Shown here: positions 1 to 64,000 of the stretch, in pieces
Layout of the letters: every line of letters begins with the position of its first letter
Position numbering within the stretch: position 1 is the stretch's first letter
Source of the DNA: an uncultured Bacteroidota bacterium
GTDB taxonomy: Bacteria; Bacteroidota; Bacteroidia; Bacteroidales; P3
Length of the DNA stretch: 64,000 nucleotides
NCBI GenBank assembly: GCA_902784865.1
Contig: CACZWL010000007.1
Coordinates: 40,106 to 104,105 of the forward strand
Direction: 5' to 3'
Program-made: the position numbers and the translations under genes
The notes under the pieces: generated by a model
What the model was told of the DNA's origin: nothing
The model's input: the letters and a program-made list of their open reading frames with translations, nothing else
Databases searched by the model: none

Positions 1-1311
1 CTCACCTCCTATGGCCTCGAGGAGACCATGAACATCACCAACCGTCTGGTCTACGAAATCCGCACCGTCAAGATCGACATCCTGCGCGAGGAGATGGCCG
101 CCGACCAGGCCACCCGCATCAAATACGCCTCGAAGTACGCCTCCTGCTCCAACTACTGGAAGTACAGCAACGAGCAGAACAAGGCCCTCCGCAACCTCAA
201 CACCATGGGCGTCAAGCAAGACGTCGAGAAAGAGTACACCGAGTGGGCACGCCGTCAGCGCTCGCCGAAGTACAGCCGCGCCCTCGACCTCATCCGCGAC
301 GGCTACGCCGCCCGCAGCACCGTCGAGGAAGCCGGCCTCTACCTCCGCGAAGGCATCCTCTCCGGCCCCGAGGCACCGCTCTTCGCCGCCCGCGTCAGCC
401 GCACCTTCGCCCACATGCTCGGGCAGGACAAGAACGCCGACCTCTCGCCCCTGCAGAACTACATCGACAACTTCTACAAGGACTACGACGAGAACGTCGA
501 CCGCCGCCTCGTCGCCGGCCTCTTCAAGTACGTCGTCGACAACATGAACGCCGACCTCTGCCCCAAGTTCCTCCTCGACGCCAACAAGAAGTACAAAGGC
601 AACTTCGACAAGTACGCCGCCGACCTCTACAACAAGTCTGTCTTCGCCAACGCCGAGGCCATGGCCAAATTCATGCAGAAACCCAACGCCAAGACCCTCG
701 AGAAAGACCCCCTGGCCGTCGCCGGCACCGAGGCCCTCAACGCCTACATCGCCATGAACGAGCAGGTGCCCCAGCAGGCACAGGACGACCTCACCCGCGG
801 CATCCGCGACTTCACCGACGGCATACTCCAGATCAACCAGGGCAGAAAACTCATGTCGCCCGACGCCAACAGCACCATCCGCCTCACCTACGGCAACGTC
901 ATGTCCTACGACCCCAAGGACGGTGTCTCCTACCACTACTACACCACCATGAAGGGTGTCATCGAGAAGGAAGGCCCCGTCGGCGGCGAATTTGAAGTGC
1001 CCACACGCCTCAAAGAACTCTACGCCAAAAAAGACTTCGGCCGCTACACCAACCGCCGCGGCGAACTGCCCACCTGCTTCATCACCAACAACGACATCAC
1101 CGGCGGCAACAGCGGCTCGCCCGTCATCAACGGCAAGGGCGAACTCATCGGCCTCGCCTTCGACGGCAACAGCGAAGCCATGAGCGGCGACATCGACTTC
1201 GAAGAGAACCTCCAGCGCTGCATCTGCCTCGACAGCCGCTACATGCTCTGGGTCATCGACGTCTATGCCGGCGCCAGAAACCTCATCGCCGAGATGGACA
1301 TCGTCCGATAA
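1..1311 (+). CDS. dpp7: S46 family dipeptidyl-peptidase, DPP7 type (3' part only)
   Basis: The frame is open from base 1, so the N-terminal part (signal peptide, catalytic His and Asp) lies outside the window; about 436 codons are visible. The C-terminal catalytic block GGNSGSPV holds the serine at bases 1111-1113. Eighteen codons later the residue is Gly (FDGN, bases 1165-1167). In this family Gly at that position marks DPP7, which cleaves dipeptides with hydrophobic P1 residues, and Arg marks DPP11. The protein ends in the usual EMDIVR-like tail. The family acts in the periplasm of asaccharolytic Bacteroidota to supply dipeptides. The next gene begins 9 nt after the stop. Family is secure; subtype rests on one residue. 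Confidence 0.88.
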   Translation, partial: LTSYGLEETMNITNRLVYEIRTVKIDILREEMAADQATRIKYASKYASCSNYWKYSNEQNKALRNLNTMGVKQDVEKEYTEWARRQRSPKYSRALDLIRDGYAARSTVEEAGLYLREGILSGPEAPLFAARVSRTFAHMLGQDKNADLSPLQNYIDNFYKDYDENVDRRLVAGLFKYVVDNMNADLCPKFLLDANKKYKGNFDKYAADLYNKSVFANAEAMAKFMQKPNAKTLEKDPLAVAGTEALNAYIAMNEQVPQQAQDDLTRGIRDFTDGILQINQGRKLMSPDANSTIRLTYGNVMSYDPKDGVSYHYYTTMKGVIEKEGPVGGEFEVPTRLKELYAKKDFGRYTNRRGELPTCFITNNDITGGNSGSPVINGKGELIGLAFDGNSEAMSGDIDFEENLQRCICLDSRYMLWVIDVYAGARNLIAEMDIVR

Positions 1312-1320
1312 CACCCACCG

Positions 1321-3639
1321 ATGAAACAAGTCCAGCGACAGCAACTGCAGCAGAAATTCTCTCCGCAACAGATACAACTCATGCGTCTGCTGCAGTTGCC
1401 TGTCACTGACCTTGAACAGGCCATCAAGGAGGAGATAGAGAAAAACCCCCTCCTCGAAGCCGAAATGCCCGAGGAAACCACCGACATCGACAACCTGGCC
1501 GCCCCGGACAACAACACCTCCGACTGGGACTCCGACGACGAGGACTTCGGCTACGACTACCGCGAGCACCTCGACAGCGACCCCAACCTACAGCGCCACG
1601 AGTTCATCGTCGCCGACACCGCCTCGGACGCCGACCGTCTGACAGCGCAACTCGTCAGCCGCAACCTCACCGAACGCCAGCAACTCATCGCCTCCGAACT
1701 CATAGGCTCGCTCGACGACGCAGGCTACCTGGGCCGCGACCTCGACCTGCTGGCCAACGACCTAGCCTTCCGGCAAGGCATCGACACCTCGCCCGACGAA
1801 GTCCTCGACGTCTTGCACATCATCCAAAGCCTCGACCCCCCCGGCATCGGCGCACGCAACCTCCGCGAGTGCCTCCTCCTGCAGCTCCACCGCATGCAGC
1901 ACAACGACAGCGTCAGCACCGCCGAGGCCATCATCGAACACCACTTCGACGACTTCGCCAACCACCGCTACGAGCGCCTCTGCAACGCCCTCGGCATCGA
2001 CGACGACACCCTGCAGCAGGCCGCCGACGTCATCCGCCACCTCAACCCCAAGCCCGGCAGTTCCGACGCCGACAGCGCCCTCGCCGCGCAGACCATCACC
2101 CCCGACATCGTCCTCCAGCAGCACGACGGGCAGCTCTCCTTCTACGTCAACGACAGCAGCCTGCCGCGCCTCAGCCTAAATACCTACTACACCGACATGC
2201 TCAGCCAGCTGGAAGCCTCGAAAGGCGACCGCGAGACCCTCCAGTTCCTCCGCACCAAGCAAGCCGACGCGCAAGGCTTCATCGACCTACTGCAGCAGCG
2301 CCACGACACCATCGTCCGCATCATGCGCTACATCCTGCGCCACCAGCGCCAATACCTCCTCACCGGCAACCCCGACCTCCTGCAGCCACTGCGCCAACGC
2401 GAGGTAGCCGAAGCCACAGGCCTCGACATCAGCACCGTCTCGCGCATGGCCAACAGCAAGTTCCTCCAGACCGACTTCGGCACCATACCCCTCAAGGACT
2501 GCTTCTCCAAAGGCATGGCCGTCGACTCCGGCGGCGAAATATCCGTCGAGGCCATCAAGCAACGCCTGGCCGACGCCATCGGCGCCGAAGACAAGCAGGC
2601 GCCCCTCTCCGACGATGCTCTGGCGCGCCTCCTCAACGCACAAGGCTACCCTCTGGCACGTCGCACCGTGGCCAAATACCGCGAGCAGCTGGGATTCCCC
2701 GTCGCACGCCTCCGCCGCGCACTCATGCTCCTCGTCCTCATGCTCGGCGCCCTGGCTGCCGACGCACAGGTATCCTACTACGACTCCCTCATCTCCGCAC
2801 GCCTCGAGAAGCCCAAAAAGGTCGTCACCGTCAAGGCACCGAAACCCGACCCCAAGTCCAAAGGTGCCGCAGCCAAACCCGCCCCCTCCAAGGGCGCCGA
2901 GCCGCGCCAGCCGCAGCTGCCCGCACCTGCCTCCGACGTGGTCGCTCCCGACGCCACGCCCCTCGACCGCGCCATGGTACCCCTCTGGTACGACGCCTTC
3001 CCCCACCACCGCGTCAACCCCCTCGGCCGCACACAGCTCGACATGCTGCCCGACGAGATTATCCTCAAGCTGGCCACCGACTCCGCCGGCTTCTGCTTCC
3101 CCGTCCGCAACCAGAAGACCTCCAACTACGGCTGGCGCTGGCAGCGAGGACACCACGGCGTCGACATAGCCCTCCGTACCGGCGACCCCGTCTATGCCGC
3201 CTTCAGCGGTATCGTCCGCGTCGCCTCGCCCATGGGCGGCTACGGCAACTGCGTCGTCGTTCGACACCCCAACGGCCTTGAGACCCTCTATGGCCACCTC
3301 TCCAAAATCAACGTCCGCCCCAATCAGGAGGTATCCGCTGGCGACATCCTCGGCCTCGGCGGCAACACCGGCAACTCCACCGGCCCGCACCTCCACTTCG
3401 AATGCCGATTCCTATACCAGACCTTCGACCCCGAGTGGATCCTCGACTTCAACAACTTCACCCTCCGCACCCGCCGACTCCACCTCGACAAGACCTACTT
3501 CGGCATCCGCCAGCCCGGCAGCGGCCGCGAGTCGCACCACAAACCCGACGCCAGCCTCATCAAAGAGCCCACCCAGACCAACGGCAAACGCAAACAAACC
3601 CTCGCGCCTGCGCGTACATTTAATATAAAAGATTTCTGA
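1321..3639 (+). CDS. rpoN: RNA polymerase sigma-54 factor fused in frame to an M23 metallopeptidase
   Basis: One 772-codon frame. Residues 1-50 are sigma-54 region I (Gln/Leu-rich, IEKNPLLE). The core-binding and HTH regions follow, and the RpoN box ARRTVAKYRE lies near residue 450. Bacteroidota RpoN normally stops after VARLR(K/R)-x-L, but here VARLRR runs on through ALMLLVLML and AADAQ, which resembles a signal peptide, into an M23 endopeptidase with HHGVD, YGHL and GPHLHFE zinc/catalytic motifs. Sigma-54 is about 470-480 aa in this phylum, so the M23 part is an added domain of about 300 aa. A cytoplasmic sigma factor joined to a normally secreted peptidoglycan hydrolase is odd. Loss of a single stop codon, a sequencing error, or internal initiation at 2725 could explain it. 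Confidence 0.9.
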   Translation: MKQVQRQQLQQKFSPQQIQLMRLLQLPVTDLEQAIKEEIEKNPLLEAEMPEETTDIDNLAAPDNNTSDWDSDDEDFGYDYREHLDSDPNLQRHEFIVADTASDADRLTAQLVSRNLTERQQLIASELIGSLDDAGYLGRDLDLLANDLAFRQGIDTSPDEVLDVLHIIQSLDPPGIGARNLRECLLLQLHRMQHNDSVSTAEAIIEHHFDDFANHRYERLCNALGIDDDTLQQAADVIRHLNPKPGSSDADSALAAQTITPDIVLQQHDGQLSFYVNDSSLPRLSLNTYYTDMLSQLEASKGDRETLQFLRTKQADAQGFIDLLQQRHDTIVRIMRYILRHQRQYLLTGNPDLLQPLRQREVAEATGLDISTVSRMANSKFLQTDFGTIPLKDCFSKGMAVDSGGEISVEAIKQRLADAIGAEDKQAPLSDDALARLLNAQGYPLARRTVAKYREQLGFPVARLRRALMLLVLMLGALAADAQVSYYDSLISARLEKPKKVVTVKAPKPDPKSKGAAAKPAPSKGAEPRQPQLPAPASDVVAPDATPLDRAMVPLWYDAFPHHRVNPLGRTQLDMLPDEIILKLATDSAGFCFPVRNQKTSNYGWRWQRGHHGVDIALRTGDPVYAAFSGIVRVASPMGGYGNCVVVRHPNGLETLYGHLSKINVRPNQEVSAGDILGLGGNTGNSTGPHLHFECRFLYQTFDPEWILDFNNFTLRTRRLHLDKTYFGIRQPGSGRESHHKPDASLIKEPTQTNGKRKQTLAPARTFNIKDF
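2725..3639 (+). other. Possible independently translated M23 peptidase (internal ATG of the rpoN fusion)
   Basis: The ATG at 2725 is in frame with rpoN and lies exactly where RpoN proteins normally end. Translation from here gives a 304-aa protein with a short hydrophobic segment (LLVLMLGALA) and a plausible cleavage site before Gln, then a Lys/Pro/Ala-rich linker and the M23 domain. This would be a normal exported LytM-type endopeptidase. The signal peptide lacks basic residues unless the upstream RLRR is counted. I infer that either the two proteins are made separately from overlapping frames, or the fusion is processed. Confidence 0.4.
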
Positions 3640-3642
3640 CCC

Positions 3643-4137
3643 ATGAAAAAGACCAACCTCTCCGACTATAACCGCGACCTCATTCCCGACGGCAGCCCCT
3701 GGACCGTGGCCGTCGTCGCCGCCGAGTGGAACCCCGAGGTCACCGACGCCATGCTCGACGGCGCCGTCAGCACCCTCAGCCAGCACGGCGTCCAGCCCAA
3801 GAACATACGCGTCTTCCGCGTCCCCGGCACCTACGAACTCTCCTATGCCGCCGACACCCTGGCCAAGCTCGACAGCATCGATGCCGTCATCTGCATCGGC
3901 TGCGTCATACAGGGCGAGACGCGCCACTTCGAATTCATCTGCCAGGCTGTCTCCCAAGGCCTCACCAATGTGTCCCTGGTCAACCACAAACCCGTCATCT
4001 TCAGCGTCCTCACCACCGACACCATGGAGCAGGCCCTCGACCGCGCCGGCGGTCGCCATGGCAACAAGGGTATCGAAGGCGCAATCACCGCCCTGAAGAT
4101 GCTACAGTTCACCGACCTAGCCGTATCCCAAGCATGA
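3643..4137 (+). CDS. ribH: 6,7-dimethyl-8-ribityllumazine synthase
   Basis: A 164-aa protein of normal RibH length. It condenses 5-amino-6-ribitylaminouracil with 3,4-dihydroxy-2-butanone 4-phosphate in riboflavin synthesis. Visible family signatures are the substrate-binding FRVPGTYEL segment, CIGCVIQGETRHFE, and the late GNKG motif after a conserved Arg. It starts 3 nt after the rpoN-M23 stop and overlaps fmt by the ATGA junction, so these genes are probably co-transcribed. ribD is in the same window, about 31 kb away. Confidence 0.95.
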   Translation: MKKTNLSDYNRDLIPDGSPWTVAVVAAEWNPEVTDAMLDGAVSTLSQHGVQPKNIRVFRVPGTYELSYAADTLAKLDSIDAVICIGCVIQGETRHFEFICQAVSQGLTNVSLVNHKPVIFSVLTTDTMEQALDRAGGRHGNKGIEGAITALKMLQFTDLAVSQA

Positions 4138-5069
4138 GAGTAGTCTTCTTCGGCACCCCCGAATTCGCCGTCGCCAGCCTCGACGCCATCATGCACTCCT
4201 CCCACGAAGTCGCCGCCGTCGTCACCGTGCCCGACCGCCAGGCTGGCCGCGGCCAGAAAGTCGTCTTCAGCGACGTCAAGCAGTATGCCCTCGACCACCG
4301 GCTGCCACTTCTGCAGCCCGAGCGCCTGCGCGATCCCGATTTCCTCGAGGCCCTGGCCGCCTTCCACGCCGACATTTTCGTCGTCGTAGCCTTCCGCATG
4401 CTGCCCGAGGCAGTGTGGAACATGCCGCCTCACGGCACCTTCAACCTCCACGCCTCGCTCCTGCCCAAGTTCCGCGGCGCCGCTCCCATCAACTGGGCCA
4501 TCATCCGCGGCGAACAGCAGACCGGCGCCACCACCTTCCTCCTCAACCACCACATCGACGAAGGCAACATCCTCCTCCAGCGCACCACCCCCATCCTGCC
4601 CACCGACGACGCCGGCACCCTCCACGATCGCCTCGCCGACCTCGGCCGCACGCTCGTCGTCGAAACCCTCGACGCCCTCCGCGACGGCACTGTCACACCC
4701 ACACCGCAGCAAGGCACCCCCACCTCTGCGCCCAAAATCTTCAAGGACGACACGCGCATCGACTTCCGGCAGCCCGGCCTGCACGTAGTCGACTTCATCC
4801 GCGGCCTTGCCCCCTACCCCGCCGCCACACTCACACTCCGCTCGCCCGAAGGCGAAGAGGTCCCCTTCAAAATCTTCGAGGCCTCCTTCACGCCAACCCC
4901 GACAGGCACTGCAAATACCCTGGTTTGCGACGGAAAAAAGAGCCTAAAAATCGCTGCAACCGACGGATTTATCAACATTTTGAGCCTGCAAATGAGCGGA
5001 AAACGTAAAAATAATACAGAAGAATTCCTCCGCGGAAAAAATATAAGCAACTGGGAATTAGTTGATTAA
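4134..5069 (+). CDS. fmt: Methionyl-tRNA formyltransferase
   Basis: A 311-aa protein that formylates initiator Met-tRNA using 10-formyl-THF. It starts FFGTPEFA and contains the formyltransferase core NLHASLLPKFRGAAPINWAI, with catalytic Asn and His, followed by HHIDEG. The C-terminal domain (after about residue 205) is OB-like and ends with ISNWEL. I chose the ATG overlapping the ribH stop because the protein then begins directly with the family N terminus; the same frame is open further upstream without resembling the family. Confidence 0.95.
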   Translation: MRVVFFGTPEFAVASLDAIMHSSHEVAAVVTVPDRQAGRGQKVVFSDVKQYALDHRLPLLQPERLRDPDFLEALAAFHADIFVVVAFRMLPEAVWNMPPHGTFNLHASLLPKFRGAAPINWAIIRGEQQTGATTFLLNHHIDEGNILLQRTTPILPTDDAGTLHDRLADLGRTLVVETLDALRDGTVTPTPQQGTPTSAPKIFKDDTRIDFRQPGLHVVDFIRGLAPYPAATLTLRSPEGEEVPFKIFEASFTPTPTGTANTLVCDGKKSLKIAATDGFINILSLQMSGKRKNNTEEFLRGKNISNWELVD

Positions 5070-5110
5070 AAAATCGACTATTTTTTTTCAGAAAAAAAAT
5101 CAAAAAAAAA

Positions 5111-5143
5111 TTTGGTGCGTATTAAAAAAAGTTCTTACATTTG
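5111..5143 (+). promoter_or_regulatory. Bacteroidota-type promoter of the HU gene
   Basis: TTTG at 5111-5114 and TACATTTG at 5136-5143 are separated by 21 nt, matching the Bacteroidota consensus TTTG-N19-21-TAnnTTTG. The leader to the HU ATG at 5204 is about 55 nt and AT-rich. Confidence 0.85.
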
Positions 5144-5203
5144 CATCGTGATAATTCACAGAGAAATAACAAATATTTATCAACCTTAAAAACATTTTCA
5201 ATC

Positions 5204-5464
5204 ATGAACAAAACTGAACTTGTTAACGCAATGGCCGAGAAAACCGGCATGACCAAAGTCGCCGCCAAACAGGCTATGACCGCTTGCTTCGACACCATCC
5301 AGGAGCAGCTCAAGAAGGGTGAGAAAGTTACCCTCATCGGCTTCGGTACCTTCAGCGTTGTGAAGCGCAAAGCCCGCACCGCCAAGAACCCCCGCACCGG
5401 CAAGCCCGTCAAAGTGGCCGCCAAGAAGGTCGCCAAGTTCAAAGCCGGCAGCAAGCTCATCTAA
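5204..5464 (+). CDS. hup: HU family DNA-binding protein
   Basis: An 86-aa basic nucleoid protein. It begins MNKTELVNAMAEKTGMTK and has the diagnostic GFGTF turn and the arm motif ARTAKNPRTGK, which inserts Pro into the minor groove. Length is typical of HU. The ATG at 5204 is preferred over an upstream in-frame start because it follows the promoter at a sensible distance and gives the standard N terminus. It is monocistronic, with its own promoter and terminator. Confidence 0.96.
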   Translation: MNKTELVNAMAEKTGMTKVAAKQAMTACFDTIQEQLKKGEKVTLIGFGTFSVVKRKARTAKNPRTGKPVKVAAKKVAKFKAGSKLI

Positions 5465-5490
5465 GCATTGCGCCCTAGGCCTTCAGAACT

Positions 5491-5522
5491 GGGAGCCCCG
5501 ATCCGAGGGCTCCCTCTTTTTT
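5491..5522 (+). terminator. Intrinsic terminator of the HU gene
   Basis: A perfect 8-bp stem (GGGAGCCC at 5491-5498 and GGGCTCCC at 5507-5514) with an 8-nt loop is followed by a T-rich run to 5522. Confidence 0.9.
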
Positions 5523-5630
5523 CGTAAGCAAGCCCACACCGGGCTCCATAGCGACACCATCGCCCAGCTCCCAGAGACGAATTTAACAGGATTTAACAAA
5601 ATTATGTTATAAAATGTGAAATAACATTAG

Positions 5631-5638
5631 TATCTTTG
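5631..5638 (+). promoter_or_regulatory. -7 box upstream of gpsA
   Basis: TATCTTTG matches TAnnTTTG, 60 nt before the gpsA ATG. I see no good TTTG at the ideal -33 distance, so only the -7 element is supported. Confidence 0.65.
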
Positions 5639-5698
5639 CATCTCAAATCACCCTCCCGTCGGCAACGGCGGAAGTGATATGAACTAATGATATAGAGC

Positions 5699-6691
5699 AT
5701 GATAGGAATGATTGGAAGTGGCTCGTGGGCCACTGCAATTGTCAAAATATTGCTGGAGGAAGAGGACCGCAAGGTCAATTGGTGGGTGAGAAGTGACGAT
5801 GTCCGCGACAGCCTCCAGCGCCAGGGACGCAACCCCCGCCACCTGCCCGGTGTACGCCTCGACAACTCGCGGCTCAACATCTCGGGAGACCTAGCCCAGG
5901 TCGTCGCCGACAGCGACTACCTCTTCCTCGTGACCCCCTCGGCCTACATCGCCGACGTCCTCGAGCAGCTGCCCCGCTCGGCCTACAAGGGCAAGAAAAT
6001 CATCTCCGCCATCAAAGGCGTACTGCCCAAACGCCGCACCAGCGTCAGCATCTACCTCGAAAATACCATGAAGGTCAAGCGCAACGACATCTGCGTCATC
6101 TCCGGCCCCACCCATGCCGAAGAGGCCGGCCGCGGCATGCCCACCTTCCTCACCATGGCATCCAACAGTCCCACGCTGGCCATCGAGGTCGAGCAGATGA
6201 TGCGCTGCCCCTACCTCCACACCACCCACACCACCGACATCCTCGCCGTCGAACGCGTGGGCCTCACCAAGAACATCTACGCCATCGCCGCAGGCATCTG
6301 CCAAGGCCTCGGCTACGGCGACAACCTCAACGCCGTCATGGTCAGCGCCGCCATGCGCGAGCTCACCAACCTCATCCGCGTCTACCCCTCCGTCAACCGC
6401 AACATCGCCGACAACTGCTACCTCGGCGACCTCATGGTCACCTGCTGGTCGCACCACAGCCGCAACCGCCGCATGGGCGAGATGCTCGCCAAAGGCGAGA
6501 AACTCGACGACATCTTCGCCAAGATGGGCACCATTCCCGAAGGCTACTTCTCTGCCCATAACCTCCACGAACTCAGCCTCATGATAGGCCGCAACGACGA
6601 CATGCCCATCGTCGAGGCCGTCTACCGCATCCTCTACGAAGAAGCCGACCCGAAGACAGAAATAGACTTCCTCATCGACAACGTTTTCTAA
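5699..6691 (+). CDS. gpsA: NAD(P)H-dependent glycerol-3-phosphate dehydrogenase
   Basis: A 330-aa cytoplasmic enzyme reducing dihydroxyacetone phosphate to sn-glycerol 3-phosphate for phospholipid synthesis. The Rossmann start MIGSGSWATAI, the SAIKGV loop, SGPTHAEE and the C-terminal catalytic GLTKNIYAIAAG (Lys) segment are all present. ATGs at 5699 and 5708 are both possible. The next gene, a glycerol-phosphate acyltransferase-like protein, begins directly after the stop, giving a two-gene phospholipid operon. Confidence 0.94.
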   Translation: MIGMIGSGSWATAIVKILLEEEDRKVNWWVRSDDVRDSLQRQGRNPRHLPGVRLDNSRLNISGDLAQVVADSDYLFLVTPSAYIADVLEQLPRSAYKGKKIISAIKGVLPKRRTSVSIYLENTMKVKRNDICVISGPTHAEEAGRGMPTFLTMASNSPTLAIEVEQMMRCPYLHTTHTTDILAVERVGLTKNIYAIAAGICQGLGYGDNLNAVMVSAAMRELTNLIRVYPSVNRNIADNCYLGDLMVTCWSHHSRNRRMGEMLAKGEKLDDIFAKMGTIPEGYFSAHNLHELSLMIGRNDDMPIVEAVYRILYEEADPKTEIDFLIDNVF

Positions 6692-7795
6692 ATGGACACC
6701 TCCGAATTCGACGACATACGCCCCTACAACGACGCCGAACTCCGCGCCGCATTGCCCCGCATCGAACAGTGGGAACTCATCCCCCAAATCATGCGCTTCA
6801 TCTATCCGCTCGCACCTGCGGAAAAGAGCCTTGAGCAGCTGCGCAAGGTACAGACCGTCAAGGAGCTGCAGACCACTTTCATGTACGACGCCGTCAGCCG
6901 TGTCATCGAGACCACCTCCGACGGATTCACATGCTCCGGCTTCGACTACATCAAGCCCGACCAGCCCTGCCTCTACATCTCCAACCACCGCGACATCACC
7001 GTCGACGCTTTCCTGCTGCAAGTAGAACTCATCCGCCGCGGACGCGAGACTTCATATATCGTCTTCGGCAACAACCTCATCGACTCGCCGCTGATGCGCG
7101 ACCTCTTCCTCAGCAACAAGCTCATCCAGATGGAGCGTGGCGGCAACCCCATGGCTTTCTACCGCAGCCTGCAGCACCTCTCGCGCTACCTGCACCACCT
7201 GATTGTCGACCAGCGCCAGAGCGTCTGGATAGCCCAGAAGAACGGCCGCAGCAAGGACGGCATCGACGCCACGGCCCCAGCCATCATCAAGATGCTCACC
7301 CTCGGCAGCGACGACCCCCAGCAGCAGACCCTCTCCGACCTGCACATCATACCCCTGGCCGTATCCTACGAGTGGGATCCTTGCGACACCCTGAAAACCA
7401 ACGAACTCGTCCAGCGTAGCCTCGGCGAGTACCATAAAGCCGAGGGCGAAGACTCCAACAGCGTCGTCACCGGCATCATCGGCCCCAAGGGCCACGTGCA
7501 CCTGTCCATCGGCAAACCCCTCTCCCCTGCCGAGTTGCGCCCCGCCGAGGGCGAAGACCTCGCCGAGCATGTCGCCGCAGTCCTCGACCGCCGCATCCAG
7601 CGCCTCTACCACCTCATGCCCACCAACTACCTTGCCTTCGACCTGCTCAACAACTCCTCCCGCTTCCGCCAGCACTACGACAGCAACGTCAAAAACCAGT
7701 TCCTGCAACGCCTCAACAAGCTGGCCTCCGACCAGCACCGGAAGATATTCCTCGAGATGTACGCCAACCCCGTGCTCTCGGCACAGAAGCGATAG
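6692..7795 (+). CDS. PlsC/PlsB-family acyltransferase
   Basis: A 367-aa protein with the acyltransferase HX4D motif in SNHRDITVD (about residues 98-105) and a later glycerol-phosphate binding-like block (QMERGGNP). It follows gpsA with no gap (TAA then ATG), which strongly suggests a role in acylating glycerol 3-phosphate or lysophosphatidate. No clear membrane helices are visible, so it is probably membrane-associated. It is longer than simple PlsC proteins (about 240 aa); the C-terminal 120 residues are of unknown role. Exact substrate is inferred from context. Confidence 0.8.
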   Translation: MDTSEFDDIRPYNDAELRAALPRIEQWELIPQIMRFIYPLAPAEKSLEQLRKVQTVKELQTTFMYDAVSRVIETTSDGFTCSGFDYIKPDQPCLYISNHRDITVDAFLLQVELIRRGRETSYIVFGNNLIDSPLMRDLFLSNKLIQMERGGNPMAFYRSLQHLSRYLHHLIVDQRQSVWIAQKNGRSKDGIDATAPAIIKMLTLGSDDPQQQTLSDLHIIPLAVSYEWDPCDTLKTNELVQRSLGEYHKAEGEDSNSVVTGIIGPKGHVHLSIGKPLSPAELRPAEGEDLAEHVAAVLDRRIQRLYHLMPTNYLAFDLLNNSSRFRQHYDSNVKNQFLQRLNKLASDQHRKIFLEMYANPVLSAQKR

Positions 7796-7804
7796 CCTAC
7801 GCCC

Positions 7805-9238
7805 TCAGACAAAGAACTGGGAATCAAAGTTCAAGAGATAGACACGGTCGGTAGCACGCGTAAAAGCCGTGTAGATCCACCGCAGGTAGTCGCGGTCCAC
7901 AGGCCGCTCGCCCAGGTAGCCCTGGTCCACGATTACCGTCCGCCACTGCCCGCCCTGCGTCTTGTGGCACGTCAGCGCATAGGCGAACTTCACCTGCAGC
8001 GCGTTGTAGTAAGGGTTCTGCCGCATCTCGCGCAGGCGGTCGGCCTTGTTCGGCAGGTCGGCATAGTCCTCCATCACCGTCGTGTAGAGCCGCTCGGCCT
8101 CCTCGCTCGTCAGCGACGGCGACTCGCTGTAGAGCGTCGACAGCAGCAGCTTGCAGTCGCGCGCCTCCTCGTCGGGATAGTCCACGAACCTCAGCGTCGC
8201 GTCGGCGAAGCGGAAGCCGTACAGTTCCTGCACGTTCCTCACGCTCAGCACCTCCACGATGTCGCCGTTGGCGATGAAGCCGATGTTGCTGTCGGTGTCG
8301 AGCCAGTAGTAGTTGTTCTTCACCACCATCAGGTAGTCGCCCGCGTTGACCTCCTCTTCGCGGAAGAGGACGCTGCCGCGAACCCCTTGGTTGAAGAGGT
8401 TGGCGCGCTTGTTCGAGCGGCAGACCACCACCACTTGTTCGAGCGAGAAGTCGTCGTATTCGCGGTAGAGTGTCTCCATGAGGTCCTCGCCCTGCAGGCG
8501 CACCACGTCGTCGTAGCCTTCGAGGTCGAAGAGGGGCAGCGAGGCCTCGTCGCCTTCGTCGAGGCCGGCAATCTGGTCGCGCAGGGCCGTGGCGCCTGCC
8601 AGGATGCCCGAGAGCTGCTGCTGGCGCACCACCTCGGTCAGCTCGCAGGCTATGATGTTCAGACTGAACGAGGCGGCGAGGTATCGTTCGTCGAGGGCGG
8701 GGCTCTCGCTCTGTCCCACGGGGGGCAGCTGCGCCGTGTCGCCGATGAGCATCAGGCGGCAGTGGTTGCCGCTGTAGACGTACTCTATCAGGTCTTCCAG
8801 CAGGCTCTGCCGCGAGGCGGTGGGTTCGAGGCCTATCATCGACGCTTCGTCGACGATGAAGAGGGTGTAGGTGTGTTTGTTGATGCCGCGTACCGTGCGC
8901 ACCACACCGGTGGCGTCGGTGGCCGTCATGTAGATTTTCTTGTGGATGGTGTAGGCCGCACGGCCGGAGTAGCCGGAGATGACCTTGGCGGCGCGGCCCG
9001 TGGGAGCAAGCAGCACCGTGTTGACGCGCAGCCGCGGCAGCGTCTGTATCAGCGCCGACACCAGCGAGGTCTTGCCCGTGCCGGCATAGCCCTTCATGAG
9101 GAACAGCGAGCGCGGGTCGCGGTCGTATAGGAACCGCACCATGGAAGTGCAAGCATCCTGCTGTCCGCCCGTGGGGGTGTGCGGAAAGCAGGATAGGATG
9201 AGCTTTCTTACCGTCTGCTCAACGTCGAGGGGAGCCAC
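7805..9238 (-). CDS. RecD-like ATP-dependent DNA helicase (AAA, UvrD_C_2)
   Basis: A 477-aa superfamily 1B helicase. Walker A is GYAGTGKTS (residues 50-58), the Walker B region is LFIVDEASM, motif III-like GDTAQLPP follows, and the C-terminal UvrD_C_2 part has CHKTQGGQW and YTAFTRATDR. This compact form resembles stand-alone RecD/Dda-like helicases common in Bacteroidota, not RecD of RecBCD. It is transcribed away from gpsA and downstream of secG with a 12-nt spacer, so it is probably the last gene of a TPR protein-secG-helicase operon. Confidence 0.88.
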   Translation of the reverse strand: MAPLDVEQTVRKLILSCFPHTPTGGQQDACTSMVRFLYDRDPRSLFLMKGYAGTGKTSLVSALIQTLPRLRVNTVLLAPTGRAAKVISGYSGRAAYTIHKKIYMTATDATGVVRTVRGINKHTYTLFIVDEASMIGLEPTASRQSLLEDLIEYVYSGNHCRLMLIGDTAQLPPVGQSESPALDERYLAASFSLNIIACELTEVVRQQQLSGILAGATALRDQIAGLDEGDEASLPLFDLEGYDDVVRLQGEDLMETLYREYDDFSLEQVVVVCRSNKRANLFNQGVRGSVLFREEEVNAGDYLMVVKNNYYWLDTDSNIGFIANGDIVEVLSVRNVQELYGFRFADATLRFVDYPDEEARDCKLLLSTLYSESPSLTSEEAERLYTTVMEDYADLPNKADRLREMRQNPYYNALQVKFAYALTCHKTQGGQWRTVIVDQGYLGERPVDRDYLRWIYTAFTRATDRVYLLNFDSQFFV

Positions 9239-9250
9239 AGGGCCAGATGC

Positions 9251-9589
9251 TTACTCGGCCTCGGGCAGGGTGACCTCGACGGGGATGGTCTGTTGCGGGG
9301 TGGGCTGGGCCATCGGGTTGATGTCCGACACCTTCACCTCGGTCTGCATCGGGTCTTCGCCGCGGCCGCTGTGGATCATCATCGTGGCAGCCAGGCTCAG
9401 CACCACCATGATGCCGGCCAGCCACCACGTGGCTTTCTCGAGGAAGTCGGCCGTCTGGCGGGCACCCAGCACCTGCTGCGGCGCCGAGAAGTTGGCCGCC
9501 AGGCCGCCACCTTTCGAGTTCTGTATCAATACCACTCCCGCAAGCAATATGCTGACGATGATAATAAGGATTACGATAACTGTATACAT
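9251..9589 (-). CDS. secG: Preprotein translocase subunit SecG
   Basis: A 112-aa inner-membrane protein. It has two hydrophobic helices (residues 3-23 and 54-73) separated by the SecG signature NSKGGGLAANF. The C-terminal Pro/Gln/Thr-rich tail is an extension seen in Bacteroidota SecG. It is part of the SecYEG channel. It lies between the upstream TPR-like gene (21-nt spacer) and the RecD-like helicase. Confidence 0.94.
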   Translation of the reverse strand: MYTVIVILIIIVSILLAGVVLIQNSKGGGLAANFSAPQQVLGARQTADFLEKATWWLAGIMVVLSLAATMMIHSGRGEDPMQTEVKVSDINPMAQPTPQQTIPVEVTLPEAE

Positions 9590-9610
9590 GCTTAGTTTTT
9601 TATTATTATT

Positions 9611-10318
9611 CTATTTTAACAATGCTTTCAACTTCTTAATTCGGGGTGCAAAAATACTACTTTTTTCGGGATTACGCGCCAATAAATTCTTATAAATCGC
9701 CAGCGCACGGTCGTATTTTCCCTGTTGTTCGAGTATAACTGCAAGTGTTTCAGTGCCCAACGCGATATCCGGCGTCAGACTTTTTTTGTCGTTGAAATCC
9801 ACCAAGGGGGCTCTTTCGGGCGGCGCAACGACCTCCTCTTCAGGCTCCGTTTGCAGAAATTTCGACAGGATGACACTCTTCGGAGCCGTCTTGAACGACA
9901 CCTCCTGGAAGGTGTTGATCTCGTTCAGTATGTCGGTCGCCGGCTCGGCTTCCTTGGGCGTGGCCGCCACGGGCTCGACGGCCTTGGCGGGCGCGGCCAC
10001 CGGCGCAGCGTGCGCGGCAGGGGCGGCGGGCGCGGCAGGGGCTACCGGCTTCGGCGCCGCCGCCTCGGCAGGCAGCGCCTCGGCTTGGCGGGCCGACGAC
10101 ACCATGCCTTCCACTGCCTCGGGGCCACACACCGACAGCCACACCGCACGGCGCTCCTCGGCCGTGTCGTACCCATAGGCACGGTCGGCCATCAGCGCCA
10201 GCGCACTGAGCACCGACGAGTAGGGATACTTGGCAAGCTTAGCCTTCAGCCAGCCCCGCTCCTGCGACGTGAACGCCGCTGGATGCGACACCTTCTTTTC
10301 GAATTCCTTCTTGTCCAT
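9611..10318 (-). CDS. Uncharacterised protein with C-terminal TPR-like segment
   Basis: 235 aa. Residues 1-80 are helical and charged. Residues about 80-135 are an Ala/Pro-rich low-complexity linker. The C-terminal 60 residues (ALGTETLAVILEQQGKYDRA onward) look like one tetratricopeptide repeat followed by a basic tail. Its position directly upstream of secG suggests an envelope or secretion-linked role, but nothing enzymatic is visible. A -7 box lies about 80 nt upstream. Confidence 0.75.
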   Translation of the reverse strand: MDKKEFEKKVSHPAAFTSQERGWLKAKLAKYPYSSVLSALALMADRAYGYDTAEERRAVWLSVCGPEAVEGMVSSARQAEALPAEAAAPKPVAPAAPAAPAAHAAPVAAPAKAVEPVAATPKEAEPATDILNEINTFQEVSFKTAPKSVILSKFLQTEPEEEVVAPPERAPLVDFNDKKSLTPDIALGTETLAVILEQQGKYDRALAIYKNLLARNPEKSSIFAPRIKKLKALLK

Positions 10319-10398
10319 TTCCTTTGCTTCCGTTTCTTCGTTTTCTTAACCCCGGTTAGGGTCCATTTAACAACTTTTCACATTGCAAAATGGAATTG

Positions 10399-10406
10399 CA
10401 AAGGTA
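10399..10406 (-). promoter_or_regulatory. -7 box for the TPR protein-secG-helicase operon
   Basis: Reads TACCTTTG on the minus strand, matching TAnnTTTG. A TTTG occurs only 12 nt upstream, so the -33 element is unclear. Confidence 0.6.
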
Positions 10407-10532
10407 CAAATAATTTTCCAAACAGAATAAAAAGAATTTATTTTACATGATTATATTGCTGACAACCAACACATTGTGACGAAAATATTTTTCTCGGGAA
10501 CATTTTTTCATTTCCATATGGATTTTTTTGTG

Positions 10533-10540
10533 TAATTTTG
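10533..10540 (+). promoter_or_regulatory. -7 box of rpmH
   Basis: TAATTTTG matches TAnnTTTG and ends 24 nt before the rpmH ATG. The upstream region is T-rich with no exact TTTG at 19-21 nt. Confidence 0.65.
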
Positions 10541-10564
10541 CACCTCCAAAATTGAGTAAAAAAG

Positions 10565-10711
10565 ATGAAAAGAACGTTCCAACCTTCACTGAGAAAAAGA
10601 GCAAACAAGCACGGCTTCCGCAAGAGAATGTCCACTGCCAACGGCAGAAAAGTGCTGGCCGCCCGTCGTAGAAAAGGCAGAAAAAGACTGACCGTCTCCG
10701 ACGAGAGATAA
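10565..10711 (+). CDS. rpmH: 50S ribosomal protein L34
   Basis: A 48-aa very basic protein. [18 protein letters not shown] is the L34 signature, followed by [19 protein letters not shown] and a short acidic end (SDER). Length matches L34. It has its own -7 box and a terminator downstream. Confidence 0.97.
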
Positions 10712-10770
10712 GCAAGTAGACCAACTTGCCCTCCCACTACAATGGAATCTCATACGGCATTGCAAAGGAA

Positions 10771-10799
10771 AAAGAAGTATTGAGGATACTTCTTTTTTT
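10771..10799 (+). terminator. Intrinsic terminator after rpmH
   Basis: Stem GAAGTAT (10774-10780) / ATACTTC (10786-10792), loop TGAGG, extended by A-T pairs and followed by seven T. Confidence 0.9.
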
Positions 10800-10829
10800 G
10801 TTTTACCCCACCCCACCGCCTCACCACCC

Positions 10830-12257
10830 ATGGCAAGAAAGAACAAAGACCTGCCGCTCCTCGAGCGCGTACCCATCACCGCCACCGCCGCCGAAGGCAT
10901 GGCCCTGGCCAAGGTCGACGGCCTCGTCGTCTTCGTCCCCTTCGTCGTCCCCGGCGACGTCGTTGACATACAACTATATAAAAAGAAAAAGAACTACGCC
11001 GAAGGCCGCGCCGTCCACTTCCACACCCTCTCGCCCGACCGCGTCGACGCCCGATGCCCCCACTTCGGCACCTGCGGCGGATGCAAGTGGCAGACCATGA
11101 GCTACCCGGCGCAGCTCGCCGCCAAGCAGCAGCAGGTGCGCGACAACCTGGAACGCCTCGGCAACATCGACTGCTCGCTCATGCGCCCCATCTGCGGCTC
11201 GGAAAACATCTACTACTACCGCAACAAGCTGGAATTCACCTTCTCCAACCGCTCCTGGCTCACCAAGGAACAACTCGCGCAGGACACTCCCCCCCCCCCC
11301 GGCGCCCTCGGCTTCCACATACCGCAACTCTTCGACAAAGTCCTCGACATCAGCCACTGCGCCCTGCAGGCCGACCCCAGCAACGACATACGCCTCGCCG
11401 TCCGCCAGCACGCCCTCGACAACAACCTCGAATTCTACGACATACGCAACCACACCGGCTTCCTGCGCAACCTCGTCGTCCGCAACACCTCCGTCGGTCA
11501 CTGGATGGTCATCGTCATCGTCGCCGAGAACGACCCCGCACGCCTCTTCCCGCTGCTCGACATGCTCCACAGCCGCTTCCCGCAAATCACCTCGCTCCAG
11601 TACATCGTCAACACCAAGATGAACGACTCCTACGGCGACCTCGACGTCGTCACCTACCTGGGCGACAACCATATAGAAGAGCACATGCAGGGCTACGACG
11701 GCAGCCCCGACCTCCGCTTCATCATCAACCCCAAATCCTTCTACCAGACCAACTCCGCCCAAGCCCAACGCCTCTACAGCTTCGTAGCCGAACTCGCTGA
11801 ACTTCAGCCTACTGACACCCTCTACGACCTCTACACCGGCACCGGCACCATAGCCCTCTTCCTGGCCGACAAATGCCGACGCGTCGTCGGCATCGAATAC
11901 GTCGAAGAGGCCATCGCCGACGCACGGCAGAACGCACGCCTCAACGGCTTCGGCAACACAGCCTTCTTCGCCGGCGACATGGCCAAGGTCCTCACCCCCG
12001 AATTCATCGCCGCCAACGGCCACCCCGACGTCGTCGTCACCGACCCACCACGCGCAGGCATGCACGAAAAAGTCGTCGAGCAACTCCTCGCCGCCGCCCC
12101 GCGCAAAATAGTATACGTCAGCTGCAACCCCGCCACACAAGCACGTGACATACAGATGCTTGCATCGCGCTACGACGTCCGCCGCATCCAGCCCGTCGAC
12201 ATGTTCCCACACACCCACCACGTCGAGAACATCGCCGAGCTCATCCTCGCCCGCTGA
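10830..12257 (+). CDS. rlmD: 23S rRNA (uracil-5-)-methyltransferase, RlmD/TrmA family
   Basis: 475 aa. An N-terminal TRAM RNA-binding domain (residues 10-65) is followed by the Fe-S cysteines C76, C82 and C85 (CPHFGTCGGC) with a fourth in SHCALQ. The SAM motif is DLYTGTGTIALF, then DPPRAGMHE, and the catalytic cysteine is in VSCNPAT. It methylates a uracil in 23S rRNA; within this family RlmD and the RumA/TrmFO-like paralogues are hard to separate by eye. Odd feature: a run of 12 C (11289-11300) encodes four prolines and is prone to slippage. Confidence 0.9.
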   Translation: MARKNKDLPLLERVPITATAAEGMALAKVDGLVVFVPFVVPGDVVDIQLYKKKKNYAEGRAVHFHTLSPDRVDARCPHFGTCGGCKWQTMSYPAQLAAKQQQVRDNLERLGNIDCSLMRPICGSENIYYYRNKLEFTFSNRSWLTKEQLAQDTPPPPGALGFHIPQLFDKVLDISHCALQADPSNDIRLAVRQHALDNNLEFYDIRNHTGFLRNLVVRNTSVGHWMVIVIVAENDPARLFPLLDMLHSRFPQITSLQYIVNTKMNDSYGDLDVVTYLGDNHIEEHMQGYDGSPDLRFIINPKSFYQTNSAQAQRLYSFVAELAELQPTDTLYDLYTGTGTIALFLADKCRRVVGIEYVEEAIADARQNARLNGFGNTAFFAGDMAKVLTPEFIAANGHPDVVVTDPPRAGMHEKVVEQLLAAAPRKIVYVSCNPATQARDIQMLASRYDVRRIQPVDMFPHTHHVENIAELILAR

Positions 12258-12777
12258 CCCCTCGGCGAAACTCTCAAAAACAAGGGTCGTTTAACATCTA
12301 TTAACAAACGCCCCTCCGACCCCCTTTTCAGAGACCTACCAGAGTCGAACTTGATACCTACTTGATACCTACAAGATGCTGAAAATCAGCCTCGGCACCC
12401 CTAAAGCACCCTATTGCACTATCATTCAGTCGCTTGCGGCGTTTCCGACACATTCCGGCCCACCCCTCGCAGAGCCATTTTAAACTCTCGAAAACTGCCC
12501 GCCAACTTTCCTAACAAATGTTAAATTAACCATTTTTAACAAATTTACACCCCGAAAACGGAAAGCATCCACACACGCCCCGAAAACCTAAAAAATGCTA
12601 AAAAAAATATTTTTCGCAACAAAACGGCCACATTCTAAAAAAAAGTCTTATCTTTGCATATTGTTCCCGAAGGGCAAAAAAGCCCTTGGAGAAACACAAA
12701 GAATTGTATAACAAACAAATGCGCCGACAACGCAACAATTAAACTGAATAAATAATAATAAAAATACAACTACCAAG
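12258..12777 (+). other. 520-bp intergenic region with repeat copy A and the promoter/leader of the next gene
   Basis: No gene seen. It holds a copy of the dispersed spacer element (about 12338-12420: CTACCAG, two GATACCTAC units, AATCAGCC, CCCTATTGCA), an AT-rich stretch with AAATGTTAAATTAAC near 12517, and a -7 box at 12649. The roughly 120-nt leader contains a hairpin AAGGGC/GCCCTT with an A6 loop at 12670-12687. Confidence 0.7.
12649..12656 (+). promoter_or_regulatory. -7 box of the Cys-repeat T9SS protein gene
   Basis: TATCTTTG matches TAnnTTTG. The leader to the ATG at 12778 is long (about 115 nt). No exact -33 TTTG. Confidence 0.65.
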
Positions 12778-15009
12778 ATGAAAAAAGCATTATTGAGTCT
12801 GTTTCTGACAATCGCATGCGCTTCCATGGCCTTCAGCCAGAACCCTGCAACTGTCAAATTCTCGACCACCGACACCGTGGCTTGCGGAAGCTTCACTTGG
12901 AGCAACGACTCCATCTACACCGCTTCCACCGTCGACACCTACACCTCGGGCGACACCGTCTACGTCCTCAACCTTGTCCTCGAGGCACCCAAAGTCGACA
13001 CCCTCGTCGCCGTGCCCGTCGCCGGCGCCTGCTCCGCACACTCCCTCTGGAACGACAAAGTCTGGGGCTCCGACGGCTTCTACCTCGACACCATCCGCAT
13101 CCCCGGCCAGTGCGACAGCGTCATCAAAGTCCAAGTGACCCTCTCCGGCCTCGACACCCTCGCCGAAGAGACCGCCACCGCCTGCGACTTCTACGTGGCC
13201 TCCTGGGGCGACACCATCCGCGCCACCAACATCGGCACCGACGTCACCTTCACCACCGCCACCTGCCAGCTCCTCGTCAACTCCCTCAACATCACCATCA
13301 AAAACGCCGTCGTCACCCCCACCAAGCAAATCACCGCCGACGGCTGCTCCTACGACTGGAACGGCATCAACATCACCGCCCCCAACGTCGCCTACTACGA
13401 CACACTCCTCGCCGCCAACGGCTGCGATAGCATCATCAGCCTCATGGTCACCGCCTTCTCCGGCAACGCCTACGACACCACCGACCTCGTCGTCTGCGAC
13501 TACTACGTCAACGGCACCGACACCGTCCGCACCACCACCACCCTCACCACCACCACCGAAGTCTCCCCCGGCTGCTTCGACCACGACGTCATCAACCTCA
13601 CCGTCAGATACACCTTCACCGACACCAACGCCACCATCGTCCGCGACACCATCGGCGGTTGCTCACTCTCCTGGTTCGGCAACACCTACGGCCTCAACCA
13701 CATCGGCCAGACCTTCTACGCCTACGACAAGACCACCCTCGGCGAGTGCGACAGCCTCGTGGCCATCCGCCTCACCGCCCTCGACGGCAACAAACACGAC
13801 ACCGTCGAAGTCTCCTACTGCGGCAACAACTACACCTGGAACGGCAACGCCATCCAGGCCACCGGCGAATACACCCACGTCGACAGCACCGCCGCCACCG
13901 CCACCACCCCCAAGTGCTACACCACCCACCACCTCCTCTTCACTCTCACCGACCGCTACGTCGACACCACCCACCGCAACACCGTCAACCGCTGCGGCTC
14001 CTACAAGTTCCCCTTCAACCCCACAGGCAACACCACCTACAACACGGACACCGCCGTCTTCACCACCTCCGGCGTCTACACCGAAGCCCCCGACGGCCGC
14101 CCCCTCATCTCGGTCGACAACGCCACCAAGTGCGCCACCCACTACACCCTCACCGTCAACGTCATCCCCATCTCACAGAACGGCACCTACGAGGTTGAAA
14201 CCACCGCCTGCGACTCCTACGACTTCCGCTTCTTCGGATCCAACGTCATCAACCACAGCGTCGACACCACCATCTTCGTCCAGCGCCGCACCAACAACAG
14301 CTGCTTCGACTCCACCGGCCACCTCAAACTCACCATCAACCGCCGCTCCTACGCCGACTACAACGTCGACACCTGCGACTCCTACACCTGGACCGGCTTC
14401 ACCAACACCACCTACACTGCCTCCACCGTCGACTCACTCCGCCTCACCAACCAGAAGAACTCCGTCGGATGCGACTCCATCGGCCGCCTCAACCTCGTCA
14501 TCAACACCACCCCTGAGGTCGTCATCGAAGGCTCCTGGAACCTCGAGACCAGCGCCAATGGCGACGGCACCGCCCACCTCGTCGCCGTCTGCGAAGAAGA
14601 AGGCGTCACCTACGCCTGGTTCCTCGGCACCGAGACCACTCCCGCCTCCACCTCCGAGACCCTCGACGCCAACGTCACCTCCAACACCGACGTCCGCCTC
14701 GAGACCACCAGCCTCAACGGCTGCGTAGCCAAGAACTGGATCACCATCACCCTCGGCATCGAAGGCTCCGACGACATCAACGTCAGCATCTACCCCAACC
14801 CCGCCTCGCGCTACATCAACATCGAGAGCGCTGAAGGCCTCCGCGACGTCGTCATCTACAACGCCATCGGCCAGCAGGTCATCAACCGCACCATCGGCGC
14901 CAACATGACCACCCTCGACCTCGGCAACCTAGCCTCCGGCAACTACACCATGCGTATCACCGCCCTCAACGGCGAGCAGACCACCCGCAAATTCATTGTC
15001 AACAAATAA
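12778..15009 (+). CDS. Secreted Cys-repeat protein with T9SS type A sorting domain
   Basis: 743 aa. The signal peptide is residues 1-20 (MKKALLSLFLTIACASMAFS). The body is made of about ten units of roughly 40-70 residues, each opening with a Cys followed by an aromatic/Trp block (CGSFTWS, CSYDWNG, CDSYTWTG) and closing with a second Cys (GCDSI, ECDSL) and a beta strand. This suggests tandem Ig-like domains each with one disulfide. The C-terminal 75 residues (SIYPNPASRYINIES onward, ending FIVNK) are a type A sorting domain for T9SS secretion and surface anchoring. Composition is Thr/Asp-rich. Adhesin or surface-matrix function is inferred only. Confidence 0.88.
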   Translation: MKKALLSLFLTIACASMAFSQNPATVKFSTTDTVACGSFTWSNDSIYTASTVDTYTSGDTVYVLNLVLEAPKVDTLVAVPVAGACSAHSLWNDKVWGSDGFYLDTIRIPGQCDSVIKVQVTLSGLDTLAEETATACDFYVASWGDTIRATNIGTDVTFTTATCQLLVNSLNITIKNAVVTPTKQITADGCSYDWNGINITAPNVAYYDTLLAANGCDSIISLMVTAFSGNAYDTTDLVVCDYYVNGTDTVRTTTTLTTTTEVSPGCFDHDVINLTVRYTFTDTNATIVRDTIGGCSLSWFGNTYGLNHIGQTFYAYDKTTLGECDSLVAIRLTALDGNKHDTVEVSYCGNNYTWNGNAIQATGEYTHVDSTAATATTPKCYTTHHLLFTLTDRYVDTTHRNTVNRCGSYKFPFNPTGNTTYNTDTAVFTTSGVYTEAPDGRPLISVDNATKCATHYTLTVNVIPISQNGTYEVETTACDSYDFRFFGSNVINHSVDTTIFVQRRTNNSCFDSTGHLKLTINRRSYADYNVDTCDSYTWTGFTNTTYTASTVDSLRLTNQKNSVGCDSIGRLNLVINTTPEVVIEGSWNLETSANGDGTAHLVAVCEEEGVTYAWFLGTETTPASTSETLDANVTSNTDVRLETTSLNGCVAKNWITITLGIEGSDDINVSIYPNPASRYINIESAEGLRDVVIYNAIGQQVINRTIGANMTTLDLGNLASGNYTMRITALNGEQTTRKFIVNK

Positions 15010-15011
15010 TA

Positions 15012-16052
15012 ATGAAGATACAATGTAAAAACAAAAGCGTTCGGCGCCGTGGCGCCGGACGCTTTTTCATAGCCCTTGCCGCAGTGCTGCCGCTCGGCGC
15101 CTGCCACCGTGCCGAACCAATGCGCATGGCCGGCGAAGCCCAAGGCACCTACTACAGCATCGCCTACTACGACAAAGAGCGGCGCGACCTGCAGCCACAG
15201 GTCGACTCGCTGCTCGAAGCCTTCGACCGCTCGGTGTCGCTATGGGTCGACTCGTCGCTGCTGCGCCGCATCAACGCCAACGAGACCGACTCGGTCGACG
15301 ATATCATCGCCTCCCTCCTCCCGCGATCGAAAGAGATACAAAGCTACACAGACGGAGCCTTCGACGTGCGCATCGGGCGCGTGGTGCAGGTGTGGGGCTT
15401 CAGTTTCCGCCAACGCGAAGAGCCCGACAGCACCACACTGGCTGCCCTGCTTGAGGCCGCACGCGGCGGAGTGAACATAGGGTTCGACGGACGGATGTCG
15501 AAAGAGAACCCGGCTACCGAACTCGACTTCAACGCCATCGCGCAAGGCTACGCCGTAGACCTTCTGGCAGCGATGTTCGACAGCCTGGGCATCGCCAGCT
15601 ACCTGATCGACGTTGGCGGCGAGGTTACAGCCCGCGGAAGCAAACCCGACGGAAGCCCCTGGCGCGTAGGCATCGAGCGCCCCTCTGAAGACCGCTACAG
15701 CGCCCCAATCGTGCAAACCTCCATTGCCCTCACCGATGCCTCTGTGGTGACCTCCGGCAACTACCGAAAATACTATGAGCGCGACGGGGTGAAATACTCC
15801 CACACCATCGACCCGGCAACAGGGCGTCCGGTGCAACACTCGCTGCTCAGCGTTTCGGTGGTGGAAAAAGAGTGCTGGCTGGCCGATGCCATGTGCACTG
15901 CCTATATGGTCATGGGTATCGACAAAGCCCGCCGCTTTATCGCCAACCACCCCGGTGGAAAAGGCACCGATGCCGTCTTCTTCATCTACGACTCGTGCGG
16001 CACACTGTGCACCTATGCCACCCCCGCATTCAAGCAATTAAACATCAAGTAA
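15012..16052 (+). CDS. apbE: FAD:protein FMN transferase (ApbE), lipoprotein
   Basis: 346 aa. The N terminus is basic, then hydrophobic, with lipobox LPLGAC, so it is exported and lipidated. The body contains ApbE motifs: GTYYSIAYYD, the Asp/Gly-rich LIDVGGEV, ITLTD-like IALTDASVVTSGNY, and HTIDPATGRP. It flavinylates Thr residues in Rnf/Nqr-type proteins. The start at 15012 is the only ATG that retains the signal peptide; the next ATG (15120) would remove it. The preceding gene's terminator therefore overlaps the signal-peptide codons. Confidence 0.92.
   Translation: MKIQCKNKSVRRRGAGRFFIALAAVLPLGACHRAEPMRMAGEAQGTYYSIAYYDKERRDLQPQVDSLLEAFDRSVSLWVDSSLLRRINANETDSVDDIIASLLPRSKEIQSYTDGAFDVRIGRVVQVWGFSFRQREEPDSTTLAALLEAARGGVNIGFDGRMSKENPATELDFNAIAQGYAVDLLAAMFDSLGIASYLIDVGGEVTARGSKPDGSPWRVGIERPSEDRYSAPIVQTSIALTDASVVTSGNYRKYYERDGVKYSHTIDPATGRPVQHSLLSVSVVEKECWLADAMCTAYMVMGIDKARRFIANHPGGKGTDAVFFIYDSCGTLCTYATPAFKQLNIK
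15033..15067 (+). terminator. Intrinsic terminator lying inside the start of apbE
   Basis: Twelve-bp stem with one G-U pair (15037-15048 with 15051-15062), preceded by AAAA and followed by TTTTT. It sits 24-58 nt after the stop of the T9SS gene, where a terminator is expected, but within codons 8-19 of apbE. Confidence 0.8.
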
Positions 16053-16060
16053 ATACACAC

Positions 16061-16924
16061 ATGAAATCAATGACAGGCTACGCCAAGGTCCAGTCCACCT
16101 TCGGCAACCACAAACTCAACATCGAAATCAAGACCCTCAACAGCAAGCAGCTCGACCTCATCGTCAAAGTGCCCCACCGCTACCGTGGCAAAGAGCTGGA
16201 GATACGCACACTCCTGAGCCGCCTCGAACGCGGCAAGGTAGAGTGCCTGCTCACCGAAGAGAGCACCGCCACCGAGAGCGCCCTCAACACCGAACTGCTC
16301 ACACAGCGCTACAACGCCTTGCGCCAGCAGGCTCAGGTCCTCGGCGCCTCCGACGCCAACCTGCTCAGCAGCCTGGCCCTCATGCCCGACCTCTGGGCAA
16401 GCGCCTCGGCATCGGCCGATGTCGAAGACGACGAGTGGCAGCAGACCGCCGCCGACCTCCAGCGCGCCATCGACCTCGCCGACCAGTTCCGCAAGCACGA
16501 GGGAGACGTCCTGGAGCAGGACTTCCACAAGCACGTCAACCTCATCGAGGCCTACCTCAACGAGATACCCTCCCTCGAAGGCGAGCGCATCGAGACCGCC
16601 AAAGACCGCATCAAACGCTTCATGGCCGAGGCCGCCATCAAAGAGGTCGACACCAACCGCTTCGAGCAGGAGCTCATCTACTACCTCGAAAAGCTCGACA
16701 TCACCGAAGAAAAGGTGCGCCTACAGAAGCACATCGACTACTTCCGCCAGACCATGGCCACCGAGGAGAACTGCGGCAAGAAGCTGGGCTTCGTGGCGCA
16801 GGAGATGGGGCGCGAAATCAACACCACCGGCTCCAAGGCCAACCACGCCGACATACAGAAGCTGGTGGTCGGCATGAAGGACGAGCTGGAGAAAATCAAA
16901 GAGCAGCTCGGCAATGTGCTCTAG
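16061..16924 (+). CDS. yicC: YicC family endoribonuclease-like protein
   Basis: 287 aa, standard for YicC. It begins MKSMTGYAK, the family signature, and ends with the DUF1732 block (TEEKVRLQKHIDYF, EENCGKKLGF, EMGREINTTGSKA). The family is a stress-related RNase. The ATG at 16061 is chosen because the frame's upstream extension lies over apbE and lacks similarity. It starts 8 nt after the apbE stop and is convergent with the large T9SS gene on the other strand. Confidence 0.93.
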   Translation: MKSMTGYAKVQSTFGNHKLNIEIKTLNSKQLDLIVKVPHRYRGKELEIRTLLSRLERGKVECLLTEESTATESALNTELLTQRYNALRQQAQVLGASDANLLSSLALMPDLWASASASADVEDDEWQQTAADLQRAIDLADQFRKHEGDVLEQDFHKHVNLIEAYLNEIPSLEGERIETAKDRIKRFMAEAAIKEVDTNRFEQELIYYLEKLDITEEKVRLQKHIDYFRQTMATEENCGKKLGFVAQEMGREINTTGSKANHADIQKLVVGMKDELEKIKEQLGNVL

Positions 16925-16931
16925 GGGGGGG

Positions 16932-16976
16932 CTAGAAAATCTAGAAATTCTAGAAATTCTAGAAATTCTAGAAAAA
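16932..16976. repeat. CTAGAAATT nonamer tandem array
   Basis: Five 9-nt units beginning CTAGAAA (the last degenerates into poly-A), directly after the yicC stop and before the terminator. Related in pattern to the AAATCCTAGG arrays elsewhere in the window. Confidence 0.85.
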
Positions 16977-16978
16977 AA

Positions 16979-17008
16979 AAGAAGGCAGCCGAATGGCTGC
17001 CTTCTTTT
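16979..17008. terminator. Bidirectional intrinsic terminator between yicC and the T9SS gene
   Basis: Stem AAGAAGGCAGCC/GGCTGCCTTCTT with GAAT loop. It has A-run and T-run on either side, so it serves both convergent genes. Confidence 0.9.
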
Positions 17009-17031
17009 GGTTTATGCTTCTAGCGGGAAAC

Positions 17032-19725
17032 TTACTTGATGATGAGTTTCTCGATTTTGTTGAAGCGGTCGTTGGTCACGCGGACGAAGTAGGCACCAGC
17101 GGGGATGCTGCTGACGTTGATTTCGTTGCTGACCTCGGCATTGACCTTGGCGTTGTAGACAACGCGGCCGCTCATGTCGATGATGCTGCAGTCGACAGTG
17201 CCGGTGACGCCGGTGAGGCTCATGCGGACAGTCGAGGTGGCAGGATTCGGGGAGAGGTGCAGGCGGGTCTCGGGAGCCATAGGATCGATACCGACGAAGT
17301 CGCTGTACTCGGTGGTGGCGGAGATGTTGTAGGTGGTGGGGGCAGCCTCAACGTTGGCAATGTTGACGATGTAGTATTTGCGATAGAGAAGGACGGTACC
17401 GTCAACTTCGTCCGTCACGTTGTACTCTCTGGAGACCATGGAGACGCCAGTGGCGCTGATCTGCTGAGACTCGGTCAGAACCTGACCATTGAGCTTGACG
17501 CTGGTGATAACGCTGTGCTCGCCATCGGGAACGATGAAGATAACTCTGCCAGCTCCAACGGGGGTCTCGAACGACTCGTTGCAGTAAGCGTTGTTGGCAA
17601 TCTCGGCATGGAAACTGTGGTCAGTAGTATTGTCGGAGCAGTCGATATAGATGCTGTTCTTGGGCATGTCAACATATTCACCGACGATCGGGCGGATCAT
17701 GGGCCAGTTGTTGAAGTGAGGATTCATGGAGAACAGCCAGTCGCCATTGTTGCCGACGTAGGGGTCGAAGACCAGCACGTCGTAGGGGCTGCCGGGCTCG
17801 GTCTGGGCATAGTAGGGAGCGGTCTGGGCGTTACGGTCAAGTCTTCTGATGGTGTCGGTATCGTCGACATAGTAGTACTGAGTGCCGGCAGGGGCGAAGT
17901 TACTGGTCGTGTTGATGACGTAGCCGAAACGGTAGGTGGTGTTGGGTTTCAGGACGGGCTGGGTGGGGAAGGAGAAGCTGACGGCATTGTAGTCGTCGCC
18001 AGGCAGGATGAAACCTCTGGTGGGGTTGGCCTCGGCGCCGCTCAGCGTGAAGGAAAGACCATCGATACCACAGTCAACATCCTCCCAAGAGAAGAAGGTA
18101 CCATCATTGTTCAAGACTTCTTCGAAGATGAACGGAGTGATGCTGACACCGCTCAGGTTCTCAGCGGTGAGGGTGGTGGAGGGGATGATTTCCATGCCGC
18201 GGAAGACGAAGTCCTCGGGGATGGTGCTGCCGGTGGTGTAGCGGACGTGCATCTGGTAGTGAGCCATGGTGTGGTGGTTGTCATCACCATCGAGGTAACC
18301 GTCATCGGAGTACTGGGGGGCGAAGAAGGAGCCACCAGCAATCAGGCCGTTATCGTGGGCCCAGCGGTAACCCTCGATGCGGGTGTCGTTGGCGCCATTG
18401 GGCTCGAGCAGGTCGGAGACGGTGTAGAGGACGGTGTCGTAGGGAGTCTGCAGGGCGTTGCCGCCGGTGACGTCAACAGCATAGTAGTTGGCACCGACGG
18501 TGCCGGTGGGCAGGCTGCGGCCCTGGAAACCGTTGGGAAGACCGTTCTGGCCATAGATGTTGTGCACGACGGCAGTCTCATGGTAGCGGATGTCGAGGGT
18601 GTCGATGTAGAAACCACGCTCGTCAACGGCCAGTTGCCAGATGGCGTCTACATTGCCGCCAGCGATGGTCTTGGGGGCGCTGGAGGCAACAGAGGTCCAG
18701 GTGGTACCGTTGCTGGAGGCCGAGATGTTAAGCGTGGCGTTGTTGATGGGGTTGTTGGTCTGGTTCTGAACCTGAGCACCGTAGGTGATGGGGATGTTCA
18801 TGTTCTGGGGGATGGTGCCGTAGATACCGTCGATGGCTCTGGTGCGGACAAGGTTCCAACGCTCGGCGGCGGTGTGCTCGACAATGGCGACATTGTCGAC
18901 AGCCCAAGCATAGCCATAGGCCTGTGAGGTGCCGAGGTTGTAGAGGCGGATGCGGATTTCGACATTAGCCTCGTTGGCCAGGGCGATGGGCATGGTGTAG
19001 CCGGGGCGGATGGGGGCCACCACGTTGCTACCGCTGACGTCGACGCCGCGGACATTGATTTCGCGGGCATACCAGTTGCCATTGACCTTATAGTCGATAT
19101 AGCAACGGTCGGCGAACTTGTAGAGAGCCTGGGTCATGCGGATTTCGATGACGCTGTTGGCGTGGGCCTTGGTCTTGGCGGGGAAGCCAATGTAGGCGTT
19201 GATGGCACCGCTCTGGGCATTGACATCGAGCATGGAGAAGAACATGAAACCGTTGTTGTCGCCGGCATAGCGCAGACCCATACCATATCTCATGATGAAT
19301 GCGGCACCGCCACCATTGACAGAGTCCCAGTCTGCAAAAGCAGGAGAGTTGTTGGCCAGAGTGGAAGCAAAGGAGGCAGAGTCATTGTAGCGCCACCAAT
19401 AGGAGTTGGCCACATTGGGGGTGTGGGCGTTGGCGTTGCCGACAGTGGTGTCGTTGATGGTCATGGAGGCAGTAATTTTGGCGTTCGTGCCATAGGTGAT
19501 GCCTGTCATGTCAGCGGTGGAGAAATTGAAGCAGTGCAGCGTGTCGGCGTCATCGTCCTTCGAGAAGATCGAGGCCTTGTAGTCGACAGGCTTGTTCTTC
19601 ATTTCCGACAGATTCAGGCTGCGCTGGATACCATCGGGGATGTGGCGGGAGAGGGTCCCGGGAGTCTGGGCAAAGGCGAGGCTGGCGCACATTGCGAAAC
19701 TCAGAGCCATTAATGTTTTTTTCAT
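17032..19725 (-). CDS. Large secreted protein with T9SS type A sorting domain
   Basis: 897 aa. The signal peptide is residues 1-19 (ends ASLAFAQ). Residues about 60-280 resemble a jelly-roll/MAM-like adhesion module (WWRYNDSASF, AWAVDNVAIVEH). A long beta-rich middle of unknown fold follows, and the last 75 residues (LHLSPNPATSTVRMSL onward, ending EKLIIK) form a type A C-terminal sorting domain. It is translocated by the Por secretion system and probably LPS-anchored. No catalytic motif was recognised. It ends 24 nt from the bidirectional terminator shared with yicC. Confidence 0.85.
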   Translation of the reverse strand: MKKTLMALSFAMCASLAFAQTPGTLSRHIPDGIQRSLNLSEMKNKPVDYKASIFSKDDDADTLHCFNFSTADMTGITYGTNAKITASMTINDTTVGNANAHTPNVANSYWWRYNDSASFASTLANNSPAFADWDSVNGGGAAFIMRYGMGLRYAGDNNGFMFFSMLDVNAQSGAINAYIGFPAKTKAHANSVIEIRMTQALYKFADRCYIDYKVNGNWYAREINVRGVDVSGSNVVAPIRPGYTMPIALANEANVEIRIRLYNLGTSQAYGYAWAVDNVAIVEHTAAERWNLVRTRAIDGIYGTIPQNMNIPITYGAQVQNQTNNPINNATLNISASSNGTTWTSVASSAPKTIAGGNVDAIWQLAVDERGFYIDTLDIRYHETAVVHNIYGQNGLPNGFQGRSLPTGTVGANYYAVDVTGGNALQTPYDTVLYTVSDLLEPNGANDTRIEGYRWAHDNGLIAGGSFFAPQYSDDGYLDGDDNHHTMAHYQMHVRYTTGSTIPEDFVFRGMEIIPSTTLTAENLSGVSITPFIFEEVLNNDGTFFSWEDVDCGIDGLSFTLSGAEANPTRGFILPGDDYNAVSFSFPTQPVLKPNTTYRFGYVINTTSNFAPAGTQYYYVDDTDTIRRLDRNAQTAPYYAQTEPGSPYDVLVFDPYVGNNGDWLFSMNPHFNNWPMIRPIVGEYVDMPKNSIYIDCSDNTTDHSFHAEIANNAYCNESFETPVGAGRVIFIVPDGEHSVITSVKLNGQVLTESQQISATGVSMVSREYNVTDEVDGTVLLYRKYYIVNIANVEAAPTTYNISATTEYSDFVGIDPMAPETRLHLSPNPATSTVRMSLTGVTGTVDCSIIDMSGRVVYNAKVNAEVSNEINVSSIPAGAYFVRVTNDRFNKIEKLIIK

Positions 19726-19837
19726 TTTGTTTGATTTTTGATGATTAATTGTTTATTTTGTTTCTTTCTTATTATCTTTCTCGTTTCCAGTTCAATAAAT
19801 CGGTTTTTAACACTTCCCCATACACTATTTCACGATG

Positions 19838-19845
19838 CAAATATA
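19838..19845 (-). promoter_or_regulatory. -7 box of the 897-aa T9SS protein gene
   Basis: Reads TATATTTG on the minus strand. CTTG, close to TTTG, lies 18 nt upstream. The leader is about 110 nt and T/A-rich. Confidence 0.65.
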
Positions 19846-19966
19846 GACATTTTTTTTCACCCACAAGTTTTTTTTTGATTTTTTATGATTTTTTTTTTCA
19901 GCAGCCGCCGCACAATAAATTGGCTTCTTTTCAGTTATGGGATACAAAAGAAGTTTGCTGTCTGCT

Positions 19967-21613
19967 ATGAAATATAAAATAGGTATCATATATATTATAA
20001 TAGTCCTGACGCTGCTTGAGGCCTGCGGAGGCAGCCGCCCTGCGGCGACCCCGTCGCCTTACGCGCGCCAGCCCATCAAGGAAGTCACCGCCGAGCAGCT
20101 GGCTGCCGACGGCCTGCTCATCGACGCCCTGGCCTTGCAGGAGAGCGGGCGCACGGACCAGGCCCTCGATGCCTACGCCGCGCTGACGCGCAAGCACCCC
20201 GATGCCGCAGCCGCGTGGTACGAGATGGGGCAGCTGCTCCTGCAGCGCGGATGGACTGACAGCGCCCTAGCCTGCGCGCGCCGCGCCGTCGACCTGCAGG
20301 GCGACAACGTCTGGTACCTCCTCGCCCTGGCCCAGACCTACGGCCGCCGCAGCGAGGCCAAGCCCCTCGCCGCCACCTGGGAGCGCATCGTGGCGCTGCA
20401 CCCCGACGTCCTCGACTACCACTACGAGCTCTCCAACGCCTACATCTCGGCAGGCGACATCCCCGCCGCCGTCGACGCCCTCGACCGCGTCGAGCGCCGC
20501 ATAGGCATCACCGAGCCCATCTCGCTGCAGAAGCAGCGCCTCTGGCAGGCCGCAGGCAAGGACGCCAAGGCCGTCAAGGAGATAGAGAAGCTGGCTGCCG
20601 CCAGCCCCAACGCCAAGCGCTACAACGCCATCCTGGCCGAGACCGCCATGCGCCAGAAACAGTATGCCAAGGCCAAGGCCTACTACGACCGCATACTCCA
20701 GGACGACCCTGCCGACCCCTACGTCCACATACAGCTCGCCGAGCTCTACAAGGCCACCAACCAGCCCGACAAGGTCGACGCCGAGCTCCTTGAAGGCTTT
20801 GCCAACCCCCAGCTCGACAGCAAGAGCAAGATACAGCTGCTGCAAGGCTTCTACACCAACGAGGACTACGCAGGCCCCCGCAACCAGACCATCTTCCGCC
20901 TTGTCGACATGGCCATGGCCGGCGTCGCCGACAGCACCGAGCTGGCGGCCTACTACGGCAACGTGCTGATGTTCCAAGAGAAATACGCCGAGGCGGCACG
21001 CCAGTTCGAGCTTGCCCTGAACCGCGACAGCAGCGACTACGCCGTATGGGACCGCCTGCTGATTTGCCTGGCCGAGATGCCCGGCGACGACCCGCGCCTC
21101 GTGCCCTATGCCACCCGCGCCGCGGCGCTCTTCCCCATGCAGACCCTGCCGCACTTCCTGCTGGCTGTTGCCGCCATCGAGGACAAACGCTACGACGACG
21201 CCCTCAAGGCCGCCCAGGAGGCCGAGCGCTGGGGCTTCAGCAAGGGATACCTCGAGGTCGACACCTACAACCTCATGGCCGAGGCCTACTACCGCACCGG
21301 CCAGTACGACCGCTGCTGGAGCACCTTCGACCGCTGCCTCAAGCTGCAGCCCGACAACAGCGCCATACTCAACAACTACGCCTACTACCTTGCCGAGCAG
21401 GGGCTGCGCCTCGACGAGGCCGAGCGCATGAGCCGCCGCTCGCTCGAGACCGACCCCGCCAACGCCAACAACCTCGACACCTACGCCTGGATACTGCACC
21501 TCATGGGGCGCCACCGAGAGGCCCTGCCCCACATGCAGCGCGCCGCCGACAGCGACCCCGCCAACGAGACCTTCAGCCGCCACCTCAAAGCCATCAAAGA
21601 CGCCATCCGATGA
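19967..21613 (+). CDS. TPR-repeat lipoprotein
   Basis: 548 aa from the ATG at 19967 (an in-frame ATG at 19937 would add ten residues). A hydrophobic helix ends in the lipobox LLEACGG, so it is an outer-membrane-type lipoprotein. The body is mostly tetratricopeptide repeats, clearest at residues 45-120 and at the C terminus (LNNYAYYLAEQGLRLDEAE, ANNLDTYAWILHLMGRHREA). The last two resemble repeats in Bacteroidota gliding/T9SS-associated and envelope assembly proteins. It overlaps the next gene by 4 nt, starting an envelope operon. Confidence 0.85.
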   Translation: MKYKIGIIYIIIVLTLLEACGGSRPAATPSPYARQPIKEVTAEQLAADGLLIDALALQESGRTDQALDAYAALTRKHPDAAAAWYEMGQLLLQRGWTDSALACARRAVDLQGDNVWYLLALAQTYGRRSEAKPLAATWERIVALHPDVLDYHYELSNAYISAGDIPAAVDALDRVERRIGITEPISLQKQRLWQAAGKDAKAVKEIEKLAAASPNAKRYNAILAETAMRQKQYAKAKAYYDRILQDDPADPYVHIQLAELYKATNQPDKVDAELLEGFANPQLDSKSKIQLLQGFYTNEDYAGPRNQTIFRLVDMAMAGVADSTELAAYYGNVLMFQEKYAEAARQFELALNRDSSDYAVWDRLLICLAEMPGDDPRLVPYATRAAALFPMQTLPHFLLAVAAIEDKRYDDALKAAQEAERWGFSKGYLEVDTYNLMAEAYYRTGQYDRCWSTFDRCLKLQPDNSAILNNYAYYLAEQGLRLDEAERMSRRSLETDPANANNLDTYAWILHLMGRHREALPHMQRAADSDPANETFSRHLKAIKDAIR

Positions 21614-22104
21614 AACACCGCCTGCCCCTACTGCTCCTTGCCGCGGCGACCCTCCTGGCCACGGCCTGCCACAGCCTCCGCAAGCCCGCCACGCAACAGC
21701 CTGAGCCGCAGCCCGTCGAGGCCCCTGCGGCGCCGCGCTACACCCTCGTCGCCTTCGCCGGCACCGTCGAGGGGCTCTCCGTCTCCGGACAGGTGCGCAT
21801 GGCGCAGGACAGCGTCATCTGGTGCAGCGTGAGCAAGCTCTTCGAGGTGGGCCGCGCCATGGCCACACCCGACTCCCTCTGGGTGCGCGCACCCCTGGTG
21901 GGCATCAACGAGCGCGGCACCTACGCCGCCCTCAAACGCCGCTTCGGCGTAGCCACCTCGTTCGACGACCTGCAGGAGATACTGCTCAGCGACGACGCCG
22001 AGCAGCGCATCGCCGCCCTGGCCAAGAAGCTGGGCTACAAGGCCTCGGTGCGCATCACCCGCCGCGAGCAGGTCGACCGCCTGACGTTCCCGTTCCAAAA
22101 ATAG
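21610..22104 (+). CDS. Small lipoprotein, DUF4292-like
   Basis: 164 aa. The signal peptide has lipobox LLATAC, a Pro/Glu/Ala linker follows, then a beta-rich domain (DSVIWCSVSKLFEVGRAMATPDS...). The pattern of a substrate checked for 'would be required' by strand-helix repeats is like DUF4292, a LolB-like fold. Placement after a TPR lipoprotein is typical for DUF4292 genes, but most are longer (about 230-260 aa), so this is a short form. The start is the ATG of the ATGA overlap. Role in lipoprotein or outer-membrane assembly is inferred. Confidence 0.65.
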   Translation: MKHRLPLLLLAAATLLATACHSLRKPATQQPEPQPVEAPAAPRYTLVAFAGTVEGLSVSGQVRMAQDSVIWCSVSKLFEVGRAMATPDSLWVRAPLVGINERGTYAALKRRFGVATSFDDLQEILLSDDAEQRIAALAKKLGYKASVRITRREQVDRLTFPFQK

Positions 22105-22112
22105 CACATGCC

Positions 22113-22859
22113 ATGAAAAAAATCCTCGCCGCAGCCCTGGCGCTTCTGCTGCACGGCGCCCTCGCCGCCCAGCACCACGCCCTGCGCATCGCCGACACAG
22201 CGGAGTATGTCGTCGACAGCTACCTAACCATGCTCAACGCCGACGGCCTGCCCAAGGACAGCCTCCTCGTCATCGAGACCCTCGTCACCGTCCACGGCTC
22301 GGCCGACGCCACCCTCATGCGCCGCTGGTACCAGCATCCGGGCATGTTCCGCATCGAGGTGGAACACAATGACTACCTGCAGTTTGCCATCTACAGCAAC
22401 GGCGCCGGCCGCTACCGCCACTTCAACCCCCACGGCAGCACCTGGACCGACATCACGGCCGAGCAGTTCGCCCACCACCTGGCGGGCTACGACTGGCGCG
22501 GCCCCCTCTACGACTGGCGCGGCAAAGGCGCCTCCCTGGCCTGGAACGGCACCACCACCCTCAAAGGCCAACCCCTGCAGGTCGTCCAGGTCAAAGGCCC
22601 CGAGATGTTCGACCGCTACTACATGTTCGACCCGGCCAACAAGCTCCTCACCCTCATCATCGAAACCGACAGCGACACGGCCTCCTACCGCCGCGTCAAC
22701 CCCAACCGCATCGACTGGAAGACCATCCACGAATACACGCCCGTAGGCCCCACCCTCATACCCACCCTCGAGAGCTTCATGCGCGGCGGCCACATCACCT
22801 TCCTGCGCTCCACCGTGCGCCTGGCACCGCGCGACGAACGCCTCTTCAACAACGACTGA
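22113..22859 (+). CDS. Periplasmic LolA-like protein of unknown function
   Basis: 248 aa with a signal peptide (ends ALAAQ). The mature part reads like a half-barrel lipid-carrier fold: MRRWYQHPGMFRIEV, GRYRHFNPHGSTWTDIT, QVVQVKGPEMFDRYYMFD, then KLLTLIIE. This strand order (salt-bridged strands, substrate conversion phrase KGP...) resembles outer-membrane lipoprotein-sorting proteins. It follows the DUF4292-like gene with an 8-nt spacer and precedes tadA by 3 nt. Family is tentative. Confidence 0.6.
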   Translation: MKKILAAALALLLHGALAAQHHALRIADTAEYVVDSYLTMLNADGLPKDSLLVIETLVTVHGSADATLMRRWYQHPGMFRIEVEHNDYLQFAIYSNGAGRYRHFNPHGSTWTDITAEQFAHHLAGYDWRGPLYDWRGKGASLAWNGTTTLKGQPLQVVQVKGPEMFDRYYMFDPANKLLTLIIETDSDTASYRRVNPNRIDWKTIHEYTPVGPTLIPTLESFMRGGHITFLRSTVRLAPRDERLFNND

Positions 22860-22862
22860 CCC

Positions 22863-23312
22863 ATGGGCATACTCCTCGACCCCGACCAGCACTTCATGCG
22901 CGAAGCCCTCCGCGAGGCGCGCCAGGCCTACGACGAAGGCGAGATACCCGTCGGCGCCGTCATCGTCTGCGACGACACCATCATAGCCCGCGCCCACAAC
23001 CAGACCGAGCGCCTGGCCGACGTCACCGCCCACGCCGAGATGCTGGCCTTCACCGCCGCCGCCGAGCACCTGGGCGCCAAATACCTCACGGGCTGCACCC
23101 TGTACGTCACCCTCGAGCCCTGCCCCATGTGCGCCGGCGCTTCGGCATGGACCCAAATCTCGCGCATCGTCTACGGCGCCGCCGACCCCAAGCGCGGGTT
23201 CGCCACCCTCGGCAACGCCATCCTGCACCCACGCACCACGGTGACCGCCGGCATCATGGCCGACGAATGCGCACAGCTGGTCAAAGACTTCTTCAAACAA
23301 AAGCGGGGCTGA
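22863..23312 (+). CDS. tadA: tRNA adenosine(34) deaminase
   Basis: 149 aa. The zinc-binding deaminase motifs are HAEM (His and catalytic Glu) and PCPMCAGA with two cysteines. The N terminus FMREALREARQAY and loop GEIPVGAV are typical TadA. It converts A34 to inosine in tRNA-Arg(ACG). It is the last gene of the envelope operon; its stop codon lies within the stem of a hairpin shared with the convergent rubredoxin. Confidence 0.95.
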   Translation: MGILLDPDQHFMREALREARQAYDEGEIPVGAVIVCDDTIIARAHNQTERLADVTAHAEMLAFTAAAEHLGAKYLTGCTLYVTLEPCPMCAGASAWTQISRIVYGAADPKRGFATLGNAILHPRTTVTAGIMADECAQLVKDFFKQKRG

Positions 23313-23326
23313 TCGCTCAGCCCCGC
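23294..23326 (-). terminator. Intrinsic terminator of the rubredoxin gene
   Basis: Ten-bp perfect stem (GCGGGGCTGA/TCAGCCCCGC, 23303-23312 and 23317-23326). On the minus strand it is followed by CTTTTGTTTG. It overlaps the tadA stop codon. Confidence 0.8.
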
Positions 23327-23343
23327 CCCTCGTCTCTGCGGCC

Positions 23344-23505
23344 TTACTCGGCAAGCTCGAAATCGTCCTTGCCCACTCCGCACAACGGGCACACCCAATC
23401 GGCGGGGATGGCCTCGAAGGCAGTGCCGGGAGCAATGCCGCTGTCAGGGTCGCCGGCGGCGGGGTCGTAGACGTAGCCGCACACTTTGCAAACATATTTC
23501 TTCAT
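23344..23505 (-). CDS. Rubredoxin
   Basis: A 53-aa single-iron electron carrier. The two CxxC knuckles are CKVCGY (Cys6, Cys9) and [11 protein letters not shown] (Cys39, Cys42), with the usual aromatic core and length. It is monocistronic, with a strong promoter at 23551-23583 and a terminator. It probably donates electrons to flavodiiron or peroxidase partners; the flavodiiron gene lies 20 kb away. Confidence 0.97.
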
Positions 23506-23856
23506 GTCTTTCAGTTTGTTAGGATTATTACTAGGTTAATTATCACCCTGCAAATATACAACTTTTTTTTTCACCGGCACAAAAAAAACGTACCCACACG
23601 CGCGGCAGCGATGGGAAATAATGGGAAAGAGTCGAACCATTCACCTACCAGATACCTACCAGACACCTACCAGACACCTACTCCCCCAATCACCGCAGCC
23701 ACTCTATCCACTCTCCCGGCAAGGCAGAACCACCCCCCTGCTACGCACTGTCGCCCAGCACCTTGCACCAATTTTCACCTGGCGGCATACTATTTTCGCC
23801 CCGCTGGCGTTACTACCTGCATAAAGAACACCATTAATCAACCCAACACACACAGC
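23506..23856. other. 351-bp spacer with repeat copy B
   Basis: Apart from the rubredoxin promoter it contains 3.6 tandem copies of an 11-mer (ACCTACCAGAC/T) at 23643-23682, then a GGCAGAACCA motif near 23723. Both occur in other spacers. The open frame running through here into the nucleotidyltransferase is Pro/Thr-rich and shows no protein similarity, so I treat it as non-coding. Confidence 0.75.
23551..23583 (-). promoter_or_regulatory. Promoter of rubredoxin
   Basis: On the minus strand TTTG, 21-nt spacer, TATATTTG: an excellent Bacteroidota match. The leader is about 45 nt. Confidence 0.85.
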
Positions 23857-24747
23857 ATGAAACCCACATTACTCGTACTCGCCGCCGGCATGGGCAGCCG
23901 CTACGGCGGCCTGAAACAGATGGACGGCGTAGGCCCCAACGGCGAAATCATCCTCGACTACAGCGTCGAAGACGCCATACGCGCCGGCTTCGGCAAAGTC
24001 GTCTTCGTCATCCGCCACAGCTTCGAGCAAGAATTCAAAGCCCGCATCAACGCCGGGCACTACGGCAACCGCATCGCCGTCGAATACGTCTTCCAGGAGC
24101 TCGACCGCCTGCCCGCCGGCTTCACCGTCCCCGAAGGGCGCGAGAAACCCTGGGGCACCAACCACGCCATCCTCATGGCCAAGGATGCCATCCACGAGCC
24201 CTTCGCCATCATCAACGCCGACGACTTCTACGGAAGAGACGCCTTCCAGGTCATGGCCGACCACCTGCGCACCCTCGAGGGCAAGACTGGGGCCTACTGC
24301 ATGGTGGGCTACCGGCTGGAGAACACGCTGAGCGAGAACGGCACCGTCAGCCGCGGCGTCTGCCAGACCGACGACAAAGGCCTCCTCGTCGGCATGACCG
24401 AGCGCACCTCCATCGGCCGCACCCCCGACGGCATAGCCTACACCGACCCCGACGGCTCCAGCCACCCCCTGCCCGCCGACGCCACCGTCAGCATGAACCT
24501 CTTCGGATTCACGCCCGACTACTTCGAGAAAAGCGAGAAACTGTTCGTCGACTTCCTCCGCGAACACGGCTCCGAACTCAAGAGCGAATACTACATCCCC
24601 TTCGCCGTCAACACCTTCATCGCCGACGGCACCGCCACCATGACCGTCCTCAAGACCACCGCCCAGTGGTTCGGCGTCACCTACAAGGAAGACCGCCCGA
24701 TGGTGGTCGACCGCCTCGCCCGCCTCCACGCCGAAGGAGTGTACTGA
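23857..24747 (+). CDS. Sugar-phosphate nucleotidyltransferase family protein
   Basis: 296 aa. The N-terminal Rossmann-like nucleotide-binding motif is LAAGMGSRYGGLKQ, with PNGE and ILDYSVEDA following, the metal-binding Asp pair is in INADDFYG, and EYYIPF comes later. It resembles UTP-glucose-1-phosphate uridylyltransferase-like enzymes of Bacteroidales, but lacks features that would define the sugar. The start at 23857 gives a compact N terminus. No operon partner is evident. Confidence 0.85.
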   Translation: MKPTLLVLAAGMGSRYGGLKQMDGVGPNGEIILDYSVEDAIRAGFGKVVFVIRHSFEQEFKARINAGHYGNRIAVEYVFQELDRLPAGFTVPEGREKPWGTNHAILMAKDAIHEPFAIINADDFYGRDAFQVMADHLRTLEGKTGAYCMVGYRLENTLSENGTVSRGVCQTDDKGLLVGMTERTSIGRTPDGIAYTDPDGSSHPLPADATVSMNLFGFTPDYFEKSEKLFVDFLREHGSELKSEYYIPFAVNTFIADGTATMTVLKTTAQWFGVTYKEDRPMVVDRLARLHAEGVY

Positions 24748-24778
24748 TACGCCCCTTAAACTCCCCGCCTCCGGCGGT

Positions 24779-24841
24779 AATCTTGGAGATCCTGGAAATC
24801 TGCTTGCTTTTCCGCCGGGCAACTGAAAATCTTGGAAATCT
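24779..24841. repeat. AAATCTTGG/AAATCCTGG repeat array, left of the GxxExxY pseudogene
   Basis: Units ATCTTGGAGATCCTGGAAAT (24780-24799) and AAATCTTGGAAATCT (24827-24841). They occur inverted on the other side of the pseudogene: the 15-bp unit is repeated exactly inverted at 25124-25138, and the 20-bp unit matches 19/20 inverted within 25166-25188. Confidence 0.8.
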
Positions 24842-24843
24842 AT

Positions 24844-25102
24844 ATGAATCTGAATATTTCAGACAAAGAGCTGCCAGATGCCCTTTCCCATGAAATCCGA
24901 GGGGCCGCCATGGAGGTGTATAACCATCTTGGTCCAGGATTGCTGGAATCGCTTTATGAAAAGGCCTTGATAATTGAACTCCAGATGCGGGACATAAAGG
25001 TTGAGTCGCAAGTTCCAATATAAAGTAACATACAAAGGGGTGTCCATTAACGGAGAGTACAGATTAGACCTTCTGGTGGAAGATTCTACCATCCATAACG
25101 GC
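24844..25102 (+). pseudogene. Frameshifted and truncated GxxExxY protein gene
   Basis: Frame 1 from the ATG at 24844 encodes MNLNISDKELPDALSHEIRG and the family signature GLLESLYE, then stops at 25021-25023 after VESQVPI. The next frame continues with YKVTYKGVSINGEYRLDLLVED, exactly what should follow in this family, so a single-base indel has occurred. Similarity ends at about 25102, before the catalytic E-L-K motif expected of this PD-(D/E)XK-like family. An intact homologue is at 30538-30963. It is bracketed by inverted repeat arrays. Confidence 0.8.
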
Positions 25103-25123
25103 GCACGCCAATCAGATTCCTCT

Positions 25124-25188
25124 AGATTTCCAAGATTTGCCATGAGCCATCAGAATAAGACAAATAATTTCCAGGATTTCCAAGATCT
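25124..25188. repeat. Inverted copy of the AAATCTTGG array, right of the GxxExxY pseudogene
   Basis: AGATTTCCAAGATTT (25124-25138) is the exact reverse complement of the left inner unit. ATTTCCAGGATTTCCAAGAT lies within 25166-25188. The second unit is translated as NFQDFQDL at the start of the methyltransferase gene. Confidence 0.8.
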
Positions 25189-26440
25189 CGCGAAGCGGGA
25201 GATTATAGAGTTCGCAAGAGAACACGAGAACGAGGATACCGCGCGGCTGCTACTGAGTGCAGGGCGGTATCCTGATATTGACATGGCGGCGGCGGTGCAG
25301 CAGATAGAAGGATTGCGCACCGCGAAAGAGAAATGGCCGGGGCTGCTGCAGTACGGGGGGTTCGTCTACCCGCCCCGACTGAACCGCGAACAAGCGTCGT
25401 CGGACGAAACGGCAGCGCACAAGGCCTACGTGGCCGATGAACTATGCGGCGAAGAGTCGTTACTCACCGTGGCCGACCTCACCGGTGGGATGGGCATTGA
25501 CAGCATCGCATTTGCCAGGCGCTCACGCTTCGTCAATCCCCTGCGCACGCAAGTACTTTCTCATGTGGACTACGTGGAGCGCGACGAAGAGCTCTGCCGC
25601 CTGATGGAGCACAACCGCAAGGCCCTCGGAATAGAGAACATCAGCGTACACTGCGCCGACAGCATGGAGTGGCTTGCCGCCGAAGACCGCCACTTCGACA
25701 TCCTCTTCATCGACCCAGCCCGCCGCTCGGCCACGGGTCGCAAGGTAGCCGCCTTCGAGGACTGCACGCCCGACATACTTCAACACTTGGAACTACTGCA
25801 ATCACGCTGCCGATGGCTGATGGTGAAAGCGTCGCCCATGATAGACATCGACCTGGCCTGCCGCCAGCTGGGCAACGTGGCCGAGGTGCATGTCGTCTCC
25901 GTCAAAGGCGAGTGCAAGGAAGTACTCTTCATCTGTGGCGACCACAACGGTGAACCCAAAATACACTGCATAGTCAGAGGCAGAAAAGACGGAGAGTTCC
26001 ACAACTGCGACTTCACCCGCAGCGAGGAAGCCGCCGCCGAGCCGCACTTCTGCGCTGCCGTGGGCCGATACCTATACGAGCCGGATGCCGCTTTGATGAA
26101 GGGAGGCCCATTCAACCTCATCAGCCAGTGGATGGGCATAGAAAAGCTGTCGCCCAACACCCATCTCTACACCTCCGACCACCTGCGGCAGTCCTTCTAC
26201 GGCCGCACCTTCGTCGTGTTGCGCGAGCTGACAAAGAAAGACATCGCCCAAGCCATACCCTACGGCAAGGCCCACGTGGTCACACGCAACTACCCAGCCG
26301 AAGCCACCGCCTTGCAGAAACAACTAAGGTTGAAAGAGGGAGGCAACCTCTTTGTGGTGGCCACTACCGTCGGCGCACAGCACAAAATGTTGCTCTGCTG
26401 CCTGCCCGAACAAGCGGCACACTTTTTGCGAGAAAAGTGA
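25142..26440 (+). CDS. Class I SAM-dependent methyltransferase with THUMP-like C-terminal domain
   Basis: 432 aa. The N-terminal helical domain (FAREHENEDTARLLLSAGRY...DMAAAVQQIEG) is like the ferredoxin-like module of PG_1098-type proteins. The SAM-binding motif is VADLTGGMGIDSIAF (about residue 115), with the acidic VERDEEL and IDPARR following. The C-terminal part (about 330-432) matches the THUMP-like domain and ends in HKMLLCC. A conserved Bacteroidota family, probably an RNA methyltransferase; the target is unknown. About 14 N-terminal residues are encoded by the repeat array, so the true start could be slightly downstream. Confidence 0.85.
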   Translation: MSHQNKTNNFQDFQDLAKREIIEFAREHENEDTARLLLSAGRYPDIDMAAAVQQIEGLRTAKEKWPGLLQYGGFVYPPRLNREQASSDETAAHKAYVADELCGEESLLTVADLTGGMGIDSIAFARRSRFVNPLRTQVLSHVDYVERDEELCRLMEHNRKALGIENISVHCADSMEWLAAEDRHFDILFIDPARRSATGRKVAAFEDCTPDILQHLELLQSRCRWLMVKASPMIDIDLACRQLGNVAEVHVVSVKGECKEVLFICGDHNGEPKIHCIVRGRKDGEFHNCDFTRSEEAAAEPHFCAAVGRYLYEPDAALMKGGPFNLISQWMGIEKLSPNTHLYTSDHLRQSFYGRTFVVLRELTKKDIAQAIPYGKAHVVTRNYPAEATALQKQLRLKEGGNLFVVATTVGAQHKMLLCCLPEQAAHFLREK

Positions 26441-26447
26441 AAAAAAA

Positions 26448-26478
26448 TTTGCCAGTTAAAAAAATGTTCGTAACTTTG
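26448..26478 (+). promoter_or_regulatory. Promoter of the rplM-rpsI operon
   Basis: TTTG (26448-26451), 19-nt spacer, TAACTTTG (26471-26478). A perfect match to the phylum consensus. Confidence 0.88.
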
Positions 26479-26644
26479 CACTCTCCAAAAATGGGGAAGT
26501 TGCGTCTTGTATACCCGTCCAAGGTGCACTCTCTCAGGCAGATATGCCTTTTGGCCAACTATCCGTCGGCGGCCAAAATGGGTATCCGTCGGCGGAGAAA
26601 TGAACAATGAATGAAAGATAAATCATCGTTAGTAAAATAAAAAA
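26479..26644 (+). promoter_or_regulatory. 166-nt leader of rplM, possible r-protein autoregulatory RNA
   Basis: It contains a 13-nt direct repeat TATCCGTCGGCGG (26560-26572 and 26583-26595) with GGCC between, able to form alternative pairings. It also holds a 39-codon open frame (26491-26610) starting about 13 nt after the -7 box and ending IRRRRNEQ. Such long leaders before rplM are often autoregulatory in other phyla; here this is inference. Confidence 0.5.
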
Positions 26645-27100
26645 ATGAGTACGTTAAGCTACAAAACCGTATCAGCCAACAAGCAGACCGTCAAGAAAGA
26701 ATGGGTGCTGGTTGATGCCGAAGGACAGACCGTAGGCCGTCTGGCCACCCGCGTGGCCAACATCCTGCGTGGCAAGACCAAACCTTGCTTCACCCCGCAC
26801 GTCGACTGCGGCGACAATGTCATCATCATCAACGCCGAGAAGTGCGTCTTCACCGGCAAGAAAGAGACCGACAAGGTCTACCAGCGCTACACCGGCTACC
26901 CCGGCGGCCAGCGCGAGACCAACCCCGCCAAGGTGCGCGCCACCTTCCCCGGGCGCATCCTCGAGCACGCTATCCGCGGCATGCTCCCCAAGAACCGCCT
27001 CGGCGACGCTCTCTACCGCAACCTCTATGTGTATGCCGGCACCGAGCATCCCCACCAGGGTCAGAACCCCAAAGCCATTAATATTAACGAAGTAAGATAA
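26645..27100 (+). CDS. rplM: 50S ribosomal protein L13
   Basis: 151 aa. It contains WVLVDAEGQTVGRLATRVANILRGK and the C-terminal GMLPKNRLGD and AGTEHPHQGQNP blocks typical of L13. First gene of the rplM-rpsI-rpsB-tsf cluster, the usual Bacteroidota order. Nine-nt spacer to rpsI. Confidence 0.97.
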   Translation: MSTLSYKTVSANKQTVKKEWVLVDAEGQTVGRLATRVANILRGKTKPCFTPHVDCGDNVIIINAEKCVFTGKKETDKVYQRYTGYPGGQRETNPAKVRATFPGRILEHAIRGMLPKNRLGDALYRNLYVYAGTEHPHQGQNPKAININEVR

Positions 27101-27109
27101 GTATAAAAT

Positions 27110-27499
27110 ATGGCAGAAGTAATCAACACCATTGGTAGAAGAAAGACCGCCGTCGCCCGCATCTATATGACCCCCGGCAATGGCGAAATCAAGGTCAACG
27201 GCCGCGACTACAAGGAGTATTTCCCCACCGGTCCGCTGCAGTACATCGTCGGCCAGGCTTTCGCCGTGGCTAACGCCGAAGGCAAATGGGATGTCAAAGC
27301 CAACCTCGACGGTGGCGGCATCACCGGCCAGGCTCAAGCCCTGCGTATGGCCATCGCCCGCGCCCTCTGCGAGAACAACATCGAGGACCGCTCCGCCCTC
27401 AAGAAGGAAGGCTTCCTCATGCGTGACCCCCGTATGGTCGAGCGCAAGAAACCCGGCCAGCCCAAAGCCCGCAAGCGCTTCCAGTTCAGCAAGCGTTAG
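27110..27499 (+). CDS. rpsI: 30S ribosomal protein S9
   Basis: 129 aa. It starts with TIGRRKTAVARIYM, has the GGGITGQAQALRMAIARAL core, and ends in the conserved basic tail KARKRFQFSKR, which reaches the P-site tRNA. Co-transcribed with rplM. Confidence 0.97.
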   Translation: MAEVINTIGRRKTAVARIYMTPGNGEIKVNGRDYKEYFPTGPLQYIVGQAFAVANAEGKWDVKANLDGGGITGQAQALRMAIARALCENNIEDRSALKKEGFLMRDPRMVERKKPGQPKARKRFQFSKR

Positions 27500-27674
27500 T
27501 CCTGTATGTTGTCGTGCCACGTCAACACACCGAACAGAAAGTTTAGCATCCAAACTGCCCGAATGCTCCGCTGCATTGACACAGCGAGCCGCATTGAAAG
27601 GCCACTAAATGCAGCCTGAAGGACTCACGGACAGTTGGCAAAAGTTTAACAACAAACAAGGAAAGTAAACAAAC
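27500..27674 (+). promoter_or_regulatory. 175-nt spacer/leader before rpsB
   Basis: No promoter box was found. It has pairing potential between CTGCATT and AATGCAG with an internal repeated GCATTGA, and an AACAAACAAGGAAAG purine-rich end. It could be a structured rpsB leader; I cannot fold it here. Confidence 0.4.
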
Positions 27675-28529
27675 ATGAACGAAATCAAATTCGAAGAACT
27701 CCTCGAGGCTGGTTGCCACTTTGGCCACCTCAAACGCAAATGGAATCCCAAGATGGCTCCCTATATTTTCAAGGAGCACAACGGTATCCACGTCATCGAC
27801 CTGCAGAAGACCATCGCCAAGGCCGACGAGGCCGCCGCTGCCCTCAAGCAGATGGCCCGCTCCGGCAAGAAGGTCCTCTTCGTCGCCACCAAGAAACAGG
27901 CCAAAGAAGTCGTCGCCGAGATGGCCAAGAGCGTCGACATGCCCTTCGTCACCGAGCGTTGGCCCGGCGGCATGCTCACCAACTTCCAGACCATCCGCAA
28001 GGCCGTCAAGAAGATGAACAGCCTCGACCAGCTCATGCACGACAAGGATTTCAACAATATCTCCAAGCGTGAGCGCCTTCAGGTGCAGCGCGAGCGCGCC
28101 AAGCTCGACAAGAACCTCGGTTCTATCGCCGACCTCACCCGTCTGCCCAGTGCCCTCTTTGTCATCGACATCAACAAAGAGCACATTGCCGTCGCCGAGG
28201 CACGCCGCCTGAACATCCCCACCTTCGCCCTCGTGGACACCAACACCAACCCCGAGCTCATCGACTTTCCGATCCCCGCTAACGATGATGCATCGAAGTC
28301 GATTGCCGCCATCCTCAAGCACATGTGCGAAGCCATTCAGGAAGGCCTCAACGAGCGCATGCTCGACAAGGACGCCCAGGCTGAGGAAGAAGCCCCTATG
28401 GCCGAGGCTGGTGAGGAGAAGCCCGCCGAGAAGAAGACCCGCGCCCGCCGTCCCCGCACCACCGAGCCTAAAGCCGAAGAGCCTAAGGCCGAGGAGACCA
28501 GCGCCGAGGAAGCCCCTAAGGCCGAGTAA
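27675..28529 (+). CDS. rpsB: 30S ribosomal protein S2
   Basis: 284 aa. It starts FEELLEAGCHFGHLKRKWNPKM, with VLFVATKKQAKE and the WPGGMLTNF block of S2. The C-terminal 45 residues are a Glu/Ala/Lys/Pro low-complexity tail (repeated KAEEPKAEE-like units), longer than in enterobacterial S2 but common in Bacteroidota. Followed by a CCTAGG array and tsf. Confidence 0.97.
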   Translation: MNEIKFEELLEAGCHFGHLKRKWNPKMAPYIFKEHNGIHVIDLQKTIAKADEAAAALKQMARSGKKVLFVATKKQAKEVVAEMAKSVDMPFVTERWPGGMLTNFQTIRKAVKKMNSLDQLMHDKDFNNISKRERLQVQRERAKLDKNLGSIADLTRLPSALFVIDINKEHIAVAEARRLNIPTFALVDTNTNPELIDFPIPANDDASKSIAAILKHMCEAIQEGLNERMLDKDAQAEEEAPMAEAGEEKPAEKKTRARRPRTTEPKAEEPKAEETSAEEAPKAE

Positions 28530-28540
28530 ATAGTAATTCA

Positions 28541-28593
28541 TAGGAAGCTCTAGGACACCCTGGGAACATCCTAGGCAATCCTAGGGCTTCCTA
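28541..28593. repeat. CCTAGG-type short repeat array between rpsB and tsf
   Basis: Units centred on CTAGG/CCTGGG/CCTAGG spaced about 10-14 nt (for example ATCCTAGGCAATCCTAGGGC). The same family as the array at 42781-42855. Confidence 0.75.
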
Positions 28594-28629
28594 CAATAAT
28601 CATCAAAAAAGATAGAAAGGAACAATAAT

Positions 28630-29616
28630 ATGGCAATTACCGCTTCACAGGTTAACGAGCTCCGCAAACTCACCGGCGTCGGCATGATGGACTGCAAGAA
28701 AGCCCTCGTCGAGACCGACGGCGACATGCAGAAAGCCATCGAGCTGCTGCGTCAGAAAGGCCAGAAGATGGCCGCTAAACGCGCCGACCGCGACGCCAAC
28801 GAGGGTTGCGTCCTGGCCAAGACCATGGGCAACTACGGCGCCATCATCATGGTCAGCTGCGAGACCGACTTCGTGGCCACCAACGCCGGCTTCGTCGACT
28901 TCACCACCAGTATCCTCGACACCGCCATGCAGAACCACATCACCTCCAAGGAGGAAGTTCTCGCCATGGACCTCAACGGCAGCAGCGTGGCTGACGCCAT
29001 CACCGACCAGGTCGCCAAGATCGGCGAGAAGATCGAGCTGGCCCACTTCGAGACCATCGAGGCCGAGAAGGTCTACGCCTACATCCACCCGGGCAACCGC
29101 ATGGCCTCCATCGTCGGACTGAACAAGGCCGGTTACGACCAGGTCGGTCACGACATCGCCATGCAGGTCGTCGCCATGCGTCCCGTGGCCCTCGACGCCG
29201 AGAGCGTGCCCCAGGAAATCAAGGACCAGGAGCTCCGCGTGGCCGTCGAGAAGACCAAGGAAGAGCTCGTCGGCAAGGCCGTCGACGCCGCCCTCAAGAA
29301 GGCCGGCATCAACCCCGCCCACGTGGACAGCGAGGAGCACATGGCTTCCAACATGGGCAAAGGCTGGATCACCGAGGAGCAGGTCAATCAGGCCCGCGAG
29401 ATCAAAGAGAAAGTCGCCGCCGATAAGATGGCCCAGCTCAGCGAGCAGCAGATCAACCAGATTGCCAACGGACGCCTCAACAAGTTCTTCCAGGAGAACA
29501 CCCTCATGGAGCAGGAGTACATCATGGAGAGCAAGGTGAAGGTCAAAGACTTCATCGCCAAGGCCGACAAGGACCTCAAGTGCACCGGCTTCAAGCGCCT
29601 CGAACTCGGCGCCTAA
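28630..29616 (+). CDS. tsf: Translation elongation factor Ts
   Basis: 328 aa. UBA domain (ASQVNELRKLTGVGMMDCKKAL), the EF-Tu-contacting core with CETDFVA, and a C-terminal dimerisation/coiled region. It exchanges GDP on EF-Tu. The Bacteroidota form has an insertion lengthening it relative to E. coli (283 aa). Last gene of the cluster, followed by two hairpins. Confidence 0.97.
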   Translation: MAITASQVNELRKLTGVGMMDCKKALVETDGDMQKAIELLRQKGQKMAAKRADRDANEGCVLAKTMGNYGAIIMVSCETDFVATNAGFVDFTTSILDTAMQNHITSKEEVLAMDLNGSSVADAITDQVAKIGEKIELAHFETIEAEKVYAYIHPGNRMASIVGLNKAGYDQVGHDIAMQVVAMRPVALDAESVPQEIKDQELRVAVEKTKEELVGKAVDAALKKAGINPAHVDSEEHMASNMGKGWITEEQVNQAREIKEKVAADKMAQLSEQQINQIANGRLNKFFQENTLMEQEYIMESKVKVKDFIAKADKDLKCTGFKRLELGA

Positions 29617-29630
29617 GCCCCGCAATGGTA

Positions 29631-29695
29631 CGCAGGCGTCCCGCCTGCGATAATGAAAAGAAAGCGCGCCCCGAGCGGGGCGCGCTTTCGTCGTT
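29631..29695. terminator. Two hairpins ending tsf and the convergent gene
   Basis: CGCAGGCG-TCC-CGCCTGCG (29631-29649) and a 13-bp stem starting AAAGCGCGCCCCG (29661-29673 with 29676-29688). The second has T-rich sequence in both directions, better on the minus strand. Confidence 0.75.
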
Positions 29696-29739
29696 TATGT
29701 GTATACATGTGCGCGGGACATTGTTTGCGCGGCGACAGG

Positions 29740-30423
29740 CTACCGCACGATGACTTTCACACCCTCACGCTCCATCTGTTGGGTTGGACCGTAAGGATTG
29801 ATTTCAATAATTGGGTTAGGCTTTCCTACAACCATCATCAACCCCAATGGGATGGCACTCGATTCGAGGAGGATGGTCTCATTCTTGTCCTCGTTTAGCT
29901 GCACGCCTATCCGCAGGTGGGTGGTGTAGCCAATAAATGATGTGGAGATGTCATACACCCCCACGGGCAAACGCATGGAGAATATGCCGTCAAAGTCGGT
30001 GTTGGCACCACCTACTGTTTTGCCGTCTTGTTTGACGACGACATTGCAGAAGGGTATCGGTTCCTTTGTTTTGCTGTCGACTACTGTGCCCCGAAGGGTG
30101 ATCATCTCACGCCCTACAGTGTCGATAGTCGGCATCATTACCTGTATGTCTGGGCATGAGATGCGTACTCCGGTTGTGTCTTGTGCAGAGGCCGAACCTG
30201 CCAAAGCAAGTGCTATGCCGGCGACGGTGGCCACCTTGCCCAGACGCAGGCGGTCGGCCAGGGCGTTCTCCAGGTAGCGCACCTCGGCCTCGCAGCGCGG
30301 ACATGTGCCGCGGCACTCGCCCTTGTAGGTGCACTCCTCTGTCTCCAGAGGTATGTCATTTTCCTCCGCAATGCGCTTGCGGACCTCTTTGAGCTGGTTG
30401 CAGATGTTCTTCCCGTGGGTCAT
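29740..30423 (-). CDS. Membrane-anchored protein: N-terminal Cys motif plus carboxypeptidase-regulatory-like domain
   Basis: 227 aa from the ATG at 30423; an upstream in-frame start would be inside the palindromic element. Residues 1-60 are helical with Cys31, Cys37, Cys41, Cys44 (ECTYKGECRGTCPRCE), which looks like a small metal site. Residues 64-80 are hydrophobic and end ASAQ, acting as an anchor or signal. Residues 105-180 are a CarboxypepD_reg-like beta-sandwich (LRGTVVDSKTKEPIPFCNVV, SMRLPVGVYDI). Cytoplasmic Cys motif and exported domain on one chain suggest a membrane sensor; function unknown. Confidence 0.75.
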   Translation of the reverse strand: MTHGKNICNQLKEVRKRIAEENDIPLETEECTYKGECRGTCPRCEAEVRYLENALADRLRLGKVATVAGIALALAGSASAQDTTGVRISCPDIQVMMPTIDTVGREMITLRGTVVDSKTKEPIPFCNVVVKQDGKTVGGANTDFDGIFSMRLPVGVYDISTSFIGYTTHLRIGVQLNEDKNETILLESSAIPLGLMMVVGKPNPIIEINPYGPTQQMEREGVKVIVR

Positions 30424-30441
30424 GTCATTATTTGTTTTTTG

Positions 30442-30533
30442 GGTCGCTTCGCTCAAAATTATAGAAAAATCCAATTCAAAATTATTCTAAAATTTTCTGA
30501 GTCAATTTTCTTATAATTTTGAGCGAAGCGACC
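30442..30533. repeat. 92-bp palindromic element, copy 1
   Basis: Perfect 22-bp terminal inverted repeats (GGTCGCTTCGCTCAAAATTA plus TA; reverse complement at 30512-30533) around an AT-rich 48-bp core. It fills the spacer, starting 18 nt upstream of the ATG at 30423 and ending 4 nt from the GxxExxY stop. No clear target-site duplication. Each arm contains TAATTTTG, a -7-like box pointing outward. Confidence 0.92.
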
Positions 30534-30537
30534 ATAT

Positions 30538-30963
30538 TTACAGCAATTTAACTTTCTCTATCTCTCCCGTGTCGGGGCGGCGCTCATACCATTCGGAGAA
30601 GAGGCTGTCTCCACCAAAGTTGATGAGCATTCCGAAGCGGGTATGGGTAAGGTGCATATAATTGAAAAGTTGCCGGCGGTGTTCTTTGTCCACGAATTTC
30701 ACCGCCTTCAATTCCAGTATTATCTCATCGTTGACAACAAGGTCCATTCGGTAGGTTTGGTCAAGTTGCACATCGTCCCAATACATAGGCAGATTAACCT
30801 GCCGCTCCACATTGTAGCCTTTTTGTTCCAACAAATACTTCAAAGCCGCTTCATAGGCCGACTCAAGCAGGCCTGAATGATACTTACGATGGACGCGCAT
30901 GGCTTCTCCTGTTATCTCGTGGAAAAATCCGTAGCATTTATTGTGTTCCTCTATCAGATTCAT
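30538..30963 (-). CDS. GxxExxY protein (PD-(D/E)XK nuclease-like)
   Basis: 141 aa. The signature is G31-LL-E34-SA-Y37, followed by the nuclease-like core D74...E84-L-K86 (DLVVNDEIILELKAV) and a C-terminal Q...YMHLTHTRFGMLINFG block. The fold is that of small PD-(D/E)XK enzymes such as Holliday-junction or recycling nucleases; biological role unknown. It has a 92-bp palindrome on each side, and a decayed homologue at 24.8 kb is likewise bracketed by inverted repeats. Confidence 0.88.
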   Translation of the reverse strand: MNLIEEHNKCYGFFHEITGEAMRVHRKYHSGLLESAYEAALKYLLEQKGYNVERQVNLPMYWDDVQLDQTYRMDLVVNDEIILELKAVKFVDKEHRRQLFNYMHLTHTRFGMLINFGGDSLFSEWYERRPDTGEIEKVKLL

Positions 30964-30980
30964 GTTTCTTTCTTTTTTTG

Positions 30981-31072
30981 GGTCGCTTCGCTCAAAATTG
31001 CAGAAAAATTGTTTTTAAAATTATTCTAAAACTTCCTGAGTCAATTTTCTTATAATTTTGAGCGAAGCGACC
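30981..31072. repeat. 92-bp palindromic element, copy 2
   Basis: Same length and arms as copy 1, with a two-base change in the left arm (AAAATTGC) and several core differences. It starts 17 nt upstream of the GxxExxY ATG and ends 13 nt from the radical SAM stop. Confidence 0.92.
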
Positions 31073-31085
31073 TCCATATACAACG

Positions 31086-31709
31086 CTATTTGTCGGTGTT
31101 TATTGTGCGGTAGGTGAAGCGGTCGAGGCGTGTGACGCCGAGGTCGGCGAGGCGCTGGACGGTGCGGTCGGTGTCGGCCTCGGTGTTGAACGAGGGGATG
31201 AGGGGGACGCGGACGGTGACGTGCTCCGGCCCGACGAGCGAGAGAAGCAGCTGCAGGTTGTCCCATGCGCGGCTGGCGTTGCCGCCCGTGTAGGCGCGGT
31301 AGATGTCGGGGGCGCTTTCTTTTATGTCAACGATAAAATCGTTGACCACCAGGCAAGCGCGATGGACCACCTCGGCGGGCACCTGCAGCGAGGTCTCGGC
31401 GGTGAGGTTCCACCCCTTGCCGCACAGGGCGCGGAACGCCTCGAGGAAGTCGATGCGCAGCAGCGGCTCTCCACCCCCGAAGCAGACGCCGCCCCCGGTG
31501 GCGATGAAGTAGAGGTTGTCGATGCCGACACGCTGATAGAGTTCCTCCGGCGTGTAGCAAGGCAACCCCTCCGGCGGCTCCAGGCAGCGTCGGTTGAGGC
31601 AGTAACGGCAGCGCAGCGGACAGCCATGGAAGGCCGCCAGCGTGGTCACCCCCACGCCGTCCACCCCCAGCCGGTGACGGTCGATGCCTATGAACGGTAC
31701 TGTTTTCAT
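31086..31709 (-). CDS. Radical SAM protein, glycyl-radical-activase-like
   Basis: 207 aa. The N terminus IDRHRLGVDGVGVTTLAAFH leads to the 4Fe-4S/SAM motif CPLRCRYC (CxxxCxxC), then FGGGEPLL. It resembles stand-alone activase-like radical SAM proteins; no glycyl-radical enzyme is nearby, so the substrate is unknown. The ATG at 31709 is chosen over one 39 nt upstream because the latter lies within the promoter. The -7 box ends only 9 nt before this ATG, so the mRNA is leaderless or nearly so. Confidence 0.85.
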   Translation of the reverse strand: MKTVPFIGIDRHRLGVDGVGVTTLAAFHGCPLRCRYCLNRRCLEPPEGLPCYTPEELYQRVGIDNLYFIATGGGVCFGGGEPLLRIDFLEAFRALCGKGWNLTAETSLQVPAEVVHRACLVVNDFIVDIKESAPDIYRAYTGGNASRAWDNLQLLLSLVGPEHVTVRVPLIPSFNTEADTDRTVQRLADLGVTRLDRFTYRTINTDK

Positions 31710-31717
31710 TTTGGCGG

Positions 31718-31749
31718 CAAAAATACGCACTTTTTCATAATGTGACAAA
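31718..31749 (-). promoter_or_regulatory. Promoter of the radical SAM gene
   Basis: Minus strand TTTG, 20-nt spacer, TATTTTTG ending at 31718. Divergent with, and 5 bp from, the promoter of the lipoprotein gene. Confidence 0.85.
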
Positions 31750-31754
31750 AAAAT

Positions 31755-31785
31755 TTTGCCATTTCAATTTTTTTTCGTATCTTTG
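31755..31785 (+). promoter_or_regulatory. Promoter of the 133-aa lipoprotein gene
   Basis: TTTG (31755-31758), 19-nt spacer, TATCTTTG (31778-31785). Confidence 0.87.
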
Positions 31786-31828
31786 CAACTCCATTAATCC
31801 ATTAAAAGTTCAACACAAAATCCTTTAA

Positions 31829-32230
31829 ATGATGAAGAAACTATTCATTCTCGCGGTAGCGTGCGTGCTCGCTTTCACCCTCAACAGCTGTGGAGGCCAA
31901 GGCGCCAGCAAGGGCGACTCCCCCTCCGATGTCGTCAAGAAGGCCCTGACCTGCGTCGTCAACGAGGACTTCAACGGCATGGTGCAGTACATCGAAGGCG
32001 TCGACCAAGCCTCCGAAGAGGAGGTCAAGGAGGCCGCCGCCTGGCTCTCGTTGCTCTACGGAATAGGCGGTGGCATCAAGGAGTTTAAGATTATCGGCGA
32101 GGAAGTCGCCGAGGACGGGCAGACGGCCACCGTCACCCTCAACATCACCGACCGCAGCGGCAACTCGCACGAAGACCAGGGCCACGTTGTCCGCACCGAC
32201 GATGGCCGTTGGGCGCTCACGCTGAAGTGA
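31829..32230 (+). CDS. Small lipoprotein, DUF4878-like
   Basis: 133 aa. The signal peptide has lipobox FTLNSC. The mature domain (SPSDVVKKALTCVVNEDFNGMVQY...) is a small helix plus beta-sheet NTF2-like fold of the kind found in DUF4878 lipoproteins. Function unknown. Two adjacent ATGs (31829, 31832). Its 3' end overlaps yigZ tail to tail by 14 bp. Confidence 0.8.
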   Translation: MMKKLFILAVACVLAFTLNSCGGQGASKGDSPSDVVKKALTCVVNEDFNGMVQYIEGVDQASEEEVKEAAAWLSLLYGIGGGIKEFKIIGEEVAEDGQTATVTLNITDRSGNSHEDQGHVVRTDDGRWALTLK

Positions 32231-32819
32231 TGCGCACGGCCCGCAGGTTCATCACCGCGTCGTAGAAGCGCACGCTCTGTGTCTGACGCACGCTGACGTC
32301 GAGCTTGCAGTCGAGTCCAAAATCCTGGTTTTCTGGCTTAAGGTCGAAGTCCTTGATGATACGCATCACGTCGTTCATCAGGGCATATTCGAAATGAAGG
32401 CGGTAGCGTATGTCTATCGTCTTTTCTATGATGGTGGCGTGGTCGATGGCATCGCGCGCAGCAGCCTTGTAGGCATTGGCCAAGCCACTGGCGCCGAGCA
32501 GGATGCCGCCGAAATAGCGCACCACGACGATGAGCGTATCGGTCAAGTCGGCCGAGAGGATCTGCCCGTGGATGGGGCGGCCGCCGGTGCCGCTGGGCTC
32601 GCCGTCATCGTTGGCGCGGAAGGCATCCTTGCGTGGCCCTAGGATGTAGGCATAGCAATGGTGGCGTGCGTCGAAGTATTCCTTGCGCAGCCGCTCCAGG
32701 TGGGACTTGATTTCCTCCTGAGTACGAACAGGATAGGCGAAAGCGAGGAACTTGGAGCCTTTCTCCTTGTAGATGCCTTCCGAGGGGGCTGCGAGGGTTT
32801 TATATGTGTCGTCGAACAT
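32217..32819 (-). CDS. yigZ: YigZ/IMPACT family protein
   Basis: 200 aa. The UPF0029 core contains the signature DGEPSGTGGRPI and VVVRYFGGILLGASGL. A C-terminal ferredoxin-like domain follows. The family is conserved and binds nucleic acid or ribosome-related partners; its precise role is unclear. A partial palindromic element lies 22 nt upstream of the ATG. Confidence 0.93.
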   Translation of the reverse strand: MFDDTYKTLAAPSEGIYKEKGSKFLAFAYPVRTQEEIKSHLERLRKEYFDARHHCYAYILGPRKDAFRANDDGEPSGTGGRPIHGQILSADLTDTLIVVVRYFGGILLGASGLANAYKAAARDAIDHATIIEKTIDIRYRLHFEYALMNDVMRIIKDFDLKPENQDFGLDCKLDVSVRQTQSVRFYDAVMNLRAVRITSA

Positions 32820-32841
32820 TGTGATTGCTTTGCTGGATTTG

Positions 32842-32885
32842 GGTCGCTTCGCTCAAAATTATAAGAAAATTATTCTAAATATTTG
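32842..32885. repeat. 92-bp palindromic element, copy 3 (internally deleted)
   Basis: The left arm is intact (22 bp), then the sequence jumps to the core segment AAAATTATTCTAAA. The right arm is missing. It sits 22 nt upstream of yigZ and 4 nt from the fucosidase stop, the same placement as copies 1 and 2. Confidence 0.85.
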
Positions 32886-32889
32886 GGGG

Positions 32890-34689
32890 TCATTTGTTCT
32901 GTGATTTTTCGGTGGCAGGCCGACCCCCGTTTTCTATTTTGAAGACCCAGGCGTGGTCTAAGGCGTTGAGTTCCTTGAGGTCGAGGCGTGAGAGGTCGAG
33001 GGTGAGGGTGCCATCCTTTTTCTGGCGCCACTTTATAATGCCTGTGGTGCCGAGGAGGGTGACGGCGGTGCCCTTCTGCAGGCGCGGCATGTCGGGAAGG
33101 GTAAGCGACAAGCCGGGACGCTCGAACTCGACGATGTACAGGTCGTTGCCCTTCTGCGTGAAGCAGCGGAGGGTGCGTTCCCAGGTGGCAGTGCCGTGCC
33201 AGTCGGCATAGATGGGGGTGAATGTGCGCCCGCCGTCGCGGCTCCAAGTGACATGCACAGCAGCCTCAAGGTCTTTCTCGCGATAGCGCACGTTGAGGGC
33301 AAGCGCGCTGTTGCCGTCGAGGTGCACGGTGGCCCGGTTGTTGTTCTCGGCCCAGGCATGGTTATAGTAAAGGGTGTCGCTTCCCAGCGTCAGACACACT
33401 TCGTCGTCGCCCTCGATGCGGATGATGTAGTCGCCAGCCATCGGCGGTGTTGGGCCGGTGACACCTTCCCATTGTATCTCAAAGTTGTCGACGGGCATAC
33501 TCTTCAGCGGGGCGTTGCGCACCCAGTCGAAGTCGATGGTGTTACTTTTGGGGAGCATGGCTACTGTGCGTGTGCGTTGGCATGGTGACACCACGCCTCC
33601 CGGAGTAATATATGGGCGGCTGCCATAGATGGCTTCGCCGTTGACCTGTAGCCACTTGCCTAGCGCCTGCAAGCGTTCCTGCTGTATGAGGGGTATGGTG
33701 CCGTCGGCAGCGGGTCCCACGTTGAGGGTGAGGCCTCCGCCGTGGGCCACGAGCTCGCAGAAGTGCTGTATGAGAGCCGTGGCGGTGAGGTAGCCCGAGA
33801 GGTCCTCGTTGCGGTTCAGTCCAAAGCTGCGGCCTATGCCACGGCATTCGGCCCAGGGGCGGTCGGTGACGTTGATGCCGGCACTATACTCTGGCGTGCG
33901 GAAGCCGTGCCTTGTCCCACTACCCCAGCGGTCGTTGACTATTGCCTTGTCGCCCACGGTGTTGTAGTACCAGGCGATGAGCTCCGTAGAATGCAGTTGC
34001 TCTGAGGAAAAATCCCAGTCGCCGTCGGCGAAGATGGCGTCGGGGCGGTATCTGGAGACGAGCGCTTTGAACTGTGGTATCATATACTGCTCCACATAGC
34101 GGCCGATGCTGTCGTTGGGGTCGACGGTCCAGCGGTGCAGGGGGTTGCTCCATTCGGGCAGCGAATAGTAGAAGCACATACGCAGGCCTGCACGGCGCAC
34201 AGCCTCAGTGAGTTCGGCAACGATGTTGCGGTGCGGACCGCTGACGACGCTGTTCCACTCGGGCTGGTAGGGGTCGTCCCAGAGCGAGTAGCCGTCGTGG
34301 TGTTTGGTGACGAGCATAACATATTGGGCACCAGCGTCGCGGAACATCTGCGCCCACTCGTCGGGCTGCCACAGCTCGGCGTGCCAGTGGCGGGTCAGCT
34401 GGCCATACATCTCGCGCACCGGCAGGGTGGTGTCGGCGTAGTAGCTCATGACGCGCATGCGGCCTGAATCCCTGGACATGAGGCCTTTATACAGCCATTC
34501 GCCGTAGCCCTCCTTACCAGCGTAGGCGGGCACCGAGTAGAGCCCCCAGTGGACGAAGATGCCCAACTTGGCGTCGGAGAACCACTGCGGGTAGCTCCGA
34601 CGATTGAGGCTCTGCCACGTCGGTTCCACCACCTGCGCCCGCGCGGCCAGGGGGCTGAGCAGCAGCAACATTATCATCAATCGTTTCAT
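32890..34689 (-). CDS. GH29 alpha-L-fucosidase, secreted
   Basis: 599 aa from the ATG at 34689 (in-frame ATGs upstream are possible). The signal peptide ends AARAQ. The GH29 barrel has WFSDAKLGIFVHWGLYSVPAY, TKHHDGYSLWD, and DAIFADGDWDF with the likely nucleophile Asp. GGGLTLNVGPAADG follows, then a C-terminal beta-sandwich domain. It releases alpha-L-fucose from glycans, probably in the periplasm. No susC/susD or other glycosidases are adjacent, so it does not sit in an obvious polysaccharide locus. Confidence 0.93.
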   Translation of the reverse strand: MKRLMIMLLLLSPLAARAQVVEPTWQSLNRRSYPQWFSDAKLGIFVHWGLYSVPAYAGKEGYGEWLYKGLMSRDSGRMRVMSYYADTTLPVREMYGQLTRHWHAELWQPDEWAQMFRDAGAQYVMLVTKHHDGYSLWDDPYQPEWNSVVSGPHRNIVAELTEAVRRAGLRMCFYYSLPEWSNPLHRWTVDPNDSIGRYVEQYMIPQFKALVSRYRPDAIFADGDWDFSSEQLHSTELIAWYYNTVGDKAIVNDRWGSGTRHGFRTPEYSAGINVTDRPWAECRGIGRSFGLNRNEDLSGYLTATALIQHFCELVAHGGGLTLNVGPAADGTIPLIQQERLQALGKWLQVNGEAIYGSRPYITPGGVVSPCQRTRTVAMLPKSNTIDFDWVRNAPLKSMPVDNFEIQWEGVTGPTPPMAGDYIIRIEGDDEVCLTLGSDTLYYNHAWAENNNRATVHLDGNSALALNVRYREKDLEAAVHVTWSRDGGRTFTPIYADWHGTATWERTLRCFTQKGNDLYIVEFERPGLSLTLPDMPRLQKGTAVTLLGTTGIIKWRQKKDGTLTLDLSRLDLKELNALDHAWVFKIENGGRPATEKSQNK

Positions 34690-34945
34690 CTTCACCATGG
34701 AGGTATACATTCGGGTTGCCAAAGGCGCTTTTTTAACCATAACGGCATCCGTTCGATTTTATTTTTCCACCCCCCAAAATAGTGCCCCATCGGCACCGCT
34801 CCCCTCCCCCCTTCCTACCAGTGTCCTTGCATGGCAGAACCAAGGCAGAACCAAGCACCTCTAAAGTACTATCAATCACCCTGTTGCAAAACTGCCATTT
34901 TGGGCGTTTTTCCGATTTTTTTGCGATTTTTGTCCGCAAACGTAA
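34690..34945. other. 256-bp spacer with repeat copy C
   Basis: Contains CTACCAGTG, two AAGGCAGAACCAA-like units (about 34830-34855), ACTATCAATCACC and TGTTGCAAAACTGCC (34866-34892), then a T-rich tract. All are shared with other copies of the dispersed spacer element. No convincing promoter was identified for the fucosidase. Confidence 0.65.
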
Positions 34946-35872
34946 CTATATGATTATCAGCCTGTCGGGAGATATTGGCGGAACATCGGGCGCCTTGAGG
35001 CCGGCACCGAGCCTCTGGAGGCTGCGCAGGACGCGCACCTCGTCGTATAAACCACTGGAAATGAATGCATCGAGCACCTGTCGACCGCCTTCGACGATGA
35101 CCGACTGTATCTTCTGCTCGAAGAGGGCCTGGAGGGTGGCCTCGACGGTCTGCGTGCGGAGGTGCAGCCAATGGCCGGGCACGTCGGTCAGCCGTCCACG
35201 CCGGTCGAGCACCACGGGTTGCGGCTGCGGACCCAGGAAGTGGCGTGCCGTGAGGCTCGGATGGTCGCAGAGGTAGGTGCCGCTGCCCACCAGTATGGCC
35301 GCCTCCTCGGTGCGCCAGCGGTGGTTCATGCGGTTCTGCTCCTGCGTGCTCAGCCAGTATGGCGCGTCGGTGGCCATATAGCCGTCGGCACTTTCGGCCC
35401 ACTTCAGGATGACGTACGGGCGACGCTGCTCCATGAAGGTGAAGAAGCGGCGGTTCAGCTCACGCCCCTCCTCCTGCAGCACATGCCTGACCACCTCGAT
35501 GCCGGCGGCCTCGAGCTTGCCGAACCCGCGACCCGCCACCAGCGGGTTGGGGTCGTCGTTGCAGCACACCACGCGGCGGACCCCTTTTTCTATGATGAGG
35601 TCGGCGCAGGGCGGCGTCTTGCCGTGGTGCGAGCAAGGCTCGAGGTTGACATACAGCGTGTCTGGCCGTTGCCCCGCGGCGAGGCGCAGCAGGGCGTTGC
35701 GCTCGGCGTGGTTGCGGCCATACTCCTGATGGAGCCCCTCGCTGACGACGCACCCGTCGGCATCCACCACCACGCAACCCACCAGCGGGTTGGGACGCAC
35801 ACGGCCTAGACCGTTGGCGGCAAGCTGCAGGCAGCGGCGCATGTATCGTTCGTCATCGTGGCGTTCTGGCAT
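34946..35872 (-). CDS. ribD: Bifunctional riboflavin deaminase/reductase
   Basis: 308 aa. The N-terminal zinc deaminase domain has HAERNAL and PCSHHGKTPPCAD; the C-terminal reductase domain starts with PYVILKWAESADGYMA and has VEGGRQVLDAF. It catalyses the second and third steps of riboflavin synthesis. The ATG at 35872 is used because an upstream in-frame start would lie within the promoter. It is divergent from rnhA. Confidence 0.95.
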   Translation of the reverse strand: MPERHDDERYMRRCLQLAANGLGRVRPNPLVGCVVVDADGCVVSEGLHQEYGRNHAERNALLRLAAGQRPDTLYVNLEPCSHHGKTPPCADLIIEKGVRRVVCCNDDPNPLVAGRGFGKLEAAGIEVVRHVLQEEGRELNRRFFTFMEQRRPYVILKWAESADGYMATDAPYWLSTQEQNRMNHRWRTEEAAILVGSGTYLCDHPSLTARHFLGPQPQPVVLDRRGRLTDVPGHWLHLRTQTVEATLQALFEQKIQSVIVEGGRQVLDAFISSGLYDEVRVLRSLQRLGAGLKAPDVPPISPDRLIII

Positions 35873-35896
35873 ACGGTTCGAAGGTTTTTCGGGGTG

Positions 35897-35904
35897 CAAA
35901 ATTA
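35897..35904 (-). promoter_or_regulatory. -7 box of ribD
   Basis: Reads TAATTTTG on the minus strand, 24 nt before the ribD ATG. -33 element unclear. Confidence 0.65.
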
Positions 35905-35936
35905 CTAATTTTTCTCCACATGTCGGAAAATATGTG

Positions 35937-35944
35937 TAATTTTG
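35937..35944 (+). promoter_or_regulatory. -7 box of rnhA
   Basis: TAATTTTG ending 14 nt before the rnhA ATG at 35959. This supports that start over an upstream one at 35920. Confidence 0.7.
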
Positions 35945-35958
35945 CACTCCGAAAAGCT

Positions 35959-36630
35959 ATGGCAAAGAAGCAGAAATACTACGTAGTGTGGCAGGGCAAG
36001 CAACCCGGCATCTATACCGATTGGGAGAGCTGCAAGGAGCAGGTGGCAGGGGTGCAAGGCGCCCAGTACAAGTCGTTCGACACCAAGTTGGAGGCCGAGC
36101 AGGCCATCAGGCTGCCCTACCGCAGCGTGGTGGCCCAAACGCAGCGACCCGCTCCGACGGCACCACAAGGCATACTGTACGTCGACGACAACGGCATGAC
36201 GGCCGTGCGCCCCGATGCCGTCAACCCACCCATCCTCGACGCCCTGGCGGTCGACGCCGCCTGCTCGGGCAACCCCGGCGTCATGGAGTACCAGGGCATC
36301 TACATACCCACCCGCACCCGCGTCTTCCACTACCGTGCCGAACGCGGCACCAACAACATAGGCGAGTTCCTCGCCATCGTGCACGGCCTGAGCTACCTCA
36401 AGAAACACCGCCTCAACCAGATCATCTACAGCGACTCGGTCAACGCCATGAGCTGGGTGCGCCAGAAAGTCTGCAAGAGCAAACTGCCCGAGGATGCCAG
36501 CACGGCCGAGCTGTGGGACTTCGTGCACCGCGCCGAGCAGTGGCTCCGCTCGAACACCTACTCCACCGAAATCCGCAAGTGGGACACCGACCATTGGGGC
36601 GAGATACCCGCCGACTTTGGACGAAAATGA
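35959..36630 (+). CDS. rnhA: Ribonuclease H with N-terminal viroplasmin domain
   Basis: 223 aa. Residues 1-45 (KYYVVWQGKQPGIYTDWESC) are the caulimovirus VI-like hybrid-binding domain. The RNase H fold follows with catalytic acidic residues in AVDAACSGNPG, E in NNIGEFLAIVHGL, D in IYSDSVNAM and a final D in KWDTDHWGE. It removes RNA from RNA-DNA hybrids. It overlaps prmC by ATGA. Confidence 0.93.
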   Translation: MAKKQKYYVVWQGKQPGIYTDWESCKEQVAGVQGAQYKSFDTKLEAEQAIRLPYRSVVAQTQRPAPTAPQGILYVDDNGMTAVRPDAVNPPILDALAVDAACSGNPGVMEYQGIYIPTRTRVFHYRAERGTNNIGEFLAIVHGLSYLKKHRLNQIIYSDSVNAMSWVRQKVCKSKLPEDASTAELWDFVHRAEQWLRSNTYSTEIRKWDTDHWGEIPADFGRK

Positions 36631-37511
36631 GCATGAACACCCGCAACCTACGATTCAGAAGCAACCGCATCCGCGACATCCTCGGCCTGTTCCACGAGGA
36701 GCTTGACCCGCTGTACGGCAGCGGCGAGGTGGCTGCCTTCTGCGAAATACTCTGCGAGGCCTTCCTCGGATGGGACAGGGTGCGGCTGCTCACCGAAAAG
36801 GAGAAGACCATCGACCAGAGCGACCTGCTGCGCTTCCATTGGGCGCTGGAAGACCTCCACCGGCACCGCCCCATCCAGCACATCGTGGGCTACACCGACT
36901 TCTGCGGCTGCCGCATCGAGGTATGCCCCGACGTCCTCATCCCGCGCCCCGAGACCGAGGAGATGGTGCGGTGGATTACCGGAGGCAATCTGCCGGAGGC
37001 CGGCAGCATACTGGACCTCTGCACCGGCAGCGGATGCATAGCAATAGCCCTGAAACAGGCCTTCCCACGGGCAGAGATGACGGCGGTCGACGTGTCGGAC
37101 CGCGCGCTTGCCGTAGCACAACGCAACGCCACAGCCAACGGCACCGAGGTCGAATTCCAGCATGCCGACGTGCTTTCCGCCCGATTCGGCGAGGATTTCG
37201 GACGTTACTCGCTGATTGTCAGCAACCCACCCTATGTCAGGGAATGTGAGAAGGCGCGGATGTCGGCCAATGTGCTGGACTACGACCCCGCGCTGGCCCT
37301 CTTCGTCCCCGACGACGACCCGCTGCGTTTCTACCGCGCCATCGGCATATTTGCCCAAGAGCACCTGGGCGAGAATGGGCTGTTGGCCTTGGAAATCAAC
37401 GAGGCCTTGGGCGACGAAACCTGCGAGTTGCTGCACCGCACAGGCTTCTCCCCCACCCTGCACACCGACTTCCGTGGCCGGAAACGCTGGGTGTCAGCAC
37501 ATAAAGACTAG
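36627..37511 (+). CDS. prmC: Peptide chain release factor N5-glutamine methyltransferase
   Basis: 294 aa. N-terminal helical domain with YTDF and VLIPRPETEE, SAM motif ILDLCTGSGCIAIAL, and the substrate-binding NPPY. It methylates the Gln of the GGQ motif of RF1/RF2. The start at 36627 overlaps the rnhA stop. It ends head-on with dtd with no gap. Confidence 0.95.
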   Translation: MSMNTRNLRFRSNRIRDILGLFHEELDPLYGSGEVAAFCEILCEAFLGWDRVRLLTEKEKTIDQSDLLRFHWALEDLHRHRPIQHIVGYTDFCGCRIEVCPDVLIPRPETEEMVRWITGGNLPEAGSILDLCTGSGCIAIALKQAFPRAEMTAVDVSDRALAVAQRNATANGTEVEFQHADVLSARFGEDFGRYSLIVSNPPYVRECEKARMSANVLDYDPALALFVPDDDPLRFYRAIGIFAQEHLGENGLLALEINEALGDETCELLHRTGFSPTLHTDFRGRKRWVSAHKD

Positions 37512-37964
37512 TTATTTCTCGTGGGAGTCCATGAGGATGGTCACGGGACCGTCGTTGACAAGGGCCACCTGCATGTCGGCACCGAAGACGCCAGTCATGA
37601 CCTCTTGGCCGAAGAGTTGCTGCAACCGTGCGACAAAGCGTTCGTAGAGCGGCACCGAAACCTCGGGGCGCGCGGCACGTATGTAACTAGGACGGTTGCC
37701 CTTGCGGGTGAGGGCCATGAGGGTGAACTGGCTGACCACCAGTATGCCTGCATCGGGCAGGTCGGTGATGGGGAGGTTCATCACCCCCTGGCTGTCATCG
37801 AATATGCGCATCTTCACCACCTTCTGGCATAGGTATTCGATATCGTCGTCGGTGTCGTCGTCACAGATGCCGACAAGTATCATCATTCCCCTGCCGATGG
37901 AACTGTGGAGATTGCCCTCTATAGAGACCGAGGCTTGGCTGACGCGTTGAATCACTATTCTCAT
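37512..37964 (-). CDS. dtd: D-aminoacyl-tRNA deacylase
   Basis: 150 aa, the standard Dtd length from the start MRIVIQRVSQASV. It has the catalytic SQFTL and the chirality-discriminating NDGPVT. It hydrolyses D-amino acids from tRNA. Upstream in-frame codons add seven residues and are not needed. Confidence 0.95.
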   Translation of the reverse strand: MRIVIQRVSQASVSIEGNLHSSIGRGMMILVGICDDDTDDDIEYLCQKVVKMRIFDDSQGVMNLPITDLPDAGILVVSQFTLMALTRKGNRPSYIRAARPEVSVPLYERFVARLQQLFGQEVMTGVFGADMQVALVNDGPVTILMDSHEK

Positions 37965-37991
37965 AACTTCATTATATCTTAGCAATGGAAT

Positions 37992-39818
37992 TCATGCCAC
38001 CCTCCACCGTACGGTGGCACCGCCACGGCCAAGGGAGACGAAGTAGACGCCCGCCGGGAGGCGCGGCAAGGCAATGGCATTGGCGCCCTGGGCCAGGGTT
38101 ACCGTCTGGCTGAAGGCGGGACGGCCGTAGATGTCGTAGACGGTGAGGGGGGCTTCGAAGCCATCGGTGGCCTCGCAGACCAGGGCGCCCTCGTCGGGCG
38201 ACAGGGCCAGCGAGGCGACGGCCGGCACTATGGGGAAGAACTCGGCGAAGGCGGCTCCGAGCGTGCTGGCATGATCTGCCATGCGCACCCCCATGTCGGC
38301 CACGGCCTTGCGCCACATTTCGGGCGTCATGCCCGAGGTGAAACGGGCGAGTTGGTAAGGCACCTCGTCTTCGACAGCGTCGGAAGCCACGTCGAGCAGC
38401 GGCAAGACGACGGCGGGGCTGAAGGCCGTGGCCTGGAGCTCCTCTAGGCGCACCTTCATCTTCCGGAGGAAGCCCTCATTCTCCATAAGCCTCCGGAAGA
38501 CAAGGCTGGCACGGGGCGACGAGGGATACACCTGGGAAGAGTCGTTGCAGGTGACGTGCTCCATCATCTCGCGCGGGTCATGTCCTGCAGCAAAGGCAGC
38601 GTCGGCATCGTAGAAAATCCAACGCCACGGGAAGTCGTAGGCCGACCAATAGCGGACATTATTGGAGGGCCAGTCGACGTTGGCGACAAACATCTGCAGA
38701 AGCATATAGTCGGCCATAGCCTCGATATCGACCTGAGTGGATAGGTATTGATAGTTGGAATCGGCCGAAAGGTCTGCCTGCGCAAGCCAGTCGGCGAGGG
38801 CCATCCATCGGTCGGGGCTGCCATGCTCTATCTCATCGCCCCACTGGCCGATGAGGTGCACCTCGGAATCGTCGACGCCATGGACAGCTTCGACATAGTG
38901 CTCATCGGCCTTTTCCTGTATAAAATAGATACCCCAGTACTCACCGTTGAGGAACAAAGCCACAGGGCGCGCGGCCAGGCGGTCGCAGCGCAAGGGGACT
39001 GCTATCTGCTGGCAGAGCCAGTCCTCGATGCCGGTGCCACTCCACGAGGCACACCAAGGGCGGAGGGCCAGACGCTTGTAGCGGACAAGGTCGCGGTCTG
39101 AAAAGAATGGATGGTCAATAAACTTGTTGCCATACTCTGCGCGGGCATAGAGCGACAGACCTTTCTGCGACAGGGTCCGCTGGCTGCCGCCATGTATGCG
39201 CAGTCCGCCGTCGACCGAGAAGGGTGAGCCTTCGTGGGGAATATAGGTGATGTTGACGGCACGCTCCCACTCGCGTCCGCGCTTCATATAGTTGCCCGTA
39301 CTGCCGGGGCGCTTAGGGTCGAAGCTGACACCGGGTACAAAGATGCCCGTGTCGGGGTCGAAAAGGGCTGCCGAATCGACACTGAGAGAGAGGACAGGTA
39401 GCGAGATTTTGCGCTTGAGCATGCGACGGATGACGAACGAAGCAGAGGCAACCTCGGAGAGTTGCTGGCCTGCTTGGTCGAAGATTGCAGCTCGCACCAC
39501 AACAATGCGCTCCACCGACTTGGGCGGCTGCCATTGGGCATCCGGGCTATTCTGCAGACGAAAAATCGAGGACTGCGAACGGCATGCGTCATTGAGACGT
39601 ACGGGACGGGTATAGGCCTGCGAGGTTTCTGTAGGGGCACTGCCATTAAACGTGTAGCGGATGATATAGGCACTGTCGGGATTTACATCGACAGCTCGCA
39701 GGTGAAGCGAGAAGGGTCGGGAATAGAATCCCGACGGATGCGAGAACTCCACCGCCTGCCCTATAGCGGCAACATGGAGGAAAAACGGGAGTATGGCTAT
39801 GAGCAGGCGTACTCGCAA
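37992..39818 (-). CDS. Secreted CotH kinase-like protein with C-terminal sorting-type domain
   Basis: 608 aa. Signal peptide 1-20 (ends AIGQ). Residues 22-130 look like a chitobiase C-terminal/FN3-type domain (YIIRYTFNGSAPTETS). Residues about 190-520 are CotH-like: RIHGGSQR, FLNGEYWGIYFIQEK (FNG.Y.G.Y lipid/ATP site) and the Asp-rich WRWIFYDADAAF. The last 75 residues end like a T9SS type A domain (VYDIYGRPA, LPAGVYFVSL). CotH proteins are atypical surface kinases; the substrate here is unknown. Three nt separate it from the helicase gene upstream. Confidence 0.88.
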   Translation of the reverse strand: MRVRLLIAILPFFLHVAAIGQAVEFSHPSGFYSRPFSLHLRAVDVNPDSAYIIRYTFNGSAPTETSQAYTRPVRLNDACRSQSSIFRLQNSPDAQWQPPKSVERIVVVRAAIFDQAGQQLSEVASASFVIRRMLKRKISLPVLSLSVDSAALFDPDTGIFVPGVSFDPKRPGSTGNYMKRGREWERAVNITYIPHEGSPFSVDGGLRIHGGSQRTLSQKGLSLYARAEYGNKFIDHPFFSDRDLVRYKRLALRPWCASWSGTGIEDWLCQQIAVPLRCDRLAARPVALFLNGEYWGIYFIQEKADEHYVEAVHGVDDSEVHLIGQWGDEIEHGSPDRWMALADWLAQADLSADSNYQYLSTQVDIEAMADYMLLQMFVANVDWPSNNVRYWSAYDFPWRWIFYDADAAFAAGHDPREMMEHVTCNDSSQVYPSSPRASLVFRRLMENEGFLRKMKVRLEELQATAFSPAVVLPLLDVASDAVEDEVPYQLARFTSGMTPEMWRKAVADMGVRMADHASTLGAAFAEFFPIVPAVASLALSPDEGALVCEATDGFEAPLTVYDIYGRPAFSQTVTLAQGANAIALPRLPAGVYFVSLGRGGATVRWRVA

Positions 39819-39821
39819 CGG

Positions 39822-42122
<2,301 letters not shown>

Positions 42123-42135
42123 TGGGTGGTATTTG

Positions 42136-42765
42136 CTATTCTAACAGTTTGAAGTCGCTCTTGCCATGCTTGCACCAGGGGCAGATGTAGTCGTCGGGCA
42201 GATCGTCGCCTTCGTGGACGTAGCCGCAGACCTCGCAGACCCACTTCTTGTGAGTTTTGATTTCTGAATCCTGACTTGTGAGTGACGGCTGCGGCTTGAT
42301 GTGCTGCTGGTAGTAGGCGTAGGTGATCGAAGGGCTGTCGCCAAGCACGCGGGCCTCCATCACCTGGGCGATGAACATGGTGTGCGAGCCGAGGTCGATG
42401 CTCTTGGTGACGACGCAGGAGATGACGGCGTTGATGAATTTGGGCAGGTAGAGAAGGCCATTCTCCGTGCGCAACTCCTGCTGGCAGTCGGCAAACTTGT
42501 TCACGTCGCGGCCGCTCTGGAAGCCGAAGTGCTGGAAGGGTTTCATCGAGGCATCCTCGTTCAGCGGGCAGAGGTTGAACTTGAGGGTGCGCAGCACCAT
42601 GTCGTGGGTGAGGTTCTGCTTGTTGACGCACACCATCAGCTGCAGGGGCGAGTCGGTGACCTGCTGGGCTACGTTGATGATGCAGGCGTTGTCCTTGTTG
42701 CCCTGGCGGGCCACGAGGACGTAGAGGCCGTAGCTGATGTTGAAGATGGCTTTCTTGTCGATCAT
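42136..42765 (-). CDS. hrb: High-molecular-weight rubredoxin (flavin reductase-rubredoxin fusion)
   Basis: 209 aa. Residues 1-150 are a flavin reductase-like FMN domain (YGLYVLVARQGNKDNACIIN, LNEDASMKPFQHFGFQSGRD). A short linker leads to a C-terminal rubredoxin with two CxxC knuckles (CEVCGY, CPWCKHGKSDF). Such proteins pass electrons from NAD(P)H via FMN to flavodiiron oxygen/NO reductases, and the flavodiiron gene is immediately upstream in the same operon. The linker is encoded by AT-rich DNA with a repeated CTTGTGAGT (42247-42255, 42275-42283). Confidence 0.92.
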   Translation of the reverse strand: MIDKKAIFNISYGLYVLVARQGNKDNACIINVAQQVTDSPLQLMVCVNKQNLTHDMVLRTLKFNLCPLNEDASMKPFQHFGFQSGRDVNKFADCQQELRTENGLLYLPKFINAVISCVVTKSIDLGSHTMFIAQVMEARVLGDSPSITYAYYQQHIKPQPSLTSQDSEIKTHKKWVCEVCGYVHEGDDLPDDYICPWCKHGKSDFKLLE

Positions 42766-42780
42766 ATTTGGTGGTGTTTT

Positions 42781-42855
42781 GTAGGATTTTCCTAGGAGGT
42801 TCCAGGAAATCCTAGGTATCCTAGGGAGTCCTAGGAAATCCTAGGGTTTCCTATT
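42781..42855. repeat. AAATCCTAGG decamer array between fprA and hrb
   Basis: Five CCTAGG palindromes and one CCAGG variant spaced 9-19 nt apart, with AAATC between several. It fills the spacer between two co-oriented genes and could shape the mRNA. Confidence 0.85.
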
Positions 42856-42858
42856 GCT

Positions 42859-44055
42859 TTACAGGCTTGCCGCTATCTGGTCGGCCAGGGCGGCGAGCCG
42901 CTCTTCCTGGCAGGGCTGGAGGGCGCTCTTGAGGGTGAGGGTATCGCCCACGATGCTGATGTCCTTCATCTGCTCCAGCTCGGCGCGCATCAGCTTGCCG
43001 CTCTGCGGAGCCCAGGTGCCGTTCTCGATGAGGGCCACGGTGCGGCGCTGCCAGCAGTGGGCCTTGAGGTCCATCAGGAGGTTCTCCATGGGGGTGTAGA
43101 TGCCGTTATTGTAGGTGCTCGAGGCGAGGACCACATGGCTGGCGCGGAAGCACTCGGCGACGAGCTTGCTGGCATGGGTGTGGCTGGCGTCGTAGGCCTT
43201 GATGCCCTTCACGCCGCGCTGGGCGAGGAGGGTGCCGAGGCGCAGGGCAGCGGCCTCAGTGTGGCCGTAGATGCTGCCGTAGACGATGACCACGGCCTTG
43301 TCCTCGGGCTCGTACTTGCTCCACACGTCGTGCTTGCCGATGAACCAGCCGAGGTTCTGGCGCCACACGGGGCCGTGCAGCGGGCAGATCATCTGTATGT
43401 CGAGGGTGGCGGCCTTCTTGAGGACGTTCTGCACCTGGACACCGTACTTGCCGACGATGTTGATGAAGTAGCGGCGGGCGTCGTTGAGCCACTCGCCCTC
43501 GAAGTTCACCTCGTCGGCGAAGAGGTTGCCGCTCAGGGCGCCGAAGGTGCCGAAGGCGTCGGCCGAGAAGAGTATCTTGTCGGTGGTGTCGTAGGTCATC
43601 ATGACCTCGGGCCAGTGCACCATGGGAGCCATGGTGAAGGCCAGGGTGTGGCGGCCGGTGCAGAGGGTGTCGCCCTCTTTGACCACCTGCAGCTTGGAGG
43701 GCTGCGAGCCGAAGAACTGCTCGATCATCTGGGCAGCCTTGGCGGTGGTGACGACGGTGGCCTCGGGGTAGCGCAGGAGGAGCGACTCGATAAGGGCGGC
43801 ATGGTCGGGCTCCATGTGGTTGACAACGAGGTAGTCGAGCTGACGGCCGGCAAGGGCGGCCTTGACATTCTCGAAGAACTGCTCGCCGACGGCGGCATCG
43901 GCCGTGTCGAGGAGGACGGCCTTCTCGTCGAGGAGGACATAGCTGTTGTAGGAAACCCCGCGGGGGATGGGATAGACATTCTCAAAGAGGGCCAGCTTGC
44001 GGTCGCTGGCGCCGACATAGATGAGGTCGCTTGTGATGGGTTGTATGTTGTGCAT
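42859..44055 (-). CDS. fprA: FprA-type flavodiiron protein
   Basis: 398 aa from the ATG at 44055. N-terminal metallo-beta-lactamase-like domain with diiron ligands in NHMEPDH and HWPE, then a flavodoxin domain from about residue 255 (VIVYGSIYGHTEAAA). It reduces O2 to water or NO to N2O without radical release, using rubredoxin electrons. It lies upstream of hrb in one operon. An inverted AAATGTTAAAAT motif 71-113 bp upstream may be its operator. Confidence 0.95.
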   Translation of the reverse strand: MHNIQPITSDLIYVGASDRKLALFENVYPIPRGVSYNSYVLLDEKAVLLDTADAAVGEQFFENVKAALAGRQLDYLVVNHMEPDHAALIESLLLRYPEATVVTTAKAAQMIEQFFGSQPSKLQVVKEGDTLCTGRHTLAFTMAPMVHWPEVMMTYDTTDKILFSADAFGTFGALSGNLFADEVNFEGEWLNDARRYFINIVGKYGVQVQNVLKKAATLDIQMICPLHGPVWRQNLGWFIGKHDVWSKYEPEDKAVVIVYGSIYGHTEAAALRLGTLLAQRGVKGIKAYDASHTHASKLVAECFRASHVVLASSTYNNGIYTPMENLLMDLKAHCWQRRTVALIENGTWAPQSGKLMRAELEQMKDISIVGDTLTLKSALQPCQEERLAALADQIAASL

Positions 44056-44125
44056 AGTCGATATGGATTTTTTGAAAATAACGCGCAATGCGAAATAATA
44101 TTACGTGCGCGAGGAAAAATATTTC

Positions 44126-44168
44126 AAATGTTAAAATCGCGCCACCGGAAGCCAAAATTTTAACATTT
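44126..44168. promoter_or_regulatory. Candidate operator upstream of fprA
   Basis: AAATGTTAAAAT (44126-44137) and its exact reverse complement ATTTTAACATTT (44157-44168). The same half-site recurs as a near-perfect palindrome at 44384-44404, near cutC. Binding by a regulator is inferred. Confidence 0.5.
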
Positions 44169-44463
44169 CGGCACCAACGGGCAGAAAACAGGGGCAGAAC
44201 GAACATAGCACGCTGTAAAACAGAACGATACATGCGGTTGAATTTTTTTGAAAAAAATTGAAAAAAAGGCCAAAAACAGCACTTTTTCTACTGGCTGATA
44301 ATGAGCGTTTTGCAACACTCCCCTTTTGCTCCTCTTCTGCCTTGGTAGGTATATGGTAGGTACCTGCCTGGCGAGTGGGTCGGAAATGTTAAATTTTAAC
44401 ATTTGAAACTGGCTGCCGACGGGACGCCACGAGGCCATTTTCGCGACGGCGAAAAGATAAAAT

Positions 44464-44494
44464 TTTGCCATGTCGCGACGATTTTGTATCTTTG
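44464..44494 (+). promoter_or_regulatory. Promoter of cutC
   Basis: TTTG (44464-44467), 19-nt spacer, TATCTTTG (44487-44494). The cutC ATG begins 5 nt after the box, so transcription should start at or next to the ATG. Confidence 0.85.
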
Positions 44495-44498
44495 CACC

Positions 44499-45200
44499 AT
44501 GATTGAAGTTGAAATATGCTGCAACTCACTGGCCTCGGCGCGCGCCGCCGCCAGCGGCGGCGCGCGCCGCATCGAACTCTGCCGCGACCTGCAATGCGGA
44601 GGCTTGACGCCTGACGACGAGACGATTGCGCGCTGCGTCAACGACCTGGGGCTACGCACTCACGTGCTGGTGCGACCTCGCCCCGGCGACTTCTGCTACA
44701 GCGACGCCGAGATCATCGAAATCGAAGAGACCCTGATGCGCTGCCGCACACTGGGCGCAGCCGCGGTGGTGGTAGGCTTCCTGACAAGCGAAGGCACTGT
44801 CGACGAAGAACTTACGCGCCATATCGTGCGACTGGCCGCGCCCATGGAAGTGACCTTCCACCGCGCCTTCGACGAAGCGCGCCAGGCGCCGCTCGAAGCG
44901 CTCGCCGCCGTCATCCGCGCCGGATGCCACCGCCTGCTCACCTCGGGCCAGGCGCCCACGGCCCCCGAAGGCGCCGCCGTCATCCGCCAACTGGTGCAGG
45001 CCGCCGCCGACCACCCGCTGCCCACGGCGCCCTTCAAAATCCTGGCCGGCAGCGGCATAACACCACTGAACGTAAGGCAGTTGATAGCCGCCACCGGCGT
45101 CATCGAAGTGCACGGCTCCTGCAAGACCACACTCCCCGACGGCACCACCCAGACCGATGCCGAACAAGTCAAATTGTTAATACAAAACACACTGATATGA
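44499..45200 (+). CDS. cutC: Copper homeostasis protein CutC-like (TIM barrel)
   Basis: 233 aa. It starts IEVEICCNSLASA and has the CutC signatures GARRIELCRDLQCGGLTP, VLVRPRPGDFCYSD, EVTFHRAFDEA, LLTSGQAPTA and LAGSGI. Copper link in the family is debated; it may be an enzyme with a TIM barrel. The start at 44499 gives the full family N terminus; extension upstream crosses the promoter. It overlaps the transglutaminase gene by ATGA. Confidence 0.93.
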   Translation: MIEVEICCNSLASARAAASGGARRIELCRDLQCGGLTPDDETIARCVNDLGLRTHVLVRPRPGDFCYSDAEIIEIEETLMRCRTLGAAAVVVGFLTSEGTVDEELTRHIVRLAAPMEVTFHRAFDEARQAPLEALAAVIRAGCHRLLTSGQAPTAPEGAAVIRQLVQAAADHPLPTAPFKILAGSGITPLNVRQLIAATGVIEVHGSCKTTLPDGTTQTDAEQVKLLIQNTLI

Positions 45201-47740
45201 AACGCATTATCCCTCTGCTGGCCGTGCTGCTCACCCTTGCCGCGTGCCACCGCGACCCCCATTTCATCACCGACCGCAGCTATCGCAACGAGGTGCATGA
45301 GGATTTCGAGTCAAGAGTTAAGAATTATGAGTTAAGAGGGTTGGAGTTCGACACGCTTTCCTGCATGGAGCGCGAAGCCATGGAGTTCCTCTATGCCTAC
45401 ATGCCGCTTTCGGACCTGGCCGACTACGAGCCGCAGTTCTTCCTGCAGCAGGTGCGCTATGCATTCCGCGCACGCGAGGAGATGCCGTGGGGCAAGGATA
45501 TACCGGAGGACGAGTTCCGCCACTTCGTGCTGGTCTATCGCGTTAATAACGAAAACCTTGACACGGCGCGCATGGTGATGTACCGTGCGTTGAAGGATCG
45601 CGTACAGGGCATGACGATAGAGGAGGCTGCGCTGGAGGTGAACCATTGGTGCCACGAGCATGTAGCCTACCGCGCCAGCGACAGCCGCACCTCCGCCCCT
45701 CTGGCCACCATGCGCACCTCGCTCGGCCGCTGCGGCGAGGAGAGCACCTTCACCGTCACTGCCCTACGCGCCGTCGGCATCCCCGCACGCCAGTGCTACA
45801 CACCCCGCTGGGCCCACTGCGATGATAATCACGCATGGGTGGAAGTCTACGTCGACGGCGAATGGAAGTTCCTTGGCGCCTGCGAGCCCGACCCGCGGCT
45901 CGACATGGGCTGGTTCTCAGTGCCTTCGACGCGCTGCATGATGGTACACAGCAAGGCCTTCGGCAAGTACAAGGGCGACGAGGAAGTGGTGAAGCGCACG
46001 GGACTGTACTCCGAACTGAACCTGCTGAGCCACTATGCCCCCACGCGCCGCGTCACCATCACGGTGCAGGATGCCAAGGGCAATCCGCTGCCGGGCGCTA
46101 AGGTGAAGTTCAAGCTCTACAACTACGCCGAATACTATACCCTCAGTACGCAGACCGCCGATGCGGAGGGCAAAGCCAGCCTCACCACCGGCCTGGGCGA
46201 CCTGCTGATCTGGGCGGTTGCTCCAGTGGAGCAATCGAGCGCGGCTCAAAGAGCTTCGCGCATGGAAATCCGCTTCGCCTTCGAGAAGCTGGACGTCCGC
46301 CGGGACAGCACCCTAACCCTGACCATCCCCAACAATTTCAATTCTCAATTCTCAATTCTCAATTTAGAGATGGTGCCCCCCGTGGCCGGCGAGCCCAAGG
46401 TGGTTGCCACCGAAGAGGAGACCGCCGCCAACGCCCGCCGCCTGGCCTACGAGGACTCCGTGCGCAATGCCTACACCGCCACGTTCCACACCAACAGCCA
46501 CAACGCCTACGTGCGCAAGGCCGAAGGCAACTGGGCCGAGATAGAGAAATTCCTCGACATCCACCCCGTCTGCGGCGACTACCTGTCGGCCTACAGCGAC
46601 AAGGACCTGCGCGACATCACCGCCGAGGTGCTGGAGGCGCACTGGACCACCCACGCTACCTATCAGCCAATCAACAGGTCAACCTATCAACGAGGCCTCA
46701 TGCCCGCCCGCATCAGCAACGAGATGGTGCGCCCCTACCGTGAGGAACTCTCCTGTTTCAAGGGTATGACGGCCGAGGAGATTCGTCGTTGGGTGGTCGA
46801 CAACATCGTTGTCGACGACAGCAGCAACTACTACAACTGCCCCATCTCGCCCGTGGGCGTGTACAAGCTGCGCCGCGCCGACAGCCACAGCCGCGACATC
46901 TTCTTTGTGGCCGCCTGCCGCGCCGCCGGTGTGCCCGCCTACCTGGACAACGCCACCAACATTATCTACAGCTGGGAAAACGCCGCCTGGGCAATTTCCG
47001 GCTTCTCCGGAAAAACCGGTTTTTCCGGAGAAGCCGGAAAACTGACCCTTGTCTACAAGGGCAAGAATCCCGCCAAGCCCGTCTACTGGCCCCACTTCAC
47101 GCTGGCCAAGCTGGAGAACGGCGACCTGCGCACCTTCGACTTCGAGGACGACCCGCGCATGGCCTCCTTCCCCGCCACCATCGAGCTGGAACCCGGCACC
47201 TACTGCCTCTCCACCGGCAACCGCGCCGCCGACGGCTCTGTGCGCTCGCGCATGGAGTTCTTCGAGGTGAAGGCTGGCGAGAAAATAACCAAGGAGATTG
47301 TCGTCCTACCGCTGGAAGACAGACTTAACACTGAACCCTCAACACTGAACCCTCACCTCGAACTCTACGATGGCATCGAGCTGTGGGACTATGCCGGCGA
47401 GGCAGGTATGCTCTACGTCAATCTGGGCGACTACAGCGAGCCATCGAAGCACCTCGTCGTCGAACTGCGCCAACTACAGAAAGAGATGCGCCAGTGGGGC
47501 GGCATGACCTTCATGGTGGGACCTGCGAGCCTGAACATGCACGAATGGAGCCTTGCCAACACCGACATCGCCTACCAAAAGGGCGAGCTGGAACGCCGCA
47601 TCGCCGAGGCCGTCGGCATCGCCAGCGTGCAGTACCCTCTGGTGGCCCTCATCGACAACGACGGCCACATCCTCTACCACAGTACCGGCTACAAAATCGG
47701 CGTGGTGGAGCAGGTGCTGAAGGCTGCGAAGAGTTTCTAG
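45197..47740 (+). CDS. Large transglutaminase-like lipoprotein
   Basis: 847 aa. The lipobox is LLTLAACH. The transglutaminase-like core (about residues 140-235) has catalytic Cys in GRCGEES and His in DDNHAWVEVY. A CarboxypepD_reg-like domain follows (TVQDAKGNPLPGAKVKFKL). A second transglutaminase-like region (about 500-620) has SHSRDIFFVAACRAAGVPA, where the Cys is replaced, so it is probably inactive. The C terminus ends in a thioredoxin-like strand set without CxxC (PLVALIDNDGHILYH). Five linker stretches are encoded by repeat-like DNA, including a perfect 46-bp palindrome. Probably a surface or periplasmic protein-processing enzyme; substrate unknown. Confidence 0.88.
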   Translation: MKRIIPLLAVLLTLAACHRDPHFITDRSYRNEVHEDFESRVKNYELRGLEFDTLSCMEREAMEFLYAYMPLSDLADYEPQFFLQQVRYAFRAREEMPWGKDIPEDEFRHFVLVYRVNNENLDTARMVMYRALKDRVQGMTIEEAALEVNHWCHEHVAYRASDSRTSAPLATMRTSLGRCGEESTFTVTALRAVGIPARQCYTPRWAHCDDNHAWVEVYVDGEWKFLGACEPDPRLDMGWFSVPSTRCMMVHSKAFGKYKGDEEVVKRTGLYSELNLLSHYAPTRRVTITVQDAKGNPLPGAKVKFKLYNYAEYYTLSTQTADAEGKASLTTGLGDLLIWAVAPVEQSSAAQRASRMEIRFAFEKLDVRRDSTLTLTIPNNFNSQFSILNLEMVPPVAGEPKVVATEEETAANARRLAYEDSVRNAYTATFHTNSHNAYVRKAEGNWAEIEKFLDIHPVCGDYLSAYSDKDLRDITAEVLEAHWTTHATYQPINRSTYQRGLMPARISNEMVRPYREELSCFKGMTAEEIRRWVVDNIVVDDSSNYYNCPISPVGVYKLRRADSHSRDIFFVAACRAAGVPAYLDNATNIIYSWENAAWAISGFSGKTGFSGEAGKLTLVYKGKNPAKPVYWPHFTLAKLENGDLRTFDFEDDPRMASFPATIELEPGTYCLSTGNRAADGSVRSRMEFFEVKAGEKITKEIVVLPLEDRLNTEPSTLNPHLELYDGIELWDYAGEAGMLYVNLGDYSEPSKHLVVELRQLQKEMRQWGGMTFMVGPASLNMHEWSLANTDIAYQKGELERRIAEAVGIASVQYPLVALIDNDGHILYHSTGYKIGVVEQVLKAAKSF
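46334..46365. repeat. AATTCTC heptamer repeat inside the transglutaminase gene
   Basis: Three exact AATTCTC units (46340-46360) flanked by partial ones. It encodes FNSQFSILNL in the gene's frame and differs sharply in base composition from the GC-rich surroundings. Confidence 0.85.
46995..47040. repeat. Perfect 46-bp palindrome inside the transglutaminase gene
   Basis: The two 23-bp halves are exact reverse complements with no spacer (TTTCCGGCTTCTCCGGAAAAACC is one half in part: starts TTTCCGGCTTC, ends AAAAACC). It is read in frame as SGFSGKTGFSGEAGK. Such a structure would form a cruciform in DNA or a strong hairpin in mRNA. Confidence 0.95.
47327..47354. repeat. 14-bp tandem duplication inside the transglutaminase gene
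   Basis: AACACTGAACCCTC occurs twice head to tail (47327-47340, 47341-47354), encoding NTEPSTLNP between two domains. Confidence 0.9.
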
Positions 47741-48753
47741 GGCATGAGCACCGATGCCACAAAGTTGCCCACGGCGAGGGCTGTGGGGGTGGAGAAGTGG
47801 GAGTCGTCGGGGAGGTAGACATCGGGGGTGCCGCTGGCGACGAGCGAGGTGATGAGGGGGAGGGTGTTGACAAATCGAGGCAGGGCTTCGAGCGGACACG
47901 GAGCCTCGAGGAGGCGCTCGCCCGAGTGGCGCGGAGCAGCGAGGTGGCGGTGGTAGACGGTGTATTTGTCGGGTATGGCGACGAGGAAGAGGGTGATACC
48001 CTGCGTGCCGGCCAGGCTGTCGAGGCGGTGCCAGTTGGCCAGGGCTGCTGCGGCCTGCTCGGACGAAAGGTTGCTGTGGAGGTCATCCTCGTAGTAGTAC
48101 AGCCTGTCGGGACGGCAGGAGAAATAGTTGCCGTCGAGGCGCTCCACACCCACCGGGACATCGATGCCGAGACGGTGCTGGTAGAACTGAATGGGCTTGC
48201 GCGATTTGCGGCGCCATTTGCCTTTCAGGATGTCGAGGGACCCCTCTTTGCGCTGAGTTGCACCGGCTGCAGCTGCGGCCGGATTAGTATGGGAGGGATT
48301 TTCCTGCGGGAATTGGAGCAGCGCGAGGCTGACCAGATTGCGCTCGACGAGTTCGAGCACCACGGTGTCGCCCAGGAGGCCGGGATGATGCAGCAGAGCA
48401 TCGAGGAGGTCGTCGGCAGGCTTGTAGAAGCGGCCGGCGAAGACGATGCGTTTGGATAGGGCGGCTCCCATGAACTGGTGCCATCGGAGACTGTCGCCGA
48501 TAGAGAAGCTGTCGCCGAATACCACCATCTCGTCGTCGGCCAACGCAGCTATGTCGGGCACCGATTCCACGTTGCGGCATTCTGCCATCGGCGGGCGCGG
48601 CAGAATTTGCGGATGCGTGTAGTGGAACTCGGTGGAGGTCATGCGACCCAAGTCGCCTTCCATAGCCGACCAATCTGCAATGAAGAAATAGTAGACCAGC
48701 AGTGCCACAAACGGCAAGAGGTAGAGGAGTGTGCGGAGGAGGAAGCGTTTCAT
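47737..48753 (-). CDS. AlgJ/AlgX-like SGNH-type protein, partner of the MBOAT acyltransferase
   Basis: 338 aa. N-terminal membrane anchor (residues 2-25), then an SGNH-like domain with the GDSFS block (catalytic Ser), later DDLHSN and a C-terminal DDSHFS with the Asp-x-x-His pair. It starts 7 nt after the MBOAT stop. Together these two genes form the usual two-component O-acetylation system: MBOAT moves acetyl across the membrane and the SGNH protein transfers it to a polysaccharide. Target glycan unknown. Its stop overlaps the transglutaminase stop. Confidence 0.82.
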   Translation of the reverse strand: MKRFLLRTLLYLLPFVALLVYYFFIADWSAMEGDLGRMTSTEFHYTHPQILPRPPMAECRNVESVPDIAALADDEMVVFGDSFSIGDSLRWHQFMGAALSKRIVFAGRFYKPADDLLDALLHHPGLLGDTVVLELVERNLVSLALLQFPQENPSHTNPAAAAAGATQRKEGSLDILKGKWRRKSRKPIQFYQHRLGIDVPVGVERLDGNYFSCRPDRLYYYEDDLHSNLSSEQAAAALANWHRLDSLAGTQGITLFLVAIPDKYTVYHRHLAAPRHSGERLLEAPCPLEALPRFVNTLPLITSLVASGTPDVYLPDDSHFSTPTALAVGNFVASVLMP

Positions 48754-48760
48754 GGCGAGG

Positions 48761-50176
48761 TCAGAATTGGAAATAGATGAAGTTCTCGTTCTGCGAGGAG
48801 AAGAGGAGCGAGACGACGATGAGGGCGTAGTAGGCCAGGGCACGGACGGGGGCGAATGGTACGCGGTCGAGGGCGAGCCCATGGTCGCGGTCGCGGTTGA
48901 ACCATTCGGCGGTCAGCATGGCGAGGATCAGCAGGAGTGTGAACCACGGGAAATCAAGGCTCATGCTGCTGGAGGAAGTGAATATGCGCCCGACAAACCG
49001 GAATGCGTCGCCAATGCTGTCGGCGCGGAAAAGAATCCAGCCAAAGGTGCAGAGGGCGAAGGTGAGCAGCATCTGCATCAGCTCGCCGAGCGAGGGGAGC
49101 AGGCGGTGTCCAGCCACAGTGTCGGTATTGCGTCGGTTGCGCCCGCCGAGCAGAAGCGGCAGGAAGAGCAGGGCGTGGAAGGCACCCCATGCAATGAACG
49201 TCCAGTTGGCTCCGTGCCAGAGACCGCTGACGAGGAAGATGACAAAGGTGTTGCGCACTGCCTTGGCCCGTCCCTCGCGGCTTCCGCCGAGGGGGATGTA
49301 GATATAGTCGCGGAACCACGTGTTGAGCGAGATATGCCACCGGCGCCAGAACTCGGCAATGTCGCGACTGAAATAGGGTGTGCTGAAGTTGAGGCGCAGG
49401 TTGATGCCGAAGAGTTTGGCGCAGCCGATGGCGATATTGCTGTAGCCGGCAAAGTCGCCGTAGATCTGGAACGAGAAAAGGATGGCAGCAAGGATGAGCT
49501 GGCCCGGGGAAGCGGCGGAGAAAGAACTCCACACCTGATCCACATACCAGCCGCAACGGTCGGCCACGGCCATCTTCATGAAGAAGCCCCAAAGCATCTG
49601 GCGCATGCCGTCGACAGCCAAGGCATAATCAAAGATTCGCTTTTGGCAGAATTGGGGAAGCAGGCTGGTGGCGCGCTCGATGGGGCCGGCCACAAGCTGG
49701 GGGAAGAAGCTGATGTAGGCGAAGAAAGCCACGGCGTCGCGCGTAGGGGTGAGCTTGCCTTTATAGACGTCGATGGAATATGAGAGGGCCTGGAATGTAT
49801 AGAACGAGATGCCGACGGGCAGCACGAGGTGGAGCAACAGGCGGTCGGACTGCAATCCGAACATCGCGGCGAACTCGGCGGCGAAGAAGTCATAATATTT
49901 GAATAGAGCCAAGATGGCGAGATTGACGCCGATATTGGCCCACAGGGCTGCCTTGCGGAAACGGCTGTCGACATTCCCGATGACCAGGCCGCTGGCGAAG
50001 GAGCAAGCGCTGGTGAAGGCGATGAGAATAAGGAATTTCCAGTCCCACCAGCCATAGAAGAGATAGGAAGCGGACACGACAAAGAGGTTCTGCCACCGCA
50101 ATCGGTTGCGCAGGAGCCAGTAGATGGCGAATACCGCCGGGAGGAAGAGTAGGAACTCGGTGGAGTTGAACAGCAT
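48761..50176 (-). CDS. MBOAT family O-acyltransferase
   Basis: 471 aa with about ten hydrophobic helices. Family motifs are PVGISFYTFQALSY, FPQLVAGPIER, FWRRWHISL and the catalytic His in SGLWHGANWTF. Similar to AlgI/DltB/PatA proteins that move acyl groups across the inner membrane. Operon with the AlgJ-like gene downstream; glmS starts the same strand block upstream with a 12-nt spacer. Confidence 0.93.
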   Translation of the reverse strand: MLFNSTEFLLFLPAVFAIYWLLRNRLRWQNLFVVSASYLFYGWWDWKFLILIAFTSACSFASGLVIGNVDSRFRKAALWANIGVNLAILALFKYYDFFAAEFAAMFGLQSDRLLLHLVLPVGISFYTFQALSYSIDVYKGKLTPTRDAVAFFAYISFFPQLVAGPIERATSLLPQFCQKRIFDYALAVDGMRQMLWGFFMKMAVADRCGWYVDQVWSSFSAASPGQLILAAILFSFQIYGDFAGYSNIAIGCAKLFGINLRLNFSTPYFSRDIAEFWRRWHISLNTWFRDYIYIPLGGSREGRAKAVRNTFVIFLVSGLWHGANWTFIAWGAFHALLFLPLLLGGRNRRNTDTVAGHRLLPSLGELMQMLLTFALCTFGWILFRADSIGDAFRFVGRIFTSSSSMSLDFPWFTLLLILAMLTAEWFNRDRDHGLALDRVPFAPVRALAYYALIVVSLLFSSQNENFIYFQF

Positions 50177-50188
50177 GCAGGGAGCAGG

Positions 50189-52051
50189 TTATTCCACGGT
50201 TACGCTCTTGGCCAGGTTGCGAGGTTGGTCGACGTTGCGGCCTTTGGCGGTGGCCACGTAGTAGGAGAGCAGCTGCAGGGGGATGACGGCCAGCAGGGGG
50301 ACGAAGCAGTCGCGCGTGTCGGGGATGACGAAGGTGTAGTCGCTCATGTCGGAGACGGTCTTGTCGCCTTCGGTGACGACGCTGATGATCTTGCCTTTGC
50401 GCGACTTGATTTCCTGGATGTTGGAGACCACCTTGTCGTACATGCCGCGCTTGGGGGCGATGAAGACGCAGGGCATCTCCTCGTCGACGAGTGCGATGGG
50501 GCCGTGCTTCATCTCGGCGGCGGGGTAGCCTTCGGCATGGATATAGCTGATTTCCTTGAGCTTGAGGGCTCCTTCGAGGGCCACGGGGTAGTTGTAGCCG
50601 CGGCCGAGGAAGAGGAAGTTGCGGCAGTAGGTGAACATCTGGGCGAACTTGTCGATGTCCTTGTTGTGTTCGAGGGTCCACTGTATCTTGTCGGGGATGG
50701 TCTGCAGCTCGTCGACGAGGGTGTGGAACATTTCGTCGCTGAGAGTGCGTTTGACCTTTGCGATGGCGAGGCCGAGGAGGCAGAGGGTGACGACCTGGCC
50801 GGTGAAGGCCTTGGTGGAGGCGACGCCGATTTCGGGGCCGACGTGGATGTAGGTGCCGCTATGGGTGGCGCGGGCGATGGAGGAGCCTATGACGTTGCAG
50901 ATGCCGTAGAGGAAGGCGCCTTTCTGCTCGGCGAGCTGTATGGCGGCCAGGGTGTCGGCCGTCTCGCCGCTCTGGCTGACGGCGATGACGATGTCGTCGG
51001 GGTAGATGACGGGGTTGCGGTAGCGGAACTCGGAGGCGTACTCCACCTCGACGGGGATGTGGGCGGCCTCTTCGATGAAGTATTTGCCGATGAGGGCCGA
51101 GTGCCACGAGGTGCCGCAGGCGCAGATGATGATGCGGCGGGCGTTGAGGAAGCGCTCCTTGTGGTCGACGATGCCGCTGAGGAGGACGTCCTTGGCTTGG
51201 ACGTGGATGCGGCCGCGGATACAGGTGCGCAGGGCGTTGGGCTGCTCCCATATTTCCTTGAGCATGAAGTGGGGGTAGCCGCCTTTCTCGAGCTCGTCGA
51301 GGGAGAGCCTGAGGGTGTGCATCTCGGGCGTCTGGTGGACGTTGGCGAGGTTGATGATTTCGGGCAGGTCGCTCTGGCGGGTCATGAGCGCTATCTCCTC
51401 GTCTTTGAGGTAGATGACCTGGTTGGTGTACTCGATGATGGGGGTGGCGTCGGAGCCGATGTAGAACTCTTTCTTGCCGTGGGCGTCGGTGCCGACACCG
51501 ATGACCAGGGGCGAGCCTTTGCGGGCGCAGACTATGCGGTCGGGGTATTCGCGCTCGAGGATGGCGATGGCGTAGGCGCCGACGACGTTCTTCAGGGCGC
51601 GCTGGACGGCGGTGAAGAGGTCGCACTTGTTGCTTTTCTGCGTGTATTCTATCAGTTGCACGAGGACCTCGGTGTCGGTGTCGGAGTGGAAGGTGTAGCC
51701 TTCCTTCTCGAGCATGGCGCGGAGGGTCTTGTAGTTCTCGATGATGCCGTTGTGGACCAGCGAGAGGTTGCCGCTCTGGCTGCGGTGGGGGTGGGCGTTG
51801 ACGGTGTTGGGCTCGCCGTGGGTGGCCCAGCGGGTGTGGGCGATGCCGATGGTACCCGTGGTGTCCTCGGCAGAGCATTTCTCCTCCAGGGCTGACACCT
51901 TGCCGGTGGCCTTGTAGACATTCAGCGCCTGCTGGGAGGTGATCATGGAGACGCCGGCCGAGTCGTAGCCGCGGTATTCAAGACGATGCAAGCCTTTGAT
52001 CAAGATGGGGTAGGCCTGCTGTTCCCCGATATATCCTACTATTCCGCACAT
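50189..52051 (-). CDS. glmS: Glutamine-fructose-6-phosphate aminotransferase (isomerizing)
   Basis: 620 aa from the ATG followed by Cys2, the glutaminase nucleophile (MCGIVGYIG). HRLEYRGYDSAG and HTRWATHG (N-terminal domain), then two SIS domains with CGTSWHSA and SQSGETADT, ending in the C-terminal KSVTVE. Makes glucosamine 6-phosphate for peptidoglycan and LPS. The upstream in-frame codons lie in an AT-rich spacer and are rejected. No glmS ribozyme-like sequence was recognised. Confidence 0.96.
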   Translation of the reverse strand: MCGIVGYIGEQQAYPILIKGLHRLEYRGYDSAGVSMITSQQALNVYKATGKVSALEEKCSAEDTTGTIGIAHTRWATHGEPNTVNAHPHRSQSGNLSLVHNGIIENYKTLRAMLEKEGYTFHSDTDTEVLVQLIEYTQKSNKCDLFTAVQRALKNVVGAYAIAILEREYPDRIVCARKGSPLVIGVGTDAHGKKEFYIGSDATPIIEYTNQVIYLKDEEIALMTRQSDLPEIINLANVHQTPEMHTLRLSLDELEKGGYPHFMLKEIWEQPNALRTCIRGRIHVQAKDVLLSGIVDHKERFLNARRIIICACGTSWHSALIGKYFIEEAAHIPVEVEYASEFRYRNPVIYPDDIVIAVSQSGETADTLAAIQLAEQKGAFLYGICNVIGSSIARATHSGTYIHVGPEIGVASTKAFTGQVVTLCLLGLAIAKVKRTLSDEMFHTLVDELQTIPDKIQWTLEHNKDIDKFAQMFTYCRNFLFLGRGYNYPVALEGALKLKEISYIHAEGYPAAEMKHGPIALVDEEMPCVFIAPKRGMYDKVVSNIQEIKSRKGKIISVVTEGDKTVSDMSDYTFVIPDTRDCFVPLLAVIPLQLLSYYVATAKGRNVDQPRNLAKSVTVE

Positions 52052-52085
52052 AAGTCGCGTGTTTATTGGTTCATATTTTGAGGTG

Positions 52086-52093
52086 CAAAGATA
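52086..52093 (-). promoter_or_regulatory. -7 box of glmS
   Basis: Minus strand TATCTTTG, about 35 nt before the glmS ATG. No exact -33 TTTG. Confidence 0.65.
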
Positions 52094-52322
52094 CGAATTT
52101 TTCCCGACATAGAAGAAAAAATGTTTCAAGCGCGCACGCATAAGGCCTCCCGACTGCGGTGCAGACGGGCGGAAAAAGGGGGCGATTTTTTTTGAAAAAA
52201 AACCGAAAAAAGGGCTATTTTTCCACTTATGCAACAAGCTGATTATCAGTACTTGAAAAGATTCCCCTTTTGCTCACCTTTTGACATGGCAGGTGTATGG
52301 TCGGAGGGCGGCGGGTGTGGGG

Positions 52323-52363
52323 GAAAAAAAGCGAGGGTGCGAAGTGTCCACTTCGCACCCTCG
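52323..52363 (-). terminator. Intrinsic terminator of the cyclophilin-like gene
   Basis: A 15-bp stem CGAGGGTGCGAAGTG with its complement, followed by eight T on the minus strand. Confidence 0.9.
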
Positions 52364-52390
52364 ATGAAGGTTTGTTCCGGTTTGCCGTCG

Positions 52391-52837
52391 CTACTCTGCC
52401 GCGAAGGCGATGGAGACCGAGCCGCTGCCGAGGGCCTCTTTTAACCCCTCGGTGTCGGCGATGCGGCCGATGGGGGAGTAGCTGTAGGACGTGGAGAATG
52501 TCTCGTAGAAGACCACCACGCAGTCGTCCTGGTAGAGCATGATGTCGCCGGCGTGGATGGTGCCGACGCCGGTGCGGTTGGTGGGCAGCGGCTGCGAGAG
52601 GTAGTGATACTTCTCGTTGCCGTGCAAATCTTTCATTTCCAGCGTCATTGGAAGCATCTTGAAGAAAGCTTCGGCAGTGCTGTTTTGCTCCATCGTGGCC
52701 GCGAAGGTGCGGTCGCCGATGGTGAGCGTGATGTTGCCAACGGGCGCAGTGGCAGGCGTGACAGGCTCGTCGTCGGGCGTGCAGGCCGCGGCGAGGAGGA
52801 GCATTATTGCGGCTATGATGTTCATCGTGCGGCTCAT
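52391..52837 (-). CDS. Cyclophilin-like fold lipoprotein
   Basis: 148 aa (or 144 from the second ATG). Lipobox LLAAAC, then a beta-rich domain with ITLTIGDRTFAATMEQN, GDIMLYQDDCVVVFYETF and GRIADTEGL, the pattern of the bacterial cyclophilin-like family (PF18050). No peptidyl-prolyl isomerase activity is shown for this family. It lies 23 nt downstream of the acetyltransferase gene. Confidence 0.82.
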   Translation of the reverse strand: MSRTMNIIAAIMLLLAAACTPDDEPVTPATAPVGNITLTIGDRTFAATMEQNSTAEAFFKMLPMTLEMKDLHGNEKYHYLSQPLPTNRTGVGTIHAGDIMLYQDDCVVVFYETFSTSYSYSPIGRIADTEGLKEALGSGSVSIAFAAE

Positions 52838-52860
52838 GGGATTACCAAGACGTAAAGTAC

Positions 52861-53424
52861 TTATTGCTCAGTATTTATCTCGCGGATGATGCGGGCGGGG
52901 GTGCCGGCGACCACCGTGTTGGCAGGGACGTCCTTGGTGACCACGCTGCCTGCGGCGACGATGGCGTTCTCGCCGATGGTGACGCCGGCCAGCACCGTCA
53001 CGTTGGCGCCCAGCCAGGCGTTGCGCTTCACCACGATGGGCTTCGTCAGCAGCGAGTGGCGCTGCGAGGGTTCCTCGGGGTGGTACTCGGTGGCCAGCAC
53101 GCAGTGCGGGCCGATGAAGACGTCGTCCTCGATGGTGATGCCGCCGAGGGCAAGGAGGGTGCAGCCGAAGTTGAGGAAGCAGTCGCTCCCGAAGGCGACG
53201 CCGGGGCCGTAGTTGATGTGCAGCGGGGTGAAGACGCGCACGGTGTCGGGCACGTCGCGCCCCGTGATCTGGCGCAGGCTGTCGCGCACCTCGGCCTCGG
53301 TGTGCCAGCCTGTGTTCATCTCGGCGCAAAGGCGCATCGTGCGCTGCACGTCGACGTAGAGGTCGTCGCTGCCGACATAGTCTTTTCCTGTGGGTTTGCT
53401 CTCGTTGCTGTCGTTTGTCTTCAT
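52861..53424 (-). CDS. Sugar O-acetyltransferase, maltose/galactoside acetyltransferase type
   Basis: 187 aa. N-terminal helical mac domain (ALCAEMNTGWHTEAEV-like), then left-handed beta-helix hexapeptide repeats (FLNFGCTLLALGGITIEDDVFIGPHC, WLGANVTVLAGVTIGENAIVAAGSVVTKDVP) ending in GTPARIIREI. Acetyl-CoA dependent. The acceptor is not predictable. Forms a unit with the cyclophilin-like gene. Confidence 0.9.
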   Translation of the reverse strand: MKTNDSNESKPTGKDYVGSDDLYVDVQRTMRLCAEMNTGWHTEAEVRDSLRQITGRDVPDTVRVFTPLHINYGPGVAFGSDCFLNFGCTLLALGGITIEDDVFIGPHCVLATEYHPEEPSQRHSLLTKPIVVKRNAWLGANVTVLAGVTIGENAIVAAGSVVTKDVPANTVVAGTPARIIREINTEQ

Positions 53425-53475
53425 ATTGTGGTAACGCTGCCGTGGCGATTTTATTGCGCGGTGGGGGCGATTAAA

Positions 53476-53512
53476 GTGAGCTGGGCCCCGCCTCCGGCGG
53501 GGCCCAGCTCAC
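53476..53512 (-). terminator. Strong hairpin after the DUF4595-like lipoprotein gene
   Basis: Perfect 17-bp stem starting GTGAGCTGGGCCCCGCC with a 3-nt loop, followed on the minus strand by TTTAATCG. The T-run is short, but position 5 nt after the stop supports termination. Confidence 0.75.
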
Positions 53513-53517
53513 TGGCG

Positions 53518-54309
53518 CTACTCGTAGTATGTGTAGGTCAATCTGTTCACACTTCCATTGCTGCTCACCCAGACGGACGAGACCGGCATCCCGTCGCTGT
53601 CGTAGGTGTAGGTTATGTCATAGTCAACATTCTCGCACGTGCAGATAGACTTTATGGGATTGTTCTTGCACCACGACTGCCCGACATCGTATATCGGCGT
53701 GCCCACCACGGGGAAGGGGCTGGGGTTGCTGTCGTACTTCATGCTATCGATACACCCTGAACTTGAAATAACCTTCACCACATTCCCGTCTTCCCACTCA
53801 TATTTTCTAAAACCTATAAAACCTTCGCTACGTATACGTACTTCACTAACAAAACCCTCCTTGTACACGAGTTCCTTCTCGTACTCCTGCGAATTCTTAA
53901 TCACAAAGAAACCGTCATCAAAGTACGCGTCGCCTTGCTTTATCTTCACTAGGCGGCCTCCTTCATAGAACATCTTTTCATAATAGCCGTAAGGTAATTC
54001 TAACTTATATACTGTATCCAACCGCCCATTGGAATAAACATATTTCTCAATATAACGAGCAAAACCTTCACCTTCGTGAACTAACTCCCTTCCAACCAGC
54101 AAATTGCCATCCCAAAAGAATGTCTCCGTATAGCCGTCGTCATCGTGTACCTGCTTGATTTTCTTTGGAGGCATGTAGGACAGCAGCTCCATGGAGTTGG
54201 TGTCGGGCGAGGTGGTCACCTTGTCCTCGTCCTTGCCACAGGATGCCATGCCGAGCATGGCGAAGGCTAGCATGCCGATTACGAGCTTCTCTTTCAGTCT
54301 TGTCTTCAT
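53518..54309 (-). CDS. Lipoprotein with YD-like beta repeats (DUF4595-like)
   Basis: 263 aa from the ATG at 54309, with lipobox GMASC. The mature part is a string of short beta units with aromatic-Gly turns (FFWDGNLLV, YVYSNGRLDTV, FYEGGRLVKI, YEWEDGNVVKV, YTYDSDGMPV), the pattern of DUF4595/YD-like lipoproteins. Bases 53750-54150 are clearly more AT-rich than the neighbouring genes, hinting at recent acquisition or relaxed codon use. A 150-nt leader separates it from its promoter. Function unknown. Confidence 0.8.
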   Translation of the reverse strand: MKTRLKEKLVIGMLAFAMLGMASCGKDEDKVTTSPDTNSMELLSYMPPKKIKQVHDDDGYTETFFWDGNLLVGRELVHEGEGFARYIEKYVYSNGRLDTVYKLELPYGYYEKMFYEGGRLVKIKQGDAYFDDGFFVIKNSQEYEKELVYKEGFVSEVRIRSEGFIGFRKYEWEDGNVVKVISSSGCIDSMKYDSNPSPFPVVGTPIYDVGQSWCKNNPIKSICTCENVDYDITYTYDSDGMPVSSVWVSSNGSVNRLTYTYYE

Positions 54310-54463
54310 AATGTTTTCAAGCACTGGATTCGTGTCGTGCGCAACCGCTAGTTCCCCTTCAGGCCCGCGAAGAGGGTGGTAAAATACAACGAAGAAAGTG
54401 GAGCCATCCATTGCGTCTCTAATGCACTTTCTCGGCAAACCGTAACTCGGTGGTTTGCGAGTG

Positions 54464-54495
54464 CAAAAGTACGAAAAATATTTGGACTGGCCAAA
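54464..54495 (-). promoter_or_regulatory. Promoter of the DUF4595-like lipoprotein gene
   Basis: Minus strand TTTG, 20-nt spacer, TACTTTTG. The TTTG is part of the T-tract of the upstream operon's terminator. Confidence 0.85.
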
Positions 54496-54532
54496 TAAAA
54501 AATGCCGGAGGCACCCGACGGGTGCCTCCGGC
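54495..54532 (-). terminator. Intrinsic terminator of the 2-oxoacid oxidoreductase operon
   Basis: A 13-bp stem GCCGGAGGCACCC with 3-nt loop, followed on the minus strand by ATTTTTTATTTG. Confidence 0.9.
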
Positions 54533-54553
54533 TTGTATTGGCAGCGTTCAGAC

Positions 54554-55105
54554 TTACAGGGTCTGGACGGCTTCGATGATGCCTTTACCGATTTCGATAG
54601 CCTCCTCGTTCTGGGGAATGAGGTTCCAGTGGCGCTGGGGCAGCGAGTGCTCGAGGCCTTCGTGGATGTACTGCTTGTCGACGATGGGTTTCAGCTTGAG
54701 GAAGCCGCCGAGGACCACCATGTTGAACACCTTGGAGATGCCGAGTTCCTGGGCCTTGGCCGTGGCGGCGATCTTGTAGATGTTGATGTCCTTGCGGGTG
54801 GGCTCGTGGGTGATGCCGTTGGGGTCGTAGATGAGGTAACCGCCGGGCTTCACGCTGGCCTCGAACTTGTCGAGCGACTGCTGGTTGAGGATGATGGCAG
54901 TGTCGAACTGGTTGATGATGGGCGAGCTGATGCGCTCGTCGCTGATGATGACGGAGACGTTGGCCGTGCCGCCGCGCATCTCGGGGCCGTAGCTGGGCAT
55001 CCAGCTGACCTCTTTGTTCTGCATGACGCCGGAGTAGGCAAGAATCTTGCCCATCGAGAGGACACCCTGTCCACCGAAGCCGGCTATGATGATTTCTTCA
55101 GTCAT
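54554..55105 (-). CDS. vorC: 2-oxoacid:ferredoxin oxidoreductase, gamma subunit
   Basis: 183 aa. Starts with IIIAGFGGQGVLSMGKILAYSG, the gamma-subunit signature, and SYGPEMRGGTANV. It is the CoA-binding-associated catalytic subunit in the four-subunit KOR/VOR enzyme. Last gene of the operon, 66 nt after the beta subunit, with CTAG repeats in between. Substrate (2-oxoisovalerate or 2-oxoglutarate) is not certain. Confidence 0.92.
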   Translation of the reverse strand: MTEEIIIAGFGGQGVLSMGKILAYSGVMQNKEVSWMPSYGPEMRGGTANVSVIISDERISSPIINQFDTAIILNQQSLDKFEASVKPGGYLIYDPNGITHEPTRKDINIYKIAATAKAQELGISKVFNMVVLGGFLKLKPIVDKQYIHEGLEHSLPQRHWNLIPQNEEAIEIGKGIIEAVQTL

Positions 55106-55133
55106 TTCTTTTTGTTTTTTGTTGTTTTCAATT

Positions 55134-55168
55134 CTAGTTGAACTAGCTGAACTAGTTATACTAGCTCT
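55134..55168. repeat. CTAGNTGAA nonamer array within the operon
   Basis: Four CTAG-centred 9-nt units (CTAGTTGAA, CTAGCTGAA, CTAGTTATA, CTAGCTCTT) in the spacer between the beta and gamma subunit genes. Confidence 0.8.
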
Positions 55169-55171
55169 TTA

Positions 55172-56023
55172 TTATTGCATGACGGTCAGGGGGTGATCCA
55201 GCACGAGGCGCTCGGCGGTGATGCCTTCGGCAATCTTGCCGTCGACCTTGATGTCGCCGATGGGATAGTTGGGCATCATGTTGTCTTCCATCCACTTGTT
55301 GGCGGCCACGGGGGTCATCTTCCAGCCGGAGTTGCAGTTGGAGAGGATTTCGACGAAGCTGAGGCCTTTGCCGAGTTTCTGGTTCTCGAAGGCTTTGCGG
55401 ATAGCGGCTTTGGCCTTGCGGACGGCGCCGGGGTTCTGGACGCTCTGGCGGGTGACGTAGTAGGTGCCCGGGAGGGTGGCCAGGAGTTCGGTCATGCGGA
55501 GGGGGTAGCCGTTGAGGTCGACGCGGCGGCCGTAGGGGGTGGTGGCGCTGCGCATGCCCACGAGGGTGGTGGGGGCCATCTGGCCACCGGTCATGCCGTA
55601 GATACCGTTGTTGACGAAGATCATGGTGATGTTCTCGCCGCGGTTGGCGGCGTGGATGGTCTCGGCGGTGCCGATGGCGGCCAGGTCGCCGTCGCCCTGA
55701 TAGGTGAAGACGTAGCACTCGGGGTTGAGGCGTTTGATGGCGGTGGCGACCGCGGGGGCGCGGCCGTGGGCGGCCTCCTGGAAGTCAACGTCGAAGTAGT
55801 TGTAGGCCAGCACGGAGCAGCCGACGGGGCTGACGCCGACGGTCTTGTCCTGGATGCCCATCTCGTCGATGACCTCGGCGATGAGGCGGTGGGTGGTGCC
55901 GTGGCCGCAGCCGGGGCAGTAGTGCATGACGGCGTCGGTCAGTACTTTGGTCTTGGTGTAAACCTCGGTGTAACCATCATTGAGCAGCTCTTGTCTGCGA
56001 GCTTCTATATCTTTGTTTGCCAT
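55172..56023 (-). CDS. vorA: 2-oxoacid:ferredoxin oxidoreductase, beta (TPP) subunit
   Basis: 283 aa. Contains the [4Fe-4S]/TPP entry HYCPGCGHG, the TPP-Mg motif GDGDLAAIG...NNGIYGMTGGQ, and the C-terminal NCNSGW. Decarboxylates the 2-oxoacid and passes electrons to ferredoxin. Co-transcribed 9 nt after the alpha subunit. Confidence 0.94.
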   Translation of the reverse strand: MANKDIEARRQELLNDGYTEVYTKTKVLTDAVMHYCPGCGHGTTHRLIAEVIDEMGIQDKTVGVSPVGCSVLAYNYFDVDFQEAAHGRAPAVATAIKRLNPECYVFTYQGDGDLAAIGTAETIHAANRGENITMIFVNNGIYGMTGGQMAPTTLVGMRSATTPYGRRVDLNGYPLRMTELLATLPGTYYVTRQSVQNPGAVRKAKAAIRKAFENQKLGKGLSFVEILSNCNSGWKMTPVAANKWMEDNMMPNYPIGDIKVDGKIAEGITAERLVLDHPLTVMQ

Positions 56024-56032
56024 ATTGATTCC

Positions 56033-57115
56033 TTATTTAATGATTTTGTTTTCAAGAGCTTCCAGGACCTCGGTCGGGGTGGGGATGATACCACCGAAGC
56101 GGCCGAAGTGCTCGGTTTTGACGTTGCACTCGGTGGCGAGGCGGACGTCTTCGATCATCTGACCGGCGCTCATCTCGACGCAGAGGATACCTTTCACGCG
56201 TTTGGCGACCTCGGCGAGCTGCTTGGTGGGGAAGGGGAAGAGGGTGATGAGGCGGAACAGACCCACCTTGATGCCCTTTTCGCGAGCCATCTGCATGGCT
56301 TTCATGGCGATGCGGCTGGAGGAGCCGTAGGCCACGAAGATGTAGTCGGCATCCTCGCAGTTGATGGTCTCGTAGCGCACTTCTTTCTCCTTCATCTCGG
56401 CGTATTTGGCCTGCAGTTTGTGGTTGAACACTTCCTGGCGGGCGCTTTCAAGCTCGAGCGAGGTGATGATGTTGTGGCCGCGGGCAGCGGGCTTGCCCCA
56501 GGTGCCCCAGGGGGCGTGCTGGCGGCGCTCCTCTTCGGTCCAGCGGGCGATGTTGTCGCGGGTGTAGAGTTTCTCCATGCACTGGCCGATGGCGCCGTCG
56601 GAGAGGATGAGGACGGGGTTGCGGTATTTGAAGGCAATGTCCCATGCGTCGAACACGAAGTCGTACATCTCCTGCACCGAAGCGGGGGCGAGGGTGTAGA
56701 GCTGGTAGTCGCCGTGGCCGCCGCCCTTGACGCTCTGGAAGTAGTCGCTCTGCGAGGGCTGGATGGTGCCCAGACCGGGGCCGCCGCGCATGACGTTGAC
56801 GATGACGCAGGGGATTTCGGCGCCGGCGAGGTAGGTCAGACCTTCCTGCATCAGCGAGATTCCGGGCGAGGAGCTCGAGGTGGCCACTTTCTTGCCGGTA
56901 GCGGCACCGCCGTAGACCATGTTGATGGAGGAGACCTCCGATTCAGCCTGCAGCACCACCATGCCGGTGGTCTCCCAGGGTTTCTCTGCCATGAGGGTTT
57001 CCATAACTTCCGACTGCGGGGTGATGGGATAGCCGAAGTAGCCGTCCGTACCGCTGGCAATCATTGCTTGGGCAATAGCTTCGTTGCCCTTCATCAGTTT
57101 CAGTTCTCTTGCCAT
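56033..57115 (-). CDS. vorB: 2-oxoacid:ferredoxin oxidoreductase, alpha subunit (VorB-like)
   Basis: 360 aa. Pyrimidine-binding domain: KGNEAIAQAMIASGTDGYFGYPITPQSE in two parts, SSPGISLMQEGLTYLAGAE, and PSQSDYFQSVKGGGHGDY; C-terminal transketolase-like domain (YIFVAYGSSSRIAMKA). Best match in layout to 3-methyl-2-oxobutanoate (branched-chain) oxidoreductase VorB, though KorA is similar. Fits amino-acid fermentation. Confidence 0.9.
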   Translation of the reverse strand: MARELKLMKGNEAIAQAMIASGTDGYFGYPITPQSEVMETLMAEKPWETTGMVVLQAESEVSSINMVYGGAATGKKVATSSSSPGISLMQEGLTYLAGAEIPCVIVNVMRGGPGLGTIQPSQSDYFQSVKGGGHGDYQLYTLAPASVQEMYDFVFDAWDIAFKYRNPVLILSDGAIGQCMEKLYTRDNIARWTEEERRQHAPWGTWGKPAARGHNIITSLELESARQEVFNHKLQAKYAEMKEKEVRYETINCEDADYIFVAYGSSSRIAMKAMQMAREKGIKVGLFRLITLFPFPTKQLAEVAKRVKGILCVEMSAGQMIEDVRLATECNVKTEHFGRFGGIIPTPTEVLEALENKIIK

Positions 57116-57136
57116 ATTGTTTCCTCTTTTCGTGTG

Positions 57137-57355
57137 TTAGATTTGTTTTTTGTAAACGGAAATCACCCCGTCGGGGCACACCATCGCGCAGCTGGCGCAA
57201 CCGATGCAGTTCTCGTTGACGGTATGGGTGTAGTTGTAGCCCTTTCCGTTCACTTCCTTCGACAACTCGAGGCATTTCATCGGGCAGACGGGCACACAGA
57301 CTCCGCAGCCTTTGCAACGCTCGGTATCGACAATGATTTGTCCTTTAAATGCCAT
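57137..57355 (-). CDS. vorD: 4Fe-4S ferredoxin-type delta subunit
   Basis: 72 aa with two CxxCxxCxxxC(P) clusters (CKGCGVCVPVCP and CIGCASCAMVCP). As first gene of the operon it is the electron-accepting subunit of the oxidoreductase. Spacer of 21 nt to vorB. Confidence 0.93.
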   Translation of the reverse strand: MAFKGQIIVDTERCKGCGVCVPVCPMKCLELSKEVNGKGYNYTHTVNENCIGCASCAMVCPDGVISVYKKQI

Positions 57356-57411
57356 ATTTTTAATGTTATAAGATTAATAAAACGTTGTTTTTTTTCAATA
57401 ATAACTGCCTG

Positions 57412-57446
57412 CAAAAGTACGAAATATTTTTCATTCCATCACCAAA
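57412..57446 (-). promoter_or_regulatory. Promoter of the 2-oxoacid oxidoreductase operon
   Basis: Minus strand TACTTTTG (57412-57419) with a TTTG 23 nt upstream, slightly longer than the usual 19-21. Leader about 55 nt. Confidence 0.7.
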
Positions 57447-57627
57447 AATGGTGAAAATATTTTATATTTCAACACAATCCACTGATTGATAAGCTGTTGT
57501 ACAAACATCGGTTTTGCGCTCGGAAAGCGGCCCTTTTTTTGAAAAAAAACAGTTTTTTATACACCTGAAACAGAGCGAGTTGAGAAAAATGTTCAAAAAA
57601 AATTCATTTTGCGTGTTACTTTTTCCG

Positions 57628-57635
57628 TATTTTTG
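57628..57635 (+). promoter_or_regulatory. -7 box of the ECF sigma operon
   Basis: TATTTTTG, about 40 nt before the sigma gene start. A TTTG lies 16 nt upstream, shorter than ideal. Confidence 0.65.
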
Positions 57636-57676
57636 CATCTAACGTATATAGGAAACCAAACGAAAAAAACAATGCG

Positions 57677-58180
57677 GTGACCCAGAGGGAGACAGGACAT
57701 ACAGAATTCGAGCAGATGCTGCGTCGCTCGCGCCGCATCCTGTACAAAGTATGCCTTGCTTTCACCGACCGGCAGGCGGACAATGTCGACGACCTCTACC
57801 AGGAAATCGTCTGCAACCTCTGGCGCGGATGGCCGAAATTCCGCGGCGAAAGCGACCCCACCTCTTGGGTCTACCGCATAGCCCTCAACACCGCAGGCAT
57901 GGAACTGCGCAAACGCAAACAGAATGAACGATACGAATTCATACCCCTCGACGAGAACCTCGCCGACACCCTCGCCGAAGAAACCGACCCGCGACGCGAA
58001 CACCTCTACAACCTCACCGACCAGCTGCCCGACGACGAAAAGAAACTCCTCTTACTGCACCTCAACCACCTCTCACATGCCCAGATCGCCGATATAGTAG
58101 GCTCCTCCGAATCCGCCGTCAAACAGCGCCTCTACCGTATCCGACAAAAGTTAATCCAAATGCATAAACAAGAACAATGA
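57677..58180 (+). CDS. ECF RNA polymerase sigma factor
   Basis: 167 aa. Sigma region 2 (ILYKVCLAFTDRQADNVDDLYQEIVCNLWRGW in part) and region 4 (LPDDEKKLLLLHLNHLSHAQIADIVGSSESAVKQRLYRIRQKL). GTG start at 57677; the nearby ATG is out of frame. Overlaps the next gene by ATGA. The following small membrane protein is typical of anti-sigma-linked partners in Bacteroidota. Confidence 0.9.
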   Translation: MTQRETGHTEFEQMLRRSRRILYKVCLAFTDRQADNVDDLYQEIVCNLWRGWPKFRGESDPTSWVYRIALNTAGMELRKRKQNERYEFIPLDENLADTLAEETDPRREHLYNLTDQLPDDEKKLLLLHLNHLSHAQIADIVGSSESAVKQRLYRIRQKLIQMHKQEQ

Positions 58181-58866
58181 ACAAAGAAAACCACACAATC
58201 CCGCATCCCGGCATTGACGTTGCCGAAGAAGATGCCCTTTTCGCCGACCTCCTGGCCCTTTGGGACGAGCAGTCGGCCCGCATCGACCGCGCCTTGGCCA
58301 AATCTGACCTCGTCGCCTCGCCCCACCCGAGGAAGCCCCACCCCTCCGCCCCTTGGCGCCTTCGTATGCTGGCTGCCTATGCCGTCCTCTCCGTGGTGGC
58401 CCTCGCCGCCACTGTCTATTGGGGCATCCTCATCCCCTCCCTCGTCTTCAACACCGCCTCCCTCGTCACCAGCCTTGTCATCGAGTGCATCTTCCTGACC
58501 CTCTTCGCCAAATGCCTCTACTGGGCAGTCAGCCTCCACATCTACGACCCCGCGCGTGTGGGCGTCCTCCGCATGTCGCGCTTCATCCGCCGTTCCCACA
58601 TGCGCCCCCACTATGGCACCTGCCCCGAGGGCAAGCGCCGGGCCGCCGTGCGCCCCCTCGTCGCCGAGCCCCGTGCCAACGCCCTCGCCATCAACCACGT
58701 CCGCTTCTGTACCCGCCAAGCCGCTGCGGCCTGCGTCGCCGCCCTGTTCGCCCTCACCGTCGTCTCCTGCTCCACCACCGGCATCGACGGATACGCCATC
58801 ACCCAGGACCACCCCGGCCGCGCCGCCACCATCGAGAACGTCGCGCAAATCATCGACCGTATATGA
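58177..58866 (+). CDS. Membrane protein, probable anti-sigma-type partner
   Basis: 229 aa. N-terminal cytosolic part has LWDEQSARIDRALA, a pattern seen in proteins that follow ECF sigma genes. Membrane helices at about 62-85 (AAYAVLSVVALAATVYWGIL), 90-115 and 188-205. The C-terminal part faces outward. Role as sigma regulator is inferred from overlap with the sigma gene. Confidence 0.72.
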   Translation: MNKENHTIPHPGIDVAEEDALFADLLALWDEQSARIDRALAKSDLVASPHPRKPHPSAPWRLRMLAAYAVLSVVALAATVYWGILIPSLVFNTASLVTSLVIECIFLTLFAKCLYWAVSLHIYDPARVGVLRMSRFIRRSHMRPHYGTCPEGKRRAAVRPLVAEPRANALAINHVRFCTRQAAAACVAALFALTVVSCSTTGIDGYAITQDHPGRAATIENVAQIIDRI

Positions 58867-59375
58867 ACCCCCAAAGGCCCATATCACGCCTCACCTCCTG
58901 GCCTGCGACGCTGACCTTCTGCCTGCTGATCGTCCTGGGCGTGCTTGCCGTCAAACTCTGGCCCCGCACCGTCCCCTTCGAGCAGTGCAGCGAGGTGTAC
59001 AAGAAGTATGCAGGGGCGGACGGGGTCGACGCCTCTTTCCTTAAGGACTTTAGGGTCAATGACTCGGTTGCTGTCGATGTGGTCTTGCTGGAAGCCCGAA
59101 CCGATTCCGCGTGGGGCATGCTGCTGCAGGACTTCAACATCACGCCGCCGCCACAGGAGGTCACAGAGATAATGGGTGATGATTGTATAGACATCTGGGC
59201 AGCACCAAAGAAAGACTATTCTCTTCCAATGGATTCAATTCTATTAAACAACGACTTGATTGCCATGTCGTGGACCGATCGCAGAATCAGTGTATTTTCC
59301 ATCGAAACAATGCAGCAACTGCGTTCCGTGATACACAATCAGATTAAAGAAAGTATATCCAAAAGCCAAAACTAA
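58863..59375 (+). CDS. Single-pass membrane protein of unknown function
   Basis: 170 aa from the ATG overlapping the previous stop. One N-terminal helix (LTFCLLIVLGVLAVKLWP), then a soluble domain with DVVLLEARTDSAWGMLLQDF. The second half is noticeably more AT-rich. No family recognised. Third gene of the sigma operon. Confidence 0.7.
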   Translation: MNPQRPISRLTSWPATLTFCLLIVLGVLAVKLWPRTVPFEQCSEVYKKYAGADGVDASFLKDFRVNDSVAVDVVLLEARTDSAWGMLLQDFNITPPPQEVTEIMGDDCIDIWAAPKKDYSLPMDSILLNNDLIAMSWTDRRISVFSIETMQQLRSVIHNQIKESISKSQN

Positions 59376-59388
59376 AAAACCAAACAAA

Positions 59389-59670
59389 ATGAACAAAACA
59401 ACTAAAACCGTAGCACTGTTTTCAGTGCTGAGTCTGATGGCCGCAGGCTGTCAGAAAGAAAATGCAGCCGATTTCGCGTCTGGAGCATACACCTCCGAGG
59501 CCAACAGCCTGTACCTTGTACAGTATGCAGTCGATGGCGTACACTATCAAGCGACCTTCCACAGCAAATTTGCCGGCACCGATTTGATTCCTGCTGGCAG
59601 ATACCCCGCCACACTAACCCAACACAGAGACAAAAATATGGTTTATATCGATCTCGGTGAAATCATGTAG
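59389..59670 (+). CDS. Small lipoprotein of unknown function
   Basis: 93 aa. Lipobox LMAAGC, then a short beta-rich domain (VQYAVDGVHYQATFHSK). No family recognised. Thirteen nt after the previous gene, so probably co-transcribed. Slightly overlaps sequence upstream of the LRR gene. Confidence 0.7.
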   Translation: MNKTTKTVALFSVLSLMAAGCQKENAADFASGAYTSEANSLYLVQYAVDGVHYQATFHSKFAGTDLIPAGRYPATLTQHRDKNMVYIDLGEIM

Positions 59671-59695
59671 AATTGTAAAACAAAAACATACAGCA

Positions 59696-61441
59696 ATGAA
59701 ACACAATGCTATCAAATCCCTCGCCGCAATCATCGTCGCAGCGTGCCTGCCCACTGCCGCTTCGGCGCAGAACTTCATGTCGGGCGGAATAGGCTACCAC
59801 ATCCTTTCCTCGGAAGACCATACGGTTGAAGTGACTACCAGCGAGAGCTGCACCCCCTATCGCGGCAACATCAACATCCCCGCAACCGTGACCTATGGGG
59901 GTACTACCTACGACGTGGTGGCCCTGGGCGACGAGGCCTTCTCGAGCGCCTTCATCACCAGCATCACCATTCCGACATCGGTGACCCGCATAGGGTACGG
60001 CTGTTTCTTCTTTGCCCTGCTCCCGTCGGCCATCACCATCCCGGCCTCGGTTACCGAGGTCGAGCCGCTGGCCTTTGCCGCAAACGGCCTCACCACTATC
60101 AACGTGGACGCGGACAATCCCGCCTACCGGGGGATAAACGGCATGTTGTTCAGCAAGGATTCGACTACCCTTGTAGCCTGCCCCAAGACCAGGAGCGGCA
60201 CCGTCGTCCTGCCGCAGGAGACGAGGTTCATAGCCTCACTGGCCTTCGCCTACTGCCAGAACCTCGCCAGCGTGACCCTCCCCGAGGGCCTCCAGGGCAT
60301 AGGGGGCGGGGCCTTTGTATCCAATCTGTCTCTCAACAACGTGGTCATCCCCGCGTCGGTGACGTTCATTGAGGGCAACCCCTTCCCCAATTGCCCCGCC
60401 CTGAGCAACCTCTCCATTGCCGAGGGCAACACGCGCTACTACATGGACGGGACGATGATCTATTCCGCCGGCGGCGACACCCTGGTCTCGGCCCACATGA
60501 GTGCGGACTCGGTCTACCTGCCCAACACTCTGCGCCACTTGAGCGGATTTGGCGGCAACACAAATGTCAGGTTCGTACAGGTGCCCAATGGGGTCATCTC
60601 CATCGGCAACGAGGCCTTCAATGGAAGCACGCTGGCGAGCATAGACCTGCCGGGCAGCATGAGCCGTATCGACGGCTGGGCGTTCAGCAGCTGCGCGTCG
60701 CTGACCCGCGTCGGCATGCCGACAACCCTCGACTCGATGGGCACAGGATGCTTCTATAGCTGCAGCGGCCTGGCGGCAATCAGCATCCCCGACGGCCTGC
60801 CTACCATCCCCAAACAGGCCTTCTTCATGTGCACCTCGCTGGCTGACGTCTCCTGGGGCAACGCCGTGGAGCTCATCGACACAGGGGCTTTCAGCAACTG
60901 CCCCCTGACGGAGCTGACCCTGCCTCCCACTCTACGCGTAATCAGGCAGGCCGCCTTCATCGGCGACTACCGCGGCAGGCTCGGCAAGGTCTCGTTCACC
61001 GCGCCCATCGACACCATTGAAATGGACGCCTTCTACAACCAGCCCCTCCGCCTCCTGCGTCTACAGAACACCGTGCCGCCCGTCACTACCGACTATGGAT
61101 GCCTCGACGGCATACAAGTCGACACAATATACATACCCTGCGGAACCATGGCGACCTATCTTGCCGACGACTACTGGGGCCAATTCGCCAATGCCTACCA
61201 CGAGGACTGCAACGGCATTGAGGACACGCATCACGAAAAAGTAACAGTGCTCTCGCAGGGCAATCTTATTGCAATTCATGGGGCGCAGGGAGAGCCGGTA
61301 TATGTATTCGATGCGCTCGGACGGCAGGTGTACCATGCCGCATGCGCCTCCGACAGGGAAACCGCCAGCATGCCCTCTTCCGGCGTCTATGTCGTCAAGG
61401 TCGGAAACAACACGGCAATGAAAGTTGTGAGCGTCCATTGA
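59696..61441 (+). CDS. Leucine-rich repeat (BspA-like) protein with T9SS type A sorting domain
   Basis: 581 aa from the ATG at 59696 (signal peptide ends AASAQ). Residues about 60-470 are BspA-type LRR_5 units (ITIPTSVTRIGYGCFF, VTLPEGLQGIGGGAF, IDLPGSMSRIDGWAF, ISIPDGLPTIPKQAF, LTLPPTLRVIRQAAF). The C-terminal 75 residues (NLIAIHGAQGEPVYVFDALGRQVYH, ending MKVVSVH) form a sorting-type domain. BspA-like proteins bind host matrix or other bacteria. Placement downstream of the ECF operon suggests shared control. Confidence 0.9.
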   Translation: MKHNAIKSLAAIIVAACLPTAASAQNFMSGGIGYHILSSEDHTVEVTTSESCTPYRGNINIPATVTYGGTTYDVVALGDEAFSSAFITSITIPTSVTRIGYGCFFFALLPSAITIPASVTEVEPLAFAANGLTTINVDADNPAYRGINGMLFSKDSTTLVACPKTRSGTVVLPQETRFIASLAFAYCQNLASVTLPEGLQGIGGGAFVSNLSLNNVVIPASVTFIEGNPFPNCPALSNLSIAEGNTRYYMDGTMIYSAGGDTLVSAHMSADSVYLPNTLRHLSGFGGNTNVRFVQVPNGVISIGNEAFNGSTLASIDLPGSMSRIDGWAFSSCASLTRVGMPTTLDSMGTGCFYSCSGLAAISIPDGLPTIPKQAFFMCTSLADVSWGNAVELIDTGAFSNCPLTELTLPPTLRVIRQAAFIGDYRGRLGKVSFTAPIDTIEMDAFYNQPLRLLRLQNTVPPVTTDYGCLDGIQVDTIYIPCGTMATYLADDYWGQFANAYHEDCNGIEDTHHEKVTVLSQGNLIAIHGAQGEPVYVFDALGRQVYHAACASDRETASMPSSGVYVVKVGNNTAMKVVSVH

Positions 61442-61780
61442 GGCTGTGCGGCGCCCCTTTTGCGAGGGGACACAATAAAAAAGGGAAAATCGCGTCAGGA
61501 GAGGTGAAAAAGGAGACGCCTATGAATGAAAACAAAATATTCTCTGATAACATCCGCCGAGACCTCTGAGCGAGAGTTCGGCAATCTGAAACGGATTAAC
61601 GACAATTATCCCAAATACGTGGTGACGATGGATCCTATGGCCTCGCTGGTGAACGACAACGGCATTCGGGTGCTACAGGCAGAAGATTTCCTTCTGTAGC
61701 TAGCGAGTATCCTGATCCGTATATCCGAAGTACAATAAAATTAGTTTTTTTGCGTTAGCGAAAGAGAAAATAGGACGCCT
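61442..61780 (+). other. 339-bp spacer with 19-bp direct repeats around a gene remnant
   Basis: Near-identical repeats GACGCCTATGAATGAAAAC (61515-61533) and GACGCCTATGAATGTAAAC (61774-61792), the second overlapping the DUF389 start codon, enclose the ATPase remnant. No promoter box was recognised. Confidence 0.75.
61526..61699 (+). pseudogene. C-terminal remnant of an AAA ATPase/DUF4143 protein
   Basis: A 57-codon frame reading KYSLITSAETSEREFGNL, then INDNYPKYVVTMDPM and a final IRVLQAEDFLL. This is the C-terminal tail typical of Bacteroidota ATP-binding proteins with a DUF4143 domain, normally about 380-420 aa. The rest is missing, so it is a decayed fragment. Confidence 0.75.
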
Positions 61781-63070
61781 ATGAATGTAAACCCACGAGA
61801 GTCGCTTGCACATATCAAGCAGTATTTCAACCTCTTGCACGACAAAGAAGACGAGCGCGAGGTCGTCGAGCAGGTGCGCGGCAGCATCGTGTTCCGCGGC
61901 ACCAACCTGTGGATTCTCATTTTCGCCATCCTCATCGCCTCGCTGGGGCTGAACGTGAACTCCACAGCCGTCATCATCGGCGCCATGCTGGTGTCGCCCC
62001 TGATGGGCCCCATCATCGGCATGGGGCTCGCCGTCGGCATCAGCGACTCCGAGCTGCTGAAGCAGTCGCTGAAGAACTACGGCGTGGCCACGCTCATCTC
62101 GGTGGTGACGGCCACGGTCTATTTCTTCATCTCGCCCCTGAGCGAGGCGCAGAGCGAGCTGCTGGCACGCACCTCGCCGAGCCTCTACGATGTGCTCATC
62201 GCCTTCTGCGGCGGCGCTGCCGGCGTGCTGGCGCTGACCACCAAGAGCAAGGGGCAGGTCATCCCCGGCGTGGCCATCGCCACAGCCCTCATGCCTCCCC
62301 TCTGCACCGCAGGCTACGGCCTGGCCACAGCCCAGTGGAGCTACTTCTTCGGCGCCTTCTACCTCTTCTTCATCAACACCGTCTTCATCGCCACCGCCAC
62401 CTTCCTGGGCACCAAGCTGCTGCGCTTCCACCCCGTCCAGGCTGTCTCTTCCGAACGCTCGCTCCACGGACGCCGCGTCATCTACGGCATCGTCGTCGTC
62501 ACCCTACTGCCTGCAGCCTACATGACCTACAACATTGTGCGCCAGAACGTTTTCGAGCGCAATATGCACAGCTTCGTGCGCAACGAGGTCGACCAGAACG
62601 GCACCCAGATCCTCTCCACGCAGACCGCGGGCGACACCCTACGCATCGTCGCCGTAGGCCGCGAAATCACCGAGGAGGCCGTTGCCAACGCCCGCTCGCG
62701 CATGCGCTTCTACGGCCTCGCCGACTACCACCTGCACATCATACAGGCCGGCGGCGAAGGGTCGCCCATCGCCGAGCACCTCTCCAACGCCCAGAATGCC
62801 AACGCCATGCTCAGCGCACAGATCGCCGACCTCCAGCGCCAACTGGCGGCCTACGCCGCCTTCGACACCCTCTCGCACCGCATCGCCCTCGAGGCGGCGC
62901 CGCTCTTCCCCGAGGTCGAGAAACTCGCCGTCGGCCGCATGGACGGCCGCGCCGTGGCCATTGCCACCCTGGCCGACGACGCCAGGCTACACTCCGCCGA
63001 CCGCCAGCGCCTCGAGCAGTGGCTGCAGACCAGGGTGCAGGACGACAACCTTGAACTCATAATCCGCTAA
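61781..63070 (+). CDS. DUF389 family membrane protein
   Basis: 429 aa. Six or so membrane helices in residues 40-245, including the family core LNVNSTAVIIGAMLVSPLMGPI and KGQVIPGVAIATALMPPLCTAGYGL. A C-terminal soluble domain of about 170 residues follows the last helix. Function of DUF389 unknown. Six-nt spacer to the metallophosphoesterase gene. Confidence 0.9.
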   Translation: MNVNPRESLAHIKQYFNLLHDKEDEREVVEQVRGSIVFRGTNLWILIFAILIASLGLNVNSTAVIIGAMLVSPLMGPIIGMGLAVGISDSELLKQSLKNYGVATLISVVTATVYFFISPLSEAQSELLARTSPSLYDVLIAFCGGAAGVLALTTKSKGQVIPGVAIATALMPPLCTAGYGLATAQWSYFFGAFYLFFINTVFIATATFLGTKLLRFHPVQAVSSERSLHGRRVIYGIVVVTLLPAAYMTYNIVRQNVFERNMHSFVRNEVDQNGTQILSTQTAGDTLRIVAVGREITEEAVANARSRMRFYGLADYHLHIIQAGGEGSPIAEHLSNAQNANAMLSAQIADLQRQLAAYAAFDTLSHRIALEAAPLFPEVEKLAVGRMDGRAVAIATLADDARLHSADRQRLEQWLQTRVQDDNLELIIR

Positions 63071-63076
63071 TCGGCC

Positions 63077-63925
63077 ATGCGCTTCGCTCTCGTCGTACTC
63101 TTCGTCATAGCCCTGATGGCCTACGTGGGCTGGCACCTCTGGACGCTCCCCCCGCTGCCCGCCTGGGCGCGCTGGCTCATCGTCGCCCTGCAGGCCCTCG
63201 GCTTCGCCATGTTCTGCATCGCCATGTCGCCACTCCTCGACCGCATGCCCATGCCCGTGGCCTCCCTTATATATAATGTAGGGACCCGCTCGCTGATGGT
63301 CATGCTCTACCTGCTGATGGCTTTCCTGCTGGCCGACCTGCTGCGCCTGGTGCACCTGCTGCCCGCCGCCTGGCTGCGCGACAGCCTGCCGGCCTCGCTC
63401 GCGCTCCTCGGCCTCATGGCCGCCATCTTCGTCTACGGACGCATACACTACGAGCACAAGCAGCCCGTCAGCCTCGACCTCGACAGCGGCGGACGCCTCG
63501 GCCAGCCGCTCAAGCTGCTGGCCGTCAGCGACCTGCACCTGGGCTACCACAACCGGCGCGCCGACCTGGCCCTGTGGGTCGACCTCATCAACGCCGAGCG
63601 CCCCGACGCCGTGCTCATCGCCGGCGACATCATCGACCGCTCGCTGCGGCCCCTGCTCGACGACGGCATGGCCGCCGAGCTGCGACGCATACAAGCACCC
63701 GTCTACGCCTGCCTCGGCAACCACGAGTACTATGCCGGCTACTTCGACCGCCCGGCCGACGTCGAGCGATTCTTCGCCGACGCCGGCGTCACCCTCCTGC
63801 GCGACAGCGTGGCCTCGCTCGGCACCCTGGCCGTCATCGGCCGCGACGACCGCAGCAACCCGCGCCGACTCTCCATCGACGCACTGAAAGAAAAATTCCT
63901 AATTCGACGTAATGGACAAAATTAA
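63077..63925 (+). pseudogene. Metallophosphoesterase with N-terminal membrane helices, 3' end disrupted
   Basis: 282 codons. Four N-terminal hydrophobic helices (residues 1-125), then the phosphoesterase metal sites LLAVSDLHLG, AGDIIDR and GNHEYYAGY. The family needs further His motifs (GHTHxGQ) that are absent: the frame becomes AT-rich and stops shortly after RLSIDALKEKF. The downstream DNA looks foreign, so an insertion has probably cut off the last 80-100 residues and left the enzyme inactive. Confidence 0.8.
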
Positions 63926-64000
63926 TGGTCGGACCGACGTGAAAGCGTGATTTTGTCGTTACTTTGACAAAGTCAAAGGTCATGAACAAAAAAAATGCTT
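63899..64000 (+). mobile_element. Probable left end of an inserted element
   Basis: Base composition changes abruptly from GC-rich to AT-rich inside the metallophosphoesterase. The segment contains a CTTTGACAAAG palindrome and an ATG (63982: MNKKNA) opening a frame that runs off the window. Family not determinable from this fragment. Confidence 0.45.

Follow-up and report, generated by a model that had tools for sequence, protein, structure and literature searches.

Introduction

Sigma-54 is usually regarded as a soluble cytosolic factor controlled via activators. The locus analysed here raises the question of how such a factor can work when its reading frame runs without interruption into a peptidase of the exported M23 type, and whether the two parts are made, and used, as one chain. 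The locus lies in a stretch of 64,000 nucleotides from an uncultured Bacteroidota bacterium, hereafter the window.

A single reading frame joins sigma-54 to an M23 peptidase

A single frame of 772 codons runs from ATG 1321 to TGA 3637-3639 without an internal stop, and Pfam places all three sigma-54 domains in it in the order region I, core-binding and DNA-binding. Both the frame and the Pfam domains agree with the earlier note, which had read an uninterrupted 772-codon frame with a full RpoN and a full M23 from the letters of the window. The features of the locus are as follows.

28..1311 (+): upstream neighbour, S46 peptidase, C-terminal part (PF10459); the gene begins before the window
1321..3639 (+): fused gene, rpoN, predicted signal peptide and M23, 772 aa
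1324..1458 (+): sigma-54 region I, activator-interacting domain, aa 2-46 (Pfam PF00309, Sigma54_AID, 2.6e-13)
1606..2190 (+): sigma-54 core-binding domain, aa 96-290 (Pfam PF04963, Sigma54_CBD, 9.5e-55)
2242..2718 (+): sigma-54 DNA-binding domain, aa 308-466 (Pfam PF04552, Sigma54_DBD, 4.7e-44)
2656..2682 (+): ARRTVAKYR, aa 446-454, aligned to solved sigma-54, which we take to be the RpoN box
2704..2721 (+): putative basic n-region ARLRRA, aa 462-467, from the sigma-54 C-terminus
2722..2754 (+): putative hydrophobic h-region LMLLVLMLGAL, aa 468-478
2725..2727 (+): in-frame ATG, the internal start of the earlier note; not conserved, leaves no basic n-region
2755..2769 (+): c-region and predicted signal peptidase I site, AADA followed by Q, cut 2766/2767 between A482 and Q483 (Q-rule, accessible part of PMC5837995)
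2770..3147 (+): putative periplasmic linker, aa 484-609, begins VSYYDS
3148..3432 (+): M23 peptidase domain, aa 610-704 (PF01551, Peptidase_M23, 3.3e-31)
3151-3165, 3295-3297 and 3388-3396 (+): M23 motifs HHGVD, His659 and HLH
3643..4137 (+): downstream neighbour, lumazine synthase, ribH (PF00885)

In alignments with solved sigma-54 chains, the match extends to query residue 467, which pairs with chain residue 475 of 477. The hydrophobic segment thus begins where sigma-54 normally ends, and the junction sits exactly at the normal RpoN end, as had been claimed from the sequence. The M23 domain scores 107.8 bits against a Pfam cut-off of 28.7 and aligns with active M23 enzymes, the nearest solved sequence being 9gy1_A (E 4.7e-26). 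Its zinc ligands and catalytic His (HHGVD, His659 and HLH) are invariant in 24 of 24 aligned fusions. In three fusions (L088, L091 and L094), the K of the RpoN box is replaced by S or N. An AlphaFold model of the window protein with L127 and L128 was too poor to use, with a mean pLDDT of 40 and a pTM of 0.24.

The fusion is widespread in one genus

Sigma-54 was found in 96 of 99 surveyed genomes of the same genus, whose members are uncultured bacteria of gut type, and reading of all 96 loci reveals an in-frame M23 behind the RpoN box in 71 of them, the other 25 being unfused. This number of in-frame fusions is more than chance. A search of related genomes for the same fusion had been proposed in the earlier note, with close relatives that all carry two separate genes as the result that would speak against it; the survey gave the opposite. 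Each of the 71 fused genomes has exactly one sigma-54 match, and a second sigma-54 was not detected in any of them.

A family survey of 149 genomes, partly overlapping the genus set, contributed 13 further genomes of the genus, 8 with a fused-length and 5 with an unfused-length frame as judged by length, and sigma-54 in 63 genomes of 11 other genera. A single fused-length frame, of 836 aa, is present among these 63, in G107 of genus g10; on reading, it consists of sigma-54, a hydrophobic segment ending in GQ, M23 and LysM. Because the linker of G107 is similar to the one in other members of g10 (L122), its fusion is taken as independent, apparently unrelated in origin to the one in the window's genus. 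Across the order, a sigma-54 survey (295 genomes, 278 with sigma-54) showed no fused-length frame among the matches listed, G445 (712) and G388 (689) aside. Likewise, an M23 survey covered 393 genomes, 105 of which have an M23 relative at E 1e-55; among the matches listed, a frame above 450 aa belongs to the window's own match only.

The junction has the anatomy of a signal peptide

In all 71 fusions of the genus, the RLRR-like basic C-terminus of sigma-54 leads into a hydrophobic stretch. The basic part confers a net n-region charge of +2 to +5, and the core reaches a 12-residue peak mean Kyte-Doolittle value of at least 1.95 (median 2.73) in 71 of 71; another equally hydrophobic 12-mer occurs elsewhere in just two of these proteins. 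A small residue followed by Gln comes after every core (AQ in 63, SQ in 5 and GQ in 3), the first match being taken as the site, so that some SQ or GQ may not be the true one. In control windows, the same pair occurs in 15.8% of cases in the RpoN body (243 of 1542 by proportion) and in 8.8% of 923 cases in the tail. A Gln after the cut is the Bacteroidetes signal peptidase I pattern known as the Q-rule, according to the accessible part of PMC5837995, and its elements (basic n-region, hydrophobic core, small residue before the cut and Gln after it) are all found in 71 of 71 fusions. The junction is predicted to form a complete cleavable Sec signal peptide with the last basic residues of sigma-54 (RLRR) as its n-region, and signal peptidase I is predicted to cleave between A482 and Q483. 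The proteolytic separation that the earlier note had offered as one reading is well supported by this putative signal-peptidase-I-type site, shared by every fusion.

The fusion derives from adjacent genes

The unfused members of the genus retain what looks like the precursor arrangement. In 23 of the 25, M23 is the next gene after rpoN, and its earliest possible start falls in the range from 1 nt before the rpoN stop to 88 nt past it; the first possible start overlaps that stop by 4 nt in five genomes (L004, L006, L009, L050 and L096) and lies just past it in the frameshifted, unfused L095. L060 retains an intervening gene between the two, and L087 (genome G012) has no M23 behind rpoN. In the other genera of the family that were read, rpoN is followed by a multi-pass-looking membrane protein of ~200 aa, then by M23 and, where the stretch reaches that far, by ribH. 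Sigma-54 of the unfused genus members mostly ends with its basic tail, an acidic residue and the stop. Their M23 gene brings a separate start and n-region, and its frame relative to that of rpoN can be any of the three. The fusion has dropped this n-region of M23, and the RLRR of sigma-54 is predicted to serve instead. The remark that the gene looks as if only a stop codon had been lost is thus too simple, given that unfused M23 begins with a start and n-region of its own.

In an RpoN tree of 118 rows, the 71 fusions and the unfused L087 share one branch (SH-aLRT 95), with two state changes; the position of L087 inside the fused branch implies that the fusion can be lost or avoided. A mixture-model tree was computed with 36 of the 71 fused rows, 22 unfused rows and 6 others, L087 being left out. 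Here the free tree has two changes, and the tree with the fusions held together is 8.0 log units better (p-AU 0.672); on this thinned set, a single origin in the genus is neither rejected nor proven. Gene order, overlaps and trees together point to loss of the middle gene, overlap, and then one fusion in the genus. The apparent history is one fusion event in the genus, one apparent loss, and another fusion in G107.

The fused sigma-54 retains an activator and candidate promoters

The window's own genome encodes one full-length enhancer-binding activator domain (C14, 6.0e-67) with the motif GAFTGA; five further activator matches are partial and weak. In the C14 activator, the AAA+ domain spans residues 15-185 with no sensory domain before it, and a Fis-type HTH closes the protein. 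One such activator is present in 7 of 8 other fused genomes tested and two in G047, and the activators of unfused relatives are of similar length.

As sequence sites, the strict -24/-12 pattern TGGCACRNNNNTTGCW occurs 7 times in the window's genome against 0 in the reversed control, and 98 times against 29 in 20 fused genomes. The excess over the control is only weak in the 13 unfused genomes, with 21 matches against 13, and in other genera, with 10 against 6 in 11 genomes. The 48 sites that were read are not a random sample, 8 coming from G000 and G001 (L244-L250, L252) and 40 being hand-picked partly by AT-rich spacers, and several of them lie in coding frames or without a near gene start (e.g., L283, L304, L305, L307, L308, L311, L313 and L318). 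The genes that begin shortly 3' of others include clpC in 5 fused genomes, clpB, lon, htpG, hsp20, thioredoxin, and a trypsin-like/PDZ protease of the DegP type. Further gene starts 3' of sites are those of secA (2), a VTT-domain protein (3), a sodium/proton antiporter (2), DUF3467 (2) and a ~170-aa protein without assigned function (6). The sites at clpB, lon, htpG, hsp20 or secA are those of single fused species.

In the clpC test, a match was obtained in 27 of 30 genomes, and the start motif missed 7 of the 27 (including G022, G179, G038, G037, G173 and G099), which were left out. Among the parsed genus genomes, an upstream site with at most one mismatch precedes clpC in 7 of 10 fused and 4 of 9 unfused ones; G022, outside the 7 of 10, has a perfect site ~54 nt before clpC by coordinates. 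The presence of clpC sites in both fused and unfused relatives argues that clpC control predates the fusion and survived it. The secA site is perfect in G000 and G001, has one mismatch in G028, and was not found in the other fused genomes with a parsed secA start, so that secA was rejected as a conserved target among fused genomes; the start motif missed many unfused genomes, on which the test does not bear. Also rejected is tsaE, where in 5 genomes the site is part of the reading frame of the gene itself, in the ARNL... stretch that precedes the P-loop; these five recurrent matches inside coding sequence mean that part of the site excess is not promoters.

The clpC and chaperone/protease sites fit published sigma-54 promoters of Bacteroidota. 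The accessible parts of two reports describe sigma-54-type promoters before groESL, lon, dnaK, grpE-dnaJ, htpG, skp and clpB in F. psychrophilum (PMC9723704), and before grpE and groES in B. thetaiotaomicron, with chaperones and proteases enriched (PMC12316311). With intact domains, an activator and -24/-12 sites, the fused sigma-54 looks functional.

A proposed precursor with sigma-54 at the membrane

Since no stop lies between sigma-54 and M23, a tail-free sigma-54 can be obtained solely by proteolysis. We propose that one polypeptide is made with type-II topology, in which sigma-54 would remain inside, the hydrophobic segment would lie in the inner membrane and M23 would reach the periplasm. 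SRP/Sec would recognise the hydrophobic segment and M23 would be translocated, whereupon signal peptidase I would cut after Ala482, exposing Gln483 and freeing M23. Sigma-54 would stay anchored, at least briefly, by the signal-peptide remnant until a second protease frees or destroys it; its RpoN domain would then lie close against the membrane, which may hamper DNA binding. Under good export, sigma-54 would be held at the membrane, sequestered or turned over; under export or folding overload, more sigma-54 would be able to transcribe, which would raise chaperones and proteases, and also secA in close relatives of the window.

Because sigma-54 would share its chain with an export signal and an enzyme, it probably passes through a membrane-bound state, and if the gene is translated as one chain, the membrane-tethered sigma factor suggested in the earlier note follows from the topology, at least transiently. 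As this is the only sigma-54 detected, with sites before chaperone and protease genes, built-in feedback is its most likely use; a link to export and proteostasis appears to fit the promoter data better than a link to wall state. By analogy with the membrane-bound sigma-32 of E. coli, the tethered sigma-54 may act as a sensor of export or proteostasis. In the accessible part of PMC3866087, membrane-tethered sigma-32 is functional and keeps homeostatic control, which argues that tethering need not inactivate a sigma factor. An activator devoid of a sensory domain makes a sensing role for the sigma factor itself attractive, although the similar length of the activators in unfused relatives weakens this argument.

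The sequence itself shows a conserved fusion with signal-peptide anatomy, intact domains, a single sigma-54 copy and promoter-like sites; one-chain synthesis, cleavage, membrane residence and the whole regulatory step we infer, and hold with different confidence. Synthesis as one chain with a working embedded signal peptide is very likely, and membrane anchoring of sigma-54 for a meaningful time is likely; use of that anchoring for regulation has a little less than an even chance. Taken together, a single precursor with an embedded signal peptide, from which M23 is exported while sigma-54 is transiently anchored and reports on export, is probably the best explanation overall. A more novel form, in which every sigma-54 molecule is itself a Sec pre-protein and the state of SecYEG, SecA and signal peptidase I directly sets the free sigma-54 for chaperone, protease and export genes, is tentative and somewhat doubtful.

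Alternative explanations

The chain might also be cut during export and its stub clipped or degraded so fast that sigma-54 behaves normally, in which case the fusion would fix 1:1 synthesis and be harmless and hard to undo. Such a passive role suits a fusion derived from adjacent, sometimes 4-nt-overlapping genes and lost or absent in L087, and the clpC site of fused and unfused relatives indicates a target set that does not need the fusion. It agrees less well with the persistence of the fusion in 71 species that span a deep portion of the tree, where no more than one reversal is apparent, and with a second appearance in G107, and every sigma-54 of fused cells must still go through the precursor state. 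We consider it rather unlikely.

Improbable, in our judgement, is that the frame yields two products, most M23 being made from an internal start, which would be GTG at Val461 in many relatives and ATG 2725 in the window, and sigma-54 carrying an unused passenger. An ATG does exist at 2725, where the earlier note had placed such a start, but the product would begin MLLVLMLGALAADAQ, without a basic n-region. The only in-frame candidates after the RpoN box in the window are this ATG and ATG 2740, both within the hydrophobic core, and a start at either leaves no basic residue. Nor is the internal ATG conserved among fusions. In a start-codon scan that parsed 68 fusions (its motif missed L088, L091 and L094), 27 lack any ATG over the range scanned. 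In 7 of the 68, no ATG, GTG or TTG occurs at or before the last basic residue of RLRR, and 2 of these have none at all. L043 lacks all three codons up to the site and L045 has only a late-core ATG; neither could start a signal peptide. The start at 2725 is thus disfavoured, and an internal ATG is ruled out as a general rule. Of the 56 fusions with a Val just before ARLRR, 42 encode it by GTG, a codon that makes up 903 of the 1607 for Val in the RpoN body; these counts come from related and not independent species. An extra GTG start giving an additional short product in some species is possible. The window itself has GTC at Val461, and the long form would remain in any case, since no stop intervenes.

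An artefact of sequencing, assembly or binning is practically negligible: the window does come from a 43-contig genome, but identical junction anatomy recurs in 71 separate genomes, including the public records L127 (ONJY01000004.1) and L128 (CACYIK010000011.1), and fusion in 71 of the 96 genus genomes with sigma-54 rules out assembly error.

Significance and comparison with known systems

The single precursor with sigma-54 transiently at the membrane would describe a lineage in which the only sigma-54 emerges as the cytosolic N-terminal part of an exported enzyme, which breaks the picture of a soluble factor. With such a lineage, it becomes possible to test whether what happens to a signal peptide at the Sec machinery can determine how active a sigma factor is. 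Fusing neighbouring genes would be a possible route to a bidirectional link between envelope and gene expression. If sigma-54 is indeed a Sec pre-protein, it would be a self-reporting transcription factor, with sensor, signal and regulator in one chain, and the co-released wall enzyme would tie the same signal to envelope growth.

No report of a sigma-54/M23 fusion, a membrane-anchored sigma-54 or a sigma-54 with an exported domain was found in a literature search lacking most subscription journals. As a membrane-passing sigma fusion, the protein appears to be new in its sigma family, in its cleavable signal peptide and in carrying an enzyme. Its enzyme half resembles M23 endopeptidases of the LytM/ShyA/DipM type in its Peptidase_M23 domain with HxxxD, His and HxH motifs, and differs in being attached to sigma-54; some fusions end in LysM (G107). 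Pro-sigma-K of Bacillus subtilis is a sigma factor of another family that is activated through membrane proteolysis, a likeness to the scheme proposed here; however, it has an N-terminal pro-sequence and no exported enzyme.

The sigma-54 regulons of F. psychrophilum and B. thetaiotaomicron share with the fused genomes sigma-54-type promoters before chaperone and protease genes, and the accessible parts of PMC9723704 and PMC12316311 contain no mention of a fused or membrane-bound sigma-54. The closest layout is that of IutY of Pseudomonas putida, an ECF sigma factor fused to a periplasmic anti-sigma domain and freed by Prc and then RseP, as far as described in the accessible part of PMC9249621; in both, a cytosolic sigma domain comes first, a single transmembrane segment follows and a periplasmic domain comes last. 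IutY, however, joins a sigma-70-type ECF factor to a FecR-like anti-sigma domain, where Pfam finds sigma-54 and M23 in the window protein, which is accordingly not an IutY-like member. Moreover, the IutY segment is a membrane anchor, whereas the segment here has signal-peptide anatomy with a predicted signal peptidase I site.

Sigma-32 of E. coli likewise serves proteostasis genes and does so from a membrane location (PMC3866087, accessible part). It differs in that it is a soluble sigma-70-family protein with peripheral, SRP-dependent association and naturally has no covalent membrane segment or exported domain. When sigma-32 was artificially tethered to the membrane, homeostatic control was regained, according to the same part of that report, and the sigma-54/M23 fusion may be a natural counterpart to that experiment.

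Gene order around fused and unfused rpoN

A second fusion, in which sigma-54 is followed in one frame by a signal peptide, an M23 endopeptidase and LysM, is found in genome G107 from a different genus of the same family, with ribH (the lumazine synthase gene) and a formyltransferase-like gene behind it:

L237 (G107, contig C45), frame 918-3425 of the reverse complement, minus strand: sigma-54 - signal peptide - M23 - LysM fusion

A hydrophobic protein of ~200 aa separates rpoN from M23 in other genera, and also in two members of the window's genus that lack the fusion (loci L115, L124, L218, L224, L236, L060, L208 and L122); its gene was lost before rpoN and M23 fused. At L087 (genome G012), ribH directly follows an unfused rpoN and M23 is absent. 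The RpoN tree places this locus, itself long-branched, among the fused sequences, reflecting a loss, a transfer or a tree error. At L095 (G070), the unfused rpoN changes frame within the DNA-binding domain, so that it spans two frames; either the gene is broken or the sequence contains an error.

Inspection of the window by eye also gave two frames a putative identity:

5141-5464: small DNA-binding-protein-like frame, HU type
7805-9238, minus strand: UvrD/RecD-like ATPase frame

Candidate sigma-54 promoters

The sigma-54 promoter pattern recurs inside tsaE, where the coding DNA specifies a conserved protein motif (L294, L295, L298, L312 and L314); this is one source of false promoter calls, and these sites were discarded as promoters. 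In six fused genomes, a ~170-aa protein starts 21-30 nt downstream of a perfect -24/-12 site (L246, L284, L293, L296, L299 and L302). The two copies tested against Pfam (L246 and L299) gave zero matches. This protein is a candidate core target of the fused sigma-54.
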